Shown one piece after another: positions 1-64,000 of a stretch of 64,000 nt of DNA. The DNA comes from Leisingera aquaemixtae. GTDB taxonomy: Bacteria > Pseudomonadota > Alphaproteobacteria > Rhodobacterales > Rhodobacteraceae. The notes under the pieces are model-generated. The model was not told the DNA's origin and searched no databases. It saw only the letters and a list, made by a program, of their open reading frames with translations. Each line of letters starts with the position of its first letter. Position 1 is the stretch's first letter. The translations under genes and the position numbers were made by a program. The stretch lies in assembly GCF_001458395.1 (NCBI RefSeq), contig NZ_CYSR01000022.1, positions 62,001 through 126,000 of the forward strand, in the 5' to 3' direction.

Positions 1-473
1 GCCGCGGGGCGGAAGATCTTGCGCAGAAATTCGAGGGTGCACAGCGCCATCGACAACGGCAGCACTGTCAGCGTCCACCATTCCGGGAAGGTGAACGCCG
101 TGCGCACCATGGAGCCGCGGGCATAAGATTGCATCAGCGCCTGCAGCCCGGCCCATCCAAGGAGGGCACAGGTTGCCGCGCCCAGCAGGCAGGCCGCCAC
201 AACGACCCTGCGGCGGGCGCGCGGCGGCAGGCCATGGGTGATCAGGTCAACCTGCACATGGGCGTTGAGGCGCAGCACCCAGGGCGCCCCGAGGAATGCC
301 GCCGCCATCAGCCCGTATTCGATGGCATCGAGCGCGCCGTAGATCACCGGCAGGCCGAGGTTGCGCAACAGCACATTGAGCGGAATCACCAGGGTGATCG
401 CGGCGAGAAGGGCAGCGCTGAGCACGGCCAGGCCGGTGAGCAGGGCGCCGAAACTGCGGTCTAAGCGGGTCAT
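1..473 (-). CDS. dctQ: TRAP transporter small permease (DctQ), 3' end outside window
   Basis: About 157 codons are visible before the reading frame runs off base 1. The product is a small hydrophobic protein with an N-terminal membrane segment (LLTGLAVLSAALLAAITLV) and further segments, including one in the last visible part. It fits the four-helix small subunit of TRAP carriers, which links the periplasmic binding protein to the large permease in the inner membrane. The gene starts 40 bp after the dctP-type gene on the same strand, so the two should share a transcript, with dctM expected beyond the window. The substrate is unknown. The nearby indolic-acid genes make an aromatic or keto acid possible, but this is inference. 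Confidence 0.85.
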   Translation of the reverse strand, partial: MTRLDRSFGALLTGLAVLSAALLAAITLVIPLNVLLRNLGLPVIYGALDAIEYGLMAAAFLGAPWVLRLNAHVQVDLITHGLPPRARRRVVVAACLLGAATCALLGWAGLQALMQSYARGSMVRTAFTFPEWWTLTVLPLSMALCTLEFLRKIFRPA

Positions 474-513
474 GGGCACAGAGGCGGGGCGGCATCAGGC
501 CGCCCCGGTCCCA

Positions 514-1482
514 TCACTTCAGCAGGCAGGCCTGCAGCTTTTCCCCAAGCTGCGGGTCTGTCTTCATCACTTCGCCCCAGCCTTCGGTCTGCGCGGTCTC
601 GCTCCACAGCTTCCCGTTCTCGCCGTCCAGGGTAATGGTCTTGATCCCCGCCTCGGCCTGGGCTTTGGCCTCGGCCTCGTTGCGGGCGATGTTCCCGGCG
701 TTCTGCTCTTCGATCCAGGCCGCGCCTTTTTCCAGCAGGGCGCGCTGCTCATCGCTCAGGCCGTTCCAGCTGTCGAGGTTGACCAGGAAGTTCACGTCCA
801 CCTGATAAAAGCCGGGATCGACGCGATAGGCGGTCTGTTCGTGCCAGCCAAGGTCCAGCACGCCCTGGCTGGGCCAGCCATAGCCGTCGATCGCCCCGCG
901 CTCCAGCGCGGTGTAGACCTCGCCCGGTGCGGTGCGCACCAGCGTGGCCCCCAGTTTTTCGAACATGGCGCGGTAGACCGGCGTGGTGCGGATGGTCAGT
1001 CCGGTCAGGTCCGGGCCTTCCAGCGGCTTGGTCAGATATAGATGATAATTCATGTGATCACCCACGCGGGCGAGGTATTTCACACCCATCTGGTCCTGGT
1101 GGACCTGGTCGATCAACTCGTAGCAGCCATTCGCCCGCTGGTCCTGAATGGTGTTCTGCGCCAGGTGCAGCGCGTCGCCGGCAGGCAGCAGGTTCGGATA
1201 GTAGGCGGTGGTGTTGTTGGCGATGTCGACGATCCCCGCCTGCACTGCATTGCCCAGTTCAAAGGGCGGCACGGCTTCCGGCCCGCCCAGCAGGTCGATC
1301 TGCACCACACCCTCTCCGTTCTCGTTGACCCAGTCAACGAAGGCTTCGAAATCACGGGAAAAAGTTGTGCCGGTGGCAAAGGCAGTCACCGCCTTCAGCG
1401 TGACTTCCCCGGCCTGGGCAGAGGCGGTGGTGAGCGTGGCAGCCCCTAAAAGGACGGCGGCGGAAAGTGTGCGGAATGTCAT
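514..1482 (-). CDS. dctP: TRAP transporter periplasmic solute-binding protein (DctP family)
   Basis: 322 residues. An N-terminal Sec signal peptide (MTFRTLSAAVLLGAATL, cleavage near ASA-QAG) precedes a DctP-type mature domain. A family hallmark is the stretch around ERGAIDGYGWP, in the region that contacts the ligand carboxylate. Start: an in-frame codon lies 126 bp upstream, but the ATG at 1482 has an AGGGAGA ribosome site and begins exactly at the signal peptide. It is the first gene of a TRAP operon with dctQ 40 bp downstream. The 284-bp upstream region holds two small dyads. The role is high-affinity capture of an organic acid in the periplasm; the ligand cannot be read from sequence. Confidence 0.9.
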   Translation of the reverse strand: MTFRTLSAAVLLGAATLTTASAQAGEVTLKAVTAFATGTTFSRDFEAFVDWVNENGEGVVQIDLLGGPEAVPPFELGNAVQAGIVDIANNTTAYYPNLLPAGDALHLAQNTIQDQRANGCYELIDQVHQDQMGVKYLARVGDHMNYHLYLTKPLEGPDLTGLTIRTTPVYRAMFEKLGATLVRTAPGEVYTALERGAIDGYGWPSQGVLDLGWHEQTAYRVDPGFYQVDVNFLVNLDSWNGLSDEQRALLEKGAAWIEEQNAGNIARNEAEAKAQAEAGIKTITLDGENGKLWSETAQTEGWGEVMKTDPQLGEKLQACLLK

Positions 1483-1590
1483 GTTGGTCTCCCTGGATGT
1501 GTGGCGGCGCGCAGACCGGGCGGTTTGCTGTCCCTTGTTTTCCGGGCGCCCTTGAAAAAGCCTAGGTCCAGGCTGTCTCACCTTCAAGCA

Positions 1591-1630
1591 TGAAGTTTTA
1601 AGCTTCAAGTAAGTTTATATGCAAACGCAT
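1591..1630 (-). promoter_or_regulatory. Two small dyads upstream of dctP
   Basis: An imperfect palindrome with arms TGAAG and CTTCA lies at 1591-1607 (one mismatched inner pair). A second, ATGC-AAAC-GCAT, lies at 1619-1630. Both are in an AT-rich patch about 110-150 bp upstream of the dctP start. A regulator-binding or promoter role is inferred. Nothing else recognisable fills 1483-1766. Confidence 0.3.
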
Positions 1631-1766
1631 AAAAAACTTTGGTGGCGCAGCTATGTCAGGCGGTCGGCGGCCCGGTTGATTCGGAATTTCGCGACCGCTG
1701 TCCTTCCCTGACCGGCGCAATAGCCGCGCATCCACCCCCCGCGACCTGCCGGCCGCCTTGGCCCGG

Positions 1767-3308
1767 CTATGCCGCGAAGCTCCGGATGGTTCTAAGCGCG
1801 CCGTCCAGGGCCTCTCCCTTTTCGTCCTGCAAGGCGGCCTCGCGCAGGCGGGCCACCCATTGCGGCCCGTCTTCGCGCCCTGCCACCAGCGTGGCGCCCT
1901 GCATCACAATGTCGAACTTCGAATGCCCCCGCGCGTGCGTGTCCGAATAGCCTTTGATCAGGCGGCGGCAGCGGATCACCTCGACTGCCATGCCGTAGCT
2001 TTGCGGCAGATAGCCAAGCGCGGCGGCCAGCCATTGGTCCAGATGCGCCTGCTCCTGCGCGTGCCGCAGGCTGCGGCGGCGCCAGCCGCGCAGACCGCCC
2101 AATAGATACAGCACCGCAAAGCCGCGCAGGCTGTCCGTGCGGATACGGCGGCCCTTGCTGAACAGCGTGTCGAGGCGGGCCATCCATTTCGGGCTGGTCT
2201 CCACCCGCGCGCCCAGGCGGGCGGGCAGCAGCCCCGCGATCTCCTCGGCGCGGGGGTGCAGATAGTCGGTCAGGGTCATCAGCTTGCCCTGCGATCCCAT
2301 CTCGCTCTCAATACGGCCAAAGCGGGTGCTGCGGGTCTTGAGGTCGGCAACCCGGATCACGTCGTCATACGCCATTGCATTGGCGATATGCTTCGCCGCC
2401 TCGCGGCCAAGCTCATATCCCTGGTCCGCGCTGTCGCGATCCAGCACCCGCTGCAACCGGTCCAGGTATTCGGTTCCGTAAGCCGTATCCTGAAAATCCA
2501 CCACCTTGCGCAGGCCCGGCACGGCCATCTCCTGCACCCCGGCCGGAAACTGCGCAACCCGTGCCATGAGCCCGTTCCAGGCGGTCAGCGCCTTGCCTGG
2601 GCCTGCGGCCTCCGCCGGAGTTTCTGCGGCGGGTGCAGGCTCCGGCCGCTCGCCTTGCTCCGCCAGATCGAAACCGGCGGCAAAGGCCCGCAGGCTCGCC
2701 TCAACGCCTTTACCGCTGGCGCGGATTGCGTCCTCGAACGCGGCTTTGGGGAAGGGCAGCGCGCCAGAGCCTGCCAGGGCCCCGAACAGCGAGGCGGAAA
2801 TCACCGAACCCGCCCGGACTGCGGCGCTGTCCATATCGGCCATCACCAGCTTGCGGGCCGCGATTCCGGCGGCGGCGCGCACCTCCTCCGCGCTGGCGAT
2901 GCCGTCGCCCGGCACCATCTTCTCGGACACCGCCAGCGCCCGGTGGGTCGAGGCGATCAGCGTGGTCCGGTCCGGGGTCACGAAGCCGCGCATGATGGCG
3001 CGGCCGGCCTCCATCATCTCGGCGGCGATCATCACGTCCACGTCGCCCGGCGCCGGCGCCAGCGAGAACACAGGGTGCGGCACGCTGCCCGGCGCCATCT
3101 CGATGTAATAGATGGTGGCGCCGGTGCGCTGGGCAACGCCGGCGACGCTGGTGGCCTGGGCGCTGTAATCCTGGCTGCGGGCGAGGGATTCGATCCAGTT
3201 GGTCAGCACCCCGCCGCCCTGGCCGCCAACGGCAAGAACGGCCAGCTTGATCACGCCTTGCCCGCCCGGGCCGTCCGGGCGGGCCGCAAGCGGCATTTCG
3301 ATGGTCAT
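1767..3308 (-). CDS. iorB: Indolepyruvate:ferredoxin oxidoreductase, beta-type subunit (long form)
   Basis: 513 residues. The first ~200 form the pyruvate-ferredoxin-oxidoreductase gamma-like catalytic domain, beginning with the glycine-rich motif AVGGQGGGVLTNW and including SVAGVAQRTGATIYY. The remaining ~300 residues are an extension found in long proteobacterial versions (DUF6537-like, from memory) and absent from short archaeal IorB. With IorA it should oxidatively decarboxylate an aryl pyruvate to the aryl-acetyl-CoA in the cytoplasm and reduce ferredoxin. The start overlaps the iorA stop by 4 bp (ATGA), so translation is coupled. The aryl substrate is uncertain; indolepyruvate and phenylpyruvate are the usual ones. 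Confidence 0.88.
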   Translation of the reverse strand: MTIEMPLAARPDGPGGQGVIKLAVLAVGGQGGGVLTNWIESLARSQDYSAQATSVAGVAQRTGATIYYIEMAPGSVPHPVFSLAPAPGDVDVMIAAEMMEAGRAIMRGFVTPDRTTLIASTHRALAVSEKMVPGDGIASAEEVRAAAGIAARKLVMADMDSAAVRAGSVISASLFGALAGSGALPFPKAAFEDAIRASGKGVEASLRAFAAGFDLAEQGERPEPAPAAETPAEAAGPGKALTAWNGLMARVAQFPAGVQEMAVPGLRKVVDFQDTAYGTEYLDRLQRVLDRDSADQGYELGREAAKHIANAMAYDDVIRVADLKTRSTRFGRIESEMGSQGKLMTLTDYLHPRAEEIAGLLPARLGARVETSPKWMARLDTLFSKGRRIRTDSLRGFAVLYLLGGLRGWRRRSLRHAQEQAHLDQWLAAALGYLPQSYGMAVEVIRCRRLIKGYSDTHARGHSKFDIVMQGATLVAGREDGPQWVARLREAALQDEKGEALDGALRTIRSFAA

Positions 3309-5470
3309 GGTGCAATCCTCCCGGAGGCCGTGCCGTTGAAGGTAAGGCGCCGCGCCGCGCGGCGGGTCTGAAGCCAGGAGATCACGCGGCTGCGCAATCC
3401 AGCCGCCCAGCGTTCAAAGCCGCTGGGGTTGTGCACCACGCGCGCCTCATAAAAGGAGGGGCAGAGAATGGCGGCGTCCGCCACCTCGCCGCAGTTGCCG
3501 CAGCCGACGCAGGACTGGTCTATATGCGCCACCGGATCGTCGCGCAGCGGGTCGTCCAGCGTCTTCAGCGACAGCGACGGGCAGCCGGACAGGCGGATGC
3601 AGGCGTGATCGCCGGTACAGATGTCCTCATCAACGCCAAAGCGGGGGATCTCCACCCGCGCACCGTCCTTGACCGCCTTGTTGCGCTGCGGCTTTTCGCG
3701 GCGCTGCCGGTTCAGCATGCATTCGGAGGAAGCGACGATCACTTTCGGCCCGTCGTAATCGGTGGTCAGCGCCTCGCGGATGGTCTCGCGCATTCTGGTG
3801 ACGTCATAGGTCCGGTCGATCTGCCGGATCCATTTGACGCCCGCGCCCTCCAGCGCCTTGGTGATCGGGTTGTTGGTCGACTTGCTGGCGTTCGTGGCGC
3901 GGCTTGACGGGATGTCCTGGCCGCCGGTTGCCGCCGAATAATAGTTGTCGACGATGATCGCCACGCTGTCCGACTTGTTGAACACCATGTTGCCGATCGA
4001 GGTGCTAAGGCCGTTGTGCCAGAACCCGCCGTCCCCGATGATCGAGATCGCGCGCTTTTCGCCGCCGCCGTCAAAGGCCGCGTTGGAGGCCGGTCCCAGC
4101 CCGTAACCCATCGTCTGACCGCCGATTTCGAACGGCGGCAGTGCCGCAAACAGGTGGCAGCCGATGTCCGCCGAGATCTGATGCTTGCCCAGTTCCTGCT
4201 CAACCAGCTTCATCGAGGCAAAGATCGGCCGCTCCGGGCAGCCGGTGCAGAAGCCCGGCGGGCGGATCGGCACGGTCTGGCTCAGATCCGGGATCTCCGG
4301 CTGCGGCGTGTTGGGCGCGCGCACCTGGCCGGGAAGCAGGTGGGCAGCATATTTGCGGAAGAAATCATCCAGCCCGTCCATCATCACCTGGCCGGTGTAT
4401 TCACCCGCTTTCGGGAAGATGCCCTTGCCCTCCAGCTTGGTCTGGCTGCCCGCCTTGAACAGCATGTTGCCCAGCTGTTGTTCGATGAACTCCGGCTGGC
4501 CCTCCTCCACCATCAGCACAGCGTCCTTGCCCGCGCAGAAGTCAAGGAGGTCGCTTTGCACCAGCGGGTAGGCCACATTCATCACATAAAGCGGCACATC
4601 GGTGTTGCCGCTGACATCCGCCAGCCCCAGCCGCTGCAGGGCGCGGATCACGCTGTTGTACATACCGCCCAGGCAGATCAGGCCAACCTTGCCGTCCTGC
4701 GGGCCAAAGCGCTCGTTCAGCCCATGCTCCAGGATGAACTTCTCCGCCGCGGGCCAGCGGTTTTCGATCTTGTCGTGCTCATGCTGATAGGACATCGGCG
4801 GCAGCACCACGCGTTTGAAATCGCGCTGCGGATTGGACAGCGCCTCGCGCACGGTCAGCGGCGGCCGCTGGTTTTCGCGGCACTCAAAGGTGCCGGTCAC
4901 ATGGCAAGAGCGGATCCGCACCATCAGCATGACCGGCGTGTTCGACGCCTCCGACAGGGCAAAGCTGTCGCCCACCGATTTCACGATGGACGGCAGGTTC
5001 GGCCGCGGATCAAGCAGCCAGAACTGGGATTTCATTGCAAAGGCATAAGACCGCTCCTGCATGATCGAGGAGCCCTCGCCGTAGTCCTCGCCGACGATGA
5101 TGATGGCGCCGCCAGTGACCCCGGAGGAGGCGAGGTTGGCCAGCGCGTCCGAGGCCACATTGACCCCGACCGACCCTTTGAAGGTAACCGCGCCGCGGAT
5201 CGGATAGTGGACAGAGGCCGCCAGCATCGCCGCGGCGGCGGCTTCGGAGGCGTTGGCCTCGTAGCGCACGCCCAACTCGCCCAGCAGGTCCTCTGCATCG
5301 GCCAGCACATCCATCAGATGCGAAATCGGCGCCCCCTGGTAGCCGCCGACGTATCCCACGCCGTTCTCCAGAAGCGCCTTGGTGATGGCCAGAATGCCCT
5401 CGCCGGTAAAGCTGCTGCCTGCACCTTGGCGCAGATGCTCGACCTCAGCCTTGAACGATCTTTCGGCCAT
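3305..5470 (-). CDS. iorA: Indolepyruvate:ferredoxin oxidoreductase, alpha subunit
   Basis: 721 residues. The N-terminal half carries the pyrimidine-binding part of the thiamine-diphosphate fold (FTGEGILAITKALLENG). The diphosphate-binding motif IIGDGGFWHNGLSTSIGN is near residues 474-492. A C-terminal ferredoxin-like segment has one degenerate cysteine set (C-x5-C-x5-CP in the CTGDHAC region, ~613) and one fuller set (CVGCGNC ... CP, ~650-670). It is the catalytic subunit that decarboxylates aryl pyruvates with thiamine diphosphate and passes electrons to Fe-S centres. It lies 27 bp after the marR gene and overlaps iorB by 4 bp. Ribosome site GGAGG sits just before the ATG. Confidence 0.93.
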   Translation of the reverse strand: MAERSFKAEVEHLRQGAGSSFTGEGILAITKALLENGVGYVGGYQGAPISHLMDVLADAEDLLGELGVRYEANASEAAAAAMLAASVHYPIRGAVTFKGSVGVNVASDALANLASSGVTGGAIIIVGEDYGEGSSIMQERSYAFAMKSQFWLLDPRPNLPSIVKSVGDSFALSEASNTPVMLMVRIRSCHVTGTFECRENQRPPLTVREALSNPQRDFKRVVLPPMSYQHEHDKIENRWPAAEKFILEHGLNERFGPQDGKVGLICLGGMYNSVIRALQRLGLADVSGNTDVPLYVMNVAYPLVQSDLLDFCAGKDAVLMVEEGQPEFIEQQLGNMLFKAGSQTKLEGKGIFPKAGEYTGQVMMDGLDDFFRKYAAHLLPGQVRAPNTPQPEIPDLSQTVPIRPPGFCTGCPERPIFASMKLVEQELGKHQISADIGCHLFAALPPFEIGGQTMGYGLGPASNAAFDGGGEKRAISIIGDGGFWHNGLSTSIGNMVFNKSDSVAIIVDNYYSAATGGQDIPSSRATNASKSTNNPITKALEGAGVKWIRQIDRTYDVTRMRETIREALTTDYDGPKVIVASSECMLNRQRREKPQRNKAVKDGARVEIPRFGVDEDICTGDHACIRLSGCPSLSLKTLDDPLRDDPVAHIDQSCVGCGNCGEVADAAILCPSFYEARVVHNPSGFERWAAGLRSRVISWLQTRRAARRLTFNGTASGRIAP

Positions 5471-5497
5471 TGGCGCCTCCTTGGTTGCGGTCCGGGA

Positions 5498-6001
5498 TCA
5501 GAATTGGTTCACGCGCACGTTGCGCAGGATCTTCTGCAGCGTGGCGGTAAAGGCGCGCTGTTCCTCCGGGTCGATGCCCTTGAACATCTGCGCGCAGGCC
5601 TCCGCCACATGCGGCCAAAGCCCCTCGTGGGTTTCGCGGCCCTTCGGGGTCATCACAATGCGGGTGGCGCGGCTGTCATCGGGATCGGACTGGCGCAGAA
5701 CCAGCCCGTCGCGCTCCAGCGCATCCAGCGCCCGGCTGAGGGTGGATTGCTCCACCACCGCATACACCGACAAGTCGCGGATCAGCAGACCGTCCAGCAC
5801 CGACAGGACCGCCAAGGCCCGCATCTTGGCCGTGGTCAGCCCATGCGCCGCCATCTCCTCGCGCAGGGCCGCGTTGTAGCGCCCCATGATGCGGTTCATC
5901 AGGTAAGGCGGGAAGTTTTCCAGCCCGATCTCCCCCAGCCGCGGCAGCGGGGATGTTGCCTCCGCGGCAGCTTGCGGTGCTGCGGTTTCATTTGCAGTCA
6001 T
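5498..6001 (-). CDS. MarR-family transcriptional regulator
   Basis: 167 residues with a winged-helix core: AHGLTTAKMRALAVLSVLDG, then the recognition region VVEQSTLSRALDALERDGLV and the wing RQSDPDDSRATR. The ATG at 6001 is preceded by GGAAAG; an upstream in-frame Met lacks such a site. It sits between the isatin-hydrolase-type gene and iorA on one strand (88 and 27 bp gaps), so it probably controls this catabolic operon and responds to an aromatic ligand. MarR regulators are known in indoleacetate-degrading clusters, from memory. The binding site is not proven; the palindromes at 6946-6975 are candidates. Confidence 0.88.
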   Translation of the reverse strand: MTANETAAPQAAAEATSPLPRLGEIGLENFPPYLMNRIMGRYNAALREEMAAHGLTTAKMRALAVLSVLDGLLIRDLSVYAVVEQSTLSRALDALERDGLVLRQSDPDDSRATRIVMTPKGRETHEGLWPHVAEACAQMFKGIDPEEQRAFTATLQKILRNVRVNQF

Positions 6002-6089
6002 GCATCTTTCCTTTACGCCAGATAAGATCCGGAGCCGCCGCCCGCGCATCGGCGCCGGCTCCGGGGGTGATGCGGGCGCGTTACCTGCC

Positions 6090-6881
6090 TCAGCCCCGCG
6101 GCACCAGAGCCAGAGCCCGGATCGGGCTGCCGGTGCCGCGCTTGATCTTCAGCGGCGCGGCAATCAGCAGCGCGCCCTTGGGCGGGAGCTTGTCCAGATT
6201 GGCCAGCGAGGCCAGGCCAAAGCAGTTGTCCCGGTGCAGCAGGTTGTGGGCCGGGTAGGGCGGCTCCATCCCGCCGGCCTGGCCTGCATCAGTACCGATG
6301 CACTGGCTGCCCCAGCCGGCGATTTTCTTCGACAGCAGGTATTCAACCGCGTCCGGGGTCGGCCCGGGGCTGTGCGGGCCAGTATCATCCGCGTTCAGGA
6401 AGGCGTCCTCGTCACCGGCGCGCTTGTCCCAGTCGGTGCGCATCACCACCCATTCGCCCGCGCCAATCTCGCCGTGCTCCGCCTCCCAGGCCTTGATCAG
6501 GTCTGCCGTCAGCAGAAAATCCGGGTTCTCGGCGCTTTCCTTGGAGCAGTCGATCACATTGACCGGCGCCACCAGGCGCTGCACATCCAGCGTATCGGTA
6601 TAGCCGTCGCTATAGTCCTTGCCGGTGATCCAGTGGTGCGGGGCGTCGAAATGGGTGCCCGAATGCTCCCCCAGAACCATCCAGTTCCAGGCAAAAAACG
6701 GGCCGTCCTCGTCGTATTCGCTGATCTTGTGGATTTCGACCTTGGGCGTGTTCTTGGCGAAATCCTCGGGCAGGCGCAGGATCGGTGTCTCAGGCCCCAG
6801 AGTGCCGGAGCAGTCCACCACTTCGACCTGTCCGGACAGGATCATCGCGCCCAGGCCGTCCAATGTATTGGCTGCAGTCAT
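6090..6881 (-). CDS. Cyclase-family metal hydrolase, probable isatin hydrolase
   Basis: 263 residues of the cyclase/kynurenine-formamidase family. The metal-binding motif HSGTHFDAPHHW places H73, H77, D79 and H83 where family members hold Mn or Zn. The residues around HRDNCFGLASLANLD and the overall sequence closely resemble what I remember of the isatin hydrolase of Labrenzia, which opens isatin to isatinate. Kynurenine formamidase is the main alternative, but no other tryptophan-to-anthranilate genes are adjacent. The ribosome site GGGAGAAA precedes the ATG. It is first in the run followed by marR and iorAB, which supports a role in indole or indoleacetate breakdown. Confidence 0.8.
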   Translation of the reverse strand: MTAANTLDGLGAMILSGQVEVVDCSGTLGPETPILRLPEDFAKNTPKVEIHKISEYDEDGPFFAWNWMVLGEHSGTHFDAPHHWITGKDYSDGYTDTLDVQRLVAPVNVIDCSKESAENPDFLLTADLIKAWEAEHGEIGAGEWVVMRTDWDKRAGDEDAFLNADDTGPHSPGPTPDAVEYLLSKKIAGWGSQCIGTDAGQAGGMEPPYPAHNLLHRDNCFGLASLANLDKLPPKGALLIAAPLKIKRGTGSPIRALALVPRG

Positions 6882-7213
6882 TCTATTTCTCCCGTTGTGC
6901 GCGGTCTGAACGCCGCTTTTCGCGTCCGGTTATGGACTGCGTTTCAAAATATACATGTATTTGCAAATTTGAAAGCCCTTTGAAAGAGGCATCTGGAGCG
7001 GCATCTGGCCCAGTCCCATGCTTCGTACATATATGCATTTACATGTTTTTCGGCGGGGCGGCACAGGAACTGCCGGCAAGCAGCCCTTTTTTCCGATACC
7101 TCCACTGGCGCGGTTGGCCTGCCTCCGGATTAAACCCTGATCAAAAATTGTGCCTACAAAGAAAGAAGGCTCCGCCAGAAGCGGAGCCCTCCTTTTAGCG
7201 CGTTGCAGTGCGG
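6882..7213. promoter_or_regulatory. Intergenic regulatory region with palindromes
   Basis: No gene here. An AT-rich island holds the perfect 10-bp palindrome ATACATGTAT at 6951-6960, CAAATTTG at 6964-6971, and CATATATG at 7028-7035 overlapping ATGCAT. These lie 70-150 bp upstream of the hydrolase start and are plausible MarR operators and promoter elements. The other end carries the permease terminator (7168-7188). Confidence 0.4.
7157..7188 (-). terminator. Rho-independent terminator after the NCS1 permease gene
   Basis: An 8-bp perfect stem (GGCTCCGC/GCGGAGCC at 7168-7175 and 7181-7188) with a 5-base loop is followed on the minus strand by a T-rich run. It lies 25 bp beyond the permease stop codon. 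Confidence 0.85.
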
Positions 7214-8581
7214 TCAGCTCATAAACCGCTTGGCCGACGGCAGATGCTGCATCAGCAGGTAATAGGACAGACCGGCAGGCAGCAGGCTGGCGTACCAGGA
7301 GATGCCGGAGAAGATCAGCGCCGCTGCAACCCCGATGCCCATCGCAATCACCGCGGCCCAGTTGACGCCGTGGTAGGGGCCGGTTTCATCATAAAGCTTG
7401 TCCAGATCCAGCGTTTGCTTACGCAGGATGAAGTAGTCCACCACCAGGATCGCAAAGATCGGGCCCAGGAAGGCGGAATAGGTCTGGATGAACAGGCTGA
7501 GGCCTGCGGCGGATTCGTCCTTCACCAGCTCCCACGGGAAGGTGGCAAAGGCGAGCACGCCGACGATCACGGCGGAGGTCTTGAACTTGATCTTGAAGAT
7601 ATCCATCAGCGCATAGGCCGGCGGCACCACGTTGTTCAGAATGTTGGTGGTGACCTGGGCAAAGGCGATGAACAGCAGGGTGATGACCAAGAGCGGCTTG
7701 TTGTCGACCGCGCTGGAGAACACCTTGATCGGGTCGACCTCGCCAGTCGCGCCGGAGACCATCAGGCCGATCAGACCCATGAACAGCGTCGCGGGCAGGA
7801 TCGAGTTGGCATAGATCGCCACCTGGCGGAACGGGCCGACGTTCTGGCGCAGCTCGCGCGAATAGTCCGAGACATTCAGCATCATGGTGCTGTAGATGCC
7901 CAGGAACAGCATGGTGGCTCCCCAGAAGGGCGCGCCCCAGGTACCTTCGACGTTGACCAGATTGGCGGAGATTTCCTCGCCGTATTTGCTGATCACGCTG
8001 ATGAACATGTAGACCAGCGAGCCGATGATGAAGACTGAGCCGATGTTCTCCAGCCATTTGATGCCGTGAAAGCCCAGCACCGACAGCCCGATCTGCAAGA
8101 GCTGGAAGCCGATGAAGAAGACCACGATGTTGTCATAGCCAAACAGCGTGTCGGAGACGAGGTTCAGCGCCCCGGCGCCGATCCAGCTTTGAAAGCCGAA
8201 CCAGACGATTGCGGGAACGGAACGCACCAGCGCGGGCAGCCGGGTGCCGGCAAACCCGAACGCAGAGCGCGCCTGCACCATGAAGGGGATGCCGTATTTG
8301 TGGCCGGCCTGCCCGTTGATCATCAGCGCGAGGCCGATCACCGTGCAGCCGATTGCAATCGCGACAAAGGTCTGCAGCAGGTTCAGCGTGCCCACCAGGC
8401 CGGAGCCGATGGTGAAGGTGCCAATCGACACGCAGCCGCCGAGCCAGGCAAACAGATAGGACCACGGATCCATGATCCTGGTTTCCTGCGGTGCAAGGCT
8501 CTCCTCCCCGATCCCCTTGCCGCTGTGTTCCCCGATGCCGCCGCCTTTGGCGATGGCTTCCAATTCTGCATTCATGGTCAT
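7214..8581 (-). CDS. NCS1-family nucleobase/hydantoin/allantoin:cation symporter
   Basis: 455 residues with about twelve membrane helices. The N-terminal part (DPWSYLFAWLGGCVSIGTF, then YGIPFMVQARSAFGFAGTRLP) matches the NCS1 signature, the group containing Mhp1 (hydantoins), allantoin and cytosine/purine permeases. It should import a heterocyclic nitrogen compound across the inner membrane with a cation. Start 8581 is chosen because GGGAGGAAGAC precedes it; an ATG two codons on is possible. It lies 22 bp after the racemase gene and shares its transcript, which favours a hydantoin or allantoin-like substrate. The exact ligand is not readable from the sequence. Confidence 0.9.
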   Translation of the reverse strand: MTMNAELEAIAKGGGIGEHSGKGIGEESLAPQETRIMDPWSYLFAWLGGCVSIGTFTIGSGLVGTLNLLQTFVAIAIGCTVIGLALMINGQAGHKYGIPFMVQARSAFGFAGTRLPALVRSVPAIVWFGFQSWIGAGALNLVSDTLFGYDNIVVFFIGFQLLQIGLSVLGFHGIKWLENIGSVFIIGSLVYMFISVISKYGEEISANLVNVEGTWGAPFWGATMLFLGIYSTMMLNVSDYSRELRQNVGPFRQVAIYANSILPATLFMGLIGLMVSGATGEVDPIKVFSSAVDNKPLLVITLLFIAFAQVTTNILNNVVPPAYALMDIFKIKFKTSAVIVGVLAFATFPWELVKDESAAGLSLFIQTYSAFLGPIFAILVVDYFILRKQTLDLDKLYDETGPYHGVNWAAVIAMGIGVAAALIFSGISWYASLLPAGLSYYLLMQHLPSAKRFMS

Positions 8582-8603
8582 GTCTTCCTCCCTGACGATA
8601 CCA

Positions 8604-9302
8604 CTATTTCCGGTTGGGGCGCGCATAGGCGTTGATCTTGCTGGTCTTCAGGCCGCAGCCTGCCAGCGCCTCGATCATCCGCGTTGCCGCGCTGACCCCG
8701 TCGATGACGGGGATGCCCGTCTCCTGGCTGAGCCATTGGGTGAGATCGGCCATGCCGGCACAGCCCAGCACAACCGCCTCGCAATGATCCTCTTCGATGG
8801 CGCGCAGGATCTCGGCGCGGATCTTCTGGCGCGCGTCCGGGCCTTCTTCCTCCAGCGCCAGCACCGGGATCGCAGCAGAGCGCACCCGGCGGCACTGGTG
8901 TGACAGGCCATAGCCGTGTATCAGATGTTCGATCACCGGCACCGCGCGGGGCAGCGTGGTGACCACGGTGAAGGAGGTTGCCAGCATGCTGGCCGCCTTC
9001 ACCGCCGCTTCGCAGATGCCCAGCACCGGGCCGGTGGCCAGCTCGCGGCAGGCGCCTATGCCGGGGTCGTCGAAACAGGCAACGACAATGCCGTCCACGC
9101 CCTGTTCCTCACCCGCCGCCACCTGCGCCAGCAGGCCAGGCAGCGACATCGCCTCGTCAAAATGGCCTTCGATGCTGGCAGGCGCGCCGGCTGCGGTTGC
9201 GCCCAGAATGGTCACGCCGGGGCTGGCAGCGGCCTGAGCGGCCTCAACAATCTTCCGTGTCATCGACTCGGTGGAGTTGGGATTGACGACCAGAATTTTC
9301 AT
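8604..9302 (-). CDS. Hydantoin/allantoin racemase-type Asp/Glu racemase family protein
   Basis: 232 residues starting MKILVVNPNSTESMT, typical of hydantoin racemases. Two catalytic cysteines are visible: C76 in VVACFDDPG and C181 in VVLGCAGMADL. The same numbers are reported, from memory, for the Sinorhizobium hydantoin racemase. Two half-reactions by these thiols would invert the C5 centre of a 5-substituted hydantoin or allantoin in the cytoplasm. The start is set by the strong AAGGAGG just upstream, immediately next to a long palindrome. It is the first gene of a two-gene unit with the NCS1 permease. No hydantoinase or allantoinase gene is visible nearby. Confidence 0.87.
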   Translation of the reverse strand: MKILVVNPNSTESMTRKIVEAAQAAASPGVTILGATAAGAPASIEGHFDEAMSLPGLLAQVAAGEEQGVDGIVVACFDDPGIGACRELATGPVLGICEAAVKAASMLATSFTVVTTLPRAVPVIEHLIHGYGLSHQCRRVRSAAIPVLALEEEGPDARQKIRAEILRAIEEDHCEAVVLGCAGMADLTQWLSQETGIPVIDGVSAATRMIEALAGCGLKTSKINAYARPNRK

Positions 9303-9315
9303 GCGCTCCTCCTTT

Positions 9316-9347
9316 GTTATCATTTATTGTTAACAATTAATGATAAC
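9316..9347. promoter_or_regulatory. 32-bp near-perfect palindrome, probable GntR operator
   Basis: The arms read GTTATCATT ... AATGATAAC around a central GTTAAC. 15 of 16 base pairs match; only 9325/9338 does not. It begins 13 bp upstream of the racemase ATG, abutting its ribosome site, and lies 91 bp upstream of the divergent GntR/FCD gene. It is well placed for the FCD regulator to repress the transport operon and possibly itself. Confidence 0.75.
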
Positions 9348-9437
9348 AGGTCAAGCCGGCGCCTGCCCTGGCGCCATTGCCAAGTGCCCTGACGGCCCTT
9401 AAGTTGCGGCAGCGCAGGAAAACTTTTTTGAGGCCCG

Positions 9438-10133
9438 ATGAAGGATTCTCCCGAAAATCAGATCGTGAATGCGATTCTCGATGCGATTTCCGAGCAGCGA
9501 CTCCCGGCCGGAACCAAGCTGGGTGAACAGGCGCTGAGCGATTTGTTTGCCTGCAACCGCGCCAATGTGCGCCGGGCGCTCGCCTCGCTGGCGGCGCAGC
9601 AGGTGGTGGAGCTGCGCCCGAACCGCGGCGCCTTTGTGATGACACCTTCGCCGAAAGAGGCGCGCGACATCTTCCAGGCCCGCCGCGCGATCGAACGCAC
9701 GATTGCGCGCCACGCCTCCGGCCAGGCCTCAGCAGAGGACATCGCTTTTCTGCGCGGCAATATTCAGGAGGAAGCCAAGGCGCGCAAGGCGGGTGACAAA
9801 CCGGCGGAACTGCGCGCCTCGCGGCAGTTTCACATGCGGATTGCCTATATCGCCGGCAATCTTGTGCTGGAGCGGTTCCTGTCAGAGCTGACCATGCGCA
9901 GCACACTGATTTTGGGGCTTTATTCCCCCACTGGCAGTTCCTCCTGCGCCGAGGATGAGCACGACCGGATCGTCGATGCGCTGGAGGCCGGCAAGACGGA
10001 TGAGCTGGTCCGGCTTGCGGATGAGCATCTGCGCCATCTGGAGGAAGGCCTGAATTTTGATGAGCCGCCCGCCGCCCCCATGAGTCTCAGGGAGCAGCTG
10101 GCCGCGCCGCGCAAGCCCCCGGCGGCAGAGTAG
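9438..10133 (+). CDS. GntR-family regulator, FCD (FadR-like) subgroup
   Basis: 231 residues. The N-terminal winged helix (IVNAILDAISEQRLPAGTKLGEQALSDLFACNRANVRRAL) is followed by an all-helical FCD ligand domain with the metal-ligand pattern D/H...H...H (for example FHMRIA and DEHLRHLEEG). These proteins are usually repressors released by a small acid. The gene is divergent from the racemase/NCS1 unit, and the intergenic palindrome is the likely binding site, so it probably regulates uptake of the heterocyclic nitrogen compound. The C-terminal ~20 residues are proline/alanine rich and look disordered. Confidence 0.9.
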   Translation: MKDSPENQIVNAILDAISEQRLPAGTKLGEQALSDLFACNRANVRRALASLAAQQVVELRPNRGAFVMTPSPKEARDIFQARRAIERTIARHASGQASAEDIAFLRGNIQEEAKARKAGDKPAELRASRQFHMRIAYIAGNLVLERFLSELTMRSTLILGLYSPTGSSSCAEDEHDRIVDALEAGKTDELVRLADEHLRHLEEGLNFDEPPAAPMSLREQLAAPRKPPAAE

Positions 10134-10215
10134 CCGGGCACATCCCACCCGAGCCGGCGCTGGTTTGGGCTGCCTGGCTGCGGCCGGCAGCCCCGCTGCC
10201 GTTTCCGTCGGAGCG

Positions 10216-11766
10216 TTAGAAAATCGCCGCGGGCAGCCAGGTTGCCAGGCCGGGGATCAGCCAGACCAGCAGGACCCCTAGCGCTTGCAAGCCGATAAAG
10301 GGCACCACCCCCTGATAAATGTGGCGGGTGGTGACCTCCTCCGGCGCGGCGCCGCGCAGGTAGAACAGCGAAAAGCCGAACGGCGGGGTCAGGAAGCTGG
10401 TCTGCAGGTTGATGGCGATCAGAATGCCCAGCCAGACCGGGTCATGACCCATCAGGATCAGTGTCGGCGTGACCAGCGGCAGCACGATCACCGAGATCTC
10501 GACGAAATCGAGGAAGAAGCCCAGCACAAAGATGAACAGCATGCAAAACAGCAGCGCCCCGGACGGGCCGCCCGGCATGTTGCCCAGGATATGCGCCACC
10601 CGCTCCTCGCCGCCCAGCCCGATGAACACCAGCGAGAACATGCCCGCCGCCAGGATGGTGGCAAAGATCATCGCGGTCATCGTCGCGGTTGAGGTCACGG
10701 CCTCATGCAGGATGCGCTTTTTCAGTCCGCTGCGCAGGGCGGCGATCACCGCAATGGCCCCCGCAGCCGTCAGCAGCGCGTAAAACAGCCCCGCCGCAAA
10801 ATCGCCGGTGCTCAGGTCGCTGCGCTGCAGACGGATGGGGTGCACGCCCGACAGGATGCCCAGCAGGATCAGTGCGGCCGCCCCCAGCAGGATCAGCCGG
10901 ACCGGGCCGCCGGCCCGCAGGCCCGCCATCAGCAGCGCGCCGATGGCCCCGACCGAAGCCGCCTCCGTCGGTGTGGCCACGCCGCCAAGGATTGCACCCA
11001 GCACGGCAAAGATCAGCAGGATCGGCGGCACCACCGCGCGCACCACCTCACCGCGGCTGGGGCGGGCCATTTCTGCCGGGGCAGAAGGCATGTCCTGCGG
11101 CCGCAGGAAGCCACGGACCAGAATATAAAGAAGGTACAGCACCACCAGCACCAGCCCCGGCACCAGCGCCGCGGCAAAGAACTGGCCCACTGACAGGGCC
11201 TCGACCGAAAACTTGCCCTGCTCGTACTGCGCCTGCTGGAAAGCGTTGGACATCACGTCGGCGAGGATGATCAGCAGCGTCGAGGGCGGGATGATCTGCC
11301 CCAGCGTGCCGGCCGTGCAGACAATGCCGGAGGCCACCCGCGGATCATAGCCCGCGCGCAGCATCGCGGGCAGGGCGATCATGCCCATCGCCACTACCGT
11401 GGCGCCGACGATGCCGGTCGAGGCCGCCAGCAGCGCCCCCACCAGCACAACCGAGATACCCAAACCGCCCTTCAGCTGGCCGAACAGCCGCCCCATGGTG
11501 TCCAGCAGCTCTTCGGCGATGCGGCTTTTTTCCAGGATCGCGCCCATCAGCACAAACAGCGGGATGGCGATCAGCACCTGATTGCTCAGCAGCCCGAAGG
11601 CGCGCTGGCCAAGCGCCCCCAGCAGCGAAACGTCCATCACTCCCAGGACCCAGCCGAGATAGGCGAACAGGATGGCAACGCCCGCAATCGAGAAGGCCAC
11701 CGGAAACCCCATGAGGATCGCTGCCATCAGGGCTGCGAACATGACCAGGTCGAGATATTCCGTCAT
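10216..11766 (-). CDS. dctM: TRAP transporter large permease (DctM)
   Basis: 516 residues, longer than the usual ~430. The extra length lies in the middle (roughly 240-360), where additional membrane segments such as LILLGAAALILLGILSG appear. Family motifs include GFPVAFSIAGVAILFA and ASTGIVGATVVAMGMIALPAML near the N-terminus and IIPPSTLLIILADV. This longer form goes with the mannitol/chloroaromatic/keto-acid branch of TRAP carriers. It catalyses sodium-driven transport across the inner membrane together with the small subunit, and its start overlaps that gene by 4 bp. Confidence 0.93.
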   Translation of the reverse strand: MTEYLDLVMFAALMAAILMGFPVAFSIAGVAILFAYLGWVLGVMDVSLLGALGQRAFGLLSNQVLIAIPLFVLMGAILEKSRIAEELLDTMGRLFGQLKGGLGISVVLVGALLAASTGIVGATVVAMGMIALPAMLRAGYDPRVASGIVCTAGTLGQIIPPSTLLIILADVMSNAFQQAQYEQGKFSVEALSVGQFFAAALVPGLVLVVLYLLYILVRGFLRPQDMPSAPAEMARPSRGEVVRAVVPPILLIFAVLGAILGGVATPTEAASVGAIGALLMAGLRAGGPVRLILLGAAALILLGILSGVHPIRLQRSDLSTGDFAAGLFYALLTAAGAIAVIAALRSGLKKRILHEAVTSTATMTAMIFATILAAGMFSLVFIGLGGEERVAHILGNMPGGPSGALLFCMLFIFVLGFFLDFVEISVIVLPLVTPTLILMGHDPVWLGILIAINLQTSFLTPPFGFSLFYLRGAAPEEVTTRHIYQGVVPFIGLQALGVLLVWLIPGLATWLPAAIF

Positions 11767-12260
11767 TGAGGGGATCTTTCCGAGAACAGCCGGATCAGCA
11801 GGGCGAAGGATTGCAGCATCACCAGCACGCAGAAGGCGGGGATCAGCGATTTCAGCAGGAAGACGGCCTCCAGGCCGCCGACGGCAATCGGGCCTTCAAG
11901 AATGGCCCAGGAATTGCGCACCGACGGCCAGGACCAGTACAGCAGCGCCGCCATCGACGGCAGCAGCAGGACCAGATGGCCGAAAATATCGATACGGCGC
12001 TGGGCCCGGGGGCTGAGGCCCGCATAGAACACATCCACGCGCACATGCTTGTCGACCAGCAGCGTATAGCCGGCCGCCAGCATGAACAGGGTGGCGTGCA
12101 TGTACAGGACGCTTTCCTGCGCGGCGATGGAGTTCACCCCGAACACATAGCGCCCGACCACGATGGCAAATTGCGCCAGCACCATCAGCAGCGCCAGCCA
12201 GCGTATCACCATCGCCAGACCCCGGTTGATGCCGTCCAGCGCATCCGCAACCCGTAGCAT
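11763..12260 (-). CDS. dctQ: TRAP transporter small permease (DctQ)
   Basis: 165 residues with four membrane segments (for example WLALLMVLAQFAIVVGRYVFG and the last, SLIPAFCVLVMLQSFALLIRLF). It is the small subunit of the same carrier as dctM (4-bp overlap) and dctP (66 bp upstream). The ATG at 12260 has GGGAGAG 12 bases before it; an upstream in-frame Met lies within the dctP terminator and is unlikely. A strong hairpin between dctP and dctQ suggests the membrane subunits are made in smaller amounts than the binding protein. Confidence 0.9.
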   Translation of the reverse strand: MLRVADALDGINRGLAMVIRWLALLMVLAQFAIVVGRYVFGVNSIAAQESVLYMHATLFMLAAGYTLLVDKHVRVDVFYAGLSPRAQRRIDIFGHLVLLLPSMAALLYWSWPSVRNSWAILEGPIAVGGLEAVFLLKSLIPAFCVLVMLQSFALLIRLFSERSPQ

Positions 12261-12275
12261 CCTGCGTCTCTCCCT

Positions 12276-12312
12276 ATTAAAAAGCCGGCGCCCGGTCTTC
12301 CCGGGCGCCGGC
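12276..12312 (-). terminator. Intercistronic terminator-like hairpin between dctP and dctQ
   Basis: A 12-bp perfect stem (12284-12295 pairing 12301-12312) with a 5-base loop is followed on the minus strand by TTTTTAATA. It starts 15 bp after the dctP stop, and the dctQ ATG follows 16 bp beyond the U tract. It can act as a partial terminator or as a 3' end protecting dctP mRNA. Confidence 0.75.
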
Positions 12313-12326
12313 AGCCTTTGCACAGA

Positions 12327-13412
12327 TCAGTAGCCCATCACCGATGCGCGGGCATTCATCTGGCCGTTGTCGGCATAGGTCATGTAGCCGCCGACACTGT
12401 CGCGGTAGGTCAGGAAGCTCTCGGTGATACGGCGCACCAGTTCGTCCTCGTCTTCCTGCAGCTCGGCAATCACTTCCTTGGCGGCGGCGCCCATCGCGGC
12501 GATCACGTCCTCGGGGAACATCTTCACCTGCACGCCGTCCTCATCCACCATCTTCTTCAGCGCCTGCGCGTGTTTGGTGGTGTATTCGGTCCAGACCGGA
12601 TTGTAGAGGCTCTCGCACGCCAGCGACACCACCTGCTGCAGGTCTTCCGGCAGTTCGGCAAAGGCATTGGCGTTGACGCCGCATTCCTCGGCTGAGGACG
12701 GCTCGCCCACGCCCGGCCAGTAGTAGTTCTTGGCCACCTGGTAATAGCCAAGCGCGCTGTCGGTCCAGGGGCCGATGAACTCGCCGGCATCCAGCGCGCC
12801 GGTCTGCAGGCCCTGGAACATCGCCGGGCCGCTGGTGGCCTCCGCCGCCATGCCCAGTTTCGAGGCCATTTCCGACGCCAGGCCGGTGGTGCGGAACTTC
12901 AGCCCCTTCAGGTCTTCGGCGGAGTTGATTTCGGTCTTGAACCAGCCGCCCCACTGCGGGCCGGAGTTGCCGCACAGGAACGGCTTGATGCCGAACCGGC
13001 CGTACATCTCGTCATAGAGCGCCTGACCGCCGCCGTGGTACAGCCAGCCGAACTGCTCATCCGCGCGCAGGCCGAAGGGCTGCGAGCCGAACAGCAGGAT
13101 GCCCTTGGACTTGGAGCCCCAATAGGCCGGAACCGCATGATAAAGCTCCGCGGTGCCTTCGGACACCGCATCGAACACGCCGCGGCCAGGGACCAGCTCG
13201 CCCGCGGCAAACAGTTTGACCTCGATCCGGCCGCCCGACAGCGTGGTGATCCGGTCGGCCAGCATCTGCGCCGCCACACCGGGTCCGGGCAGGTTCTTCG
13301 GCCAGGCCGTCACCATCTTCCACTGCATCTTGCCCTGGGCAATGGCCGGGCTGGCCAGCGCCGTGGCCGCCGCGCCCATGGCGCCGGCTTTCAGAAACTT
13401 CCGTCTTTGCAT
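12327..13412 (-). CDS. dctP: TRAP transporter solute-binding protein with Tat signal, TakP-like
   Basis: 361 residues. The leader MQRRKFLKAGAMGAAATALAS is a twin-arginine signal (RRKFLK). The mature protein resembles the mannitol/chloroaromatic and TakP (alpha-keto acid) branch: MVTAWPKNLPGPGVAAQ, AVPAYWGSK, PFGLRADEQFGWLY and LKGLKFRTTGLASEM. TakP-type proteins bind 2-oxo acids together with a cation, which makes a keto acid plausible. It is the first gene of the dctPQM operon. A HutC-type regulator is divergent and an 18-bp palindrome lies between. Ribosome site GGAGGAA just before the ATG. Confidence 0.93.
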   Translation of the reverse strand: MQRRKFLKAGAMGAAATALASPAIAQGKMQWKMVTAWPKNLPGPGVAAQMLADRITTLSGGRIEVKLFAAGELVPGRGVFDAVSEGTAELYHAVPAYWGSKSKGILLFGSQPFGLRADEQFGWLYHGGGQALYDEMYGRFGIKPFLCGNSGPQWGGWFKTEINSAEDLKGLKFRTTGLASEMASKLGMAAEATSGPAMFQGLQTGALDAGEFIGPWTDSALGYYQVAKNYYWPGVGEPSSAEECGVNANAFAELPEDLQQVVSLACESLYNPVWTEYTTKHAQALKKMVDEDGVQVKMFPEDVIAAMGAAAKEVIAELQEDEDELVRRITESFLTYRDSVGGYMTYADNGQMNARASVMGY

Positions 13413-13498
13413 GTTCCATTCCTCCGTCTGTCGGTGGATCTGCGATGGCCGCGGGCCGGTGGCGCAGAGTCGATCTTGTTTTGTAAGTGCTTTACATT

Positions 13499-13516
13499 AA
13501 TATGTAGCTACATATT
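13499..13516. promoter_or_regulatory. 18-bp perfect palindrome, probable HutC-type operator
   Basis: AATATGTAGCTACATATT is its own reverse complement, and partial symmetry extends 8-9 bp further on each side. The core TGTA-N2-TACA fits the GT...TA...AC style of HutC-type GntR sites. It lies 87 bp upstream of dctP and 100 bp upstream of the regulator gene. Confidence 0.7.
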
Positions 13517-13615
13517 ATTGTCAATCACGGTTGCGCGGTTCCCGTTCGCCTTTCGCCGCACGATGAAATATGGAGCAGCAGCGAACATTGTCCCGCGCGG
13601 CCTGGGAGATGAATA

Positions 13616-14317
13616 TTGACGGACAAGCGGCGCCATTCCTGGACGGAGATCCGGGACAGCATCCGGCAGATGATCCTGGATTCGACCTACGGGCCCGGGG
13701 ACAAGCTGCCGCGCGACGAAGAGTTTGCGGCCCGTTTCGGCTGTGCCCGCTCGACCGTGCACCGCGCCATGCGGGATCTGGCCGAAAGCGGGGTGGTGGA
13801 GCGGCGGCGCAAAGGCGGCACCATGGTGCGGCGCGATCCGGTCACCCGCGCGACGCTGAATATCCCGATCACCCGGCTTGAGGTCGAACAGAAGGGCAGC
13901 GTCTACCAGTATCAGCTGATCCGCCAGTCGGTGCAGGCGACCACCCCTGCCATTATGGCCAATTTCGGCCTGCCTGAGCCCCGCCCGATGCTGCGGGTCG
14001 AGGCGCTGCATCTGGCCGACAGCCGCCCCTATATTTTCGAAGACCGCTGGATCTGCCTGGAAACCGTGCCCGAAATCGCGTCCGTAGATCTGACCCGCGA
14101 CAGCGCAAATGAATGGCTGGTCCGCAACCGCCCATACAGCCGCTGCGATTTGCGGCTCTACGCGCGGCCCGGCACCGAAAGCGACAGCGAGGTTTTGCAG
14201 AGCAATGCCGGCGACGCCTTGTTTGTCATGGAGCGCACCACCTGGATCGGCGAGGAACCGATCACCAGTCTGCGCGCTGTGGCGCATCCTGGCTATCAGC
14301 TGGTCACCCAGGGCTGA
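13616..14317 (+). CDS. GntR-family regulator, HutC/UTRA subgroup (TTG start)
   Basis: 233 residues. An N-terminal winged helix (IRQMILDSTYGPGDKLPRDEEFAARFGCARSTVHRAM) precedes a UTRA ligand domain that shares the chorismate-lyase fold (EALHLADSRPYIFEDRWI, FVMERTTWIG). The frame opens with TTG, preceded by GGGAGATGAATA at suitable spacing; no ATG gives a complete DNA-binding domain. It is divergent from the TakP-like TRAP operon, with the palindrome at 13499-13516 as probable operator. HutC itself controls histidine use, but no hut genes are present, so control of the TRAP carrier is the better reading. Confidence 0.88.
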   Translation: MTDKRRHSWTEIRDSIRQMILDSTYGPGDKLPRDEEFAARFGCARSTVHRAMRDLAESGVVERRRKGGTMVRRDPVTRATLNIPITRLEVEQKGSVYQYQLIRQSVQATTPAIMANFGLPEPRPMLRVEALHLADSRPYIFEDRWICLETVPEIASVDLTRDSANEWLVRNRPYSRCDLRLYARPGTESDSEVLQSNAGDALFVMERTTWIGEEPITSLRAVAHPGYQLVTQG

Positions 14318-14344
14318 CAAAGAGCTGCGAAAGCGGCGTCTCAG

Positions 14345-14370
14345 GGAACCGAACCGGGATTGCAGGCGTT
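14345..14370 (+). promoter_or_regulatory. EcfG-type promoter (GGAAC-N17-CGTT)
   Basis: GGAAC at 14345-14349, a 17-base spacer, and CGTT at 14367-14370 match the general-stress sigma factor consensus exactly. It starts 28 bp after the HutC-type gene and points to the AI-2E-type transporter about 300 bp downstream. The leader would start near 14377. Other than the short frame at 14593, nothing convincing is encoded between 14371 and 14676. Confidence 0.6.
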
Positions 14371-14592
14371 TGCCTCAAAACGCACGGGTACCTGAAACAG
14401 ACTGGGATATGATGCAAGCCGAACGCGCCCAAGGCGCTGCAGGCGCTGCGCAGCCCAAGTGTCCCAGGCCCGCCAGCTTGCTCGCATACCAGCCTCGCAG
14501 ACGCCCGCAGCGGCGCGCCCCGGAGAGCCGGAACTGACGCGGCAGCTTGCGCGAACGGAGCCATAAGGCCAATGTCACCTGGGAGGTCCCCT

Positions 14593-14673
14593 ATGCCGAA
14601 TGATCACTTCGCCGCCGCCCTGCCGCCGCCGGAGGCTGGACGCCACAGGCAGCCCAGCGGCACGGGACACTAG
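14593..14673 (+). CDS. Short leader frame upstream of the AI-2E-type transporter
   Basis: A 26-codon frame (MPNDHFAAALPPPEAGRH...) has a good ribosome site, GGGAGG, six bases before its ATG. Its stop codon lies only 3 bp before the start of the transporter gene, which has no clear ribosome site of its own. This arrangement suggests translational coupling: ribosomes finishing the leader reinitiate on the transporter. The peptide has no recognisable domain. It could be a chance frame. Confidence 0.4.
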   Translation: MPNDHFAAALPPPEAGRHRQPSGTGH

Positions 14674-14676
14674 ATC

Positions 14677-15696
14677 ATGTGGCAAACAGTTATCGCCAAA
14701 CGCTCCGTCCGTGTAATGCTGCTGATCATCACCCTGATTTTGCTGGGCGGGGCAATGTATTTCGCGAAGCCGATTCTGGCGCCTGGCGTTTTTGCCCTGG
14801 TGGTCGGCGTGGTGGTCGCGCCGCTGGCTGACCGGCTGGAACGGATCGGGGTCAGCCGCGTGGCTGTCGCCAGCAGCCTGCTGGTGCTGTCCACGGCGCT
14901 GCTGGCCCTGCTGATCCTGTCGCTGGACCCGCTGATGACATCGCTGGCCAGCCAGGTCCCCAAGATCAAATACGAAATCCGCGGCTGGCTCGACATGGTA
15001 TCCGGCCTGCTGCGCGGCATCGAAAGCATCAGCAGCGAGATTGAGGAGACAATAGGCGCTGCGGACGCGGAAACGGAGGAAGAGGGCGGCGGCCTGCCGA
15101 CGCTGACGGATGCGCTCTGGCTGGCGCCGAACTTTGGCGCGCAGATATTCATTTTTGCAGGCACGCTGTTTTTCTTCGTGCTGACCCGGAACGAGCTTTA
15201 TGAAAAGGCGGGCAGCTATGCCGCCCGCTTCTTCCGGGCAGAGCGTGCGGTGGCGCGCTATTTCGCGGCGGTCACGATTGTCAACGGCGGGCTGGGCCTG
15301 CTTACGGCCGCCGGACTGGCGCTGATCGGCCTGCCGGGGGCCTGGATCTGGGGGCTGGCGGCGGCCATCCTGAACTTCATCCTGTATCTTGGCCCGCTGA
15401 TCATGCTCGCCGGGCTGACGGTGGCGGGCCTGACGCAGATCGGCGGCGCAGGCGCCGTGCTGCCGCCGCTGGTGTTCCTCGCGATTAACCTTACCGAGGC
15501 GCAATTTGTCACCCCGGCCTTTGTCGGCCGCCAGCTGGATCTCAATCCGCTCATTGTGTTCTGGGCAATTGTTCTCGGGTTGTGGATCTGGGGCCCGGTG
15601 GGGGCCATCGTGGCGCTGCCGGTGGTGCTGTGGTGCGGCCGCATGCTGGTGCCGCCGCCAGACACGGTGGAGATCAACGCGCCGGAACACGAGTAA
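14677..15696 (+). CDS. AI-2E family (PerM/TqsA-like) membrane transporter
   Basis: 339 residues with about seven membrane segments. N-terminal helices (VMLLIITLILLGGAMYFAKPIL, then FALVVGVVVAPLADRLER) precede a soluble stretch around residues 85-145 and a C-terminal helix bundle with ILNFILYLGPLIMLAGLT and the conserved ending LDLNPLIVFWAIVLGLWIWGPVGAIVALPV. The family includes the AI-2 exporter TqsA and PerM-like proteins of mostly unknown substrate; AI-2 export should not be assumed here. An EcfG-type promoter lies 300 bp upstream, so stress-induced expression is likely. A terminator follows. Confidence 0.85.
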   Translation: MWQTVIAKRSVRVMLLIITLILLGGAMYFAKPILAPGVFALVVGVVVAPLADRLERIGVSRVAVASSLLVLSTALLALLILSLDPLMTSLASQVPKIKYEIRGWLDMVSGLLRGIESISSEIEETIGAADAETEEEGGGLPTLTDALWLAPNFGAQIFIFAGTLFFFVLTRNELYEKAGSYAARFFRAERAVARYFAAVTIVNGGLGLLTAAGLALIGLPGAWIWGLAAAILNFILYLGPLIMLAGLTVAGLTQIGGAGAVLPPLVFLAINLTEAQFVTPAFVGRQLDLNPLIVFWAIVLGLWIWGPVGAIVALPVVLWCGRMLVPPPDTVEINAPEHE

Positions 15697-15722
15697 AGCC
15701 GGAACAGCCTTCAAACCGGTTT

Positions 15723-15747
15723 GGGCAGCCCTTTGTGGCTGCCCTTT
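15723..15747 (+). terminator. Terminator after the AI-2E-type transporter gene
   Basis: Stem GGGCAGCC/GGCTGCCC (15723-15730 and 15737-15744) with loop CTTTGT, followed by TTTCCGTTT. The rest of the 315-bp gap up to 16011 holds no gene, only the promoter at 15931. Confidence 0.7.
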
Positions 15748-15930
15748 CCGTTTCACCCCTCCGAAGTTCTGCTCCCTGAGGGGCGCGCATGAGGCTAATG
15801 CCGGCTGATGTTTTCCCGCTTTTGAGCCGCGTCCATCCGGCGCCGTCGCGGCTGGCCGGGCCGCGTCAGGCGGTAATCTGCCTGCCACGTGTCCGCCGGC
15901 GCGTTTTTTGAAAAAAATTAGCGCGGCGCG

Positions 15931-15956
15931 GGAACCAAGCGGGTCCGCAGCGGGTT
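15931..15956 (+). promoter_or_regulatory. EcfG-like promoter variant (GGAAC-N17-GGTT)
   Basis: GGAAC at 15931-15935, spacer of 17, then GGTT at 15953-15956, 55 bp upstream of the PRC-barrel gene start. It differs from consensus in one base (GGTT for CGTT); the same variant precedes both DUF1328 genes. Confidence 0.55.
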
Positions 15957-16011
15957 GGGTGGCTGTAACTCAAGCGCGCTGATGAGTGAAACTGGACAGG
16001 AGATCAATCCG

Positions 16012-16689
16012 ATGAAACATCTTATGCTTTCGACTTCGCTGATCGTCGCAACCGCAGTGCCCGCCTTTGCCGGCACAGAAACCGAAGCCGCCGGCAACGC
16101 CGAGGCCGAAGTTCAGATCCAAACTCCGGCAGCAGATGTCTCCGGCGAAGCCAACGTCTCGGGTGAGACCCAGGCCGACACCGGCACTCTGGAGCAAGAG
16201 GCTGAAGAGATGGCCAATGAGGTCGAAGCCGAGGCCGAAGAACTGGCGACCGAAGCCGAATCCGGTGCCGCTGAGCTGGCAAATGAAGCCGAAGCTGGCG
16301 CTGCCGAAGTGGAGCAGGAGGCCAGCGAGATGGCCACCGAGACCGAGAACGCGGCTGAAAGCATGTCGGACGCCGTCAACCCTGACGCGGACGGCCCGGC
16401 CATGGAACCGCTGGCCGAAGGCGAGCTGACCGCAGAAGCCCTGACCGGCGCGTGGACCTACGACTCCAAAGATGAACACATCGGCGAGGTGTCGCAGGTG
16501 ATCGTGAACACCAACGGCTCTGTCGAAGCGGTGATCATCGACGTTGGCGGGTTCCTGGGCATCGGCGAAAAGCCGGTCGAGCTGACCATGGGCGACCTGG
16601 ACATCGGCAAGGTTGATGGCGACATCCGCGTGAACACCCATCTGACCCGCGAAGAACTGGACGCTCTGCCCGAGTACCAGGCTGACTAA
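16012..16689 (+). CDS. Secreted PRC-barrel protein with Ala/Glu-rich repeat segment
   Basis: 225 residues. Signal peptide MKHLMLSTSLIVATAVPAFA is followed by a highly acidic low-complexity stretch (~30-135) built of E/A-rich near-repeats with periodic small residues, probably an extended helix or coiled coil. The last ~80 residues form a PRC-barrel (ALTGAWTYDSKDEHIGEVSQV ... VIIDVGGFLGIGEKPVEL). PRC-barrels bind proteins, ligands or membranes. The ATG at 16012 has AGGAG upstream. An EcfG-like promoter precedes it, so a periplasmic stress role is likely. A terminator hairpin follows. Confidence 0.8.
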   Translation: MKHLMLSTSLIVATAVPAFAGTETEAAGNAEAEVQIQTPAADVSGEANVSGETQADTGTLEQEAEEMANEVEAEAEELATEAESGAAELANEAEAGAAEVEQEASEMATETENAAESMSDAVNPDADGPAMEPLAEGELTAEALTGAWTYDSKDEHIGEVSQVIVNTNGSVEAVIIDVGGFLGIGEKPVELTMGDLDIGKVDGDIRVNTHLTREELDALPEYQAD

Positions 16690-16700
16690 CACACCCAGTT

Positions 16701-16727
16701 TCAAAGGGGCCGCCCAGGCCCCTTTGA
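16701..16727 (+). terminator. Hairpin after the PRC-barrel gene
   Basis: An 11-bp perfect stem (16701-16711 and 16717-16727, TCAAAGGGGCC arm) with a 5-base loop, 12 bp after the stop codon. There is no clear U tract afterwards. Confidence 0.6.
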
Positions 16728-16813
16728 CAGCCGCCGGTTTGCCCCCCGTCCCTTTGCCGGTTTCCTGCCTCGTACCGGCGTTTCGGGCAAACTTAACTGC
16801 CAGGCGGCCCTTC

Positions 16814-16844
16814 AAGGCCGGGTTCCGTAAAGGAGCCCGGCCTT
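16814..16844. terminator. Hairpin between convergent PRC-barrel and exoD genes
   Basis: A 13-bp stem with one G-T pair (16814-16826 and 16832-16844) and a 5-base loop. It probably ends the minus-strand exoD transcript, whose stop is at 16872. Confidence 0.5.
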
Positions 16845-16871
16845 TCGGGTGTTTAAGACACGCCGCCTGTG

Positions 16872-17459
16872 TCAGATCAGCCCGGCCGCCAGCGCCGTTG
16901 CGGCAGCCCCCAGCCCGGACAGTGTCAGCAAGGCAATCAGCCCGTCGCGGGTCAGCATCGCCACTGCCAGCAGGCTGACAGCAGCCCCTAGGATCGAAGA
17001 CGAGAAGGGTACGATCTCCAGCAGCGGCATCAGCGCGCCGCAGATCAGGCAGACCAGCCGGATGACGGTCAGAAAGGGCTGCCGCACCAGCGCAGGCAGG
17101 CGTTTTCCGGAATGCCGGTCCAGCCACCGCGCGGTCCGCTGCAGGCCCGCCGTCATTTTGCGCACGGTCTTGCCCTTGATCTCGCGGCGGCCCAGCCATT
17201 GCGGCAGCCAAAGATGCGTTCGCCCCAGCAGCATCTGTCCCGACACCAGGCAGATCATGACGCCGCAGGCGGAGGAGAACAGCGGCACCCCGCTCAGCGG
17301 CGAGACCACCGCCAGCGCCGGAACCGCCAGAACCGCCGACAGCGAACTGTGGCCAAGCTCCTCTGTCAGCTTGGCAACAGTGACCGGTCCGCTGCTGTCG
17401 CGGACAATGCGGCTGGTTTCCTGAAGGACCGCGGCAACGGGCTTTTTCGAAGGATTCAT
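16872..17459 (-). CDS. ExoD-family membrane protein
   Basis: 195 residues. A polar N-terminus (VTVAKLTEELGHSSLSAVLAVPALAVVSPLSGVPLFSS) runs into hydrophobic segments, with LIALLTLSGLGAAATALAAGLI at the C-terminus. This matches the ExoD family, named for exopolysaccharide synthesis in Sinorhizobium but of unknown biochemical action. On the minus strand, GGAAC-N17-CGTA at 17521-17496 ends about 36 bp upstream of the start and would give a ~29-nt leader, so general-stress control is likely. It converges with the PRC-barrel gene. Confidence 0.8.
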   Translation of the reverse strand: MNPSKKPVAAVLQETSRIVRDSSGPVTVAKLTEELGHSSLSAVLAVPALAVVSPLSGVPLFSSACGVMICLVSGQMLLGRTHLWLPQWLGRREIKGKTVRKMTAGLQRTARWLDRHSGKRLPALVRQPFLTVIRLVCLICGALMPLLEIVPFSSSILGAAVSLLAVAMLTRDGLIALLTLSGLGAAATALAAGLI

Positions 17460-17495
17460 CGGTTGCTGTCTCCGGCTGCTATTCTGCGCAACACC

Positions 17496-17521
17496 TACGT
17501 TTGGCCCGCCCGCAAAGTTCC
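17496..17521 (-). promoter_or_regulatory. EcfG-like promoter for exoD (GGAAC-N17-CGTA)
   Basis: Read on the minus strand: GGAAC (17521-17517), 17-base spacer, CGTA (17499-17496). It differs from CGTT in the last base, as in the phyR promoter of this window. Confidence 0.55.
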
Positions 17522-17593
17522 GTCTGCGACTGTCCTGCTGTCGGCCAGATCTCGCGCAGAACGGTTATTGGCGGTAATTTCGTTCACGCATCA

Positions 17594-17619
17594 GGAACCT
17601 TTCAGACCGGCGGCGCGTT
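17594..17619 (+). promoter_or_regulatory. EcfG-type promoter (GGAAC-N17-CGTT)
   Basis: GGAAC at 17594-17598 and CGTT at 17616-17619 with a 17-base spacer match the consensus exactly. Transcription from about 17626 would give a ~40-nt leader for the gene at 17667. Confidence 0.7.
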
Positions 17620-17666
17620 TCTGTGTTGGATCCCCAAGAGGGACTGACATGGAAAGGAGCATTAAA

Positions 17667-18155
17667 ATGACTCATCTGATCCGCACCACCGCCCTCGTTG
17701 CCGCCATGGCCACCGCAGCTGCTGCGGGCTCCCAGGTTTCCGAAATCGACGTGACCGCCGACCTGAGCGCGGTCGAGAACTACGAAGCTGCCAAAGTCTG
17801 GACCAGCCTTGAGACCGACCTGGAAACGGCTCTGGCTGAAAACCTCGTGGGCCAGATCGCGGGTGAAGGTGCCGAAGAGGCAGCGGAAATCCATATCGAA
17901 ATCGACTCTGTCTCCTTGGCAAGCAACTTCGAAAACGCGCTGGGCGTGGGCGAATGGATGCTCAAGGGCGACGTGGACATCGACATGCCCGATGCCTCCA
18001 AGGACATGCGTTATGACCTCACCGTCTCCGCGGATCAGGTCAACGCGTATTATCCCGAAGGCACCGATCCGGCCGTGGTGACCGTTGACAGCGAAATTTT
18101 CTACAACGCCATTATCGACGCTTTTGCCAGCAACGTCGCGTCGAAACTGAAGTAA
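17667..18155 (+). CDS. Periplasmic protein of unknown function, EcfG-controlled
   Basis: 162 residues. Signal peptide MTHLIRTTALVAAMATAAAAG is followed by a soluble acidic domain (EIDVTADLSAVENYEAAKVW, AEIHIEIDSVSLASNFENALG, DMRYDLTVSADQVNAYYPEG). I do not recognise the domain with confidence; beta-rich strands alternate with helices. The ATG at 17667 follows AAAGGAG; an ATG six codons earlier overlaps that site and is less likely. A consensus EcfG promoter lies 48 bp upstream. The small lipoprotein gene 10 bp downstream belongs to the same operon. An envelope role in stress is inferred. Confidence 0.75.
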   Translation: MTHLIRTTALVAAMATAAAAGSQVSEIDVTADLSAVENYEAAKVWTSLETDLETALAENLVGQIAGEGAEEAAEIHIEIDSVSLASNFENALGVGEWMLKGDVDIDMPDASKDMRYDLTVSADQVNAYYPEGTDPAVVTVDSEIFYNAIIDAFASNVASKLK

Positions 18156-18165
18156 GGAGGCCGTC

Positions 18166-18291
18166 ATGCGTATCCTGATCGCACTTCTGGCCCTTGCCGG
18201 ACTGGCGGCCTGCGAAACCACCGAAGGCTTCGGCCGGGACGTTTCGAACCTTGGCGATGAAATCACCGAGGAAGCGCAGGAAGCGCAATAA
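18166..18291 (+). CDS. Entericidin-like small lipoprotein
   Basis: 41 residues. A lipoprotein signal with lipobox LAAC (cysteine 16 in MRILIALLALAGLAAC) is followed by a short tail, ETTEGFGRDVSNLGDEITEEAQEAQ, which resembles the entericidin A/B family. These membrane lipopeptides are stress induced in enterobacteria under RpoS; here the equivalent general-stress control is EcfG. AAGGAGG precedes the ATG and the upstream gene ends 10 bp before, so it shares the EcfG promoter at 17594. The terminator at 18321 closes the unit. Confidence 0.82.
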   Translation: MRILIALLALAGLAACETTEGFGRDVSNLGDEITEEAQEAQ

Positions 18292-18320
18292 GCCAGGCTC
18301 CGCTTCCAGCGTATTCTGAT

Positions 18321-18357
18321 AACCCGGCGGCCTTTGGGCGCGCCGGGTTTTCTTTTA
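18321..18357 (+). terminator. Terminator after the entericidin-like gene
   Basis: A 9-bp stem (AACCCGGCG/CGCCGGGTT at 18321-18329 and 18341-18349) is followed by TTCTTTTATT. Confidence 0.88.
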
Positions 18358-18369
18358 TTCAGGATGAGC

Positions 18370-18394
18370 GGAACTTTTGCGGGGCAGGGGCGTT
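18370..18394 (+). promoter_or_regulatory. EcfG-type promoter with no gene downstream (GGAAC-N16-CGTT)
   Basis: GGAAC at 18370-18374, 16-base spacer, CGTT at 18391-18394: an exact consensus match. It lies just beyond the preceding terminator and points into a stretch that ends about 100 bp later in a strong terminator. Confidence 0.7.
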
Positions 18395-18399
18395 GACCT

Positions 18400-18500
18400 T
18401 GCAGATACCGGTCCGAAGTCCTCCCCCTATCCGGTTTGATCCGGCAGTTTCGGGCTTCCTTCAAGGCACCCGGGTTGTGGCCCCGGGTGCCCTTTTTTAT
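18400..18500 (+). ncRNA. Candidate EcfG-dependent small RNA (~100 nt)
   Basis: A transcript from the promoter at 18370-18394 would start near 18400 and stop at the terminator 18465-18498 (10-bp perfect stem GGCACCCGGG/CCCGGGTGCC, then CTTTTTTAT). No frame with a start codon exists inside. The middle part carries a CCTCCCCC run complementary to ribosome-binding sites, flanked by an ATACCGG/CCGGTTT pairing that could present it in a loop. The coordinates of the 5' end and the function are inferred. Confidence 0.6.
18465..18498 (+). terminator. Strong rho-independent terminator
   Basis: Stem 18465-18474 with 18482-18491, loop TTGTGGC, then C and six T residues. It is oriented with the plus strand, so it ends the candidate small RNA rather than the minus-strand phospholipase gene. 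Confidence 0.88.
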
Positions 18501-18534
18501 GTCTGCTGCCGCAGCCGGCCCAGGGCACCCGGGA

Positions 18535-20019
18535 TCAGACGATGTCCTCCGTGGCGCCCGGCAGCCGCTGCTGCAGCTCCGACATCTTGCCGGGGTCGTG
18601 CGGCACCAGCAGCCCGCGGCGCGCTTCCGGCCGGCGCACCTGATTGCGGCGCACCTCCTTCAGCCACCAGGCCGCGGCATGGGCCGGATCCAGCGCCTCG
18701 GCCGGCAGGTCTTCCTGCCACCAATGCCGCGCCAGGTTATTCCACAGCGTTTCAATTCGCCCGCGCTGGGTGATCCGCAAGGCCGCCTCGGTATCCCAGC
18801 GCATCGACCGTCCGTTGAGGTTGGCCGACCCGACCATGGCAAAATCCCTGTCAGTGACCAGCACCTTGCTGTGCACATAGATGATCGGCGACCCCGACAG
18901 GGTGGCAGGCGCATCGCGGGCGGCCATGCGCCGCTGGACCGGGCTGGCGATGCAGGCCCGGGTGCCAAAGGCCTCCGTCACCTCGTCCAGCGCTTCCGCC
19001 TGCAGCGCCATGCCATAACGCGCATCCAGATCGCGGTTGCCTTCAAACGCGACGTCATCGGGCAGGGCGGGCAGGATCAGGATCAGCGACAGCGCGGGGT
19101 TGCGGCGCGCCGCAGCGGCCAGTCCGCGCGCAATCGGGCTGGAGCGCAGAAACTGGGATTCCAGATAGATCAGGTTCTGCGCCCGCTCAAAGGCGGCCAG
19201 GTGGTCTTCCTCGATCTCCTTTAGCACTGTGCGGGGCGACAAGGCCCAGAACCCGAAACGGCGCGGCGCGGACATCGTGCGCCGGATCAGCTGGCCCTCG
19301 GGCGGCTGCTTGCGCAGGGCGATTTCATCGCGGAACCGCTCCAGATGGCGGGCCGCCTCTTCGGCTTCGGGGCCGCGCAGGATCAGCTGCACATCAGCCC
19401 AGGTCTCATGCGCGGGCAGATCATGCTCCTTGGTGTCATAACGGCGCCGGTTCAGGTCCAGGCCGCCGATGTACAGAACCTCCCGGTCGATCACCGCAAC
19501 CTTCTGGTGGTGCGACACCGGGTACAGCTGCGGCAGCCCGGGGCGGCTGGCCGCAGTCGGCCGCAGCCGCCGGGGCAGCTTGCGCAGTTTGCGCAGCACA
19601 AAGGGCGAAAACGCAAGCCGCGGCAGCAGCCCCGCCCGCGTCGGATGCAGCGCGGCGGCGACCGACAGCAGCGCAGCCTGCTCCGGAGCGAGCCCCGCCA
19701 TGATTTCCTGCGCCTGCGTCAGCGTCTTCTGCGCGGCGGCATGCAGCGGCGCAGCCATCACCGGGTCGAAATCGCTGACCACCAGCTGCACCCGGACCCC
19801 GCGCCGCAGCGCATCGGCAATCAGATCCGCCCAGGTGTCCCCGGTCTCCCGCGCCTCCGGGCTCAGCAGAGGGGTGGCGAAATCGAACAGGCGGAAACTG
19901 GCAAGAAGCTCACGCTGAGCACCCAGCACCGCACGTTCAAACGCGGGCCAGGCCTCTTCGGCAGTAATCAGCACCTCGAATTCCTCGCGGCGCTGTTCAG
20001 GTTGCGGCTCCTGCGGCAT
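18535..20019 (-). CDS. Phospholipase D-superfamily (cardiolipin synthase-like) protein
   Basis: 494 residues. Two HKD half-sites are visible: SHHQKVAVIDREVLYIGG near residue 168 and VHSKVLVTDRDFAMVGSANLNGRSM starting near 382, giving the paired H-x-K-x4-D active site. The family hydrolyses or transfers phosphatidyl groups; which lipid is used cannot be told. No membrane segment or signal peptide is evident. The ATG at 20019 follows CGGGAGAAAC, and the gene begins 23 bp before the histidine-kinase stop, so it is the last gene of the nepR-ecfG-kinase operon and should be stress induced. Confidence 0.85.
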   Translation of the reverse strand: MPQEPQPEQRREEFEVLITAEEAWPAFERAVLGAQRELLASFRLFDFATPLLSPEARETGDTWADLIADALRRGVRVQLVVSDFDPVMAAPLHAAAQKTLTQAQEIMAGLAPEQAALLSVAAALHPTRAGLLPRLAFSPFVLRKLRKLPRRLRPTAASRPGLPQLYPVSHHQKVAVIDREVLYIGGLDLNRRRYDTKEHDLPAHETWADVQLILRGPEAEEAARHLERFRDEIALRKQPPEGQLIRRTMSAPRRFGFWALSPRTVLKEIEEDHLAAFERAQNLIYLESQFLRSSPIARGLAAAARRNPALSLILILPALPDDVAFEGNRDLDARYGMALQAEALDEVTEAFGTRACIASPVQRRMAARDAPATLSGSPIIYVHSKVLVTDRDFAMVGSANLNGRSMRWDTEAALRITQRGRIETLWNNLARHWWQEDLPAEALDPAHAAAWWLKEVRRNQVRRPEARRGLLVPHDPGKMSELQQRLPGATEDIV

Positions 20020-21769
20020 GTTTCTCCCGATCCTGGTTTGGCGGTGCCGGCGGGACAGCCCCGGCCGCCGCGGGGAATCCCAGCCGGTAACTATAGCTGT
20101 CCTCAGTCTCGTACGTGTCAGCCTCGCCTTCAAGCTGGGTGGCAAACGCCAGCATCAGCCGCGCCCCGATGCCGGTCCCGTCGCTGGCATCTTCGGGGGC
20201 CACTACCGGTTTCCCCTTGGTGTTGGTAATCTCAAGCTCCAGCCAGTTTTCCGCGGTTTCGCGCAGGCTGATAAGAATTTCCGGCTTTCCGCCGGCGGGC
20301 ACCCCGGCGTTTTTGACCGCGTTGGTCATCGCCTCCGACACCAGCATCGACAAGGTCACCCCCTGATCCTGGCTCAGCGGCACCTGCACCAGGTCGGTGC
20401 TGATGGTCAGTTCCTGCCCGGCACCTGGGATCATCGCGCCGATTTCGGAAATCAGCGCGTCGATCAGGTCGCGGCTGTCGACCGTGGTGATATCGGGGTT
20501 GGTGTTCAGGCTGCGGTGAATGGTCGCCAGACCGCGCACGCGACGCTGCAGCTGCGCCAGCATCCGCCGCGCCTCCGGCGTCTGCGCGTTGCGGCTCTGC
20601 ATATTCATGATCGAGGCGACAAGCTGCAGGTTGTTCTTGACCCGGTGATGCACCTCGCGCAGCAGGATGGTCTTTTCTTCCAGGTCCAGCTCGCGCCGCC
20701 GCTCCGCTTCGCTGAGGATGGAGACCATCCGGTTGAACGACTGCTGCGCCTCGGCAAATTCACGCGGCGGCGCAACCAGGTCCAATGTAGGGTTTTCGCG
20801 CTCCCCCAGCGCATAGCGGCGCATCGCCGTGCGCAGCGCGCTGAGGTGGCGGATCACCATCCGCTGCAGCCCGAAGATCGCCACAGAAATCCCCGCAAGC
20901 CACATCAGCAGGGGAAAGGCCAGGGTCATCAGCGACACCGGGTTCCGGGCCGCCGACATCGCTTTGTCCACCGGCCAGCTGCCGATCACGGACACTTGCC
21001 CGGGAAGGATCTCGCTGACAGCAAAAAAACGCTCACGGCCAGAGCGGGAATCCTCGAAAAACGTATCGCCGGACAGGGTCACCAAGTCGCGCCGGGGCAC
21101 CGACACGGGCAGGGCCAGCGGGGCCTGCTGCTCGGGGATGCTTGCTGACAGGATTTCCCCCTGCGCATCAACGGTGACATATTGAATGCCGGTGTCCGGC
21201 GCCTCCGTTCCGGCCTGTGCAGCGCTGACCTTATGGGGAATCCCGATGGTCACATAACCCTTCAGGATGCCGTCCCGCAGCACCGGGCTGGTCGCCAGCA
21301 GGAAGCTGCTGCCCCCGCCCACCAAGTCGCGGCCCAAGGCAAAGGACAGGCGGGTCGTCTGCTGGGCTTTAAGGTACATCCATTTTTCGGACAGGTCGCG
21401 TGTCACACCGTCGGAGGCGCATTGAACGCTGCCATCCAGGGAGACGAAAGCGGCAAACGTGAAGGGGTTCGCTCCTTCGGCAAATGCCCTGAGCAGCCGC
21501 GTGCAGCTGTCGGCGTCGTCCGCCACCGGCAGGATTGCAGCAGCCAGACCCTCAGTCGCGCCGCCGGCGCGCTGAAGCAACTCCCGCTCCCTCGCCGCGG
21601 CCCGCTCAGTGCGGTCCAGCAGCGAGGCGTGCGACAGCCGGGTGGCTTCTTCCACCACTGCGTTGGTCTGGTACAGCGCAATCAATCCGAGCGGCAGCAA
21701 CGCAAGCGTCATCAGTGCCGCCAGCCGGACCAAAAGGCTGCCTGCGTGCAGCCGGGGCATTTTGATCAC
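19997..21769 (-). CDS. HisKA_2/HWE-type sensor histidine kinase of the general stress response
   Basis: 590 residues. An N-terminal membrane helix (LAALMTLALLPLGLIALYQT), a periplasmic sensing domain (~40-275), a second helix (VSLMTLAFPLLMWLAGISVAIFGL), a HAMP-like linker, then the phosphoacceptor box LLREVHHRVKNNLQLVASIMNMQSR near residue 372. The ATPase domain has the N-box EAMTNAVKNAG and a G-box near GTGIGARLML. Kinases of this class phosphorylate PhyR in the alphaproteobacterial partner switch (PhyK/PhyP type); some family members act mainly as phosphatases. It overlaps ecfG by 4 bp. The external signal is unknown. Confidence 0.88.
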   Translation of the reverse strand: MIKMPRLHAGSLLVRLAALMTLALLPLGLIALYQTNAVVEEATRLSHASLLDRTERAAARERELLQRAGGATEGLAAAILPVADDADSCTRLLRAFAEGANPFTFAAFVSLDGSVQCASDGVTRDLSEKWMYLKAQQTTRLSFALGRDLVGGGSSFLLATSPVLRDGILKGYVTIGIPHKVSAAQAGTEAPDTGIQYVTVDAQGEILSASIPEQQAPLALPVSVPRRDLVTLSGDTFFEDSRSGRERFFAVSEILPGQVSVIGSWPVDKAMSAARNPVSLMTLAFPLLMWLAGISVAIFGLQRMVIRHLSALRTAMRRYALGERENPTLDLVAPPREFAEAQQSFNRMVSILSEAERRRELDLEEKTILLREVHHRVKNNLQLVASIMNMQSRNAQTPEARRMLAQLQRRVRGLATIHRSLNTNPDITTVDSRDLIDALISEIGAMIPGAGQELTISTDLVQVPLSQDQGVTLSMLVSEAMTNAVKNAGVPAGGKPEILISLRETAENWLELEITNTKGKPVVAPEDASDGTGIGARLMLAFATQLEGEADTYETEDSYSYRLGFPAAAGAVPPAPPNQDREKHAAGAAT

Positions 21770-22323
21770 GCGGCGCCCTGCCGGGCAACGATCCCAGCGG
21801 TGACGGTGTCTGTCAGTTCCATTTTGCTGTCTTCACCCAAGTCCATCAGTTCGCTCAGCCGGGCGCGGGCGCGGTTCACACGGCTTTTGATGGTGCCGGT
21901 CTTCACACCGCACATCTCCGCCGCTTCTTCGTAGGAAAAGCCGCCTGCACCGACCAGCGTCAGTGCTTCGCGCTGTTCGTCGTTCAGCTGAGCAAAGGCC
22001 ACTTGAAAATCGCGCATGTGCAGCCGCCCATCGTGATCGGGTTTCTGCGCAAGAGTGGCAGACAGTGCCCCGTCGGCATCCTCGACCTCGCGTTTGCGCT
22101 TGCGGCGCAGCGAGTAATAGGTGTTGCGCAGAATGGTGAAAAGCCACGCCCGCATGTTGGACCCGTTCTCGAACTTGTCGATGTTCGTCCAGGCCTTCAC
22201 CAGCGTGTCCTGCACCAGATCATCGGCGGTGGCGCCGTTGCGGGTCAGGCTGATCGCAAAGGCGCGCAGGGCGCCCAGGTGGTTGACCAGGTCGTCTCTC
22301 GGGTCCTGTGCGGCGTCAGTCAT
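21766..22323 (-). CDS. ecfG: General stress sigma factor EcfG
   Basis: 185 residues. Region 2 (LTRNGATADDLVQDTLVKAWTNIDKFENGSNMRAWLFTILRN) and region 4 (LNDEQREALTLVGAGGFSYEEAAEMCGVKTGTIKSRVNRAR) have the EcfG/ECF15 sequence. It binds core polymerase and directs it to GGAAC-N16/17-CGTT promoters. It is held by NepR and released when phosphorylated PhyR takes NepR away. It overlaps nepR by 8 bp and the kinase by 4 bp. Many EcfG-type promoters surround it, including one driving its own operon, so positive autoregulation is expected. Confidence 0.95.
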   Translation of the reverse strand: MTDAAQDPRDDLVNHLGALRAFAISLTRNGATADDLVQDTLVKAWTNIDKFENGSNMRAWLFTILRNTYYSLRRKRKREVEDADGALSATLAQKPDHDGRLHMRDFQVAFAQLNDEQREALTLVGAGGFSYEEAAEMCGVKTGTIKSRVNRARARLSELMDLGEDSKMELTDTVTAGIVARQGAA

Positions 22324-22516
22324 CGGAGCGGTCCTTCTCAGAAGGTTCCGGTGCGGCGGGAGTCGACGCGCCTTTTTCCTTCAATTGCTTCAGCAGATCG
22401 GTGAACCGGTCAGGAACGGGCTCATTAGCGATCTCTTCGAAAGCCCGCTTGAGGTTTTCGTCTATGTCGCGGTCGGCCGTTTCCATGCGCGGCCGGGGGG
22501 GGTGTAGCTGTGTCAT
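22316..22516 (-). CDS. nepR: Anti-sigma factor NepR
   Basis: 66 residues with the NepR core DRDIDENLKRAFEEIANEPVPDRFTDLLKQL, the two-helix segment that binds EcfG or the sigma-like domain of PhyR, and flexible ends. It lies directly before ecfG with an 8-bp overlap. The start is uncertain: ATG 22516 or ATG 22525 (three codons longer); neither has a strong ribosome site. Longer frames would begin upstream of the EcfG promoter start point and are excluded. Confidence 0.9.
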   Translation of the reverse strand: MTQLHPPRPRMETADRDIDENLKRAFEEIANEPVPDRFTDLLKQLKEKGASTPAAPEPSEKDRSDD

Positions 22517-22546
22517 GCCATCCATCGGTTTTTTGCGCGGTTTTCT

Positions 22547-22579
22547 GGAACCAAAACGCATATTAAGGCGTATAGTTCC
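22547..22579. promoter_or_regulatory. Interleaved divergent EcfG promoters of phyR and nepR-ecfG
   Basis: On the minus strand GGAAC (22579-22575), 16 bases, CGTT (22558-22555) is a perfect match for nepR-ecfG. On the plus strand GGAAC (22547-22551), 17 bases, CGTA (22569-22572) serves phyR. The two promoters cover the same 33 bp, so polymerase can occupy only one direction at a time. Expected start points are about 22548 (minus) and 22579 (plus). Confidence 0.8.
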
Positions 22580-22608
22580 ATGTGTATTGCAAAAAAGGAC
22601 ATCACAAA

Positions 22609-23424
22609 ATGACCGCTCAATCGGGAGAACAGATCGCCAGCCAGATTGGTGCAAACTTGCCCTATCTGCGCCGCTATGCCCGTGCGCTGACTGGCAGCCA
22701 GAACAGCGGCGACCAATATGCACTGGCTTCGCTGGAGGCGATCCTGGCCGGTGACGCCGATTACGACAGCGTCCTGTCTCCAAAAGTGGCGCTGTTTCGT
22801 GTCTTCCATGCGATCTGGTCCTCCTCCGGCGCACCGTCGGCAGACGAGGATAGCGATGACGGCCTGGCCGCCAAGGCGCAGAAACATCTGCGGCGGCTGA
22901 CACCGAACACCCGCGAGGCGCTGCTGCTGCACACGATCGAGGAGTTCAGCGCAGCTGAAACAGGCACCATCATGGGGGTGGCTGAAAGCGAAGCCTCAGA
23001 GCTGATCTCGATCGCATACGAGGAGATGTCGCGGGCCACAGCGGGCAAGATCATGATTATCGAGGACGAAGCCGTCATTGCCATGGACCTGGAGGCGATC
23101 GTAACAGAGATGGGCCATCAGGTGACCGGCATCGCCCGCACCGAAGCCAGCGCGCTGGACCTGGCCGCCAAGGAAAGCGCCGATCTGATCCTGTCGGATA
23201 TCCAGCTGGCGGACAATTCCAGCGGCATCGACGCTGTCAACGGCATCCTGGCCAAGCACGGCGATTGCCCGGTGATCTTTATCACCGCTTTCCCGGAACG
23301 CCTGCTGACGGGCGAGGGGCCCGAACCTGCCTTCCTGATCTCGAAACCCTATACCGAGGAACAGGTGCGCTCGGCGGTGAGCCAAGCGATGTTCTTCTCC
23401 TCCACCGAAACCCTGAAAAGCTGA
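22609..23424 (+). CDS. phyR: PhyR, anti-anti-sigma response regulator
   Basis: 271 residues. The N-terminal ~140 residues are sigma-factor-like (IGANLPYLRRYARALTGSQNSGDQY, then LTPNTREALLLHTIEEFSAAETGTIMG). The C-terminal receiver begins MIIEDEAVIAMDLEAIVTEMGH, with the phosphoacceptor D197 in LILSDIQLAD and the conserved lysine in LISKPYTEEQV. When phosphorylated, the sigma-like part binds NepR and frees EcfG. It is divergent from nepR-ecfG and shares the overlapping promoter region. ATG 22609 follows AAAGGA; the longer frame would start near the transcription start. A terminator follows. Confidence 0.96.
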   Translation: MTAQSGEQIASQIGANLPYLRRYARALTGSQNSGDQYALASLEAILAGDADYDSVLSPKVALFRVFHAIWSSSGAPSADEDSDDGLAAKAQKHLRRLTPNTREALLLHTIEEFSAAETGTIMGVAESEASELISIAYEEMSRATAGKIMIIEDEAVIAMDLEAIVTEMGHQVTGIARTEASALDLAAKESADLILSDIQLADNSSGIDAVNGILAKHGDCPVIFITAFPERLLTGEGPEPAFLISKPYTEEQVRSAVSQAMFFSSTETLKS

Positions 23425-23451
23425 CACTGCCCGGCAGGGCGGGAGGCTGGC

Positions 23452-23484
23452 AGCCCGGGCCGCTATTGCGGTCCGGGCTTCTTT
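23452..23484 (+). terminator. Terminator after phyR
   Basis: A 12-bp stem with one G-T pair (23452-23463 and 23468-23479), loop TATT, followed by TCTTTG. Confidence 0.78.
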
Positions 23485-23605
23485 GTGCCCGGCCCTCGGC
23501 GGCGGCCTTTTGTTAATGGCCCCGCCCCGGGGAGGAGAACGGGGCGGGGCTTGCTGCCTTCCTGCAGGACGGGAGGGTGGCAGGAAGGCAAAACCGGTTC
23601 CGGTG

Positions 23606-24103
23606 TCAGGACTTGGCGAGGGCCCGCAGCATCCAGGCGGCCTGCTCATGGAAGGCAGAGCGCGCGGTTGCCAGATCTTCGGTCACGATATCGCGGCGGC
23701 TGCTCGCCAGCTCGGCCAGCGCGTGCAGCCGGTGGGCGATCCGCTCGTGGCTGGCGGCCAGGTCTTGCGCCATCCCGCCGGCGGACAGTTCGCCGCTGGC
23801 GTCTTTGATTTTGGAGCGGTTCAGAATCTCATCCATCCGCGACGGTGCCAGATGCCCCAGCGCGCGGATGCGTTCGGCCAGCGTATCGGCGGCAGCGAAC
23901 ATGTTCTCGTACTGCTCTTCAGTGAGCTTGTGCATCGAGTAAAAGGACGGGCCTTCCACGTTCCAGTGATAGGCGTGGGTCTTGAAAACAAGGCGGTAGG
24001 TGTCCGCCAGCACATCGGCCAGGCCGCTGGCGATCGGGCCAGTGTCGCGGACACCGGTTTCGACGGTGTCAGGGCTCGGGGTGGCTGCAAGTGCGTCAGT
24101 CAT
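23606..24103 (-). CDS. dps: Dps-family ferritin-like DNA-protection protein
   Basis: 165 residues, the usual Dps length. The ferroxidase region THAYHWNVEGPSFYSMHKLTEEQYENMFAAADTLAERIRALG carries the histidine, aspartate and glutamates that bind iron between subunits. The dodecamer stores iron and removes peroxide, often while coating DNA. The ATG at 24103 follows GAAGGAG; an ATG five codons upstream overlaps it and lacks a site. It lies in the stress island convergent with phyR, but I found no EcfG-like promoter before it. Confidence 0.93.
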   Translation of the reverse strand: MTDALAATPSPDTVETGVRDTGPIASGLADVLADTYRLVFKTHAYHWNVEGPSFYSMHKLTEEQYENMFAAADTLAERIRALGHLAPSRMDEILNRSKIKDASGELSAGGMAQDLAASHERIAHRLHALAELASSRRDIVTEDLATARSAFHEQAAWMLRALAKS

Positions 24104-24231
24104 AAAGTACTCCTTCATCTCTGTCAGGATTGCGGCGGTTCAACACGAACCACGCGGCAATCAGTGCGGTGCCCGGTCTGCAGGCTGGTGAGCATGCGGC
24201 GGCCAGCAGCGGCCGCCGCCGGCCCCGGCCG

Positions 24232-24402
24232 TCAGCGTGAGGAGCCGCGCAGCAGCCGTATGATCAGCGCCACTGCGAACAGCACCAGGAATATAAAGAA
24301 CAGGATCTGTGCGATCCCGGCGGAGGCCGAAGCGATGCCGCCAAACCCGAAGATGCCGGCAATAATTGCAACGGCGAGGAAGACGAGCGCCCAGTACAGC
24401 AT
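24232..24402 (-). CDS. DUF1328 small membrane protein
   Basis: 56 residues, almost entirely two membrane helices ([31 protein letters not shown], then [20 protein letters not shown]) and a short basic tail. It matches the DUF1328/YtjA family, common and stress-related but of unknown function. The ATG at 24402 follows AAAGGA. GGAAC-N16-GGTT on the minus strand (24461-24437) lies just upstream. A paralogue sits at 25966. Confidence 0.88.
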
Positions 24403-24436
24403 GCCGTGTCCTTTCAGTTGCGATTTGTACCAGCCC

Positions 24437-24461
24437 AACCCGCCAGCCGGCGAAAGGTTCC
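24437..24461 (-). promoter_or_regulatory. EcfG-like promoter variant (GGAAC-N16-GGTT)
   Basis: Minus strand: GGAAC at 24461-24457, 16-base spacer, GGTT at 24440-24437, 35 bp before the DUF1328 start. Confidence 0.5.
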
Positions 24462-24689
24462 AGTGCCGGTGCCGCAGTTTTTCGACGCATCCGCTCTACC
24501 GCCTGAGCCTGAGGCTTGGGCGGCGGGATGGCGCTGCGGGCCCGTGCCCGCCCGCAGGCACGCGCACAGTCTGGACCGGCCGGGCGGGCCGGACAGGCCG
24601 GCTGCACGCCTCCGGCCGGGACCGTGCGCACGTGAAGTTTGATCAGTCTGGAAAATCCCCGGGCCGCCGGGCCGGGTGCTGCTGCGGCG

Positions 24690-25421
24690 TCAGATCAGCG
24701 GCCGCGGTTCGGGCGCGGCAAGATCTATCATCGCCACGGTGGCCAGGGCCGGCAGATTGCTGATCTTCAGCTGGCCGTTATGCCAATGCACCAGCTTCTT
24801 GTCCCGCAGCGTCTTCAGCATCTTGTTGGTGTGGACCAGCGACAGGCCCAGTGCATCCGCCAGATCCTGCTGCTTGAACGGCAGCGGCACCGCGCCGTTT
24901 GCCTCCATCCCCACGGCCTTCAGCCGCTCGTAGATCCGCACCAGCGCCCAGGCAATCCGCTGCGCAGCGTCGCGCTGGCCGAGCGAGGCGATGGTCTCGC
25001 CCAGAAAATGCTCCTCGACCGCGGAAATCCAAGTCAGATCGTAGGCCCGGTGCGGCTGATGCTCGTACAGCTCAAACAATGCGGTGCGCCGGAACACGCA
25101 CAGCGTCATCGCGGTGGTGGCCTCGATCGAATGCTTCATTTCCCCCATCAGCCCGGCCTGCAGCCCGGCGAAGTCGCCTGGAAAAAGAAAGTTGATCACC
25201 TGCCGGCGGCCGTTTTCCAGGGTGGTGTAGCGCGTGCCCATTCCTTTCAGAACCGTATACAGCTGCGGGCTGTTGGAGCCTTCCAGGAGGATTGTCGTGC
25301 CCGCATCCACCACCAGTTCGCCGGTTTTGAACTGCTGGGTAAACTGCAGCTCCTCACGCGACATCGGCGTGAAGATGGCCCGTTTACGTAATGGGCATTG
25401 GCGGCAGGCAGTCGAAGACAT
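24690..25421 (-). CDS. Crp/Fnr-family transcriptional regulator
   Basis: 243 residues. A cyclic-nucleotide-binding-like beta barrel (GELVVDAGTTILLEGSNSPQLYTVLKGMGTRYTTLENGRRQVINFLFPGDF) is followed by a dimer helix and the helix-turn-helix (LPFKQQDLADALGLSLVHTNKMLKTL). An N-terminal CRQC pair is present but the four-cysteine Fnr set is not, so an Fnr-type Fe-S sensor is unlikely. Roseobacter genomes hold many such paralogues and the ligand is unknown. It lies inside the stress island and may be a downstream regulator. No EcfG-like promoter found. Confidence 0.88.
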   Translation of the reverse strand: MSSTACRQCPLRKRAIFTPMSREELQFTQQFKTGELVVDAGTTILLEGSNSPQLYTVLKGMGTRYTTLENGRRQVINFLFPGDFAGLQAGLMGEMKHSIEATTAMTLCVFRRTALFELYEHQPHRAYDLTWISAVEEHFLGETIASLGQRDAAQRIAWALVRIYERLKAVGMEANGAVPLPFKQQDLADALGLSLVHTNKMLKTLRDKKLVHWHNGQLKISNLPALATVAMIDLAAPEPRPLI

Positions 25422-25506
25422 GGCGCTCCCCTAACAGCTATGTCGCAGTTTAATGCGCCGGGTGTGGAATAACTACACACTCTATGCAGACAGGGAGGCT
25501 GGTGCA

Positions 25507-25923
25507 ATGGAAATGCTATCTCCAGGCTGCTCACAGGTTTATCTGATCATGTCCCGGAACTATCTGGTAACATGTGATATTTGCGATGCCATTCTGGATT
25601 TCGACCCGGCCGCCGAACTCAGCATTCAGAAGGGGCATGATTCTGCGCTGACGGCGCTGTCGCGGTACCGGCAGGTGGCCGTCGCCTTTATCGAGGCGGG
25701 GTCCGAGCAGGTGACCCGGCTTCACTTCGACAGTGCGGTGCAGGACCGTGGCGGCCGCCTGGTTCTGTTGGGAAACACCGCCGAAAACGAGCTGGACGCG
25801 CACTCGCCATGCTTGCGGTGGCCGGTGCTTGCCCGGCCTGTTTCCACCCAGATGATCCGGGCCCAGCTGGCGCTTCTGCAACCCGGGGCAGGGAACAAAA
25901 ACCGCGTTGCCGGGTTGGTTTAG
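25507..25923 (+). CDS. Degenerate response-regulator-receiver-like protein
   Basis: 138 residues. The order of strands and helices (YLVTCDICDAILDFDP ... VAVAFIEAGSEQVTR ... GRLVLLGNTAENELDAH ... WPVLARPVSTQMIRAQL) resembles a receiver domain. The phosphoacceptor position, expected after the VAVAFIE strand, lacks an aspartate, and the final RPVSTQMI corresponds to the usual KPF segment. It may thus bind a partner without phosphorylation. The start at 25507 follows GGAGG; other starts at 25453 or 25549 are possible. The family assignment is a fold-level guess. It lies between crp and a DUF1328 gene in the stress island. Confidence 0.55.
   Translation: MEMLSPGCSQVYLIMSRNYLVTCDICDAILDFDPAAELSIQKGHDSALTALSRYRQVAVAFIEAGSEQVTRLHFDSAVQDRGGRLVLLGNTAENELDAHSPCLRWPVLARPVSTQMIRAQLALLQPGAGNKNRVAGLV
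25892..25916 (+). promoter_or_regulatory. EcfG-like promoter variant (GGAAC-N16-GGTT)
   Basis: GGAAC at 25892-25896, 16-base spacer, GGTT at 25913-25916, inside the 3' end of the receiver-like gene and 49 bp before the second DUF1328 gene. Confidence 0.55.
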
Positions 25924-25965
25924 CGGATGCTGCCTGAAGCAGCGTTGCTGAAAAGGAGTAATGAT

Positions 25966-26139
25966 ATGCTTGGTTGGGCGCTTACATTTCTGGTTATCGC
26001 TCTGATCGCGGCCCTGCTTGGATTCGGCGGCATCGCCGGCGCCTCCGCGGGTATTGCTAAAATTCTGTTCTTCATCTTCCTGGTGCTGTTCGTCATCGCG
26101 ATGATTGCCCGGGCAATGAAGGGCAAACCGCCGGTTTAA
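25966..26139 (+). CDS. DUF1328 small membrane protein, second copy
   Basis: 57 residues with two membrane helices ([51 protein letters not shown]). It is clearly paralogous to the protein at 24232-24402, identical in the GFGGIA and ASAGIA region. The ATG at 25966 has AAAGGAG upstream. An EcfG-like promoter precedes it. The biochemical function of the family is unknown. Confidence 0.88.
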
Positions 26140-26433
26140 CGAATGGCGAAGCGGCCTGCCCGCACGGTCAAGGCCCCGCCGCGGGCAGGCCGTGCTTGCC
26201 CGGGTGGGGGTGGGGGGCTGCCTGCCGGGCATAGGGTGTGCGTGCCGGGGGGCGCGTGCGGGCTGGTCTTGCGCCGCTGACAAGCGGCCAGGACCGCCCG
26301 CCATCCTATGTCCGGTTCAGGCAAATTTATTTCAGGCTTCAGGAATTTGGCTCGGTCTTAGCTGCGCCGCCATACACTGCAGCAGCCAGAGCCACGCAGC
26401 TTCAGCAGGAAAGCCCGGCATCCGGCTATATAG
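26140..26433. other. Intergenic stretch with a terminator hairpin
   Basis: No gene seen. A 12-bp perfect stem (CGGCCTGCCCGC at 26152-26163 with 26181-26192) lies just after the second DUF1328 gene and probably ends its transcript, though no U tract follows. A TATATA sequence at 26427-26432 is a possible -10 element for the MarR gene, giving a start near 26439 within the first operator. Confidence 0.5.
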
Positions 26434-26467
26434 TTGACATCGTCAATTAAGTAGTTGACATTGCCAA
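26434..26467. promoter_or_regulatory. Two tandem MarR operator dyads
   Basis: TTGAC-ATC-GTCAA is perfect at 26434-26446, and TTGAC-ATT-GCCAA (one mismatch) is at 26455-26467. Their centres are 21 bp apart, two helical turns. Both are preceded by AG, extending the similarity. They lie between a candidate -10 element and the ATG at 26473, ideal for repression of the marR-dehalogenase operon. Confidence 0.75.
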
Positions 26468-26472
26468 CCATC

Positions 26473-26925
26473 ATGCCTGACGATCCATTTCATCTCCACC
26501 GCTCCCTGGGCTATCAAGTGACCATGCTGGCCCGGGTGGTCGAGCGCCGCTTTGAACAGCGGATCGCGGAATTCGGCCTGACCCGGGTGATGTGGTGCGT
26601 GCTGCTGGCCGCAGGGCGGGAGGAACTCACTGCCCCGTCAGAGATCGCAAGCTTCATCGGCATCGACCGCACCGCGGCCTCGCGCACGCTCCGGCAGATG
26701 GAGGAGCGCGGCCTCATCACCCGCAGCGGCGGCGCGCAGGATGGCCGGAAGATCCAGGTCAGGCTGACGCCGGGCGGCCGCACCGCGCTGGCAGAGGTGC
26801 TGCCCATCGCGCAGGAAAACGCAGCTTATTTCGAGGCTAAGCTCACCGGGCAGGAACTGGCCCAGCTGCGCACCGCTGCCGCCAAGCTGCTCGCGGACGA
26901 GCCGCGCATCGTCGCCAAGCTGTAA
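26473..26925 (+). CDS. MarR-family regulator upstream of the reductive dehalogenase
   Basis: 150 residues with a classic MarR fold: LGYQVTMLARVVERRFEQRIAEFGLTRVMWCVLLA, recognition region IASFIGIDRTAASRTLRQMEERGLI, wing GGAQDGRKIQVRLT. ATG 26473 is chosen over an upstream TTG that lies within the second operator. There is no good ribosome site. The dehalogenase gene starts 17 bp downstream, so both share a transcript; the regulator probably represses it until a halogenated aromatic or related phenol binds. That effector is inferred from the target gene. Confidence 0.88.
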   Translation: MPDDPFHLHRSLGYQVTMLARVVERRFEQRIAEFGLTRVMWCVLLAAGREELTAPSEIASFIGIDRTAASRTLRQMEERGLITRSGGAQDGRKIQVRLTPGGRTALAEVLPIAQENAAYFEAKLTGQELAQLRTAAAKLLADEPRIVAKL

Positions 26926-26942
26926 TTCACCGGGGGCCAGCC

Positions 26943-29900
26943 ATGGGCAAACTGTTTTCCTACCGCAACCGGCCAGTGCATCTTGGGCCTTACCCGATGG
27001 AAACCCTGGCGCGGCAGGCAGAACCTGCTGAGGCGGAGGCGCTGCCGCCGCTGACCCAGGTCAGCTTCCGCCGCCCCGATGCGCCGCTGTCCCTCGTTAA
27101 CGCTATGCGCGATTATCAGGCGATACTGGACGCCACCCGCGACGGGCTGGTGAAAAAGGAACGCGCAGACATTCCCGCCTGCTCGCAGGAGCGCAGCGAT
27201 CACCTGAAAGCTTTCGGGTACTTCTGCGATGCCTCGCTGGCGGGTGTCTGTACTGTACCCTCCGGCGCCTGGCTGGACACACCGCTGGCAAATCCGGATG
27301 TGGCGGCACTGGCGGAGACGCTGCGCAGCAAACAGACCAAGACCTTTGCCTCCGGCATCGACGTGGTGATGGCGAACCTGCGGGAGGCGATGCAAGCCCC
27401 GCCCGCGGATTGCCGCCACCACACCCATGCGCTGGTCTATGTCTACGAATTCCCCCGCGACCCCGAAACGGGCGAGCAGGGCACCGAGTGGCTGGCGGAC
27501 GCGCAGGACCAGCGCGCCTGCCTGCGGGCGGCGGAAACCGGGGTGACGCTGGCCAATTACCTCCGCCTCCTGGGGTGGGAGGCGCGCGCCCACACCGGCG
27601 CCGCCACGGATGTGCATCTGGGAAGGCTGGCGGTGCAGGCCGGGCTGGCCACGTTTGACAACGGCGTCCTCACCAATCCGTTTCTCGGCACCCGCTTCGG
27701 CATCGCGGCCGTCACCACCACGCTGGAGCTGGCCGCCGATCTGCCGCTGGTGCCGGGCCAGGCACCGGGCCTTGCGTACCGGCTGGGCCTTGGCACCCAC
27801 GCCAAAAGCGCCGCCGCCCGCGACCCATACGCCAAGCGCCGCTTCATGGACGGCCCGCACCCGTTCGAGACCCTGAAACGGGTCGACGATCCCACCACCT
27901 ACATCGACGAGGTGAACGTCGCGCGCGTTCCGAAACGCGCCGACATGTTCGCCCGCGCCCTGTTCGGCGACCTCGGCAAAGGCCCGCAGGAGGCGGCGAA
28001 GAACGGCAATTACGTCCGCAAATCCTCTTCCGCCTTCGCCTTCCGCTCCTCCCTCGCGGCTTTCGTGCTGCTGCAGGACGGCGACCCGGCACCGAATATC
28101 GATTCCAGCGCCGCGGACGCGTCCCGCAATGCTGCAACTATCAAGGCCGCGGCTTATTTTCTCGGCTGCGACGCGGTGGGCATCTCACGTTGCCCGGACT
28201 GGGCCTATTACTCCCATGACGCGGCGGGCGAGCCCCTGGCCCCCTACCACGAAAACGCCATCAGCATCATCATCGACCAGGGTCACGAAACGATGGAGGG
28301 CGCCTCCGGCGACGACTGGATTGCCTGCGCCCAGTCGATGCGCGCCTACCTTCGGTTCTCGCTCCTGGGCGGGGTGATCGCGCAGCAAATCCGCAACCTG
28401 GGCTACACCGCCCGCGTGCATTCGGTGATGGACGGCGAGGTGCTGCAGCCGCCGCTCTTGCTGCTCTCTGGTTTGGGTGAGGTCTCCCGCATTGGCGAGG
28501 TGATCCTGAACCCCTTCCTCGGCCCCCGCCTGAAATCCGGCGCCGTTACCACAAACCTCCCGATGACCCATGACAAACCGGTCGACTTCGGCCTGCAGCG
28601 GTTTTGCGAGGCTTGCAACAAATGCGCCCGCGAATGCCCCTCCGGCGCCATCACCGCCGGGCCCAAGCTGATGTTCAACGGCTACGAGATCTGGAAATCC
28701 GACAGCCAGAAATGCACCACCTACCGCGTCACAGTGCCCGGCGGCGCCATGTGCGGCCGCTGCATGAAGACCTGCCCCTGGAACCTCGAAGGGCTGTTTG
28801 CCGAGGCGCCGTTCCGCTGGGCCGCGATGCATGTGCCGGGCAGCGCGCCGCTGCTGGCAAAACTCGACGACGCGCTGGGCAATGGCGAGGTCAACCCGGC
28901 CAAGAAATGGTGGTGGGATCTGGAGATGGTGGAAGAGGGGCCTTATGCGCCCTCGCAGCATCCGGTCAACGCCCGCAAGCTCTCCAAGGATCTGGACCTG
29001 AAGTTTGAGGATCAGACCCTGGCCGTCTACCCCGCACCGCTGGCGCCGCCGCCCTACGCCTGGCCTGCACCGATGGACCGGGAGGCCGGGATTGCCGCCT
29101 ATCAGGCGATGATCCCCGCCGATGAGCACAAGCGCCGCCGCGCCGCGGGCCTGCCGCCCGAGCATGTCTATACCGCCGCTCAGGGCGACGCGCCGGTGAT
29201 GCGGGTTCGGCTGACGAGGGCGGAACACATGACGGACGCCGTCACCAAATATGAGTTTTCCCTGCCGGACGGCTCCCTGCTGCCCCAAGCCACCGCAGGC
29301 GCCCATATCGACGTGGTGGTCGCGCCTGAATTCTTCCGCCAGTACTCGCTGTCGGGCGACCCGGCGGACCGCTCGAAATACCAGATCGCGGTGCTGCGCG
29401 AGGACGCAGGCCGCGGCGGCTCCCGCCTTATGCACCGGATCTTCGAGGAAGGCCGGATGGTGTTCATCTCCAAACCCATCAACCACTTCCCGCTGGTGGA
29501 GGACGCCGCCAAGTCCTTCCTGATGGGCGGCGGCATCGGGGTGACACCGATGATCGCCATGGCCCACCGGCTGCACGCGCTGGGCCGGGACTTTGAGTTC
29601 CGCTACTCCTGTTCAAAAATGGCAAATGCCGGGTTTCTGGAAGACCTGAAACATGTCCCTTGGGCAGACAAGGTGCATCTGCATTTCTCCGACCAGGGAA
29701 CCCGTGCCGGCCTGTCTGACGTGCTGCACTATGCCCCTGGAAGCCACGTCTACACCTGCGGTCCGGCGGCCTACATGCAGGCGGTGCTGGACGCGGCAGC
29801 GGCCAACGGCTTCCCCGAGGAGGCCTGCCACATGGAATATTTCTCGGTCCCCGAGCAGCCGGAATATGAAAACCATCCCTTCACCCTCCGGCTGGCGAAA

Positions 29901-30140
29901 TCGGGCCGCGAGGTACTTGTTCCGGCCGGGAAAACCGCCACCGAGGCGCTGGCCGAGAACGGTATCCATGTGAACGTGAAATGCTCCGACGGCATCTGCG
30001 GCGTGTGCAAATGCGGGCTGATTTCCGGCGACGCCGAGCACCGCGACTTCGTGCTGTCGAACAAGCAGCGCGAGGACGCCATCATCCTCTGCCAGTCCCG
30101 CGCGCAGGCGCCGGACGGGGTGCTGGAAATCGACCTCTAG
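26943..30140 (+). CDS. Self-sufficient reductive dehalogenase (RdhA) fused to flavin/[2Fe-2S] reductase
   Basis: 1065 residues in two modules. The first ~720 are a cobalamin-dependent reductive dehalogenase with an N-terminal pseudo-repeat. WAYYSH (Y422/Y423) lies where the catalytic tyrosine of NpRdhA is recalled. Two [4Fe-4S] sets follow: C555/C558/C561/C565 (C-x2-C-x2-C-x3-CP) and C591/C604/C607/C611. The last ~330 form an electron-input part: flavin site RQYSLSGDP, nucleotide site GGGIGVTPMIAMA, plant-type ferredoxin cysteines in CSDGICGVCKC and a final C in AIILCQS. No Tat signal is present. This is the oxygen-tolerant, cytoplasmic catabolic type (BhbA, NpRdhA), driven by NAD(P)H and removing halogen from halophenols or halobenzoates. 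Co-transcribed with marR. Confidence 0.93.
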   Translation: MGKLFSYRNRPVHLGPYPMETLARQAEPAEAEALPPLTQVSFRRPDAPLSLVNAMRDYQAILDATRDGLVKKERADIPACSQERSDHLKAFGYFCDASLAGVCTVPSGAWLDTPLANPDVAALAETLRSKQTKTFASGIDVVMANLREAMQAPPADCRHHTHALVYVYEFPRDPETGEQGTEWLADAQDQRACLRAAETGVTLANYLRLLGWEARAHTGAATDVHLGRLAVQAGLATFDNGVLTNPFLGTRFGIAAVTTTLELAADLPLVPGQAPGLAYRLGLGTHAKSAAARDPYAKRRFMDGPHPFETLKRVDDPTTYIDEVNVARVPKRADMFARALFGDLGKGPQEAAKNGNYVRKSSSAFAFRSSLAAFVLLQDGDPAPNIDSSAADASRNAATIKAAAYFLGCDAVGISRCPDWAYYSHDAAGEPLAPYHENAISIIIDQGHETMEGASGDDWIACAQSMRAYLRFSLLGGVIAQQIRNLGYTARVHSVMDGEVLQPPLLLLSGLGEVSRIGEVILNPFLGPRLKSGAVTTNLPMTHDKPVDFGLQRFCEACNKCARECPSGAITAGPKLMFNGYEIWKSDSQKCTTYRVTVPGGAMCGRCMKTCPWNLEGLFAEAPFRWAAMHVPGSAPLLAKLDDALGNGEVNPAKKWWWDLEMVEEGPYAPSQHPVNARKLSKDLDLKFEDQTLAVYPAPLAPPPYAWPAPMDREAGIAAYQAMIPADEHKRRRAAGLPPEHVYTAAQGDAPVMRVRLTRAEHMTDAVTKYEFSLPDGSLLPQATAGAHIDVVVAPEFFRQYSLSGDPADRSKYQIAVLREDAGRGGSRLMHRIFEEGRMVFISKPINHFPLVEDAAKSFLMGGGIGVTPMIAMAHRLHALGRDFEFRYSCSKMANAGFLEDLKHVPWADKVHLHFSDQGTRAGLSDVLHYAPGSHVYTCGPAAYMQAVLDAAAANGFPEEACHMEYFSVPEQPEYENHPFTLRLAKSGREVLVPAGKTATEALAENGIHVNVKCSDGICGVCKCGLISGDAEHRDFVLSNKQREDAIILCQSRAQAPDGVLEIDL

Positions 30141-30190
30141 GCGGCAGACCGGAGAGCGGGCGGCGCAATTTTCTTGAAAAGAAAGTTGTC

Positions 30191-30212
30191 AAAAGTTTTG
30201 CTGAAAACTTTT
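30191..30212 (+). terminator. Hairpin after the reductive dehalogenase gene
   Basis: A perfect 9-bp stem AAAAGTTTT/AAAACTTTT with loop GCTG. The second arm supplies the U run, but GC-rich sequence follows directly, so termination may be partial. Confidence 0.55.
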
Positions 30213-30327
30213 GCCCGCGCGGCAGGCGGAGGCGTTTGAATACGCGGCCGTCCGCGGACTGGCGGCCGCCGGACGCGTGCGGCAATTGCAGGCCGCCTCC
30301 GAAGCTGATAGGTCTGCGCACATTAGG

Positions 30328-30342
30328 TGTTACGATATAACA
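30328..30342. promoter_or_regulatory. Zur-like box
   Basis: TGTTA-CGATA-TAACA, 16 bp before the start of the COG0523 gene, fits the alphaproteobacterial Zur pattern (TGTTATANNATAACA style) with perfect outer arms. It suggests repression when zinc is plentiful. Confidence 0.6.
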
Positions 30343-30357
30343 TAATAGGATTCGAAC

Positions 30358-31560
30358 ATGAGGGATGACAGACTGCCGGTGACAGTGCTCTCCGGGTTTC
30401 TCGGGGCCGGAAAAACCACGCTTTTGAACCACGTTCTGAACAACCGCGCGGGCCGCCGGGTTGCGGTGATCGTGAATGACATGAGCGAGGTGAACATCGA
30501 CGCCGGCCTGGTGCGCAGCGGGGCGGAGCTGTCGCGCCAGGACGAAAAGCTGGTGGAGATGACCAACGGCTGCATCTGCTGCACCCTGCGCGACGATCTG
30601 CTGCAAGAGGTGCGCCGGCTGGCGGGGGAGGGGCGGTTCGACTACCTGCTGATCGAAAGCACCGGCATTGCCGAGCCCTTGCCGGTGGCGGCGACCTTCG
30701 GGTTCCGCGATGCCGAAGGCGCCAGCCTGTCGGACGTTGCCCGGCTCGATACGATGGTCACCGTGGTCGATGCGGTGAACCTGCTGCGCGACTTCGCCAG
30801 TCATGACTTCCTCAGCGACCGCGGCGAAAGCCTGGGCGAGGAGGACGGCCGGACCCTGGTCAGCCTGCTGACCGATCAGATTGAATTCGCCGACGTGATC
30901 ATCCTGAACAAGGTGTCGGATGCAGGTCCGGACCAGACCGCCGCAGCCATGGCCGTGATCAGGGCGCTGAACCCGGATGCGGAGGTGATCCATGCGGATT
31001 ACTCCGCAGTGGACGGAGGCCGGATCTTCGGCACCGGCCGCTTCGATTTCGACCGCGCGCATGAGCATCCGCTCTGGGCCAAGGAGCTTTATGGCTTCGA
31101 ACACCACGTGCCCGAGACGGAGGAATACGGCATCTCTTCCTTTGTCTACCGCGCCCGGCGGCCCTTTGATCCCGCCAGGATCCATGCCGCGCTGAACGGC
31201 GATCTGCCCGGCGTGATCCGGGCCAAAGGGCATTTCTGGCTGGCAACCCGCCCTGAGTGGGCTGCGGAGTTCTCGCTGGCCGGGGCGGTCTCCTCGGTCC
31301 GTCCGCTGGGGCTGTGGTGGGCCGCGGTGCCAAGCGAGCGCTGGCCCGCCCATCCCGAGGCCCGGCGCGAAATCCTGCAGAACTGGGATGAGACCTGGGG
31401 CGACCGGCGGCAGGAGCTGGTGTTCATTGGCGCAGGCCTGGACAAGGCTGCGACCACTGCACGGCTGGATGCTTGCCTGATGCCCGACAGCGCAGGCGGC
31501 TTCGACCCGGCCTGGGCCTCCCTGGACGACCCGTTTCCGGGCTGGCGGCGCAATGGCTGA
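30358..31560 (+). CDS. CobW/COG0523 GTPase, probable zinc chaperone (ZigA/YciC type)
   Basis: 400 residues. P-loop [12 protein letters not shown] at 13-24, the metal-binding CXCC motif in [12 protein letters not shown] near residue 73, GTPase motif ESTGIAEP and base motif NKVS. The C-terminal domain is the CobW_C type with [14 protein letters not shown]. These GTPases hand metal to target proteins in the cytoplasm. A Zur-like box just upstream and the long C-terminal domain favour zinc delivery during zinc shortage. A cobalt role for the neighbouring cobalamin-dependent dehalogenase is possible but less supported. It overlaps the next gene by 8 bp. Confidence 0.88.
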
Positions 31561-31843
31561 CCGCGGGGCGGGCCGCAACCTGAAGTCGCGCCTGAAACGG
31601 CGGCGCCGGGCGGGGAATCCGATGCAGGCCTACGACGCGCTGCCGCCGCCCCTGCGGCAGTGGCTCGCTGCGGCCTGCCTGCCCTGGAGCCCGGCCTCCG
31701 CGCTCAGGATCTGGACCAAAGCGGGCGGCAGCCGCGATCCCGCTGCCGCAGCCGCCCGGCTGGATGCCGCCGAACAGGCGATGCTGGAACGGGACGCCCG
31801 CGTCTGGGCGGTCCGGGCGCAGCGGCGGGGCAAGCCGGCATAG
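31553..31843 (+). CDS. DUF6525-like small protein
   Basis: 96 residues, strongly basic N-terminus ([13 protein letters not shown]) followed by a compact part ([28 protein letters not shown]) and a helical tail. I recall such proteins as DUF6525, found beside COG0523 genes in Rhodobacteraceae; function unknown. It starts 8 bp before the upstream stop and so is co-transcribed and probably under the same zinc control. Confidence 0.7.
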
Positions 31844-31855
31844 CGGCCTGCCGTC

Positions 31856-32233
31856 TCAGGCGGATTTCTTCTCCGCCTCTGCCGTGGCGTCAAACTCCGC
31901 CCGCGCGGCATCGATCACCGGCAGATGCTCCAGCGCCCACAGCCCCAGCGCCCGGACCGGCTCGCGGAACGACTCGCCCAAGGGCGTCAGCGCGTATTCC
32001 ACCTTGGGCGGGATCGTCGGGTGATAGGTGCGGCTGACCAGCCCGTCGCGTTCCAGCTCGCGCAGGGTCAGGCTCAGCATCCGCTGGGAAATCCCCAGAT
32101 GCCGCTTCAGCTCATTGAAGCGCAGCACCCCGTACTGCGCCAGCGAGATCACGATCAGCACGCTCCAGCGGTCGCCGACCCGCGACAGCACCTCGTTGAT
32201 GCGCCCGCACTCCGGGCATTGCCCTTCTGCCAT
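31856..32233 (-). CDS. HxlR-family transcriptional regulator
   Basis: 125 residues with the HxlR pattern: an N-terminal cysteine pair (CPEC), then RVGDRWSVLIVISLAQYGVLRFNELKRHLGISQRMLSLTLRELERDGLVSRTYHPTIPPKVEYALTPLGE. HxlR proteins often sense electrophiles or oxidants through the cysteine. The gene is divergent from the nitroreductase and probably controls it. The 125-bp interval carries a direct repeat TTGTGCC at 32266-32272 and 32276-32282 (10-bp period), a candidate operator. Confidence 0.9.
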   Translation of the reverse strand: MAEGQCPECGRINEVLSRVGDRWSVLIVISLAQYGVLRFNELKRHLGISQRMLSLTLRELERDGLVSRTYHPTIPPKVEYALTPLGESFREPVRALGLWALEHLPVIDAARAEFDATAEAEKKSA

Positions 32234-32265
32234 GGTGGTTCCTTCCGTGTGACCGGGGCTAAAAA

Positions 32266-32282
32266 TTGTGCCTTCTTGTGCC
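32266..32282. promoter_or_regulatory. Direct repeat upstream of the HxlR gene
   Basis: TTGTGCC occurs twice, exactly 10 bp apart, 33-49 bp upstream of the HxlR start. Same-face spacing suggests a dimer of an HTH protein. Weak evidence. Confidence 0.3.
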
Positions 32283-32358
32283 CCTTCCGGTACCGCTTAT
32301 ATAGCCGGTTACAAATTTATACCACCCTTCCCGCAAGGCCACCGAAAGGACCGGACGC

Positions 32359-33000
32359 ATGAGCAAGAGCACCCTGATCGAGAAGCTGAACTGGCGTTAC
32401 GCCACCAAGAAGATGGACCCCTCCAAGGCGGTTCCGCAGGAGAAGATCGACCAGATCATCGAGGCGATCCGCATGGCGCCGACCTCCTCCGGCACCCAGC
32501 CGTTTGAGGTGTTCGTGATCACCAATCCTGAGATCCGCGCGCAGATCCGCCCGCACGCCTGGGACCAGGCGCAGATCACCGACGGCTCGCACCTGCTGGT
32601 CTTTGCCGCCTGGGACAACTACTCCGAAGACCGCATCGACGCGGTGACCCGCCAGATGACCGATGAGCGCGGCGAGATTCCGATGCTGAACCAGTATTAC
32701 GCGAACCTCAAGGCGACCTACCTGCCGCGCGAGGCGCGCACCAACCACGACCACGCCGCCCGCCAGGCCTATATCGCGCTGGGCTTTGCCCTGGCCGCCG
32801 CCGCGGAGCTTGAGGTGGACAGCACCCCGATGGAAGGTTTCACGCCCGAGAAGATCGACGAAATCCTCGGCCTCAAGGACAAGGGCCTGCGCTCTGTCCT
32901 GCTGCTGCCGCTGGGCTACCGCCAGGAGGACGGCGACTGGCTCTTGCCGATGAAGAAGGTCCGCAAGTCCCGCGATACCATCGTGACCGAAATCGCCTGA
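32359..33000 (+). CDS. NfsB-like nitroreductase family protein
   Basis: 213 residues. FMN-binding nitroreductase fold: WRYATKKMDPSKAVP at the N-terminus, MAPTSSGTQPFEVFVI as the FMN phosphate region, then AARQAYIALGFALAAAAELEVDSTPMEGF and VLLLPLGYRQEDGDW. It reduces nitroaromatics or quinones with NAD(P)H in the cytoplasm. It is divergent from the HxlR regulator, a common pairing in which quinone or aldehyde stress induces the reductase. Ribosome site AAAGGA. Confidence 0.92.
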   Translation: MSKSTLIEKLNWRYATKKMDPSKAVPQEKIDQIIEAIRMAPTSSGTQPFEVFVITNPEIRAQIRPHAWDQAQITDGSHLLVFAAWDNYSEDRIDAVTRQMTDERGEIPMLNQYYANLKATYLPREARTNHDHAARQAYIALGFALAAAAELEVDSTPMEGFTPEKIDEILGLKDKGLRSVLLLPLGYRQEDGDWLLPMKKVRKSRDTIVTEIA

Positions 33001-33190
33001 GAGGGCTGATCCCCGGCGGCGGGCGGCTTTTGCCGCGCCCGCTACCGGTTTCTCCGCAGGTAAATTTCGCCTGCGGAGACTATTCATGCATTCCATCTGC
33101 ATTATACTGGCCTGCAGGCACCCTTTCGGCCTCCGGCATATCCGCTGGGCTTGGGGCTGTCAGTTAGTTTTGCAAGGGGTGCCAGTTTCC

Positions 33191-33682
33191 ATGTTTACCG
33201 CTGATTTTTCTGCGAGTGATCTGGATCCCGCTTTGAAACCCGTTCTTATGCTTTGGCAGAACGCCTCGGAGGCGGGCGCGTTCCCGCGGCTCGCTGAACT
33301 GAGCCTGCCGTATGTCAGCACGACGACCAATATCCTGGCGGTCTTTGAAATCGAGCGGACCGGGAGCGGCGAGCTGTCTGATTTCAAAGCGCTTTATGTG
33401 CGCAGCAAGATCATTAATACCCTAAGCACCAAAGTCGCCGGCACCCGCCTGTCTGAACGCCCGGGCTTTGGCCCCGGGTCCATGATCTGGACCTGCTTTG
33501 CCGAAGTGGCCGCCAACCCCCGGCCGCTGCTGGTCTCGCTGCCCTATGTCGGCCCGCTGCCGGAATACCGCAGCTCCACCGAAATCATGCTCCCCCTGCG
33601 GGGAGAGGGCGCGTCGGTCGACTATGTGATGACGGGCGTCGTGCTGCTGGAGCAGGAATACCGGCGCCCGGACCGGGCCTGA
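33191..33682 (+). CDS. Hypothetical protein, possible PAS-like domain
   Basis: 163 residues. The order of secondary elements (LKPVLMLWQNASEAGAFPRLAELSLPYVSTTTNILAVFEIE ... FKALYVRSKIINTLSTKVAGTRLSE ... STEIMLPLRGEGASVDYVMTGVVLLEQ) resembles the PAS_5 type of alphaproteobacterial sensory domain, with no output domain attached. The family call is tentative. ATG 33191 follows AAGGGG at long spacing; a longer frame from 33086 has an uncharacteristic N-terminus. It stands alone between the nitroreductase and the rpsA promoter. Confidence 0.55.
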   Translation: MFTADFSASDLDPALKPVLMLWQNASEAGAFPRLAELSLPYVSTTTNILAVFEIERTGSGELSDFKALYVRSKIINTLSTKVAGTRLSERPGFGPGSMIWTCFAEVAANPRPLLVSLPYVGPLPEYRSSTEIMLPLRGEGASVDYVMTGVVLLEQEYRRPDRA

Positions 33683-33758
33683 AGCGGCCCCGGCGCCCGA
33701 ACGGCTGGGCAGGGGCTGCACAAATGCCGTCTCCGCCTTGCCCAAAAGGGCTTTTCCC

Positions 33759-33787
33759 TTGCGCAACTCCGGGAATCCGCCTATACG
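33759..33787 (+). promoter_or_regulatory. Probable sigma-70 promoter upstream of rpsA
   Basis: TTGCGC at 33759-33764, 17-base spacer, TATACG at 33782-33787. The start point near 33794 gives a leader of about 175 nt before rpsA. Confidence 0.55.
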
Positions 33788-33835
33788 CGCGCTGTCAATA
33801 CAAGGGCGGCCAACGTCCGGGTGGCATATCTGAGC

Positions 33836-33870
33836 AGGGCTGAGGAACACCTCGGCCCTTTGTGTTTGTT
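33836..33870 (+). terminator. Terminator-like hairpin in the rpsA leader
   Basis: A 10-bp stem with one G-T pair (33836-33845 and 33850-33859), loop AACA, then TTGTGTTTGTTT. It lies between the promoter at 33759 and rpsA. It could attenuate rpsA or define a separate ~75-nt RNA. Confidence 0.6.
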
Positions 33871-33970
33871 TGATCAGATGTGCTCCGGACCACGTTCTGT
33901 AGGGCTAACCAAGACCGGCGGAGACAACCGCCCGGCCAGAAAACCGTTAGTAAAGGAAACCTGAGACCTC

Positions 33971-35650
33971 ATGGCTCAAAACGCATCGATGGAGGAATTC
34001 GAAGCCCTCCTGAACGAAAGCTTCGAAATGGACACCCCGGACGAAGGTTCGGTTGTCAAAGGCAAAGTGCTGGCAATCGAAGCCGGCCAGGCCATCATCG
34101 ACGTCGGCTACAAGATGGAAGGCCGCGTTGATCTGAAAGAATTCGCAAACCCCGGCGAAGCTGCTGAAATCGCTGTCGGCAACGAAGTGGAAGTCTTCCT
34201 GCGCTCGGCAGAAAACGCCCGTGGCGAAGCTGTCATCTCCCGCGAGATGGCCCGCCGCGAAGAAGCCTGGGACCGCCTGGAAAAAGCATACGCAGACGAT
34301 CAGCGCGTCGAAGGCGCGATCTTCGGCCGCGTCAAGGGCGGCTTCACTGTCGACCTGGGCGGCGCTGTTGCCTTCCTGCCCGGCTCGCAGGTTGACGTCC
34401 GCCCCGTGCGCGACGCCGGCCCGCTGATGGGTCTGAAGCAGCCGTTCCAGATCCTGAAGATGGACCGCCGCCGCGGCAACATCGTGGTTTCGCGCCGTGC
34501 GATCCTCGAAGAGTCCCGCGCCGAGCAGCGCGCCGAAGTCATCGGCAACCTGTCCGAAGGCCAGGCAGTGGACGGCGTCGTCAAGAACATCACCGAATAC
34601 GGTGCGTTTGTTGACCTGGGCGGCGTTGACGGCCTGCTGCACGTCACCGACATGGCATGGCGCCGTGTGAACCACCCCTCCGAGATCCTGTCGATCGGCG
34701 AAACCGTCAAGGTTCAGGTCATCAAGATCAACAAAGAGACCCACCGTATTTCCCTCGGCATGAAGCAGCTGCAGGAAGATCCGTGGGATCTGGTTGGCGC
34801 CAAGTACCCGCTGAACTCCGTTCACAAGGGCCGCGTCACCAACATCACCGATTACGGTGCATTTGTTGAGCTGGAGCCGGGCGTCGAAGGCCTGGTTCAC
34901 GTCTCCGAAATGTCCTGGACCAAGAAAAACGTCCACCCGGGCAAGATCGTCTCCACTTCTCAGGAAGTCGACGTCATGGTTCTGGAAATCGACGGTGCCA
35001 AGCGCCGCGTGTCCCTGGGCCTCAAGCAGACCATGCGCAACCCGTGGGAAGTCTTTGCCGAGACTCACCCGGAAGGCACCCAGGTCGAAGGCGAAGTCAA
35101 GAACATCACCGAATTCGGCCTGTTCATTGGCCTCGACGGCGACATCGACGGCATGGTTCACCTGTCCGACCTGTCCTGGGACGAGCGCGGTGAAGACGCG
35201 ATCCAGAACTACCGCAAAGGCGACGTGGTTCAGGCCGTGGTCTCCGAAGTGGACGTCGACAAAGAGCGTATCTCGCTGTCGATCAAAGCTCTGGGCGGCG
35301 ACAAGTTCGCCGAAGCGGTTGGCGGCGTGAAGCGCGGCTCGATCGTGACCGTGGAAGTGACCGCAATCGAAGAAGGCGGCATCGAAGTGGAATACGAAGG
35401 CATGAAGTCCTTCATCCGCCGCTCCGACTTGGCCCGCGACCGTGCCGACCAGCGCCCCGAGCGTTTCTCGGTTGGCGACAAGGTCGACGTGCGCGTCACC
35501 AACGTCGATTCCAAGACCCGCCGCCTGGGCCTGTCCATCAAGGCGCGCGAGATCGCGGAAGAGAAAGAAGCAGTGGAACAGTATGGCTCCTCGGATTCCG
35601 GCGCATCGCTGGGCGACATCCTGGGCGCCGCACTGAAGTCGGGCGACTAA
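33971..35650 (+). CDS. rpsA: 30S ribosomal protein S1
   Basis: 559 residues with six S1/OB repeats. Repeats 3-6 show the signatures VKNITEYGAFVDLGGVDGLLHVTDMAW, VTNITDYGAFVELEPGVEGLVHVSEMSW, VKNITEFGLFIGLDGDIDGMVHLSDLSW and a last one near VGDKVDVRVTNVDSK. S1 binds mRNA on the small subunit and helps start translation. Codon use is strongly biased to preferred codons, as in highly expressed genes. A leader hairpin suggests regulation before the gene. The terminator at 35679 closes it. Confidence 0.97.
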   Translation: MAQNASMEEFEALLNESFEMDTPDEGSVVKGKVLAIEAGQAIIDVGYKMEGRVDLKEFANPGEAAEIAVGNEVEVFLRSAENARGEAVISREMARREEAWDRLEKAYADDQRVEGAIFGRVKGGFTVDLGGAVAFLPGSQVDVRPVRDAGPLMGLKQPFQILKMDRRRGNIVVSRRAILEESRAEQRAEVIGNLSEGQAVDGVVKNITEYGAFVDLGGVDGLLHVTDMAWRRVNHPSEILSIGETVKVQVIKINKETHRISLGMKQLQEDPWDLVGAKYPLNSVHKGRVTNITDYGAFVELEPGVEGLVHVSEMSWTKKNVHPGKIVSTSQEVDVMVLEIDGAKRRVSLGLKQTMRNPWEVFAETHPEGTQVEGEVKNITEFGLFIGLDGDIDGMVHLSDLSWDERGEDAIQNYRKGDVVQAVVSEVDVDKERISLSIKALGGDKFAEAVGGVKRGSIVTVEVTAIEEGGIEVEYEGMKSFIRRSDLARDRADQRPERFSVGDKVDVRVTNVDSKTRRLGLSIKAREIAEEKEAVEQYGSSDSGASLGDILGAALKSGD

Positions 35651-35678
35651 GACCCGGCCTCACGGCTCTGAACTGGAA

Positions 35679-35706
35679 AGCCCCGCAGGCGACTGCGGGG
35701 CTTTTT
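35679..35706 (+). terminator. rpsA terminator
   Basis: Stem AGCCCCGCA/TGCGGGGCT (35679-35687 and 35694-35702), loop GGCGAC, followed by TTTTC. It separates rpsA from the methyltransferase gene. Confidence 0.92.
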
Positions 35707-35851
35707 CTGTTCCGGCTCCTGGCGGCCCGGCCAAAACTGTCCTGGCGCGGCCTGTGCCGCCCCGGCCCCGGCCTTCCCTTCATCATTTGTTAGAGGCGCA
35801 TGATGAATATGCAAACCAATGGCATTTGCTTTAAATCGGGAAGACTAAAAG

Positions 35852-37084
35852 TTGACGAAAAGACACTCGGCTGACCCTGCGCAGGATTTTCACGGCGCAG
35901 GCGCCCCGCACGCTGACACACTGGTCCAGCGCGCAAAATCCGAACCTCTGGACGATGGCGGCCTGCGGACCTCGCAGATCCTTGACGACGCCCTTACGCT
36001 GGACCCCCGCCACCACGAGGCACAGGTGCTGCAGGAGCGGCTGCACCAGATGTTCGTGCCCCGCTGGCATTTCCCGATGCTTGCCGACACCGCGCGCAAC
36101 CGCGCCTACGCCGAGGCCATCGCCGCCAAGGTGCGGCCCGGGGATGTGGTTCTGGATATCGGCTGCGGTGCCGGCCTGACGGCCATGCTGGCGGCCCGGG
36201 CCGGCGCGAAACATGTGTACACCTGCGAACAGCAGCCGCTGATCGCCCAGGCCGCAACCCGTGTGATCTCGGACAACGGTCTCAGCGACCGGATCACCGT
36301 GATCCCGAAATGGTCGCACGACATCGCCGTGGGCACGGATATTCCCGAACGGGCGGATGTTGTGATCTCGGAAATCGTCGACACCGTCCTGCTGGGCGAG
36401 GGCGCGCTTGCGACGCTCACCCACGCGATGTCCGCGCTGGCCAAGCCAGACGCGCGTGCGGTTCCGGAATGGGGAACGCTGAAGGCGCAGCTCGTGGAAA
36501 GCAGCGGCCTGCTGGACCAGTGGCGCCCGCAGGCGGCGGAAGGCTTCGACCTGAGCGCCTTTCACCGCTTTGCCCGCGTTGCGCAGCTGACGCCGGGCGA
36601 ATTCGCGGCCTGCGGCCTGCGGCCTCTGGGCCCGGCGGCAGAGCTGTTCCGGTTTGATTTCACCAATCCGGACCTCACCCCCGCACGCACCGCAACGGAC
36701 CTCATGTGCGCTGCCGCGGGCACCGTTCATGCGGTCCTTGTCAGTTTCGAAATGCAGCTGGCGCCCGGCATCCGGGTGTCAAACGGAATGGACTCCGGCG
36801 GCCACTGGGGGCGCACGGCCTTCCTGCTGGACCAAGCGCAGGCCGCAGCGCCGGGGGACCGCCTGGCGGTCACCGCGCAGCATGACACCTCGCATCTGAG
36901 CGTTGCCGCAAACGGCCCGCTTATCCCCGCCGGGGAGGCTGCGGCCGCCACCGTGTGGCTGAACCCGGCGTGGCGCCTGCGCCCGCCGCTCCGGGAAGGC
37001 GGCGACCGGTCCGCCCCGCCCTCCGCGGCCTGGCGTCCTGCGGACGCCGCGGGCGCCGGCCATCAGGGCCAGCCCTGCCACTAG
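35852..37084 (+). CDS. Protein arginine methyltransferase-like (PRMT) SAM methyltransferase, TTG start
   Basis: 410 residues. SAM motif I VVLDIGCGAGLTAMLAARAGAKHVYTCEQ is followed by a double-E loop, SEIVDTVLLGEG, like that of PRMT7/PRMT9, and a THW-like loop, GGHWGRTAFLLD. Together these define PRMT architecture rather than a generic methyltransferase: a Rossmann part (~70-215) and a beta-barrel part (~220-380). Eukaryotic PRMTs methylate arginine in proteins; bacterial homologues are few and their substrates unknown. The frame opens with TTG after GGGAAGA; the next Met is at 67, too late. The last ~30 residues are proline/alanine rich. It lies between rpsA and ihfB, an unusual place. Confidence 0.78.
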   Translation: MTKRHSADPAQDFHGAGAPHADTLVQRAKSEPLDDGGLRTSQILDDALTLDPRHHEAQVLQERLHQMFVPRWHFPMLADTARNRAYAEAIAAKVRPGDVVLDIGCGAGLTAMLAARAGAKHVYTCEQQPLIAQAATRVISDNGLSDRITVIPKWSHDIAVGTDIPERADVVISEIVDTVLLGEGALATLTHAMSALAKPDARAVPEWGTLKAQLVESSGLLDQWRPQAAEGFDLSAFHRFARVAQLTPGEFAACGLRPLGPAAELFRFDFTNPDLTPARTATDLMCAAAGTVHAVLVSFEMQLAPGIRVSNGMDSGGHWGRTAFLLDQAQAAAPGDRLAVTAQHDTSHLSVAANGPLIPAGEAAAATVWLNPAWRLRPPLREGGDRSAPPSAAWRPADAAGAGHQGQPCH

Positions 37085-37328
37085 CGCCGCTGCCGGGCGG
37101 CCTGAGGGGCGCGAATCAACCGGGACCGCCGCGGCATCCGGACCACGGATGCCGCGATGCAGCGCCGGGCGGCGGCGCCCGATCCGGGCCCGGCAGGCTG
37201 GAAAGCGGGTGAACTCTTGCCAGTTTTCCCGTCCTGCATGCGTCATTTTGTTCCCCCGCGATGGAATTTTTCCTATACTCTCAGAACAATAGCCAAAACA
37301 TCACGGCATCCTGGGAGGAAAACAGATC

Positions 37329-37613
37329 ATGATCCGCTCTGAGTTGATTCAGAAGATTGCAGACGAAAACCCGCACCTGTATCAGCGGGATGTGGAGAGG
37401 ATCGTGAACACGGTGTTTGAGGAAGTGACCAACGCGATGGCCCGGGGCGACCGGGTGGAGCTGCGCGGTTTCGGTGCTTTCTCGGTCAAGAAACGGGACT
37501 CGCGGGTCGGCCGCAATCCCCGCACCGGTGAAACCGTCCATGTCGAGGAAAAACATGTGCCGTTCTTCAAGACGGGTAAACTCTTGAGGGACCGCCTGAA
37601 CGGGAAAGCCTGA
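37329..37613 (+). CDS. ihfB: Integration host factor beta subunit
   Basis: 94 residues: [33 protein letters not shown], then the DNA-bending arm [26 protein letters not shown], with the arm proline in RNPRTGE. With IhfA it bends DNA sharply at specific sites for transcription, replication and recombination. GGGAGGAAAA precedes the ATG. It is first in ihfB-lapA-trpF, with a 1-bp overlap to lapA. Confidence 0.97.
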
Positions 37614-37963
37614 TGCGTTACATTCGCTATGCGGTTCTGGGATCTCTGGCCATCGTGCTGGTGTCGGTGTGCCTTGCCAACCGGAGTTTTGTTGAGCTCA
37701 AACTGATGCCCGAGGCGCTGGGTGAGCTGTTCGGCTTCAACCCGGGCATTTCGCTGCCGCTTTTTGCGGTGGTTCTCGGCGGGGTCGGCGCCGGGCTGGT
37801 GCTTGGCTTCCTGTGGGAATGGATCCGCGAGCACAAGCACCGCCGCGAAGCGGCCGAAAAGGCCCGCGAAGCCCGCAAGCTGAACCGCGAAGTGAAGCGG
37901 CTGAAAAAGCAGAAGAACGAAGGCAAGGACGAAGTCCTGGCGCTCCTCGAAGACGCAGGCTGA
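37613..37963 (+). CDS. lapA: LapA family (DUF1049) inner-membrane protein
   Basis: 116 residues. Two membrane helices ([24 protein letters not shown] and [26 protein letters not shown]) precede a basic coiled tail ([27 protein letters not shown]). LapA proteins take part in lipopolysaccharide assembly control, with LapB in enterobacteria; no lapB is adjacent. The start overlaps the ihfB stop (TGATG), so translation is coupled. Confidence 0.85.
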
Positions 37964-37970
37964 GCCGGTC

Positions 37971-38615
37971 ATGACGGACATCCGGGTCAAGATCTGCGGG
38001 CTCAGCACCCCGCAGGATGTGGCCGCCGTTGCCGCGGCGGGCGCTGCCTATGCAGGGTTTGTCTTCTTTGCGAAGTCGCCCCGCAACGTCAGCATCGAAC
38101 AGGCCGCCGCGCTGGCGGTCGAAGCGCCCGTTGGCCTCTGCAAGGTGGCGCTGACGGTGAATGCCGGCGACGCCGAACTGGACGCCATCACCCGCGCCGT
38201 GCCGCTCGACATGCTGCAGCTTCACGGGCGCGAAACCCCGGAGCGGGTGGCCGAAGTGCGCAGCCGCTACGGCCTGCCGGTGATGAAGGCGGTGGGCATT
38301 GCCGATGCCGGGGACCTGCCGCAGATCGCGCTTTACGAACAGGTGGCAGACCAGCTCCTGATCGACGCCAAGCCGCCGAAGGAGGCAGAGCTGCCCGGCG
38401 GCAACGGCCTTGCCTTTGACTGGCGGCTGCTGGCCGGGCGCAAATACTGGCAGAAACCCTGGATGCTGGCCGGCGGCCTGACGCCTGAAAACGTGGCCGA
38501 GGCGATCCGCATGACCGGCGCCCGGCAGGTCGATGTCTCCTCCGGCGTCGAAAGCGCCCCCGGCGAAAAAGATGCGGGCCTGATCGAAGCCTTCACCCGC
38601 GCCGCCCGCGGCTGA
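37971..38615 (+). CDS. trpF: Phosphoribosylanthranilate isomerase
   Basis: 214 residues, a TIM barrel beginning [36 protein letters not shown] with the catalytic cysteine in [26 protein letters not shown] and [15 protein letters not shown] are family motifs. It catalyses the Amadori rearrangement in tryptophan synthesis. Last gene of ihfB-lapA-trpF, 7 bp after lapA. trpB follows after a 503-bp gap, so trpF and trpB may be transcribed separately. Confidence 0.96.
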
Positions 38616-39118
38616 GGGCAGCGCACCGCCGCGGGCGGCGCGGAGGCTGCCGGGGCGGATTTTGAGTATTTGGGGAAAGATGAAACACCGCGCCCGCGCT
38701 TTTATCTTTCCATCAATACTCACTGCGCCGCCGCTGCCCCGCAGCGCACCGTTCAGGGTGTTGCGCCCCCTGCGGACGCCGTCCTCACCGGATCTTAGGC
38801 GTCAGATGCCATAGTCCCCCTGATCGCGGTCACCGCCGGGCCTGACACCCCCGGCACCTTGGAACAGGGCCCTTTGGCAAGGGCACGCAGAGACAACGTT
38901 CAGCGTGCGGGAGAAACCCTCCCGTCCCGCCTCCGCCCTTTGGCGGCGCCGCCATCCTTATCCGTCCGCACTTCAGGACAGGCAGCCGGCACAGCAGAAC
39001 AGGAACACATCGGCAGGGCAGGGGCCCTGGCCGGATGCGCCCGCTTGCGCAATCTCCCTTTACCAAGGCGCGGCTGCGCTATAGTCATGGCGGGCGCTGC
39101 GAAAGTGAGGGAAGAACC
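38616..39118. repeat. Long intergenic region with an inverted repeat
   Basis: No gene seen in 503 bp. An imperfect inverted repeat has arms at 38664-38685 (GAGTATTTGGGGAAAGATG) and 38701-38721 (TCTTTCCATCAATACTC). From memory, the GAGTATTT...AAAGATGAA arm recurs between genes in roseobacter genomes. GC-rich sequence with several possible hairpins fills the rest up to the trpB ribosome site. Confidence 0.5.
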
Positions 39119-40378
<1,260 letters not shown>

Positions 40379-40409
40379 GGCAGGCGTCCTACCGCCTCTG
40401 CTTCACGCA

Positions 40410-40436
40410 AAAGGCCCCGGGATTTCCGGGGCCTTT
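40410..40436. terminator. Bidirectional terminator between trpB and the LprI-like gene
   Basis: An 11-bp perfect stem (AAAGGCCCCGG at 40410-40420 with 40426-40436) and loop GATTT. The A/T ends let it serve trpB and the convergent minus-strand gene. Confidence 0.82.
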
Positions 40437-40447
40437 CTTGTGCCGGG

Positions 40448-40792
40448 CTACTGCAGTGCCCGCAGCACCTGATTGCGCCGCAGGGTCTCCTGCTCCATGC
40501 AATCCCAATAGAACATCGGCGCCGCGCTGCCGCCGGAGGCCTGCTCCGGCTCGCAAGTGGCGTCGCGCCGTTTCAGCCAGGCGCGCTGCTCTGCCAGCAG
40601 CGCCTGTCCGGTGCCGCGGGCATCGGCGGCCGGCTTCACCTGGCTCCACAGCCGGTTCAGCTCCCTGTCGGCGATCTCCCATTTCTCCATCGCGCAGAAA
40701 TTGGCGTCGATTTGGGTCTGGCCGTTGCAATGGGGCTGGGCGGTTGCCGCAGCGGGGCTGAGTGCGGCGAGAAGGGCCAGTAAGCGCAGCAT
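40448..40792 (-). CDS. LprI-like (DUF1311) periplasmic protein
   Basis: 114 residues. Signal peptide MLRLLALLAALSPAAATAQ is followed by a helical domain with paired cysteines (HCNGQTQIDANFCAMEKWEIADRELNRLW, RRDATCEPE, WDCMEQETLRRNQVLRAL). This cysteine-and-tryptophan pattern belongs to the LprI/DUF1311 family; the mycobacterial LprI inhibits lysozyme, but the role of proteobacterial members is uncertain. Convergent with trpB. Confidence 0.78.
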   Translation of the reverse strand: MLRLLALLAALSPAAATAQPHCNGQTQIDANFCAMEKWEIADRELNRLWSQVKPAADARGTGQALLAEQRAWLKRRDATCEPEQASGGSAAPMFYWDCMEQETLRRNQVLRALQ

Positions 40793-40818
40793 GGGCAGTC
40801 TCCTTCGCTGGGGGCGGA

Positions 40819-41196
40819 TCAGGCCGGATCGGCGGCGTAGCTTTTCAGAATGCTCAGCGGCACGATGTCCAGTGCCCGCATGTGGGTTGCCTCAAGATTT
40901 ACCTGGGGCGCGCAGCCCTCGTCCGCGGCCTGCAGGAAGCGGGCGGCACACAGGCACCAGCAGTCGCCGGGCTGCAGGCCCGCAAAGCCGAACTCCGGCC
41001 GCGGCGTGGACAGGTCGTTGCCGACATATTTGCTGAAGGCCAGAAACTCCGCCGTGGTCACCACGCAGACGGTGTGGCTGCCGTGATCCTCGGCACAGGT
41101 GTTGCAATGGCCGTCGCGGAAAAAGCCGGTCACCGGGGCAGTGGAACAAGGCGCCAGCGGGCTGCCCAGTACGTTGATGCTCTCTTCTTTTTCCAT
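40819..41196 (-). CDS. DUF2237 family protein
   Basis: 125 residues. NVLGSPLAPCSTAPVTGFFRDGHCNTCAEDHGSHTVCVVTTAEFLAFSKYVGNDLSTPRPEFGFAGLQPGDCWCLCAARFLQAADEG is the full DUF2237 signature, cysteine rich and widespread in bacteria, with no known reaction. ATG 41196 is chosen because the family begins with this motif; upstream residues of the open frame look random. 26 bp upstream of the LprI-like gene on the same strand. Confidence 0.83.
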   Translation of the reverse strand: MEKEESINVLGSPLAPCSTAPVTGFFRDGHCNTCAEDHGSHTVCVVTTAEFLAFSKYVGNDLSTPRPEFGFAGLQPGDCWCLCAARFLQAADEGCAPQVNLEATHMRALDIVPLSILKSYAADPA

Positions 41197-41370
41197 GGGT
41201 GACCCGCCCTCGCTGCATGCACAAGTAACTGTAGCGCGTTTGCGCCGCCCGTCCCGGGATTTCCGGCGGCAGCGGTCGCGCTCCTGCAGCCTTGCCGCAG
41301 GCGGGCGCGAAAAGCAAACCGCCCGCCAGCGGGGCTGACGGGCGGCTGACAATCCAGCGGACGCTGCAGA

Positions 41371-42468
41371 TCAGGTGTTGAACAGGAAGTGCAGCACGTC
41401 GCCGTCCTTGACGACATAGCTTTTGCCTTCGGCGCGCATCTTGCCGGCTTCCTTGGCGCCCTGTTCGCCGCCCATGGCGACAAAGTCGTCATAGGCGATG
41501 GTTTCGGCCCGGATAAAGCCCTTCTCGAAGTCGCCGTGGATAACGCCCGCCGCCTGCGGCGCGGCAGTGCCCTGGCGGATGGTCCAGGCGCGCGCTTCCT
41601 TGGGGCCGACTGTGAAGTAGGTTTCCAGGTGCAAAAGGTCGTAGCCTGCGCGGATCAGCCGGTCGAGACCGGCTTCGCTGAGGCCCATCTCCTCCAGGAA
41701 CATCTGGGCCTCTTCCGGGTCCAACTGGCTGATCTCTTCCTCGATCTGGGCAGAGATGATCACGTGGGCATTGCCCTGCGCCGCGGCCATCTCGGCCACC
41801 TTGGCGGAATGGGCGTTGCCCTCGACCGATTCCGACTCGCCCACGTTGCAGACATAGAGCACCGGTTTGGTGGTCAAGAGCTGCAGCATCTTCCAGGCCT
41901 TGGCGTCCTCGGCGTCGACCTCGACCAGGCGGGCGGGCTTGCCGTCTTCCAGCATCGCCTGGGCGGCGGCCAGCAGGCGGTCCTGCTGCTGGGCCTCCTT
42001 GTCGTTGCCCTTCAGCTTGCGCACCAGGTTGGCGCGGCGCTTCTCGATGCTTTCCAGATCGGCCAGCATCAGCTCGGTCTCGATCACCTCGGCGTCGGCC
42101 ACCGGATCGACGCGGCCGTCCACATGGGTCACGTCGCCGTCTTCAAAGCAGCGCAGCACATGGGCAATGGCATCTGTTTCGCGGATGTTGGCCAGGAACT
42201 GGTTGCCCAGGCCCTCGCCCTTCGACGCACCCTTCACCAGGCCCGCAATATCGACAAAGGTCATCCGGGTCGGGATGATCTGTTTCGACTTGGCGATCTC
42301 CGCCAGCTTGTCCAGCCGTGCGTCCGGCACCGCAACCTCGCCCACGTTGGGCTCGATGGTGCAGAACGGAAAGTTGGCCGCCTGCGCCGAGGCGGTTTTG
42401 GTCAGCGCGTTGAACAGCGTCGACTTGCCCACGTTGGGCAGGCCGACGATTCCCATTTTAAAGCCCAT
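41371..42468 (-). CDS. ychF: Ribosome-associated ATPase/GTPase YchF (OLA1 type)
   Basis: 365 residues beginning [25 protein letters not shown] (P-loop). [25 protein letters not shown] is the switch region, a helical hairpin lies near 130-190, and the TGS domain is at the end ([39 protein letters not shown]). YchF uses ATP, binds the ribosome and affects stress sensitivity. ATG 42468 has CAGGAGG before it. Confidence 0.96.
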
Positions 42469-42674
42469 TTCGGCCTCCTGATGCCATTTGGGAGCTGCTT
42501 CTAGGCAGCATTGGCCGGGCGCGCAAGCCAAGTATGGCTGGCAAAAGCGCCACAATCGGCTTCTGTGCGGCTCTGCACAGCAAGCCCTCATATTGCTTTT
42601 TCGTGAGGTGGCTTGGAAAACCACTGCAATAAAATATCTTTAAGCAAAATAAATAATTCTGCGAGGGGCTCGAA

Positions 42675-43172
42675 ATGAAACAGACAGCTTTGCTGGCGGC
42701 AGCGTTGTCGGCTGCCATGGTCTTGCCCGCGGCTGCCCAGGAGGTGACGCTGGGGCTGGGGTATTCCGACTATCACCGGGATGCGGCGGAAGACGGCGCA
42801 ATGTTCGCAGTGGACTACCTGCATGCGCCGTTCCACGAGCGCGGGCGGCTGTCGGCGCGCTTCGGCGCCGCGCTGGAGGTGCAGGAGACCGGCGAAGTGT
42901 TTGCCGGCGTCGGCATCAGCGGCGTGTTTGATCTGAACAATGACTGGTTCATCGAGTCCAGCTTGATGCCCGGCGCCTACCACGAAAGCTCCGATGCCAA
43001 CGACCTGGGCTCTGCCTTTGAAATCCGCACCCTGGTGGCGGTGGGCAAGCGGTTCCAGAACGGCAAGGCGGTATCGCTGGCGTTCAGCCACAAATCCAAC
43101 GCCTCGACCGCGGATGATAACCCCGGCGTGAACTCGGTGACGCTGCGCTGGCACATTCCACTGGGCGGCTGA
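42675..43172 (+). CDS. Acyloxyacyl hydrolase / PagL-like lipid A 3-O-deacylase
   Basis: 165 residues. Signal peptide MKQTALLAAALSAAMVLPAAAQ, then an eight-strand outer-membrane barrel. The PagL signature FSHKSNAST near residues 138-146 carries the catalytic His-Ser pair. It removes an ester-linked chain at position 3 of lipid A in the outer membrane. Upstream AT-rich sequence (42600-42660) probably holds the promoter. Divergent from ychF. Confidence 0.82.
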   Translation: MKQTALLAAALSAAMVLPAAAQEVTLGLGYSDYHRDAAEDGAMFAVDYLHAPFHERGRLSARFGAALEVQETGEVFAGVGISGVFDLNNDWFIESSLMPGAYHESSDANDLGSAFEIRTLVAVGKRFQNGKAVSLAFSHKSNASTADDNPGVNSVTLRWHIPLGG

Positions 43173-43277
43173 GCCGGGGCCTTCTTGCGGGCCGCACGGG
43201 CCGGCACACGGCGCGGGATTGATTTCCCGCGCAACATTCGGCACACCGGAGCGGAAACCTGAAAGCAAGGCCCGCCC

Positions 43278-44069
43278 ATGACCCGCATTGATGCCAAATT
43301 CGCCGAATTGAACGCCGCCGGAAAGAAAGCCTTTGTCACCTATGTGATGGCAGGGGATCCGGACTACGAGACCTCTCTGGAGATGGTGAAGGGGCTGCCG
43401 GGCGCGGGCGTGGACATCATCGAGCTGGGCCTGCCGTTCACCGATCCGATGGCCGACGGCCCGACCATTCAGCTGGCCGGGCAGCGCGCGCTGGACAGCG
43501 GCATGACGCTGGAGAAGACGCTGCAGCTGGCAGCCGACTTCCGCAAGGGCGACGACACCACCCCGATCGTGCTGATGGGCTATTACAACCCGATTTATAA
43601 CCGCGGCGTGGACAAGTTCCTGGAGGACGCCAAGGCCGCGGGCATCGACGGGCTGATCGTGGTGGACCTGCCGCCGGAAGAGGACGAAGAGCTGTGCATC
43701 CCGGCGCAGAAGGCGGGGCTGAACTTCATCCGCCTGGCGACCCCGACCACTGACGACGCGCGCCTGCCCAAGGTGCTGCAGAACACCTCCGGTTTTGTCT
43801 ATTACGTCTCGATCACCGGCATCACCGGCGCCGCTGAGGCCGAGGCCGGCGACGTCGGCCCCGAGGTCGCGCGCATCAAGGCGGCGACTGATCTGCCGAT
43901 CATCGTGGGCTTTGGCATCAACACGCCGGAGAAGGCGCAGAACATCGCCTCGATCTCTGACGGCGCGGTGGTGGGCAGTGCCATCGTCAGCCAGATCGGC
44001 GCAGGCAAGTCCCCGGAGGAAGTGCTGGCGTTCGTGAAGTCGCTTGCGGACGGCGCGCATAAGGGCTGA
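43278..44069 (+). CDS. trpA: Tryptophan synthase alpha chain
   Basis: 263 residues. Catalytic E49 and D60 are in [21 protein letters not shown], with the same numbering as the Salmonella enzyme. VSITGITGA and [12 protein letters not shown] form the phosphate site. It cleaves indole-3-glycerol phosphate to indole for TrpB. It is separated from trpB by four genes, so alpha and beta are not in one operon here. A terminator follows at 44206. Confidence 0.97.
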
Positions 44070-44093
44070 GGGTCCAGGCGAATAAGACACCTA

Positions 44094-44156
44094 GGGCAGC
44101 GCCCGAGCCTGGGTGGGTGCGAAGCGCCCTCCCGTGGGGAGGGTCGGGCGCTGCCC
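44094..44156. repeat. Large nested inverted repeat after trpA
   Basis: Outer arms of 13 perfect bp (GGGCAGCGCCCGA at 44094-44106 with 44144-44156) enclose a smaller hairpin (CCCTCCC...GGGAGGG). Similar GCAGCGCCC elements recur between roseobacter genes, from memory. Confidence 0.5.
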
Positions 44157-44205
44157 GGCGGTGCCGCCGGGCGGTCCAGATGCGAGATGCGCCAATAGTT
44201 GAACA

Positions 44206-44230
44206 AACCGCGCCCTTTGGCGCGGTTTTT
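44206..44230 (+). terminator. Rho-independent terminator between trpA and lldD
   Basis: Stem AACCGCGCC/GGCGCGGTT (44206-44214 and 44219-44227), loop CTTT, followed by TTT. Confidence 0.88.
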
Positions 44231-44278
44231 GCGTCTCAAGGGGTGCGGCAAAGGCGGCGTTGCTTTTGTTGGGCTGGA

Positions 44279-44299
44279 TTGGTAAGAAAACTTTACCAA
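44279..44299. promoter_or_regulatory. Dyad upstream of lldD
   Basis: TTGGTAA-N7-TTACCAA, 22 bp before the GTG start. It is similar to the TTGGT...ACCAA half-sites of PdhR/LldR-type GntR regulators but with wider spacing. No such regulator gene is adjacent. Confidence 0.4.
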
Positions 44300-44320
44300 A
44301 CGAAAGCGGGAGACAGTCCG

Positions 44321-45487
44321 GTGCCGGTGATCACCAATATCAACGACCTGAAGCGCATCTATGAACGCCGCGTGCCGCGGATGTTCTATGACTATGCCGA
44401 AAGCGGCAGCTGGACCGAACAGACCTTCCGCGAGAACACCTCTGATTTCGAGAAGATCCGCCTGCGCCAGCGGGTGGCGGTGGATATGTCCGGGCGGACA
44501 ACCGCCAGCCGGATGATCGGCCAGGATGTGGCGATGCCGGTGGCGCTGGCCCCGGTGGGGCTGACGGGGATGCAGCACGCCGATGGCGAGATCAAGGCGG
44601 CGAAAGCGGCCGAGGACTTCGGGGTGCCGTTCACGCTCTCCACCATGTCGATCAACTCGATCGAGGAGGTGGCGGAGGCGACCTCCAAACCGTTTTGGTT
44701 CCAGCTTTATACCATGAAGGACGAGGACTATATCCGCCGCCTGATCCAGCGCGCCAAGGATGCCGGATGCTCCGCCCTGGTGATCACGCTGGATTTGCAG
44801 ATCCTCGGCCAGCGCCACAAGGATCTGAAGAACGGACTGTCGGCGCCGCCCAAACTGACGCCCAGGACCATTGCCAATCTGATGACCAAATGGGCCTGGG
44901 GTATCGAGATGCTGGGCGCCAAGCGGCGCAACTTCGGCAATATCGTGGGCCATGTGCACGGCGTCTCCGACACCTCGCAGTTGGGCGTCTGGACAGCAGA
45001 GCAGTTCGACCCGGCGCTGGACTGGGGCAAGGTCGAAAAGCTGATGGAGATGTGGGGCGGCAAGGTGATCCTGAAGGGGATCCTCGACGCGGAGGACGCG
45101 CGCATGGCGGCCAAGCTGGGGGCCGATGCCATCGTGGTCTCCAACCATGGCGGGCGGCAGCTGGACGGCGCGCTGAGCTCGATCCGGATGCTGCCGGAGA
45201 TCATGGATGCGGTCGGCAATGACGTCGAGGTGCATCTGGACAGCGGCATCCGCTCCGGCCAGGACGTGCTGAAGGCGCTGGCGCTGGGGGCCAAGGGCAC
45301 CATGATCGGGCGCGCCTTTGTCTACGGCCTGGGCGCGATGGGCCAAAAGGGCGTCACCGCGGCGCTGGAGGTGATCCGCAAGGAACTGGACACCACCATG
45401 GCGCTGTGCGGCGAACGCTCGGTCGAGGGGCTGGGGCGCCACAACCTGCTGATCCCGGAGGACTTTGGCGGCCGCTGGCAACCGTGA
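44321..45487 (+). CDS. lldD: FMN-dependent alpha-hydroxy-acid (L-lactate) dehydrogenase, GTG start
   Basis: 388 residues. Family motifs: VPRMFYDYAESGSWTEQTFREN, ALAPVGLTGMQHADGEIKAAKAA, FQLYTMKD and the active-site region AIVVSNHGGRQLDGA with the catalytic histidine; LDSGIRSGQDVLKALALGA binds the FMN phosphate. It oxidises L-lactate or a related hydroxy acid at the membrane and passes electrons to the quinone pool. The GTG at 44321 follows CGGGAG and gives the family N-terminus MPVITNINDL. A regulatory dyad lies just upstream. Confidence 0.92.
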   Translation: MPVITNINDLKRIYERRVPRMFYDYAESGSWTEQTFRENTSDFEKIRLRQRVAVDMSGRTTASRMIGQDVAMPVALAPVGLTGMQHADGEIKAAKAAEDFGVPFTLSTMSINSIEEVAEATSKPFWFQLYTMKDEDYIRRLIQRAKDAGCSALVITLDLQILGQRHKDLKNGLSAPPKLTPRTIANLMTKWAWGIEMLGAKRRNFGNIVGHVHGVSDTSQLGVWTAEQFDPALDWGKVEKLMEMWGGKVILKGILDAEDARMAAKLGADAIVVSNHGGRQLDGALSSIRMLPEIMDAVGNDVEVHLDSGIRSGQDVLKALALGAKGTMIGRAFVYGLGAMGQKGVTAALEVIRKELDTTMALCGERSVEGLGRHNLLIPEDFGGRWQP

Positions 45488-45584
45488 AGCCAGCACAATA
45501 AAGACAAACGAACGGAGATTTCCCTGTCCAAGCCTCCCGCAGAAGCGCAACCATGGGTTGTTAATTTTGTATCCGGAGGATTTG

Positions 45585-47327
45585 ATGAGGACGTTGATAG
45601 CAACCTGCGCGATTGGCGCGGCAGCCATGGCCGCGCCGGCAGCGGCGCAGACGGTTTATGTCAATCAGGGCAGCGATTGGACGCCCAGCCTGCGCCAGCA
45701 GTTCTACACCCAGGACCAGGGCGCCCGCATCATGCCGCTTGGCTGGATGCGGGCGCTGGCCCTGCCGGACGGCGAGGCATTCCTGCACGATGCGCTGGCG
45801 CGTTATGGCTACCTGCCGATGACCGGGCGGCAGGAGGCGGACCTTCCTGCGGGCTTCACCACCAATGGCAGCGGCGCGGATATGGCGGTGGGCATGCCCT
45901 GTCCCGCCTGCCACACCCGCCAGATCGAAGTCAGCGGCACCGCCTACAGGATCGACGGCGGCCCCGGCATCGTCGATTTCCAGAGCTTCCTGAAGGATCT
46001 GGACGATGCGGTGCTGGCCGTGCTGGCAGAGGATGCGGCGTTTGACGCCTTTGCGGACAAGGTGCTGGGCAGCGGTGCTTCGGAGTCCGAACGCAACGCG
46101 CTGAAGGCAGAAGTGGAGGTCTGGAGCAACCGCTTCCACACCCTGATCAGCCGCTCGCTGCCGGACCCGGCCTGGGGGCCTGCGCGGCTGGATGCGGTGT
46201 CGATGATCTTCAACCGGCTGGCGGGGCTGGATCTCGGCGACCCGGCGGACGACCATCTGATTCCGGAAAACATCGCGGTGGCCGATGCGCCCACCCGCTA
46301 CCCGTTCCTGTGGAACGCGGCGCGGCAGGACTTCACCCAATGGCCTGGGTTCTCCGCCAACGGCAACGATCTGCTGGGGCTGTCGCGCAACCTGGGCGAG
46401 GTCTATGGCGTCTTTGCCGAATTCCATCCGCAGCCGCAGTCCGGGGTGCTGTTCAACCGGGACTACATCTCGCAGAACTCGGCCAACTGGGGCGGGCTGA
46501 AGGCGCTGGAGGAATGGATCTGGGACATCGGCGCGCCGCAGTGGCCGTGGGAGCTGGACCATGATCTGGCCGCCCAGGGCGAGGCGGTGTTCAACCGGAC
46601 CGCGGCAGAGGGCGGCTGCGTGGCCTGCCATGGCAAGAAGAAAGGCAAGTTCCGCTCGATCTTCCACACCACCTGGGAGACGCCGATCCTGGATGCGGGC
46701 ACCGACACGCGGGAATGCGGGGTGCTGACCCGCACGGTCAAGACCGGCGTGCTGGAGGGGGCGTCGATCCCGCTGACCGGCACCACGCTGGGCGCAGAGG
46801 CCAAGGCGTTCGACGTGCTGGCGGTGTCGGTGATCGGCGCCATCGTGCAGCATTCGCTGGGGGCCTTCGGTGAGGATTTTGTGGCGACCGCCAAGGCCGC
46901 AGAGGCGACGCCGGGCAACGAAGACGACCGCGATGCGCTCTCGGAGTTCGAAGACCTGCGCAAGGCCTTCCCGACGGGCGACAATGCAGGGATGCTCAAA
47001 TCCGCGGCAGAGCCGGGCTGCAAATACGAGGCCCGGGTGCTGGACGGGATCTGGGCCGCGGCGCCTTATCTGCACAACGGGTCGGTGCCGACGCTGCGCG
47101 ATCTGCTGACCGCGCCCGCAGACCGCCCAGCGTCCTTCAAGCCCGGCCCGGCCTACGATATCGAGGCGGTGGGCATGGCGGCGGAGCAGACCGCCTTTGA
47201 CCAGGTGATCGAGACCACCGGCTGCGATCAGCTTGATTCGGGCAACAGCCGCTGCGGCCACGATTATGGCACCAGCCTGTCCGCGGCGGACAAAACGGCC
47301 TTGCTGGAGTATCTGAAGTCGATCTGA
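45585..47327 (+). CDS. Periplasmic di-heme cytochrome c, RoxA-like/peroxidase-like
   Basis: 580 residues. Signal peptide MRTLIATCAIGAAAMAAPAAAQ, then two heme sites: CPACH (C106/C109/H110) and CVACH (C345/C348/H349). The C-terminal part (IWAAAPYLHNGSVPTLRDLL ... RPASFKPGPAYD) is typical of di-heme peroxidase relatives grouped as RoxA-like. Substrate and reaction are not determined by this; RoxA itself cleaves rubber, but most relatives are uncharacterised. It follows lldD after 97 bp; ATG 45585 has GGAGGA before it. A role in periplasmic electron transfer or oxidation is inferred. Confidence 0.78.
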   Translation: MRTLIATCAIGAAAMAAPAAAQTVYVNQGSDWTPSLRQQFYTQDQGARIMPLGWMRALALPDGEAFLHDALARYGYLPMTGRQEADLPAGFTTNGSGADMAVGMPCPACHTRQIEVSGTAYRIDGGPGIVDFQSFLKDLDDAVLAVLAEDAAFDAFADKVLGSGASESERNALKAEVEVWSNRFHTLISRSLPDPAWGPARLDAVSMIFNRLAGLDLGDPADDHLIPENIAVADAPTRYPFLWNAARQDFTQWPGFSANGNDLLGLSRNLGEVYGVFAEFHPQPQSGVLFNRDYISQNSANWGGLKALEEWIWDIGAPQWPWELDHDLAAQGEAVFNRTAAEGGCVACHGKKKGKFRSIFHTTWETPILDAGTDTRECGVLTRTVKTGVLEGASIPLTGTTLGAEAKAFDVLAVSVIGAIVQHSLGAFGEDFVATAKAAEATPGNEDDRDALSEFEDLRKAFPTGDNAGMLKSAAEPGCKYEARVLDGIWAAAPYLHNGSVPTLRDLLTAPADRPASFKPGPAYDIEAVGMAAEQTAFDQVIETTGCDQLDSGNSRCGHDYGTSLSAADKTALLEYLKSI

Positions 47328-47474
47328 GTCCCTCGAAAAGCGGCCGCAGCCCTGTTTGCAAGGGCTGCGGCGGCAGGAAACCCCTTTCCAAAATGGCTGA
47401 ACGGGTCTATAGGCACGGCTTCACGCGGGGTGACAGCCTTGGAGGCACCCCGGCAGACATATTGGAGAATTAAG

Positions 47475-48104
47475 ATGGCAAAAGAGATTCCTGATCTCGT
47501 AGTCCAGGAACGTGCGGGGACAGGCAAGGGCGCCGCTCGCGCTGCGCGCCGCGCAGGCATGGTTCCGGGTGTGGTTTACGGTGGCGACGCAGAGCCGCTG
47601 GCAATCCAGGTTCCGTTCAACGAGCTGCTGAAAAAGCTGAAAGCCGGCCAGTTCAAGTCCACTCTGTGGAACCTGAAAGTGGAAGGCCACGACGACGTGC
47701 GCGTGATCTGCCGCGACGTTCAGCGCGACGTGGTGAAGGACCTGCCGACCCACCTCGACCTGATGCGCCTGCGCCGCACCTCGAAGATCAACCTGTACAT
47801 CCCGGTTGAATTCATCAACGAAGACCAGGCCCCTGGCATCAAGAAGGGCGGCATGCTGAACGTGACCCGCCCCGAGGTTGAGCTGGTTGTGACCGCCGGT
47901 GATATCCCCGAGAAGCTGGTTGTCGACATGGCAGGCCTGAACATCGGCGACGTTGTCACCATCTCGTCGATCGAGCTGCCGAAAGGCACCAAGCCGACCA
48001 TCGACCGCGACTTCGTGATTGCCAACATCGCATCGCCCGGCGGCCTGTCCTCTTCCGATGACGAGGAAGACGAAGAGGTCGAAGCGACCGAAGTCGAACA
48101 ATAA
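47475..48104 (+). CDS. rplY: 50S ribosomal protein L25 (general stress protein Ctc type)
   Basis: 209 residues, the long L25/TL5 form: 5S-rRNA-binding domain ([35 protein letters not shown]) and C-terminal TL5 domain, ending in an acidic tail ([18 protein letters not shown]). Codon bias is high. ATG 47475 follows GGAGAA. pth follows after an unrelated oxidoreductase gene; L25 and Pth are often neighbours. A terminator ends the gene. Confidence 0.96.
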
Positions 48105-48133
48105 GACCCGCGCCCGTCCGGGCAACGGTTTCG

Positions 48134-48164
48134 CGGGCTCCCATCCGGGGGCCCGTTTTCTTTT
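48134..48164 (+). terminator. rplY terminator
   Basis: A 9-bp stem with one G-T pair (48134-48142 and 48147-48155), loop ATCC, then TTTTCTTTT. Confidence 0.9.
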
Positions 48165-48249
48165 GCGCGGCGCGCGCTCCGCAAGTGATTGACTTTCCCC
48201 GGTACCGCTGCCCCAGTTCCGTCTGACAGAGAGCGGAGGGGAGCGGGGC

Positions 48250-49491
48250 ATGGCCGATTACGATATTGCCGTTGCGGGCGCGGGCGCGGTCGGCATGAGC
48301 TGCGCACTGTGGGCGCAGATGCGCGGGCACCGGGTGCTGCTGGCGGATCCGAACCCGCCGGGATCGGGCGCCAGCTATGGCAATGCCTGCACGCTCGCGA
48401 CCTATGCCTGCCTGCCGGTGAACGACCCGTCGGTGCTGACGGGACTGCCCGGCCTGATGTTCTCCAAGGACAGCCCGCTGTCGCTGTCTTATGCCCATGC
48501 GCTGCGCAATCCGCGCTGGATGCTGTCCTTTCTGGCCAATTGCCGCGCCGCGCCCTCGCGCCGGATCGCGGGGCATCTGGCGGATCTGCTGGCCCACGCC
48601 GATGCCGGGATCAATCCGCTGATCGAGGCGGCCGGCGCCCAGGATCTGGTGGTGGCGCGCGGCCAGCTGTCGGTGTGGTCCACCGCATCGGCGGCCCAAG
48701 CGGCCACCGCGGACCTGGAGCAGCGCCGCGCGCTGGGGGTGCCCTGGCGCGAGGTCGGTGCGGAGGAAGCGCTGGAGATGGAGCCGGGCTTGCGCCTGCC
48801 CGTCAAGCGCGCGGTGCATTTCCACGCCGCGCGGCACTTGCGCGACCCGCAGGAGCTGATCACCCGGATGCACCGGGCCTTCACCGAACTGGGCGGCACC
48901 ACGCTGCGGGCGTCGGTGGAAGCGATCAGGACCTCCGACAACGGAGTGGAGCTGCTGGCGGACGGTCAAAGCCTGACGGCGGGGCGGGCGGTGATCGCCA
49001 GCGGGGCTTTCTCGAAACGCATCAAAGGGGCGGGCACGGACAAGCTGCCGCTGGGCACCGAGCGCGGCTATCACCTGATGTATGGAGGCGAGGCGCACAG
49101 GGTGACGCGGCCTGTGGGCTGGGGCGAGGCGGGATTTTACGCGGTGCCCCATGCCCAGGGCCTGCGCCTGACCGGCACGGTGGAGATTGCATCGCTGGAT
49201 GCGCCTGCGAACCAGCGCCGGCTGGCCTATATCGCCCGCAAGGGGGCCGAGATGCTGGGGCCGCTGCCGGAGCCGGACAGCGAGTGGCTGGGCTTCCGCC
49301 CGACGCTGCCGGATTCGCTGCCGGTCATCGGGCCCAGCCCGCAATCGGACCGGCTGCTTTATGCCTTTGGCCATCAGCACATCGGACTGACCCTGAGCGG
49401 CATCACCGGGCGGCTGATCGCGGATCTGGCGGAAGGCCGCCAGCCCAATGTCGATCTGTCGCCATTTGCGGCGGACCGGGCCTTTGCCTGA
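48250..49491 (+). CDS. DadA-like FAD-dependent D-amino-acid dehydrogenase
   Basis: 413 residues. FAD motif DIAVAGAGAVGMSCALWAQMRGHRVLLAD at the N-terminus and a second dinucleotide-contact region near the end (LGFRPTLPDSLPVIGPSP ... YAFGHQHIGLTLSGITG) match the DadA/glycine-oxidase group. It probably oxidises D-amino acids or related amines at the membrane. It sits between rplY and pth, both core genes, with its own short leader. Confidence 0.82.
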   Translation: MADYDIAVAGAGAVGMSCALWAQMRGHRVLLADPNPPGSGASYGNACTLATYACLPVNDPSVLTGLPGLMFSKDSPLSLSYAHALRNPRWMLSFLANCRAAPSRRIAGHLADLLAHADAGINPLIEAAGAQDLVVARGQLSVWSTASAAQAATADLEQRRALGVPWREVGAEEALEMEPGLRLPVKRAVHFHAARHLRDPQELITRMHRAFTELGGTTLRASVEAIRTSDNGVELLADGQSLTAGRAVIASGAFSKRIKGAGTDKLPLGTERGYHLMYGGEAHRVTRPVGWGEAGFYAVPHAQGLRLTGTVEIASLDAPANQRRLAYIARKGAEMLGPLPEPDSEWLGFRPTLPDSLPVIGPSPQSDRLLYAFGHQHIGLTLSGITGRLIADLAEGRQPNVDLSPFAADRAFA

Positions 49492-49566
49492 GGGCGCCGG
49501 CCTCTGGATTCCGCGGCCCAAATAGGGCATCACTCGGTTTCCTTGAAACGCAAGCGGGCAGAACCC

Positions 49567-50250
49567 ATGAAACTCTTTGTCGGCCTTGGCAATCCCGGCC
49601 CGAAGTATGAGCGCAACCGCCATAACATCGGCTTCATGGCGCTGGACCAGATCGCGTCGGATCATGGGTTCAGTCCCTGGAAATCCAAGTTCCAGGCGCT
49701 GATCAGCGAGGGGGTCTTGGGCGGTGTGAAGGTGCTGCTCTTGAAGCCGCAGACCTTCATGAACCTCTCCGGCCAATCGGTGGGTGAGGCGATGCGGTTT
49801 TACAAGCTGACGCCGGCTGATGTGGTGGTGCTGCATGACGAGCTGGACCTGGCGCCGGGCAAGGCGCGGATGAAACAGGGCGGCGGCCATGCCGGCCATA
49901 ACGGCCTGCGCTCCATCCATTCGCACATCGGCGCCGACTACGCCCGGGTGCGGCTGGGGATCGGCCATCCGGGCCACAAGGACGCGGTCGCGGGCTATGT
50001 GCTGCGCGACTTCCCCAAGGCGGATGAGGGCTGGCTGGACGATCTGATGCGCGGCATCTCCGACGGTGCGGCAGAGCTGGCGAAGGGCGATGGCGGCAAG
50101 TTCATGAATGCAGTTGCCTTGAGGGTGGCGCCGCCGCGCAGCTCTACCACCAAGCCCAAGGCAGAGGCGAAGGCGGAGAATGCGGCCAGGGGGGAGACGG
50201 CGCCGGACACCCGCTCGCCGCTGGAAAAGCTGATGGACAAGTTCAAGTGA
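49567..50250 (+). CDS. pth: Peptidyl-tRNA hydrolase
   Basis: 227 residues. MKLFVGLGNPGPKYERNRHNIGFMALD contains the catalytic His in NRHNIGF; KPQTFMNLSGQSV and HDELDLAPGKARMKQGGGHAGHNGLRSI are family motifs. It releases tRNA from stalled peptidyl-tRNA. The last ~45 residues are a lysine/alanine-rich tail beyond the usual ~190 aa core. The ATG at 49567 gives the standard N-terminus. Confidence 0.96.
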   Translation: MKLFVGLGNPGPKYERNRHNIGFMALDQIASDHGFSPWKSKFQALISEGVLGGVKVLLLKPQTFMNLSGQSVGEAMRFYKLTPADVVVLHDELDLAPGKARMKQGGGHAGHNGLRSIHSHIGADYARVRLGIGHPGHKDAVAGYVLRDFPKADEGWLDDLMRGISDGAAELAKGDGGKFMNAVALRVAPPRSSTTKPKAEAKAENAARGETAPDTRSPLEKLMDKFK

Positions 50251-50266
50251 GCCAAGGGGCAGACAG

Positions 50267-51187
50267 ATGGTGAAACTGATTATCGACACCGATCCGGGCA
50301 TCGACGATGCGATGGCGATCTTCTATGCCGCCGCGGCGCCGGACATCGACCTCTTGGGGCTGACCACGATCTTCGGCAATGTGACCACGGCAACGGCCAC
50401 CCGCAACGCGCTGCGCCTTCTGGAAGCGGCGGAACTGGATGTGCCGGTGGCCGCAGGCGCGACCGTGCCGCTGGTGCTGCCGCCGTTCAACCCCTCGTCG
50501 CATGTGCACGGGGACGAAGGCTTTGGCGACATTCCGGCGGCGGAGCCCAAGGGCAAACCGCTGGAGGAGGACGCCGCGGCGTTCCTGTGCCGCATGGCGC
50601 GCGAGCACAAGGGCGAGCTGGTAGTCTGTCCGATCGGCCCGCTGACCAATATCGCCCTGGCCATGCAGCGCGACCCGGAGTTCATCCAGAACGTCAAATC
50701 CATCGTGGTGATGGGCGGCTCGCTGGAGGAGGGCGGCAATATCACGCCGCACGCAGAGGCCAATATCTATCACGACCCGCACGCCGCGGACGTGGTCTGC
50801 CAGGGCGGGGCCAAGGTGGTGTTTGTGGGGCTGGACGTCACCCACCGCATTCTTTGCCTGGCCGAGGATTTCGAGGCCATCGCGGCCAGGTCGCCGGAGC
50901 TGGGCGGCATGCTGCAGGAGATGTCTTACTTCTACCTCAAGTTCTATCACGAGGTTGCGGGCAAGAACGGCTGCTCGCTGCATGACCCGGCGGCGGTGAT
51001 CGCCTGCACCCATCCGGAGCTGTTCGGGATGCGCGATGTGCCGCTTGAGGTTTCCTGCGAGGGGGAGACCTCCGGTGCCACGCTGGCCGCGCCACAGAGC
51101 GGGCGCGACCCGGTGAAGGTCTGCATGACGGTGGACGCGGAGGCGGTGAAATCGCAGTTCCTGAAGCGGCTGGCGCTGCTGCCGTAA
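50267..51187 (+). CDS. Nucleoside hydrolase (inosine-uridine preferring type)
   Basis: 306 residues beginning KLIIDTDPGIDDAMAIFYA, the calcium-binding aspartate motif DTDPGIDDA. IVVMGGSLEEGGNITPHAEANIYHDPHAAD carries further ligand and sugar contacts. It hydrolyses ribonucleosides to base and ribose in salvage. It starts 16 bp after pth and probably shares its transcript. Substrate preference (IunH, RihA or RihC type) cannot be set. Confidence 0.92.
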   Translation: MVKLIIDTDPGIDDAMAIFYAAAAPDIDLLGLTTIFGNVTTATATRNALRLLEAAELDVPVAAGATVPLVLPPFNPSSHVHGDEGFGDIPAAEPKGKPLEEDAAAFLCRMAREHKGELVVCPIGPLTNIALAMQRDPEFIQNVKSIVVMGGSLEEGGNITPHAEANIYHDPHAADVVCQGGAKVVFVGLDVTHRILCLAEDFEAIAARSPELGGMLQEMSYFYLKFYHEVAGKNGCSLHDPAAVIACTHPELFGMRDVPLEVSCEGETSGATLAAPQSGRDPVKVCMTVDAEAVKSQFLKRLALLP

Positions 51188-51252
51188 CGGGGCGGCCGCA
51201 CGTCCCGCCCGCTACCGCGCCGGGGCCGGGCGGGCGGCTCTGACGGCGGGGT

Positions 51253-51576
51253 CTAGGCGCCGTTGCCCTTGGGCGTGCCGGGCAGGGCGGCTTCGGCCGC
51301 CAGAAGCCTGCTGAGCGTTTCCAGCGAGCCGTCGGTCACCAGCGTTGCGATCAGGTCGGCGACCTGCGCCTGGGTTCTGCCGATGGCATCGGCGGCGGCG
51401 TCAAGCTCTTCCAGGTCCTGGCCGGCAGTGCTGCAGTTCTGGCGGTGCGCGCGCTCCAGCCCTTCGGAGGCCGCATCAAAGGCTTCGCGTGCCTGGGCAT
51501 AGTCCTGGGCTGCCGCGATCACGGCCCGAATGCGTTCCGCCTGCGTTTCAGGAAGGGGCGCACTGCTGGCGTTCAT
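51253..51576 (-). CDS. Small alpha-helical hypothetical protein divergent from the XRE gene
   Basis: 107 residues, almost all helix (ERIRAVIAAAQDYAQAREAFDAASEGLERAHRQN ... LEELDAAADAIGRTQAQVADLIATLVTDGSLETLSRLLAAEAAL), probably a helical bundle or coiled coil. No domain recognised. ATG 51576 follows TTGGAGG; the open frame extends far upstream, but those residues are unlike a protein and cross the operator sites. It is divergent from the XRE regulator and shares the intergenic dyads, so regulation by it is likely. Confidence 0.6.
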   Translation of the reverse strand: MNASSAPLPETQAERIRAVIAAAQDYAQAREAFDAASEGLERAHRQNCSTAGQDLEELDAAADAIGRTQAQVADLIATLVTDGSLETLSRLLAAEAALPGTPKGNGA

Positions 51577-51732
51577 GTGAAAAAACCTCCAAGCGTTATC
51601 AGCAAATGGCCGGGCAGCGTGCCGCGGCCGGCGGGGCCGGCAGCCGTCTTCAGGATGGCCGGGCCGTGCTGCCCGCTGCGCCGGGCATATGGGGTGCTGA
51701 ATGTCATCGCGTCCTCCGGCGCTTCGGTGCGG

Positions 51733-51852
51733 TAGAAATATAGTTCTATCAGCGGGCAGGTGTAAATCGGAATCTGCCGCCCGCTTTTTAAATACCTGCT
51801 CTGGATGAGTGAAGTATAGATGTATAATTCTATTTGCAGGAACTATAGTTCC
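51733..51852. promoter_or_regulatory. Three related dyads upstream of the XRE gene
   Basis: TAGAAATATAGTTCTA (51733-51748, one mismatched pair), TAGATGTATAATTCTA (51817-51832, weaker) and GGAACTATAGTTCC (51839-51852, perfect). The shared pattern is GAA-N-TATA-N-TTC. Spacings are 84 and about 21 bp. Probable operators of the XRE regulator, controlling itself and the divergent gene. Confidence 0.65.
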
Positions 51853-51868
51853 GTGTATGGTTCTGGGC

Positions 51869-52213
51869 ATGACTAGACACGAAGATAAAACGCGACTCTC
51901 TGCGGATGAGGGGGTAGAGCTTTGGCGGCAGCGCCTGCGTCAGGCGCTGGACATCCGGGGGCTGGACTATGATGAGGTGTCCGAGGCGGCGGGCAACAAC
52001 CCAGAATACGTCAGCAAGGTGCTGAATGGCCGCTTCAATCCCACCGTTGCCCGGATTATCCGGATTTGCGAGGTCGCAAATATCGATATGGCTTATCTGT
52101 TCTCAGATGAGCCGAATGCGGATGACCGCAGTGTTCTGGACAAGGCAGCGGATCTTACCGAAGACGACGCGAAACTAGTTAACCGGCTCATCAGCAGCGC
52201 CCGCGCGCGCTGA
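51869..52213 (+). CDS. XRE-family helix-turn-helix protein
   Basis: 114 residues. One Cro/CI-type domain: LWRQRLRQALDIRGLDYDEVSEAAGNNPEYVSKVLNGRFNPTVARIIRICEVANIDMAYLFSD, then a short helical tail. No ligand or protease domain. Start ATG 51869 is the best fit; ATG 51857 is possible, and both follow the operator at 51839 within 5-17 bp. Lying just upstream of luxR-luxI, it may influence quorum sensing, which is inference from position only. Confidence 0.85.
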   Translation: MTRHEDKTRLSADEGVELWRQRLRQALDIRGLDYDEVSEAAGNNPEYVSKVLNGRFNPTVARIIRICEVANIDMAYLFSDEPNADDRSVLDKAADLTEDDAKLVNRLISSARAR

Positions 52214-52336
52214 TTCGATCCTTTCCACAATACGTTCAAACAGGCGGGTTCCTTGGCGGGGCTTTTCCTGGTTGGCCTTGGCGACCGTGCGCAGCAGCGC
52301 TTCCAGGGTCGCCGCGGTGATTTCCTCTTTTTGCAT
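52175..52336 (-). CDS. Possible 53-residue protein antisense to the XRE 3' end
   Basis: The minus-strand frame MQKEEITAATLEALLRTVAKANQEKPRQGTRLFERIVERIESARAG... has an amphipathic helical pattern and codon use like its neighbours. It overlaps the end of the XRE gene by 39 bp and fills most of the gap to luxR. The ribosome site is weak (GGACT). It could be a small regulator of the quorum-sensing genes, or chance. Confidence 0.4.
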   Translation of the reverse strand: MQKEEITAATLEALLRTVAKANQEKPRQGTRLFERIVERIESARAGAADEPVN

Positions 52337-52357
52337 AGTCGAGTCCAGGCCTAAAAT

Positions 52358-52373
52358 TTATCATTTGTGATAA
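52358..52373. promoter_or_regulatory. Dyad upstream of luxR
   Basis: TTATCA-TTTG-TGATAA, 6-bp arms, in an AT-rich stretch 38-53 bp before the luxR start. A candidate operator, for LuxR itself or another regulator. Confidence 0.4.
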
Positions 52374-52410
52374 TCGCTTTTTGCGGTATCGTAACATTTG
52401 GTTGCATACT

Positions 52411-53046
52411 ATGCGTGTGGATTACAATATGAGAAGTGATATTCGCGGCATTCTTTTAAGGTCGTTGGATAATATCTCGGAGAGCGGCTACTCCATTGGT
52501 GTGGGCTTTGACGGGGTCGAGCCGGTGTTTGTCCACAGCACCTATGCGCAGCGCTGGGTGGACCGCTATGTCGATCAGGCCTACCTGCTTGTGGACCCGA
52601 CCATCCAGTTCGGGTTGAGCAGCACCGGCTGGGTGACCTGGAACGACCTGGAGCGGCTGTTTCCGTCTTCAAAAACCTTTTTCGAGGATGCCGCAAATTA
52701 CGGGCTGGTTCACGGCAACACTTTGGCGATCAGCGCTGACGGGCGGGTCTCCGTTCTCAGCTGTTCCGGCCCCAAGTGGCGGGACGAGGAACTGCGGATT
52801 GCCCGTGCGGCCCTCTATGCCTTGCACGCTTTGGAGTATGAGCCGTCGCAGTCCATCACGCTCACGGCTCCCGTTAAGGATGTGCTGCGGATGATGTGCA
52901 ATGGCTGTAAAGATCAGGAAATCGCGGAGAATTTGGGCGTCAAACTGGAAACGGTCAGGGCGCGGCGGCGGACGGCGATGCAAGCTTTGGACGCAAAAAC
53001 AAGCGCTCAGCTTATATCACAAGTAATAAAATTCGGACTGATCTGA
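52411..53046 (+). CDS. LuxR-family quorum-sensing regulator
   Basis: 211 residues. The N-terminal autoinducer-binding domain (GYSIGVGFDGVEPVFVHSTYAQRWVDRYVDQAYLLVDPTIQFGLSSTGWVTWND) has the conserved W, Y and D/P of this fold. The C-terminal HTH is VKDVLRMMCNGCKDQEIAENLGVKLETVRARRRTAMQAL, somewhat divergent from the GerE consensus (RARRR where VKxHL is usual). Start 52411 or 52429; neither has a clear ribosome site. It is followed by luxI after 61 bp, so it should bind that enzyme's acyl-homoserine lactone. The pair resembles PgaR-PgaI of Phaeobacter, from memory. Confidence 0.88.
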   Translation: MRVDYNMRSDIRGILLRSLDNISESGYSIGVGFDGVEPVFVHSTYAQRWVDRYVDQAYLLVDPTIQFGLSSTGWVTWNDLERLFPSSKTFFEDAANYGLVHGNTLAISADGRVSVLSCSGPKWRDEELRIARAALYALHALEYEPSQSITLTAPVKDVLRMMCNGCKDQEIAENLGVKLETVRARRRTAMQALDAKTSAQLISQVIKFGLI

Positions 53047-53107
53047 CACTTCAGGATTTCAAACGGCTAAGACCCTTCGATCATGGCGCTGCAATAAGGA
53101 GAGCGTC

Positions 53108-53773
53108 ATGCATCTACATATTTTTTCTTTCGAACAGCGGTCCGGTTTTAATGCGGCGTATCAGGGCTTTCTTGCCCTGCGCAAGCAGAAGCTGGTGGAT
53201 GAACTGGGCTGGGGTCTGGACCACGACGGAACCTTCGAGCAGGACCAGTACGACCGGCCGGGGGCCGTCTATTCGATTGTCACGCAGGGCAGCCGGGTTG
53301 TCGCCGGGGCGCGGGCCGCGTCCTGCGGCGGCAGCGACGGCTATTGGAGCTACATGCTGAAGGATGCCAGGGACGGCAAGATCCAGGGCATCCCGGGCGG
53401 CCTGCTGAGCGCCTACCCGGAGACCGGGCGGACCTGGGAATGCACCCGCTTTGTCATGGATGAAACCCTGGCGGACACCGCGCAGCCGTCCATCGAGACC
53501 AAGCTGGTCGTCGCGGGCCTGTGCCAGGCGGCCTTCAGCCTTGGCGCCTCGGAAATGATGTCGCTGTCGCCGCGCAGCCTGGGGCTGCTGCTGAGGCGGT
53601 TCGGGTACTCCGTGCGCAGGGAGGCGGCCCGCTATATGTGCGAGGACGACGGGCGGGAGTACCGGTCGTTTCTGATGGCCTGCGACCCCGCGGTGAACCA
53701 GGATCTGGCCGCGTTCTATTTGTCGCCAGTCTCGCAATTCGGTCCGCTGCATGAGCTGCAAGGGGCAGCGTAA
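53108..53773 (+). CDS. Acyl-homoserine-lactone synthase (LuxI type)
   Basis: 221 residues. Family-invariant residues are present: R25, W35, E44, D46, D49 (EQDQYD), R69, E111 and R114 (WECTRFVMD). It makes an N-acyl-homoserine lactone from SAM and acyl-ACP in the cytoplasm; the acyl chain cannot be predicted. ATG follows AAGGAGA. No clear lux box lies in the 61-bp gap, so it may be co-transcribed with luxR. Hairpins follow. Confidence 0.93.
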   Translation: MHLHIFSFEQRSGFNAAYQGFLALRKQKLVDELGWGLDHDGTFEQDQYDRPGAVYSIVTQGSRVVAGARAASCGGSDGYWSYMLKDARDGKIQGIPGGLLSAYPETGRTWECTRFVMDETLADTAQPSIETKLVVAGLCQAAFSLGASEMMSLSPRSLGLLLRRFGYSVRREAARYMCEDDGREYRSFLMACDPAVNQDLAAFYLSPVSQFGPLHELQGAA

Positions 53774-53788
53774 CGGCATCATCCGGTT

Positions 53789-53857
53789 CAGGCCCCCGTC
53801 ACGGGGGCCTGATCACCGCCCTGTCCTGCCTGCCCGCGCAGCCGGGGGGCAGGCAGG
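53789..53857. terminator. Two hairpins between convergent luxI and tctA
   Basis: CAGGCCCCC/GGGGGCCTG (53789-53797 with 53803-53811) follows luxI. CCTGCCTGCCC/GGGCAGGCAGG (53825-53835 with 53847-53857) follows tctA on the minus strand. Neither has a long U tract. Confidence 0.6.
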
Positions 53858-53875
53858 GGACTGTCCCGCCTGGGA

Positions 53876-55393
53876 TCAGTCCGCGTCGGCGGCACCTCCG
53901 GCCCGCAGCCGGGCGCGCCGGGCGCGGTAGCTGGGCAGAACCACCAGGATCAGGGCCAGGCCCAGCAGGCCAAGGGTCATCGGCCGTTCCAGGATGAACC
54001 CCAGCCCGTCATAAAGCTGCATCGAGCGGGCAAAGTTGTCCTCCAGCATCCGCCCCAGGATGAACCCGATCAGCAGCGGCGCCAGCGGGTAGTCCGCAAA
54101 CCGCAGCACTGTCGCGCAGATCCCGAGGCCGACCAGGATCAGCAGCTCGGTGGCGTTATTCTGGCCGATGTAGGCCCCCATCAGCGTGAAGAACAGGATG
54201 AAGGGGATCAGGTAGTTGCGCGGCACCGCCAGCACCTTGGCGATATAGGGGATCAGCGGCAGGTTCAGGATCAGGAGGATCAGGTTGCCGAGGTACATCG
54301 AGATGATCACCGCCCAGAAGATCTGCGGCTCGTCCACCATCAGCCGCGGCCCGGGCGAGACGTTCAGCGCAATCAGCGCCCCCAGCAGGATCGCGGTGGT
54401 GCCGGAGCCGGGGATACCCAGCGTCAGGAGCGGCACAAAGGAGCCGGTGCAGGCGGCGTTGTTGGCGCTTTCCGGTGCGGCGAGGCCTTTGAGAGAGCCC
54501 TTGCCGAACTGCTCCTGCTCCTCCTTCGGGGCAATGTTGCGCTCCACTGCGTAGCCGAGGAAGGACGCGATGGTGGCGCCCGCGCCGGGCAGCACGCCGA
54601 TCAGAAAACCCTGGATCGATTGGCGCCCGATCACCGGGGCGATGGCCTTGGCCTCAGCCTTGGTGATACGCAGGTCCTTGATCTCGCCGCTGCCGCTGCC
54701 GGAGCTGGAGCGGGAGGGATCCAGCACCAGATACATCGCTTCGGGCAGGGCGAACATCGCCATCGCCAGGGTGATGAAGCCAAAGCCCGACTGCAGGTCC
54801 ATGATGCCCATGGTAAAGCGCGGCATGTTGAACAGCGCGCCTTCGCCCACCGTCGCCATGATCAGCCCCAGAAGCGTCATCAGCAGCGCCTTGCCGACCT
54901 GGCCGGATCCGGCGAAGGCGGCAATTGCCGACAGCCCCACCACCATCAGCGCGAAATACTCGGCCGAATGGAACAGCAGCGCTACGGTCGCCAGCGCCGG
55001 GGCAAAGATCATCAGCAGAACCGCCCCGATGGTGCCGCCCGAGAAGGACGCAATCGCCGCCACCGTCAGCGCTTTGCCCGCCTTGCCCTGGCGCGCCAGC
55101 GGGTAGCCGTCGAAACTGGTCGCCACGGTGGAGGCGACGCCGGGCGCGTTGATCAGGATCGAGGAGGTGGAGCCGCCGAAAATCGCGCCGTAGTAGACGC
55201 CGGCCAGCAGGATCAGCGCCGCGGAAGGATCGCCGATGGAGATCGCCACCGGGATCATGATGGCGATGATCGACATCGGCCCCAGCCCCGGCAGCATGCC
55301 GATGAAGGTGCCGATCAGGCAGCCGCCGATGACCATCAGAAGATTGGTGAGGGAAAAGGCCGTTCCCAGCCCGGCCATGATGCCTTCGAGCAT
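53876..55393 (-). CDS. tctA: Tripartite tricarboxylate transporter large permease (TctA)
   Basis: 505 residues with about twelve membrane helices. Family motifs: GTFIGMLPGLGPMSIIAIMIPV near the N-terminus, ILINAPGVASTVATSFDGYPLARQGKAGKAL, and the second glycine-rich repeat VLPGAGATIASFLGYAVERN. It is the ion-coupled transport subunit in the inner membrane. 1-bp gap after tctB; last gene of tctC-tctB-tctA. Confidence 0.94.
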   Translation of the reverse strand: MLEGIMAGLGTAFSLTNLLMVIGGCLIGTFIGMLPGLGPMSIIAIMIPVAISIGDPSAALILLAGVYYGAIFGGSTSSILINAPGVASTVATSFDGYPLARQGKAGKALTVAAIASFSGGTIGAVLLMIFAPALATVALLFHSAEYFALMVVGLSAIAAFAGSGQVGKALLMTLLGLIMATVGEGALFNMPRFTMGIMDLQSGFGFITLAMAMFALPEAMYLVLDPSRSSSGSGSGEIKDLRITKAEAKAIAPVIGRQSIQGFLIGVLPGAGATIASFLGYAVERNIAPKEEQEQFGKGSLKGLAAPESANNAACTGSFVPLLTLGIPGSGTTAILLGALIALNVSPGPRLMVDEPQIFWAVIISMYLGNLILLILNLPLIPYIAKVLAVPRNYLIPFILFFTLMGAYIGQNNATELLILVGLGICATVLRFADYPLAPLLIGFILGRMLEDNFARSMQLYDGLGFILERPMTLGLLGLALILVVLPSYRARRARLRAGGAADAD

Positions 55394-55394
55394 G

Positions 55395-55889
55395 TCAGCC
55401 TCCGTTTGTCAGAAATGCGGGCCAGGGGCTCAGGAAAATCCCAAGCACCTGCTGCACCAGATACCAGACCACGCCGGCCGCCCCGGCCGTGACCGGCAGC
55501 AGGATGTGCAGCTTGCGCTCGCCCAGCACCCAGGCGCCGGCAGTCAGAAAGCCCACGGTGGCAGGCAGGAAGCCCGCGGGCCGCAGCAGCAGCGCGTAGG
55601 CCGCCATCAGCCCCAGCAGCGCCAGCGCCTGGCCCAGCTTGTACTCCGTCAAGCGGCGGTAGTTGATGTCCATCGGTTTCGGATCGTCAGCGCCTTTTTC
55701 AAACCCCAGCAGCACAAAGAGCGCCGCCAGAACGGCCATCACCGACAGCACCTTGGGAAAGGTGCTGGGCCAGACCGGGTTGCGTTTCATGAACGGCGGC
55801 AGTGCGGCGTCCATGGTGAAGAAGGCCGCATAGCCATAGGCGAGGCAGATCATCAGGATGATCAGGGCAATCCAGCGGTCGAGTGCCAT
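55395..55889 (-). CDS. tctB: Tripartite tricarboxylate transporter small permease (TctB)
   Basis: 164 residues with four membrane helices (WIALIILMICLAYGYAAFFTMD, FPKVLSVMAVLAALFVLLGF, LGQALALLGLMAAYALLLRPAG, ILLPVTAGAAGVVWYLVQQVLG). Small subunit of the same carrier. ATG 55889 follows GGAGGAGAAC; the longer open frame upstream crosses the intergenic repeat and is not coding. Confidence 0.92.
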   Translation of the reverse strand: MALDRWIALIILMICLAYGYAAFFTMDAALPPFMKRNPVWPSTFPKVLSVMAVLAALFVLLGFEKGADDPKPMDINYRRLTEYKLGQALALLGLMAAYALLLRPAGFLPATVGFLTAGAWVLGERKLHILLPVTAGAAGVVWYLVQQVLGIFLSPWPAFLTNGG

Positions 55890-55957
55890 GTTCTCCTCCG
55901 GTATTGTGAAGGCATTTAAGGAAAAGGGGCGCTGCCCCCGCCGCGCGCTGCGCGGCT

Positions 55958-56094
55958 CCCCCGGGATATTTGCGGCCAGAAGAAGGACCGTGCTCGGCGC
56001 TTTGACCACAGGGTGCGGCGCCGGGGGGCGGAACCGGCACTCTGTGAGCGGCTGTGCAGGGGCAGGCTTCTTCTGGCTGGAAATATCCTGGGGG
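55958..56094. repeat. Inverted repeat between tctC and tctB
   Basis: Arms at 55958-55985 (CCGGGATATTTGCGGCCAG) and 56067-56094 (its imperfect complement, CTGGCTGGAAATATCCTGG) are 81 bp apart. The motif GGATATTT...CCAGAAGAAG is familiar from other roseobacter intergenic regions. It splits the tct operon without a gene. Confidence 0.55.
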
Positions 56095-56095
56095 T

Positions 56096-56114
56096 GCGGG
56101 GGCAAAGCCCCCGC
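56096..56114 (-). terminator. GC hairpin after tctC
   Basis: GCGGGGGC-AAA-GCCCCCGC, 14 bp past the tctC stop, without a U tract. It may stabilise the 3' end of the abundant binding-protein mRNA. Confidence 0.5.
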
Positions 56115-56127
56115 GTGTTACCCGGGG

Positions 56128-57111
56128 TCAGAGGAAGCCGAGCTTTTTCATCAGGTCGCCGATGGCCTGTTCCTGGTCCTCCAGGAAGGCGCGGAAATCA
56201 TCGCCCGAATTGTGGATGTTGACCCAGCCGTTGCGGGCGCGGACCTCTTCCCATTCCGGGGTGTCGTACATCTTTGCGAGCGCGTCCTGATAGGCCGCCA
56301 GCTTGTCCTCAGGCAGGCCGGGGGCCCCGAAAAAACCGCGCCAGTTGACGAAGGTGGTGTCGAGCCCCTGTTCCTTCATCGTCGGCGCATCGGGATAGCT
56401 GTCCACGCGGGCATCGGCCGTGACGCCGATGATTTTGACTTCGCCGGCATTGGCCAGGTCGATGGCTTCGGAAAACCCGGTGCTGAGCGCGGCGATCTCG
56501 CCCGACAGCAGTGCGGCCATCGCCTTGCCGCCGGCGTCATAGGGGATGTATTTGAACGCCGTCGGGTCTTCGCCCGCGGCCTCCATCACCATGGCCGCAA
56601 CCAGGTGGTCCATGCCGCCCGGCACCGAGCCGCCGCCCACCGCAGTGCCGCGCGGGTCGGCCCTGTAGGCGGCCAGCAGGTCCTCCATCGAATTGATCGG
56701 GCTGTCCTTGCCCACCACGATGGCCGCATAGTCGCCGATGGTGCCCGCCACCAGGGTCAGATCGCGGAAGTTCTGCGGGAACACACCGGTGAGCGAGCGG
56801 ATCACGATCGGGGTGGAATTCACCATCAGCGTGCCGTGGTTGCTGGCGGCGTTTTCGATCAGGTAGCCGATCGCCTTGCCGCCGCCGCCGCCGGACATGT
56901 TTTCGTAAGACACCTTGCCCACCAGCCCGGCCTCCGTCAGCGCTTCGCCGGTGCCACGGGCGGTGCCGTCCCAGCCGCCGCCTGCGCCGCCGGGGATCAG
57001 GAAGTGGATGCTGTCGGCCACCTGCTCGCCGGCCCAGGACGGGGTGGCGAACGCCAGTGCTGCCGCTGTTGCCGCCAGCGCTGCGCGGCGGGTCAGGGTC
57101 CATTTGTTCAT
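56128..57111 (-). CDS. tctC: Tripartite tricarboxylate transporter substrate-binding protein (TctC)
   Basis: 327 residues. Signal peptide MNKWTLTRRAALAATAAALAFATPSWA, then a TctC/BugT fold: IHFLIPGGAGGGWDGTARGTGEALTEAG with the glycine-rich carboxylate-binding loop, and VVGKDSPINSMEDLLAAYRADP. It captures a di- or tricarboxylate in the periplasm. First gene of the tctCBA unit, divergent from tctDE. GGAGGACAAC precedes the ATG. Confidence 0.94.
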   Translation of the reverse strand: MNKWTLTRRAALAATAAALAFATPSWAGEQVADSIHFLIPGGAGGGWDGTARGTGEALTEAGLVGKVSYENMSGGGGGKAIGYLIENAASNHGTLMVNSTPIVIRSLTGVFPQNFRDLTLVAGTIGDYAAIVVGKDSPINSMEDLLAAYRADPRGTAVGGGSVPGGMDHLVAAMVMEAAGEDPTAFKYIPYDAGGKAMAALLSGEIAALSTGFSEAIDLANAGEVKIIGVTADARVDSYPDAPTMKEQGLDTTFVNWRGFFGAPGLPEDKLAAYQDALAKMYDTPEWEEVRARNGWVNIHNSGDDFRAFLEDQEQAIGDLMKKLGFL

Positions 57112-57227
57112 GTTGTCCTCCCATTTGACAAATCGCGGTCAAGCCGCTCATGACTGAAGGAAGCACAGCAAGCTGACACAAACCTGTCACGGGGCCGCCA
57201 AGGCCCGTTTGGGAAGGAGCGGCGCCG

Positions 57228-57893
57228 ATGCGCTTCCTGCTGGTTGAAGACAACGAAAGCCTGGCAAAGGCGGTTCTGGACCGGCTGCGGCTGGACGGGC
57301 ATGTTGTGGACCATGCGCCGGATGTGAGCACCGCCTCTGCATTTTCCGGCACGACGGATTACGATCTGATTTTACTGGATATTATGCTGCCCGACGGGGA
57401 CGGGCGCAGCTTCCTGAAAGCGCATCGGGAGAACCGCAAGGAAACCCCCGTCATCGTGCTGACGGCCCGCTCCGAGGTGTCTGACCGGGTTGGGATGCTG
57501 GACCTTGGCGCCGACGATTACATCACCAAGCCGTTTGATTTTTCCGAGCTTGAGGCGCGCTGCCGGGCGGTGCTGCGGCGGCGCGGCGGCGGCAGTTCCA
57601 ACCTGCGGCGATTCGGAAACCTGCAGTTCGATCCGATGGCGGGAACCCTGTCCGCTGGCGGCAGGACCGTGGCGCTGCGCAACCGGGAACTGCGGCTGCT
57701 GGAGGTGTTTCTGAACGCGCCGGACCGGATTTTTTCCAAACCGAATCTGGTCGACCGGCTGTTTTCCTATGACGAGGAGGGATCGGAAAATGCCATCGAG
57801 GTCTATGTCGCCCGGCTGCGCAAGCATCTGGCCGGCTCCGGCGTGCAGATCACCACGGTGCGCGGCCTGGGCTACCGGCTGAGCCTGGAATGA
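57228..57893 (+). CDS. tctD: TctD-like OmpR-family response regulator
   Basis: 221 residues. Receiver MRFLLVEDNESLAKAVLDRLRLDGHVVDHA with the phosphoacceptor Asp in LILLDIMLPDGDGR; lysine in ITKPFDFSELEAR; OmpR winged helix (LRNRELRLLEVFLNAPDRIFSKPNLVDRLFSYDEEGSENAIEVYVARLRKHLAG). Divergent from tctC, which it should activate. Its stop overlaps the kinase start by 4 bp. Confidence 0.94.
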   Translation: MRFLLVEDNESLAKAVLDRLRLDGHVVDHAPDVSTASAFSGTTDYDLILLDIMLPDGDGRSFLKAHRENRKETPVIVLTARSEVSDRVGMLDLGADDYITKPFDFSELEARCRAVLRRRGGGSSNLRRFGNLQFDPMAGTLSAGGRTVALRNRELRLLEVFLNAPDRIFSKPNLVDRLFSYDEEGSENAIEVYVARLRKHLAGSGVQITTVRGLGYRLSLE

Positions 57894-59275
57894 GCGCAGC
57901 GGTCAATGTCAGCGGCTCCCTCCGCCGCCGCCTGCTGCTGCAGCTGGTGGGCAGCGCAGCGCTGCTGGCGGCGGTGCTGTTCTTTGCGGTGCTGGGGTTT
58001 GTCCGCACGGTTGCGGAGGAAAGCCACGACAGGATCCTGCTGGCCTCGGCAACCTCGATACTGGACTCCGTGTCGGTGCAGGCGGGGGAAATCACCGCCG
58101 ACATCCCCTATGCCGCCCTGTCGATGCTGGGCAATGTCAGCGATGACCGGGTGTTTTACCGGATCGCAAGCCCTGCCGGGGTGCTGACCGGATATGCCGA
58201 TCTGCCGGTGGCGGAAGAGCCGGTGCAGCCGCGGCAGCCGCTGTTCGAAACCGCCGCGTACAAGGGGGAGGCGATCCGGGCAGTGACGGTGTCGCGCCGC
58301 CTGGCGGCGCAGGGCGCGCCGGTGGCGGTGCAGGTGTCGGTGGCCCAGACCCGCACCGGCCAGGCGGCCTTGCTGGAACAGCTGTTCAGGTCCGCGCTGT
58401 TTCTGGGGGTGGGCTTTTTCGTGCTGGCCTCGGGCCTGGCGGTGTGGGCCGCCCAGTCCAGCATCACCCCGCTGCGCTCGCTGACCGAGGCGATCTCGCG
58501 GCGGGGTCCCAAGGATCTGCGCCCGGTCACCCGCCCGGTCCCCGCCGAGATGTCGCCGCTGGTCTTGTCGCTCAACAGCTTCATCCGCCGCTTGCAGGCC
58601 TCGCTGGCCCGGTCCGAGGATTTCATCGCCGAAGCCGCGCACCGGGTGCGCACGCCGCTGGCGACGGTGCGCGCCCAGGCTGAGGTCACCCTGATGCGGG
58701 TGGAGAATGAGGACAACCGGGCCAGCCTGCGCGAGATGATCCGCGCCATCGACGAAAGCTCCCGCGCGGCGGGGCAGCTGTTGGATCACGCGATGGTGTC
58801 GTTCCGCACCGACAGCCTGGAGCGGCAAGAGGTCAACCTGACCGCGCTGGCCCGCGATCTGGCCGAGCGGCTGCAGCCGGTGGCGGAGCTGAAGGACATC
58901 GGCCTGCATTTCCAAAGCGATGGCGATGTCAGCATCAAGGGCGATGCCATCCTGCTGCAAAACGCGGTGCGCAACATTCTGGACAATGCCATCAAGTATT
59001 CGGGGCGCGACAGGACCGTGCGGGTGCGCACGGTCCGCAATGGCGGCTGGGGCAATATCGAAGTGGAGGATGAGGCCGGCGGCTTTGCGGGCGAAGACAC
59101 CGAGGCCCTGACCCGCCGGTTCGTCCGCGGCGCCAATGCGGGGGAGACCATCGGCTCGGGGCTGGGGCTGACCATTGCCCGCGAGGTGGCCGAGGCCCAC
59201 GGCGGCCGCCTGATTATCGAAAACAGCCAGACAGGAGCAGGCGCATGCGTCACGCTTTGTTTTCCGCTCTGCTGA
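57890..59275 (+). CDS. tctE: TctE-like sensor histidine kinase
   Basis: 461 residues. N-terminal membrane helix (LVGSAALLAAVLFFAVLGFV), a TctE_N-type periplasmic domain (~40-160), a second helix (ALFLGVGFFVLASGLAVWAA), HAMP-like linker, H-box FIAEAAHRVRTPLATVRAQAEV and ATPase motifs LLQNAVRNILDNAIKYS and GSGLGLTIAREVAEAHGG. It probably senses the tricarboxylate and phosphorylates TctD. Its last 31 bp overlap the next gene. Confidence 0.93.
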   Translation: MSAAVNVSGSLRRRLLLQLVGSAALLAAVLFFAVLGFVRTVAEESHDRILLASATSILDSVSVQAGEITADIPYAALSMLGNVSDDRVFYRIASPAGVLTGYADLPVAEEPVQPRQPLFETAAYKGEAIRAVTVSRRLAAQGAPVAVQVSVAQTRTGQAALLEQLFRSALFLGVGFFVLASGLAVWAAQSSITPLRSLTEAISRRGPKDLRPVTRPVPAEMSPLVLSLNSFIRRLQASLARSEDFIAEAAHRVRTPLATVRAQAEVTLMRVENEDNRASLREMIRAIDESSRAAGQLLDHAMVSFRTDSLERQEVNLTALARDLAERLQPVAELKDIGLHFQSDGDVSIKGDAILLQNAVRNILDNAIKYSGRDRTVRVRTVRNGGWGNIEVEDEAGGFAGEDTEALTRRFVRGANAGETIGSGLGLTIAREVAEAHGGRLIIENSQTGAGACVTLCFPLC

Positions 59276-60279
59276 CGTTGCTGGCCTTCGCGGCGGCAGC
59301 GGCAGCCGGGTTCGAGGTGGAGGAACGGCATTGGATCGGCCCCGAGGACGGCACCCCGCTGCGTGTGATCTCGACCACGGACACCGCCATTCTGGAGCCG
59401 CTGATCGGCAGCTTTCTGGAGGAGCATCCGGAGGCGGCGATCGAATACACGGTGGCCAACAGCAGCGAGGTGATGAAGGCGGTGCTGGAGGGGCAGGAGC
59501 CGTTCGACGTTGCCCTGTCTTCGGCCATGGACTTGCAGACCAAGCTGGCCAATGACGGGTTCACCCGCCCGCACCGCTCAGCGGCGACTGCGCTGATCCC
59601 GGAATGGGGCGAGTGGCGCAGCCATGTGTTTGCCTTCTCCCTGGAGCCCGCCTCCATCGTTGTGTCGGCGGCGGCGTTTTCGGGCGGCGAAGCCTTGCGC
59701 ACGCGTCAGGACCTGATTTCGCTCTTGCGCGCCGAGCCGGAGCGGTTCCGCGGCAAGGTGGGCACCTATGATGTCTCGCTGAGCGGGCTGGGGTATCTCT
59801 TTGCGACCCAGGATGCGCGTACGTCGGAAACCTACTGGCGGCTGATGGAGGTCATCGGCAGCCTGGACCCGCAGCTGTTCTGCTGTTCCTCCAGCATGAT
59901 CGAAAGCGTCGCGTCCGGGGAGATCCTGGTGGCCTATAACGTTCTGGGCAGCTATGCGCGGGCCCGGCGGGATCTGGCGGACAAGATCATCGTGATCGAT
60001 CCCGAGGATTACACCCATCTGATGATGCGCTCTGCCGTGCTGCTGAAGGGCGGGCGGCAGCCCGGTCTGGCGCGCAGCTTTGCCGACCATCTGGCTGCCG
60101 CGGCCTGGTCGCAGCCGCCAGCGGCCAACTATCCGTTCGCGCAGCCGCCGGTTGCCTTTGTGGACAGCGCCAGCCCGAAACGGCCGATTCAGCTGGGGCC
60201 GGGCCTGCTGGTCTATCTGGACGCGGAGAAGCGCCGCCGCTTCATGGCGGAATGGTTCAGCGCCGTGCGCAAGCATTAA
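59245..60279 (+). CDS. Periplasmic binding protein (iron/thiamine ABC type) coupled to tctDE
   Basis: 344 residues. Signal peptide MRHALFSALLTLLAFAAAAAAG; then a type II periplasmic-binding fold (LRVISTTDTAILEPLIGSFLEEHPEAAIEYTVANSSEVMKAVLEG, DVSLSGLGYLFATQDAR, EILVAYNVLGSYARARR) related to Fe3+ and 2-aminoethylphosphonate binding proteins. No permease or ATPase gene follows. It starts within the last 31 bp of tctE, so it may be a sensing partner of the kinase rather than part of a transporter. That role is inference from position. Confidence 0.82.
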   Translation: MRHALFSALLTLLAFAAAAAAGFEVEERHWIGPEDGTPLRVISTTDTAILEPLIGSFLEEHPEAAIEYTVANSSEVMKAVLEGQEPFDVALSSAMDLQTKLANDGFTRPHRSAATALIPEWGEWRSHVFAFSLEPASIVVSAAAFSGGEALRTRQDLISLLRAEPERFRGKVGTYDVSLSGLGYLFATQDARTSETYWRLMEVIGSLDPQLFCCSSSMIESVASGEILVAYNVLGSYARARRDLADKIIVIDPEDYTHLMMRSAVLLKGGRQPGLARSFADHLAAAAWSQPPAANYPFAQPPVAFVDSASPKRPIQLGPGLLVYLDAEKRRRFMAEWFSAVRKH

Positions 60280-60359
60280 CGCGGTTCGGCAGATGGTCCG
60301 CAGGCGCCGGGGATGAGCCTTGGCGGCGAGGGCCGCCGATGGCGCACAGCCGGCCTCTG

Positions 60360-61256
60360 CTATACCCCCGGCTGCGCTGCGGCGGCTTTCTGTGCCTGCA
60401 GGCCGGTTGCGAACTCCATGAAGGCCCGGATCACCTTCACGTCGCGCCGCTGGGTCAGGTAGACCATGCTTTCGCTCATCTCCAGACCGGCCCCCTGCAG
60501 CCGGTATTGTACCAGGCGGCTGTCATGGCCGAACTCCGCCGCCGACACGAAACCGACGCCCGCGCCTGAGGCGGCAAGCTCCCGCACCGCCTCGCGCCCT
60601 TCGGCAACAATCGCGGGCTTCAGCGTGACCCCTTGCGCGCGGGCGGCCGCTTCGACCTTTTCGCGGGTTTTCGATCCGTCTTCACGGAACACCAGCGGCA
60701 GGTGCGCCAGCTCCCTGAACGTCAGCCTCTGTTGCGAGGCCGGCAGCAGGCCGCGCGCGGCAAAGGCGGTGATTTCGGTCGCGCCGAGGTTCAGAACGCT
60801 CATGTCCTTGCCGGGGGTGAGGCTTCCCACGACGCCGATTTCGGCGTTGTAGGCCCGCAGTTCATCCAGGATAGCGCCGGTGTTCCCGGCCCGCAGCGAA
60901 ATGGTGACATTCGGGTAACGCTGCTGAAACGGCCCCAGAAAGCCGGTCAGATGCTGCGCGGAATCGGCGATGATCCGCAGCTCGCCCCCGGCCGCAGCGC
61001 CGCTTTCGGACAGGTGATCGGCGATCTGGCCTTCGACCTCGAAATAGTGCTTCGTCAGCTGCAGCAGCTTTTCGCCCGCGCCGGTCAGGATGACCCGCTT
61101 CTTCTCGCGGTGAAACAGCAGCACATCATGGTCCTGCTCCAGCTTCCGCACCTGTTCCGAGACCGCGGGCTGGGTGAGGCTCAGGGCCTCTGCCGCGCGG
61201 GAGAACCCCCCGAGAAGGGCGACATGGTGGAAGGCCCTGAGCTGGGAATGGCGCAT
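60360..61256 (-). CDS. LysR-family regulator of the phosphonate genes
   Basis: 298 residues. HTH at the N-terminus (MRHSQLRAFHHVALLGGFSRAAEALSLTQPAVSEQVRKLE), then the two-lobed inducer domain. Divergent from phnW, with a LysR-style dyad between them. LysR regulators beside phnWAY genes activate them in response to 2-aminoethylphosphonate, from memory of related systems, so phosphate-independent control is likely. Confidence 0.88.
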   Translation of the reverse strand: MRHSQLRAFHHVALLGGFSRAAEALSLTQPAVSEQVRKLEQDHDVLLFHREKKRVILTGAGEKLLQLTKHYFEVEGQIADHLSESGAAAGGELRIIADSAQHLTGFLGPFQQRYPNVTISLRAGNTGAILDELRAYNAEIGVVGSLTPGKDMSVLNLGATEITAFAARGLLPASQQRLTFRELAHLPLVFREDGSKTREKVEAAARAQGVTLKPAIVAEGREAVRELAASGAGVGFVSAAEFGHDSRLVQYRLQGAGLEMSESMVYLTQRRDVKVIRAFMEFATGLQAQKAAAAQPGV

Positions 61257-61275
61257 GGCGGAGGTCCTGTTTTTT

Positions 61276-61292
61276 CATAGGCTGAGCCTATG
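61276..61292. promoter_or_regulatory. LysR-type operator dyad
   Basis: CATAGGC-TGA-GCCTATG, 7-bp perfect arms and containing a T-N11-A core (T at 61278, A at 61290). It lies 20 bp from the LysR start and 79 bp before phnW. Confidence 0.7.
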
Positions 61293-61370
61293 AATAGATC
61301 GTTTTTTGCAATTTTACATATGGAAGTGCGGGCGGCAATGATGCGGGCAACCTGCGTTGGGAGATTGCAG

Positions 61371-62558
61371 ATGAGTGTTTCGACGGACCCGCTTGAACCG
61401 CCCCGGCTGGGCGAGCCCTATTTGCTGACGCCGGGGCCGCTGACCACGTCCTTTGCGGTGAAACAGGCGATGCTGCGGGACTGGGGCAGCTGGGATGACG
61501 ACTTCCGCGCCATGACCCGCGAGATCCGCCGCCGCCTGCTGGCGCTGCTGGGCGCAGGCGCGGAAGCGTTCGACTGCGTGCCGATGCAGGGCTCGGGCAG
61601 CTTTGCGGTGGAGGCGATGCTGGGCTCGTTCATTCCCCGCGATGGCAAGGCGCTGGTGCTGGCCAACGGCGCCTACGGGCAGCGCGCGGCGCAGATGCTC
61701 CGGTATCTGGGCCGCGATCATGCGGTGCTGGACAAGGGCGACTACCTGCCGCCGCGCGGCGCGGAGGTGGCGCAGATCCTGGCGCAGGACCCCGCGATCA
61801 CCCATGTGGTGGCGGTCCATTGCGAGACCTCCTCGGGCATTTTGAACCCGGTGGAGGAGATTTCGGAGGCCGCCTATGCGGCGGGGCGCAAGCTGCTGAT
61901 AGACTCGATGTCGGCCTTTGGCGCGATCGGGCTGGAGCCTGCGCAGATCCGGTATGAGGCGATGGTGTCCTCGGCCAATAAATGCATCGAAGGGGTGCCC
62001 GGCTTTGGCTTTGTCCTGGCCCGCAAGGCGGAAATCGAGGCAGCAGAGGGCAACAGCCATTCGCTGTCCCTGGATGTGCATGCGCAATGGGCCGCGCTGG
62101 AGACGACCGGCCAGTGGCGGTTCACGCCGCCGACGCATGTTGCGGCCTCCTTCCTGGAGGCGCTGCGCGCGCATGAAGCGGAGGGCGGGGTGGCGGCGCG
62201 CGGCGCGCGTTATGCCAGGAACCGCGGTGTGGTGGTGGCGGGGATGCGGCAGCTGGGGTTTGAGACCCTGCTGGACAGCCGCTGGCTGAGCCCCATCATC
62301 GTCACATTCTTTTGCCCTGCGGACCGTAACTTCGAGTTCAGCCGCTTTTACGATCTGATGAAGGCGAAGGGCTTTATCCTCTACCCGGGCAAGCTGACGG
62401 TGGTGGACAGCTTCCGCATCGGCTGCATCGGGCAGATGGACGAACATGTGATGCGGCGGGTTGTGGCCGCCGCCAAGGAAACCCTGGCCGAAATGGGGGT
62501 CGCCAGCGCGGCGCCGCCCGCTGCGGCCCTGAAAGAACGCGCCAAACTGGCCGCCTGA
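61371..62558 (+). CDS. phnW: 2-Aminoethylphosphonate:pyruvate transaminase
   Basis: 395 residues. GEPYLLTPGPLTTSFAVKQAMLRDWGSWDDDF and MQGSGSFAVEAMLGSF are PhnW motifs; the PLP lysine is K204 in SSANKCIEGVPGFGF. It converts 2-aminoethylphosphonate and pyruvate to phosphonoacetaldehyde and alanine. ATG 61371 follows GGGAGA; an upstream frame from 61290 overlaps the operator. First of phnW-phnA-phnY. Confidence 0.94.
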   Translation: MSVSTDPLEPPRLGEPYLLTPGPLTTSFAVKQAMLRDWGSWDDDFRAMTREIRRRLLALLGAGAEAFDCVPMQGSGSFAVEAMLGSFIPRDGKALVLANGAYGQRAAQMLRYLGRDHAVLDKGDYLPPRGAEVAQILAQDPAITHVVAVHCETSSGILNPVEEISEAAYAAGRKLLIDSMSAFGAIGLEPAQIRYEAMVSSANKCIEGVPGFGFVLARKAEIEAAEGNSHSLSLDVHAQWAALETTGQWRFTPPTHVAASFLEALRAHEAEGGVAARGARYARNRGVVVAGMRQLGFETLLDSRWLSPIIVTFFCPADRNFEFSRFYDLMKAKGFILYPGKLTVVDSFRIGCIGQMDEHVMRRVVAAAKETLAEMGVASAAPPAAALKERAKLAA

Positions 62559-62578
62559 GACACAAAGGACTTCAAGAC

Positions 62579-63838
62579 ATGACCACTGGAACCCCCTTTA
62601 CCGGGCCTGTCACCGCCAACGGGCGCAGCTATCCGGCGCCCAAGGTTCCGGCGATTGCGATTTGCCTGGACGGCTGCGAGCCGGAGTACCTGGAGACGGC
62701 CATCGCCAAGGGGCTGATGCCAACGCTGAAGCGGATCCGCGAGACTGGCACGGACCGGCTGGCGCATTCGGTGATCCCGTCCTTCACAAATCCCAACAAC
62801 CTCAGCATCGCGACGGGCCGGCCGCCCGCGGTGCACGGGATCTGCGGCAACTACCTGATCGACCCGGACACAGGCGAAGAAGTGATGATGAACGACGTGC
62901 GGTTTTTGCGCGCGCCCACCATCTTTTCGCAATTCTACGAGGCGGGCTGCCGGGTTGCCGTGGTCACCGCCAAGGACAAGCTGCGGGCGCTTTTGGGGGC
63001 GGGCCTCAGGTTCGACGAAAACCGGGCGGTCGCGTTCTCCTCGGAGCGGTCGGGGGAGACCACCAAGGCGGAGCACGGCATTGATAACGCCAGCGCATGG
63101 CTCGGCATGGCGGTGCCGGAGGTCTATTCGGCGGAGCTGAGCGAGTTTGTCTTTGCCGCCGGGGTAAAGCTGTTGCAGGAGTTCCGGCCGGACGTGATGT
63201 ACCTGTCGACCACCGACTACATCCAGCACAAGTTCGCCCCGGACCAGCAGGGCGCGCTGGACTTCTATGCGATGTTCGACAGGTATCTGGCGCAACTGGA
63301 TGAAACGGGCGCGGCCATCGTGGTGACTGCCGATCACGGCATGAAACCCAAGCACCACGCCGACGGGTCGCCCAATGTGGTCTACCTGCAGGATTACCTG
63401 GATGAAAGCCTGGGCGCGGGAAAGGCCCGAGTGATCCTGCCGATTACCGATCCCTACGTCGTCCACCACGGCGCGCTGGGGTCTTTTGCAACCGTGTACC
63501 TGCCCGATGGCGTGATAATGAGCGAGATCATTCCGCAGATTGAGGGCCTGGACGGGATCACCCATGTCTTGGATCAGGATGAGGCCGTGCGCCGCTTTGA
63601 GCTGCCAAAGGACCGGATCGGCCATCTGGTGGTGATCTCCGGCGAGAATGTCACGATTGGCACCTCGGCCCACCGCCACGACCTGGCCGCGCTGAAGGAG
63701 CCATTGCGCAGCCACGGCGGGCTGACGGAACAGGAGGTGCCCTTTATCGTGAACCGGGTTCTGGACCTGCCGGAGCAGCCTGAAACTTTGCGCAACTTTG
63801 ACGCTTTCTTCTACGCCTGCACCGCGGCGGCGCTGTGA
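62579..63838 (+). CDS. phnA: Phosphonoacetate hydrolase
   Basis: 419 residues of the alkaline-phosphatase superfamily. Zinc-ligand aspartate in AIAICLDGCEPEYLE, nucleophile threonine in PSFTNPNN (T70), and metal ligands in STTDYIQHKF and VTADHGMKPKHH. It splits phosphonoacetate into acetate and phosphate. With PhnW and PhnY it completes 2-aminoethylphosphonate breakdown. 20 bp after phnW. Confidence 0.94.
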   Translation: MTTGTPFTGPVTANGRSYPAPKVPAIAICLDGCEPEYLETAIAKGLMPTLKRIRETGTDRLAHSVIPSFTNPNNLSIATGRPPAVHGICGNYLIDPDTGEEVMMNDVRFLRAPTIFSQFYEAGCRVAVVTAKDKLRALLGAGLRFDENRAVAFSSERSGETTKAEHGIDNASAWLGMAVPEVYSAELSEFVFAAGVKLLQEFRPDVMYLSTTDYIQHKFAPDQQGALDFYAMFDRYLAQLDETGAAIVVTADHGMKPKHHADGSPNVVYLQDYLDESLGAGKARVILPITDPYVVHHGALGSFATVYLPDGVIMSEIIPQIEGLDGITHVLDQDEAVRRFELPKDRIGHLVVISGENVTIGTSAHRHDLAALKEPLRSHGGLTEQEVPFIVNRVLDLPEQPETLRNFDAFFYACTAAAL

Positions 63839-63854
63839 ACCAACGGGGGACGCT

Positions 63855-64000
63855 ATGACCAGTATCGAAATCCGCAACGAGGGCATGCGCATCGGCGGCG
63901 AGGCCGTTTTTACCGAAGCAACCGTGCCGGTCCACTACCCCTACACCGGGGAACTGGTCGGCACCGTGCCCGCAGGGCAGGCGGAGCACGCCCGCATGGC
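63855..64000 (+). CDS. phnY: Phosphonoacetaldehyde dehydrogenase, truncated by window end
   Basis: Only the first 48 codons are visible (MTSIEIRNEGMRIGGEAVF ... VHYPYTGELVGTVPAGQAEHARMA), an aldehyde-dehydrogenase N-terminus. The position after phnW and phnA identifies it as PhnY, which oxidises phosphonoacetaldehyde to phosphonoacetate with NAD. It begins 16 bp after phnA. Confidence 0.82.
   Translation, partial: MTSIEIRNEGMRIGGEAVFTEATVPVHYPYTGELVGTVPAGQAEHARM

Follow-up and report, generated by a model that had tools for sequence, protein, structure and literature searches.

A putative EcfG-dependent small RNA of Leisingera that may derive from a deleted PLDc_N gene

The short unit at positions 18370-18498 of the window (the whole 64,000-nucleotide stretch of Leisingera aquaemixtae DNA analysed here) is best explained overall, as judged from sequence comparisons, as a gutted PLDc_N gene that has been retained as a stress-regulated small RNA; we assign a rough probability of 0.45 to this reading. 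The initial annotation of the region had proposed an EcfG-dependent small RNA with an anti-ribosome-site motif. This interpretation was half right and is partly supported, in that the unit is EcfG-promoted, apparently noncoding, terminator-bounded and contains a C-rich stretch.

The exact EcfG promoter that had been claimed was read directly as GGAAC-N16-CGTT (Table 1), the motif reported for EcfG1 of R. etli (PMC3892343). The proposed position between two terminators was likewise confirmed. The upstream hairpin was recognized by eye and is absent from the terminator scan listing because its loop is too long; the downstream one, a strong terminator in the same direction about 100 bp on, was found by the scan. 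The predicted RNA is devoid of ATG, as is all of 18395-18498, in agreement with the claimed absence of a start codon, though TTG and GTG triplets occur; the TTG in frame with the remnant described below is located upstream of the predicted start site, inside the promoter spacer. Folding of the predicted RNA of the genome under study (G000) gave a z-score of -2.2, with 6 of 200 shuffles equally stable. The motif CCTCCCCC had been placed in a potential loop, and in the fold prediction it was indeed mostly unpaired, with per-base unpaired probabilities of 0.54-0.97 in G000 and of 0.59-0.93 and 0.94-0.98 in the other two genomes that carry the unit. A search of 18300-18540 against Rfam retrieved no match over the gathering score and 12 sub-threshold matches, none of them convincing. 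The sole Rfam match over the gathering score in the window was Cis8_sRNA (RF02646, 54225-54352, plus strand, 121 bits), an antisense RNA reported in Ruegeria pomeroyi (PMC4809877).

Table 1 Features of the unit and of the adjoining genes (positions in the window)
Feature	Position	Strand	Remarks
Entericidin-like gene	18166-18291		precedes the upstream hairpin
Terminator-like hairpin 3' of the entericidin-like gene	18321-18356	+	9-bp stem, 11-nt loop, by eye; hairpin proper 18321-18349, T-rich 18350-18356
EcfG-type promoter GGAAC-N16-CGTT	18370-18394	+	GGAAC 18370-18374, CGTT 18391-18394; read directly
Predicted noncoding RNA, ~97 nt	18402-18498	+	fold, alignment; start inferred 7 nt past the -10 box
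Putative in-frame remnant of PLDc_N gene C-terminus, GPKSSPYPV*	18410-18439	+	stop-anchored score, slot alignment
CCTCCCCC	18420-18427	+	identical in 3/3 carriers; predicted mostly unpaired
Hairpin core	18410-18456	+	outer stem 18410-18418/18448-18456, inner stem 18431-18434/18441-18444
Intrinsic terminator, 10 bp then T6	18465-18498	+	hairpin 18465-18491, T6 18493-18498; terminator scan
PLD-family protein	18535-20025	-	convergent neighbour
HWE/HisKA_2 histidine kinase	19997-21769	-	
EcfG sigma factor	21766-22323	-	
NepR anti-sigma factor	22316-22540	-	
PhyR response regulator	22582-23424	+	divergent

The unit is assigned to the core of the general stress response (GSR) because the PLD, kinase, EcfG, NepR and PhyR genes adjoin it; the distance to ecfG within this gene cluster is ~3.3 kb, and the stop codon of the PLD gene lies 36 bp past the T-run of the unit's terminator. 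The PLD gene was found in 17 of 21 genus genomes, each time together with the EcfG sigma factor. The remaining four (G005, G009, G010, G020) have no EcfG-grade match either (best 32% identical), and PLD gene, EcfG-grade match and PLDc_N match are all missing together. On the other side of phyR, the window copy of a Dps-like ferritin gene (23606-24118, minus strand) is without an exact EcfG site; an EcfG-type site was found at the matching place in 9 of 16 relatives, and six read to the dps-like start. In G006, an EcfG site lies upstream of an apparent second NepR-type gene (L010, from 4051), and a near-identical site was found in L033 and L034 near 1331.

The promoter pattern alone proves little, since its genome-wide count (88 sites versus 69 for the reversed pattern) is barely above background, and the promoter at 18370 therefore has to be supported by its context. 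Within the window, 5 sites were found versus 0.92 expected, a number reached by 0 of 100 shuffles. GGAAC-N16/17-CGTT is located directly upstream of the unit in all three carriers with both boxes (-35 and -10) intact (9/9), and the spacer has diverged and changed in length. Confidence in the promoter is raised by this conservation in three close species together with the context. An EcfG site also precedes nepR-ecfG in 17/17 EcfG-positive loci, and another is found upstream of a gene at 17667. The latter (17667-18155, promoter 17594-17619) encodes 162 amino acids without a Pfam match and has an EcfG promoter ~70 nt upstream in 17/17 EcfG-positive loci; it represents a conserved, unnamed GSR gene.

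In 12 of the 17 loci, the slot between the entericidin-like gene and the PLD gene consists of a short spacer with one hairpin only. In G008, the slot contains a gene for a 63-aa protein with an exact EcfG promoter 94 nt upstream of its start, and in G019 a similar open frame; both have the strand and neighbours of the unit, and both products match Pfam PLDc_N (PF13396; E values of 3.2e-12 and 3.8e-11, respectively). A PLDc_N copy was present in 17/17 EcfG-positive genomes versus 0/4 others, and 16 of 18 PLDc_N loci have an exact EcfG site ≤100 bp upstream; the slot copy of G019 has none, and L172, the copy of G011, was not readable in register. From these sequences, the EcfG regulon of the genus appears to include PLDc_N genes as a rule. 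The slot copy of G019 (L035, ~2535-2865) has CGCT as -10 box and ATT where G008 has ATG; this worn copy is perhaps a gene caught in the course of decay. A PLDc_N copy outside the slot exists in 16 of the 17 EcfG-positive genomes, so that the slot copy is probably dispensable; given the worn appearance of the G019 copy and the lack of a unit in 12 of 17 loci, the slot may be a place where genes die. Outside the genus, no slot gene was found among 33 PLD loci of named genomes. Six of these loci had a PLDc_N match nearby: one is G008 itself (L192), four have the match on the opposite strand, and in the remaining one, from Actibacterium (L193), the strand is the same but PLD lies 1.9 kb away. The presence of the slot gene in the genus ancestor is therefore no more than likely. 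The public record that contains L192 is titled Nocardioides marinus DP1N28-1 and carries an alphaproteobacterial locus; it is probably mislabelled or mixed.

The core of the unit points to this slot gene as its source. In the slot alignment, GGCCCGAAATCCTCCCCCAATCCGGTTTGA of G004 faces the C-terminal codons of the PLDc_N gene. The carrier cores read GPKSSPYPV* (G000), GPRSSPYPV* (G011) and GPKSSPNPV* (G004), and the slot genes end in GPKSTPRQV* (G008) and GPKSSRRAV* (G019). At the DNA level, 20 or 21 of 30 positions are equal between the G000/G004 remnant and the slot genes, compared with 23 of 30 between the slot genes of G008 and G019. In a stop-anchored comparison with three PLDc_N proteins, the remnant ranked first of 2396 stops in the window with a score of 27.7 versus 22.3 for the next. 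The motif GP[KR][ST][STP]x2-5*, which was composed after the remnant was seen, has a single hit in the window and four in the 192,016 bases examined from 16 related loci, and each hit falls in the slot. The unanchored peptide match was weaker, the three scores being reached by 17, 24 and 5 of 600 shuffles. G000 and G019 have the same distance from stop to terminator, and over this region they agree at 21 of 36 bases, AAGGCACCCG included; for G004, 18 of 36 bases agree. The promoter of the unit also aligns with that of G008, so the change would be explained most simply by loss, in the ancestor of the three carriers, of a segment running from the 5' UTR to within the C-terminal codons. The membrane-spanning PLDc_N body and the start codon are absent in 3/3 carriers, and the unit is therefore regarded as a remnant and not as a member of the gene family. 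Judged by the remnant match together with slot, strand and spacing, descent of the unit from a PLDc_N gene is very probable. The CCTCCCCC motif, noted earlier as complementary to ribosome-binding sites, is not supported as a designed anti-ribosome-site seed and was traced instead to what are probably the codons TCC TCC CCC of the lost protein C-terminus. Two further similarities were discarded: that between GTTGACCTTGCAG and GTTGAACTTGCAG at the start of the gene fails in G004 and is not regarded as homology, the promoter alignment giving the better fit; AAGGCACCCGG alone is not rare enough, with 6 window matches (≤1 mismatch) versus 2.6 expected.

We propose that the ancestral gene was EcfG-dependent and encoded a small PLDc_N membrane protein (63 aa in G008). 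In the ancestor of the three Leisingera-type species, a deletion would, very probably, have removed the greater part of the 5' UTR and of the coding sequence and, with equally high probability, have brought the EcfG promoter next to what remained: nine final codons, the stop, the 3' UTR and the terminator. Under stress, phosphorylated PhyR would free EcfG from NepR, as established for the pathway, and EcfG would then, quite likely, transcribe the ~97-nt RNA without a usable start codon. The 3' UTR is predicted to pair with the GPK codons, by which CCUCCCCC would be exposed in an internal loop. The odds are about even that the RNA has been kept as a C-rich, Hfq-assisted small RNA that would pair with G-rich ribosome-site regions, GsrN-like but not GsrN-descended; exaptation of the core to such a role is plausible, as it is more conserved than its flanks and its hairpin has been kept. 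An hfq gene was found in 3/3 carriers. The complete scenario of a small RNA born by gene deletion is put forward tentatively. In it, the promoter of the gene would have conferred stress control, the codons TCC TCC CCC would have turned into an anti-Shine-Dalgarno seed, the hairpin would stem from the former 3' UTR and terminator, and the product would have converged on a GsrN-like regulator at the same kind of locus.

In the 49-nt core (18407-18455), 46 of 49 positions are identical between G000 and G004, versus 79 of 116 ungapped intergenic flank columns (Fisher one-sided P = 1.6e-4; 0.0034 for G000-G011 and 7.1e-6 for G011-G004). For the same two genomes, 656 of 919 fourfold sites in six neighbouring genes are identical (0.714). 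Because the core was chosen after being seen, the scan P of 0.0085 outweighs the Fisher values; it corresponds to 854 of 100,000 simulated 250-nt stretches of 0.732 identity that hold such a window. Conserved structure in relatives had been named as a check of the candidate, and it was found in part: all pairs of the core hairpin are kept in 3/3 carriers, with the outer stem varying by G-U type changes only, but covariation was no better than in shuffles (334 of 500 reach it), a comparison to which three sequences give no power. The core hairpin is not formed when the 3' ends of G008 and G019 are folded, so that it probably appeared together with the deletion or later.

The unit was found in 3 of 21 genus (Leisingera-type) genomes (G000, G011, G004), and a DNA search matched 3 of 41 genomes, the own one included. 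In a tree of five proteins from the 17 loci (midpoint root, for drawing only), a 100/100 branch separates the carriers from the other loci. In the family sample, model R1 matched 10 of 345 genomes, the own one with 115.8 bits and nine others with 23.7-31.1 bits; on inspection, all nine were generic hairpins with no EcfG site just upstream, and no convincing homolog was found with this model in the 344 other family genomes sampled. Matches were obtained in 10 of the 21 genus genomes, with 110.8-119.7 bits for the carriers and ≤32.8 bits for the others; the low matches at the inspected loci L087-L093 were generic, and six further low rows are without a locus. The exact core pattern gave 0 matches in a genome contig collection, which may omit very near records. 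The conservation among related roseobacters that the initial annotation had looked to is thus not supported: promoter and terminator are kept as a unit in three close species and, convincingly, in none of the 344 other family genomes sampled.

A target signal was sought in the leaders of possible partner genes. The numbers of GGGGGAGG shortly before ATG were similar, with 47, 41 and 31 in the carriers versus 19-53 in 18 other genus genomes, and the katG leaders of the three carriers have no full match to GGGGGAGG. Out of 119 listed GGGGGAGG-ATG sites, 20 stretches (19 from G000, 1 from G011) were inspected, picked as common to the carriers or resembling start sites; the leader comparison left out 11 of 21 leaders (minus-strand loci). 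An outer-membrane-type protein (L125) has GGGGGAGG before its start in 3/3 carriers. It was rejected as a co-evolved target, as the non-carriers G019, G001 and G012 have GGGGAGGA, which pairs equally with UCCUCCCC. Over 250 aa, the L125 protein (from 940) shows 99% identity between G000 and G004, versus 88% for PLD, which perhaps reflects recent exchange.

The main rival is a transcribed relic: promoter and terminator of the gutted gene would persist and may fire, and the RNA would be functionless and in the process of being lost. This explanation is considered nearly as likely as a working small RNA because most loci have no unit (12 of the 17 EcfG-positive ones) and PLDc_N copies exist elsewhere in 16 of 17 genomes. 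The decayed appearance of the G019 slot copy, the restriction to three carriers and the absence of a target signal are also consistent with it. Against it stand a core identity above that of fourfold sites and flanks, two intact promoter boxes and hairpin pairing kept in 3/3 carriers. A role of the hairpin in cis, by which it would terminate transcription of the convergent PLD-kinase-ecfG-nepR genes or act antisense to them, is improbable: PLD ends only 36 bp off and its readthrough RNA would overlap the unit, but the minus-strand side of the hairpin has no T-run, and where the unit is missing (12 loci), the hairpin that follows the entericidin-like gene is the sole one.

Small RNAs controlled by EcfG at such loci are known. 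GsrN of Caulobacter crescentus has an EcfG/sigma-T promoter, a length of ~100 nt and a C-rich loop in its 5' part, through which it is thought to act (pairing with this loop is predicted for 32 of its 67 enriched partners), and it activates katG (PMC5869019). Relatives were described in Caulobacteraceae and proposed in Rhizobiaceae, predicted homologs being typically located near ecfG-nepR-phyR; the family traits are an EcfG-dependent transcript, an effect of Hfq and processing to a 5' isoform, and the main text of that paper contains 0 words beginning with "Rhodobacter" (PMC5869019). ReC64 of Rhizobium etli is an EcfG-dependent noncoding RNA of 88 nt with a mapped start in the phyR-ecfG region (PMC3892343). 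The unit resembles GsrN in its EcfG-type promoter, its proximity to ecfG, nepR and phyR and its predicted exposed C-rich loop in the 5' half, and it shares with ReC64 the GGAAC-N16-CGTT motif and the kind of region. Its sequence, in contrast, apparently stems from a PLDc_N gene, no sequence continuity with GsrN was found, and the carrier katG leaders are without a full motif match; transcript, start and EcfG dependence were demonstrated for ReC64 and are predicted for the unit. As its origin is apparently different, the unit is not filed as GsrN. Since EcfG-dependent small RNAs at such loci are already represented by GsrN and ReC64 (PMC5869019, PMC3892343), it would not be the new arm of the response that had been envisaged.

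That the unit is a true GsrN/ReC64 ortholog, inherited vertically, lost in most Rhodobacterales and unrelated to PLDc_N, would fit its EcfG promoter, GSR-core position, C-rich 5' half and ~100 nt length (PMC5869019, PMC3892343), but it is very unlikely in view of the in-frame C-terminal remnant in the same slot with the same spacing and of the 344 other family genomes without a convincing homolog, GsrN being set apart here indirectly, by the PLDc_N tracing and the R1 searches; common descent is not supported. The continued synthesis of a short peptide ending in GPKSSPYPV is least credible of all: the frame is open back to the TTG in 3/3 carriers and 2 of 3 G000-G004 core changes are synonymous in it, but this TTG would be upstream of any EcfG start with no in-frame start after it, and upstream of the core 6/6 changed codons are nonsynonymous between G000 and G004.

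Like the small RNAs from mRNA 3' ends (PMC9438474), the proposed gutted PLDc_N unit would consist of the last codons, stop, 3' UTR and terminator of an mRNA; it differs in that the reading frame of the parent has been lost and the 3' end would be driven directly by the promoter of the parent itself. New RNAs from decayed genes have precedents in the small RNAs proposed to derive from degraded bacteriophage genes (PMC5896051) and in NikS, for which an origin in a degenerate toxin-antitoxin system was given as a possibility (PMC8687705), whereas the putative parent of the unit is a chromosomal stress-regulon gene that kept its stress promoter. Titles and abstract openings in the open literature, among the matches listed, reported no small RNA that had arisen through loss of the body of a stress-regulon gene. 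A literature search for EcfG, small RNA and Roseobacter retrieved nothing, and one for EcfG, small RNA and Rhodobacterales retrieved a single paper.

It is rare that the origin of a new bacterial small RNA can be viewed while several of its states coexist. The genus holds an EcfG-driven gene (G008), a decayed-looking copy (G019) and the gutted unit in three species, and twelve loci have none of these. Should the RNA be functional, it would represent a regulatory RNA made by deletion of a protein gene and a case of convergence on C-rich small RNAs at the GSR locus; if it is idle, it would serve as a warning that a promoter, a terminator and a C-rich loop can be the remains of a gene.
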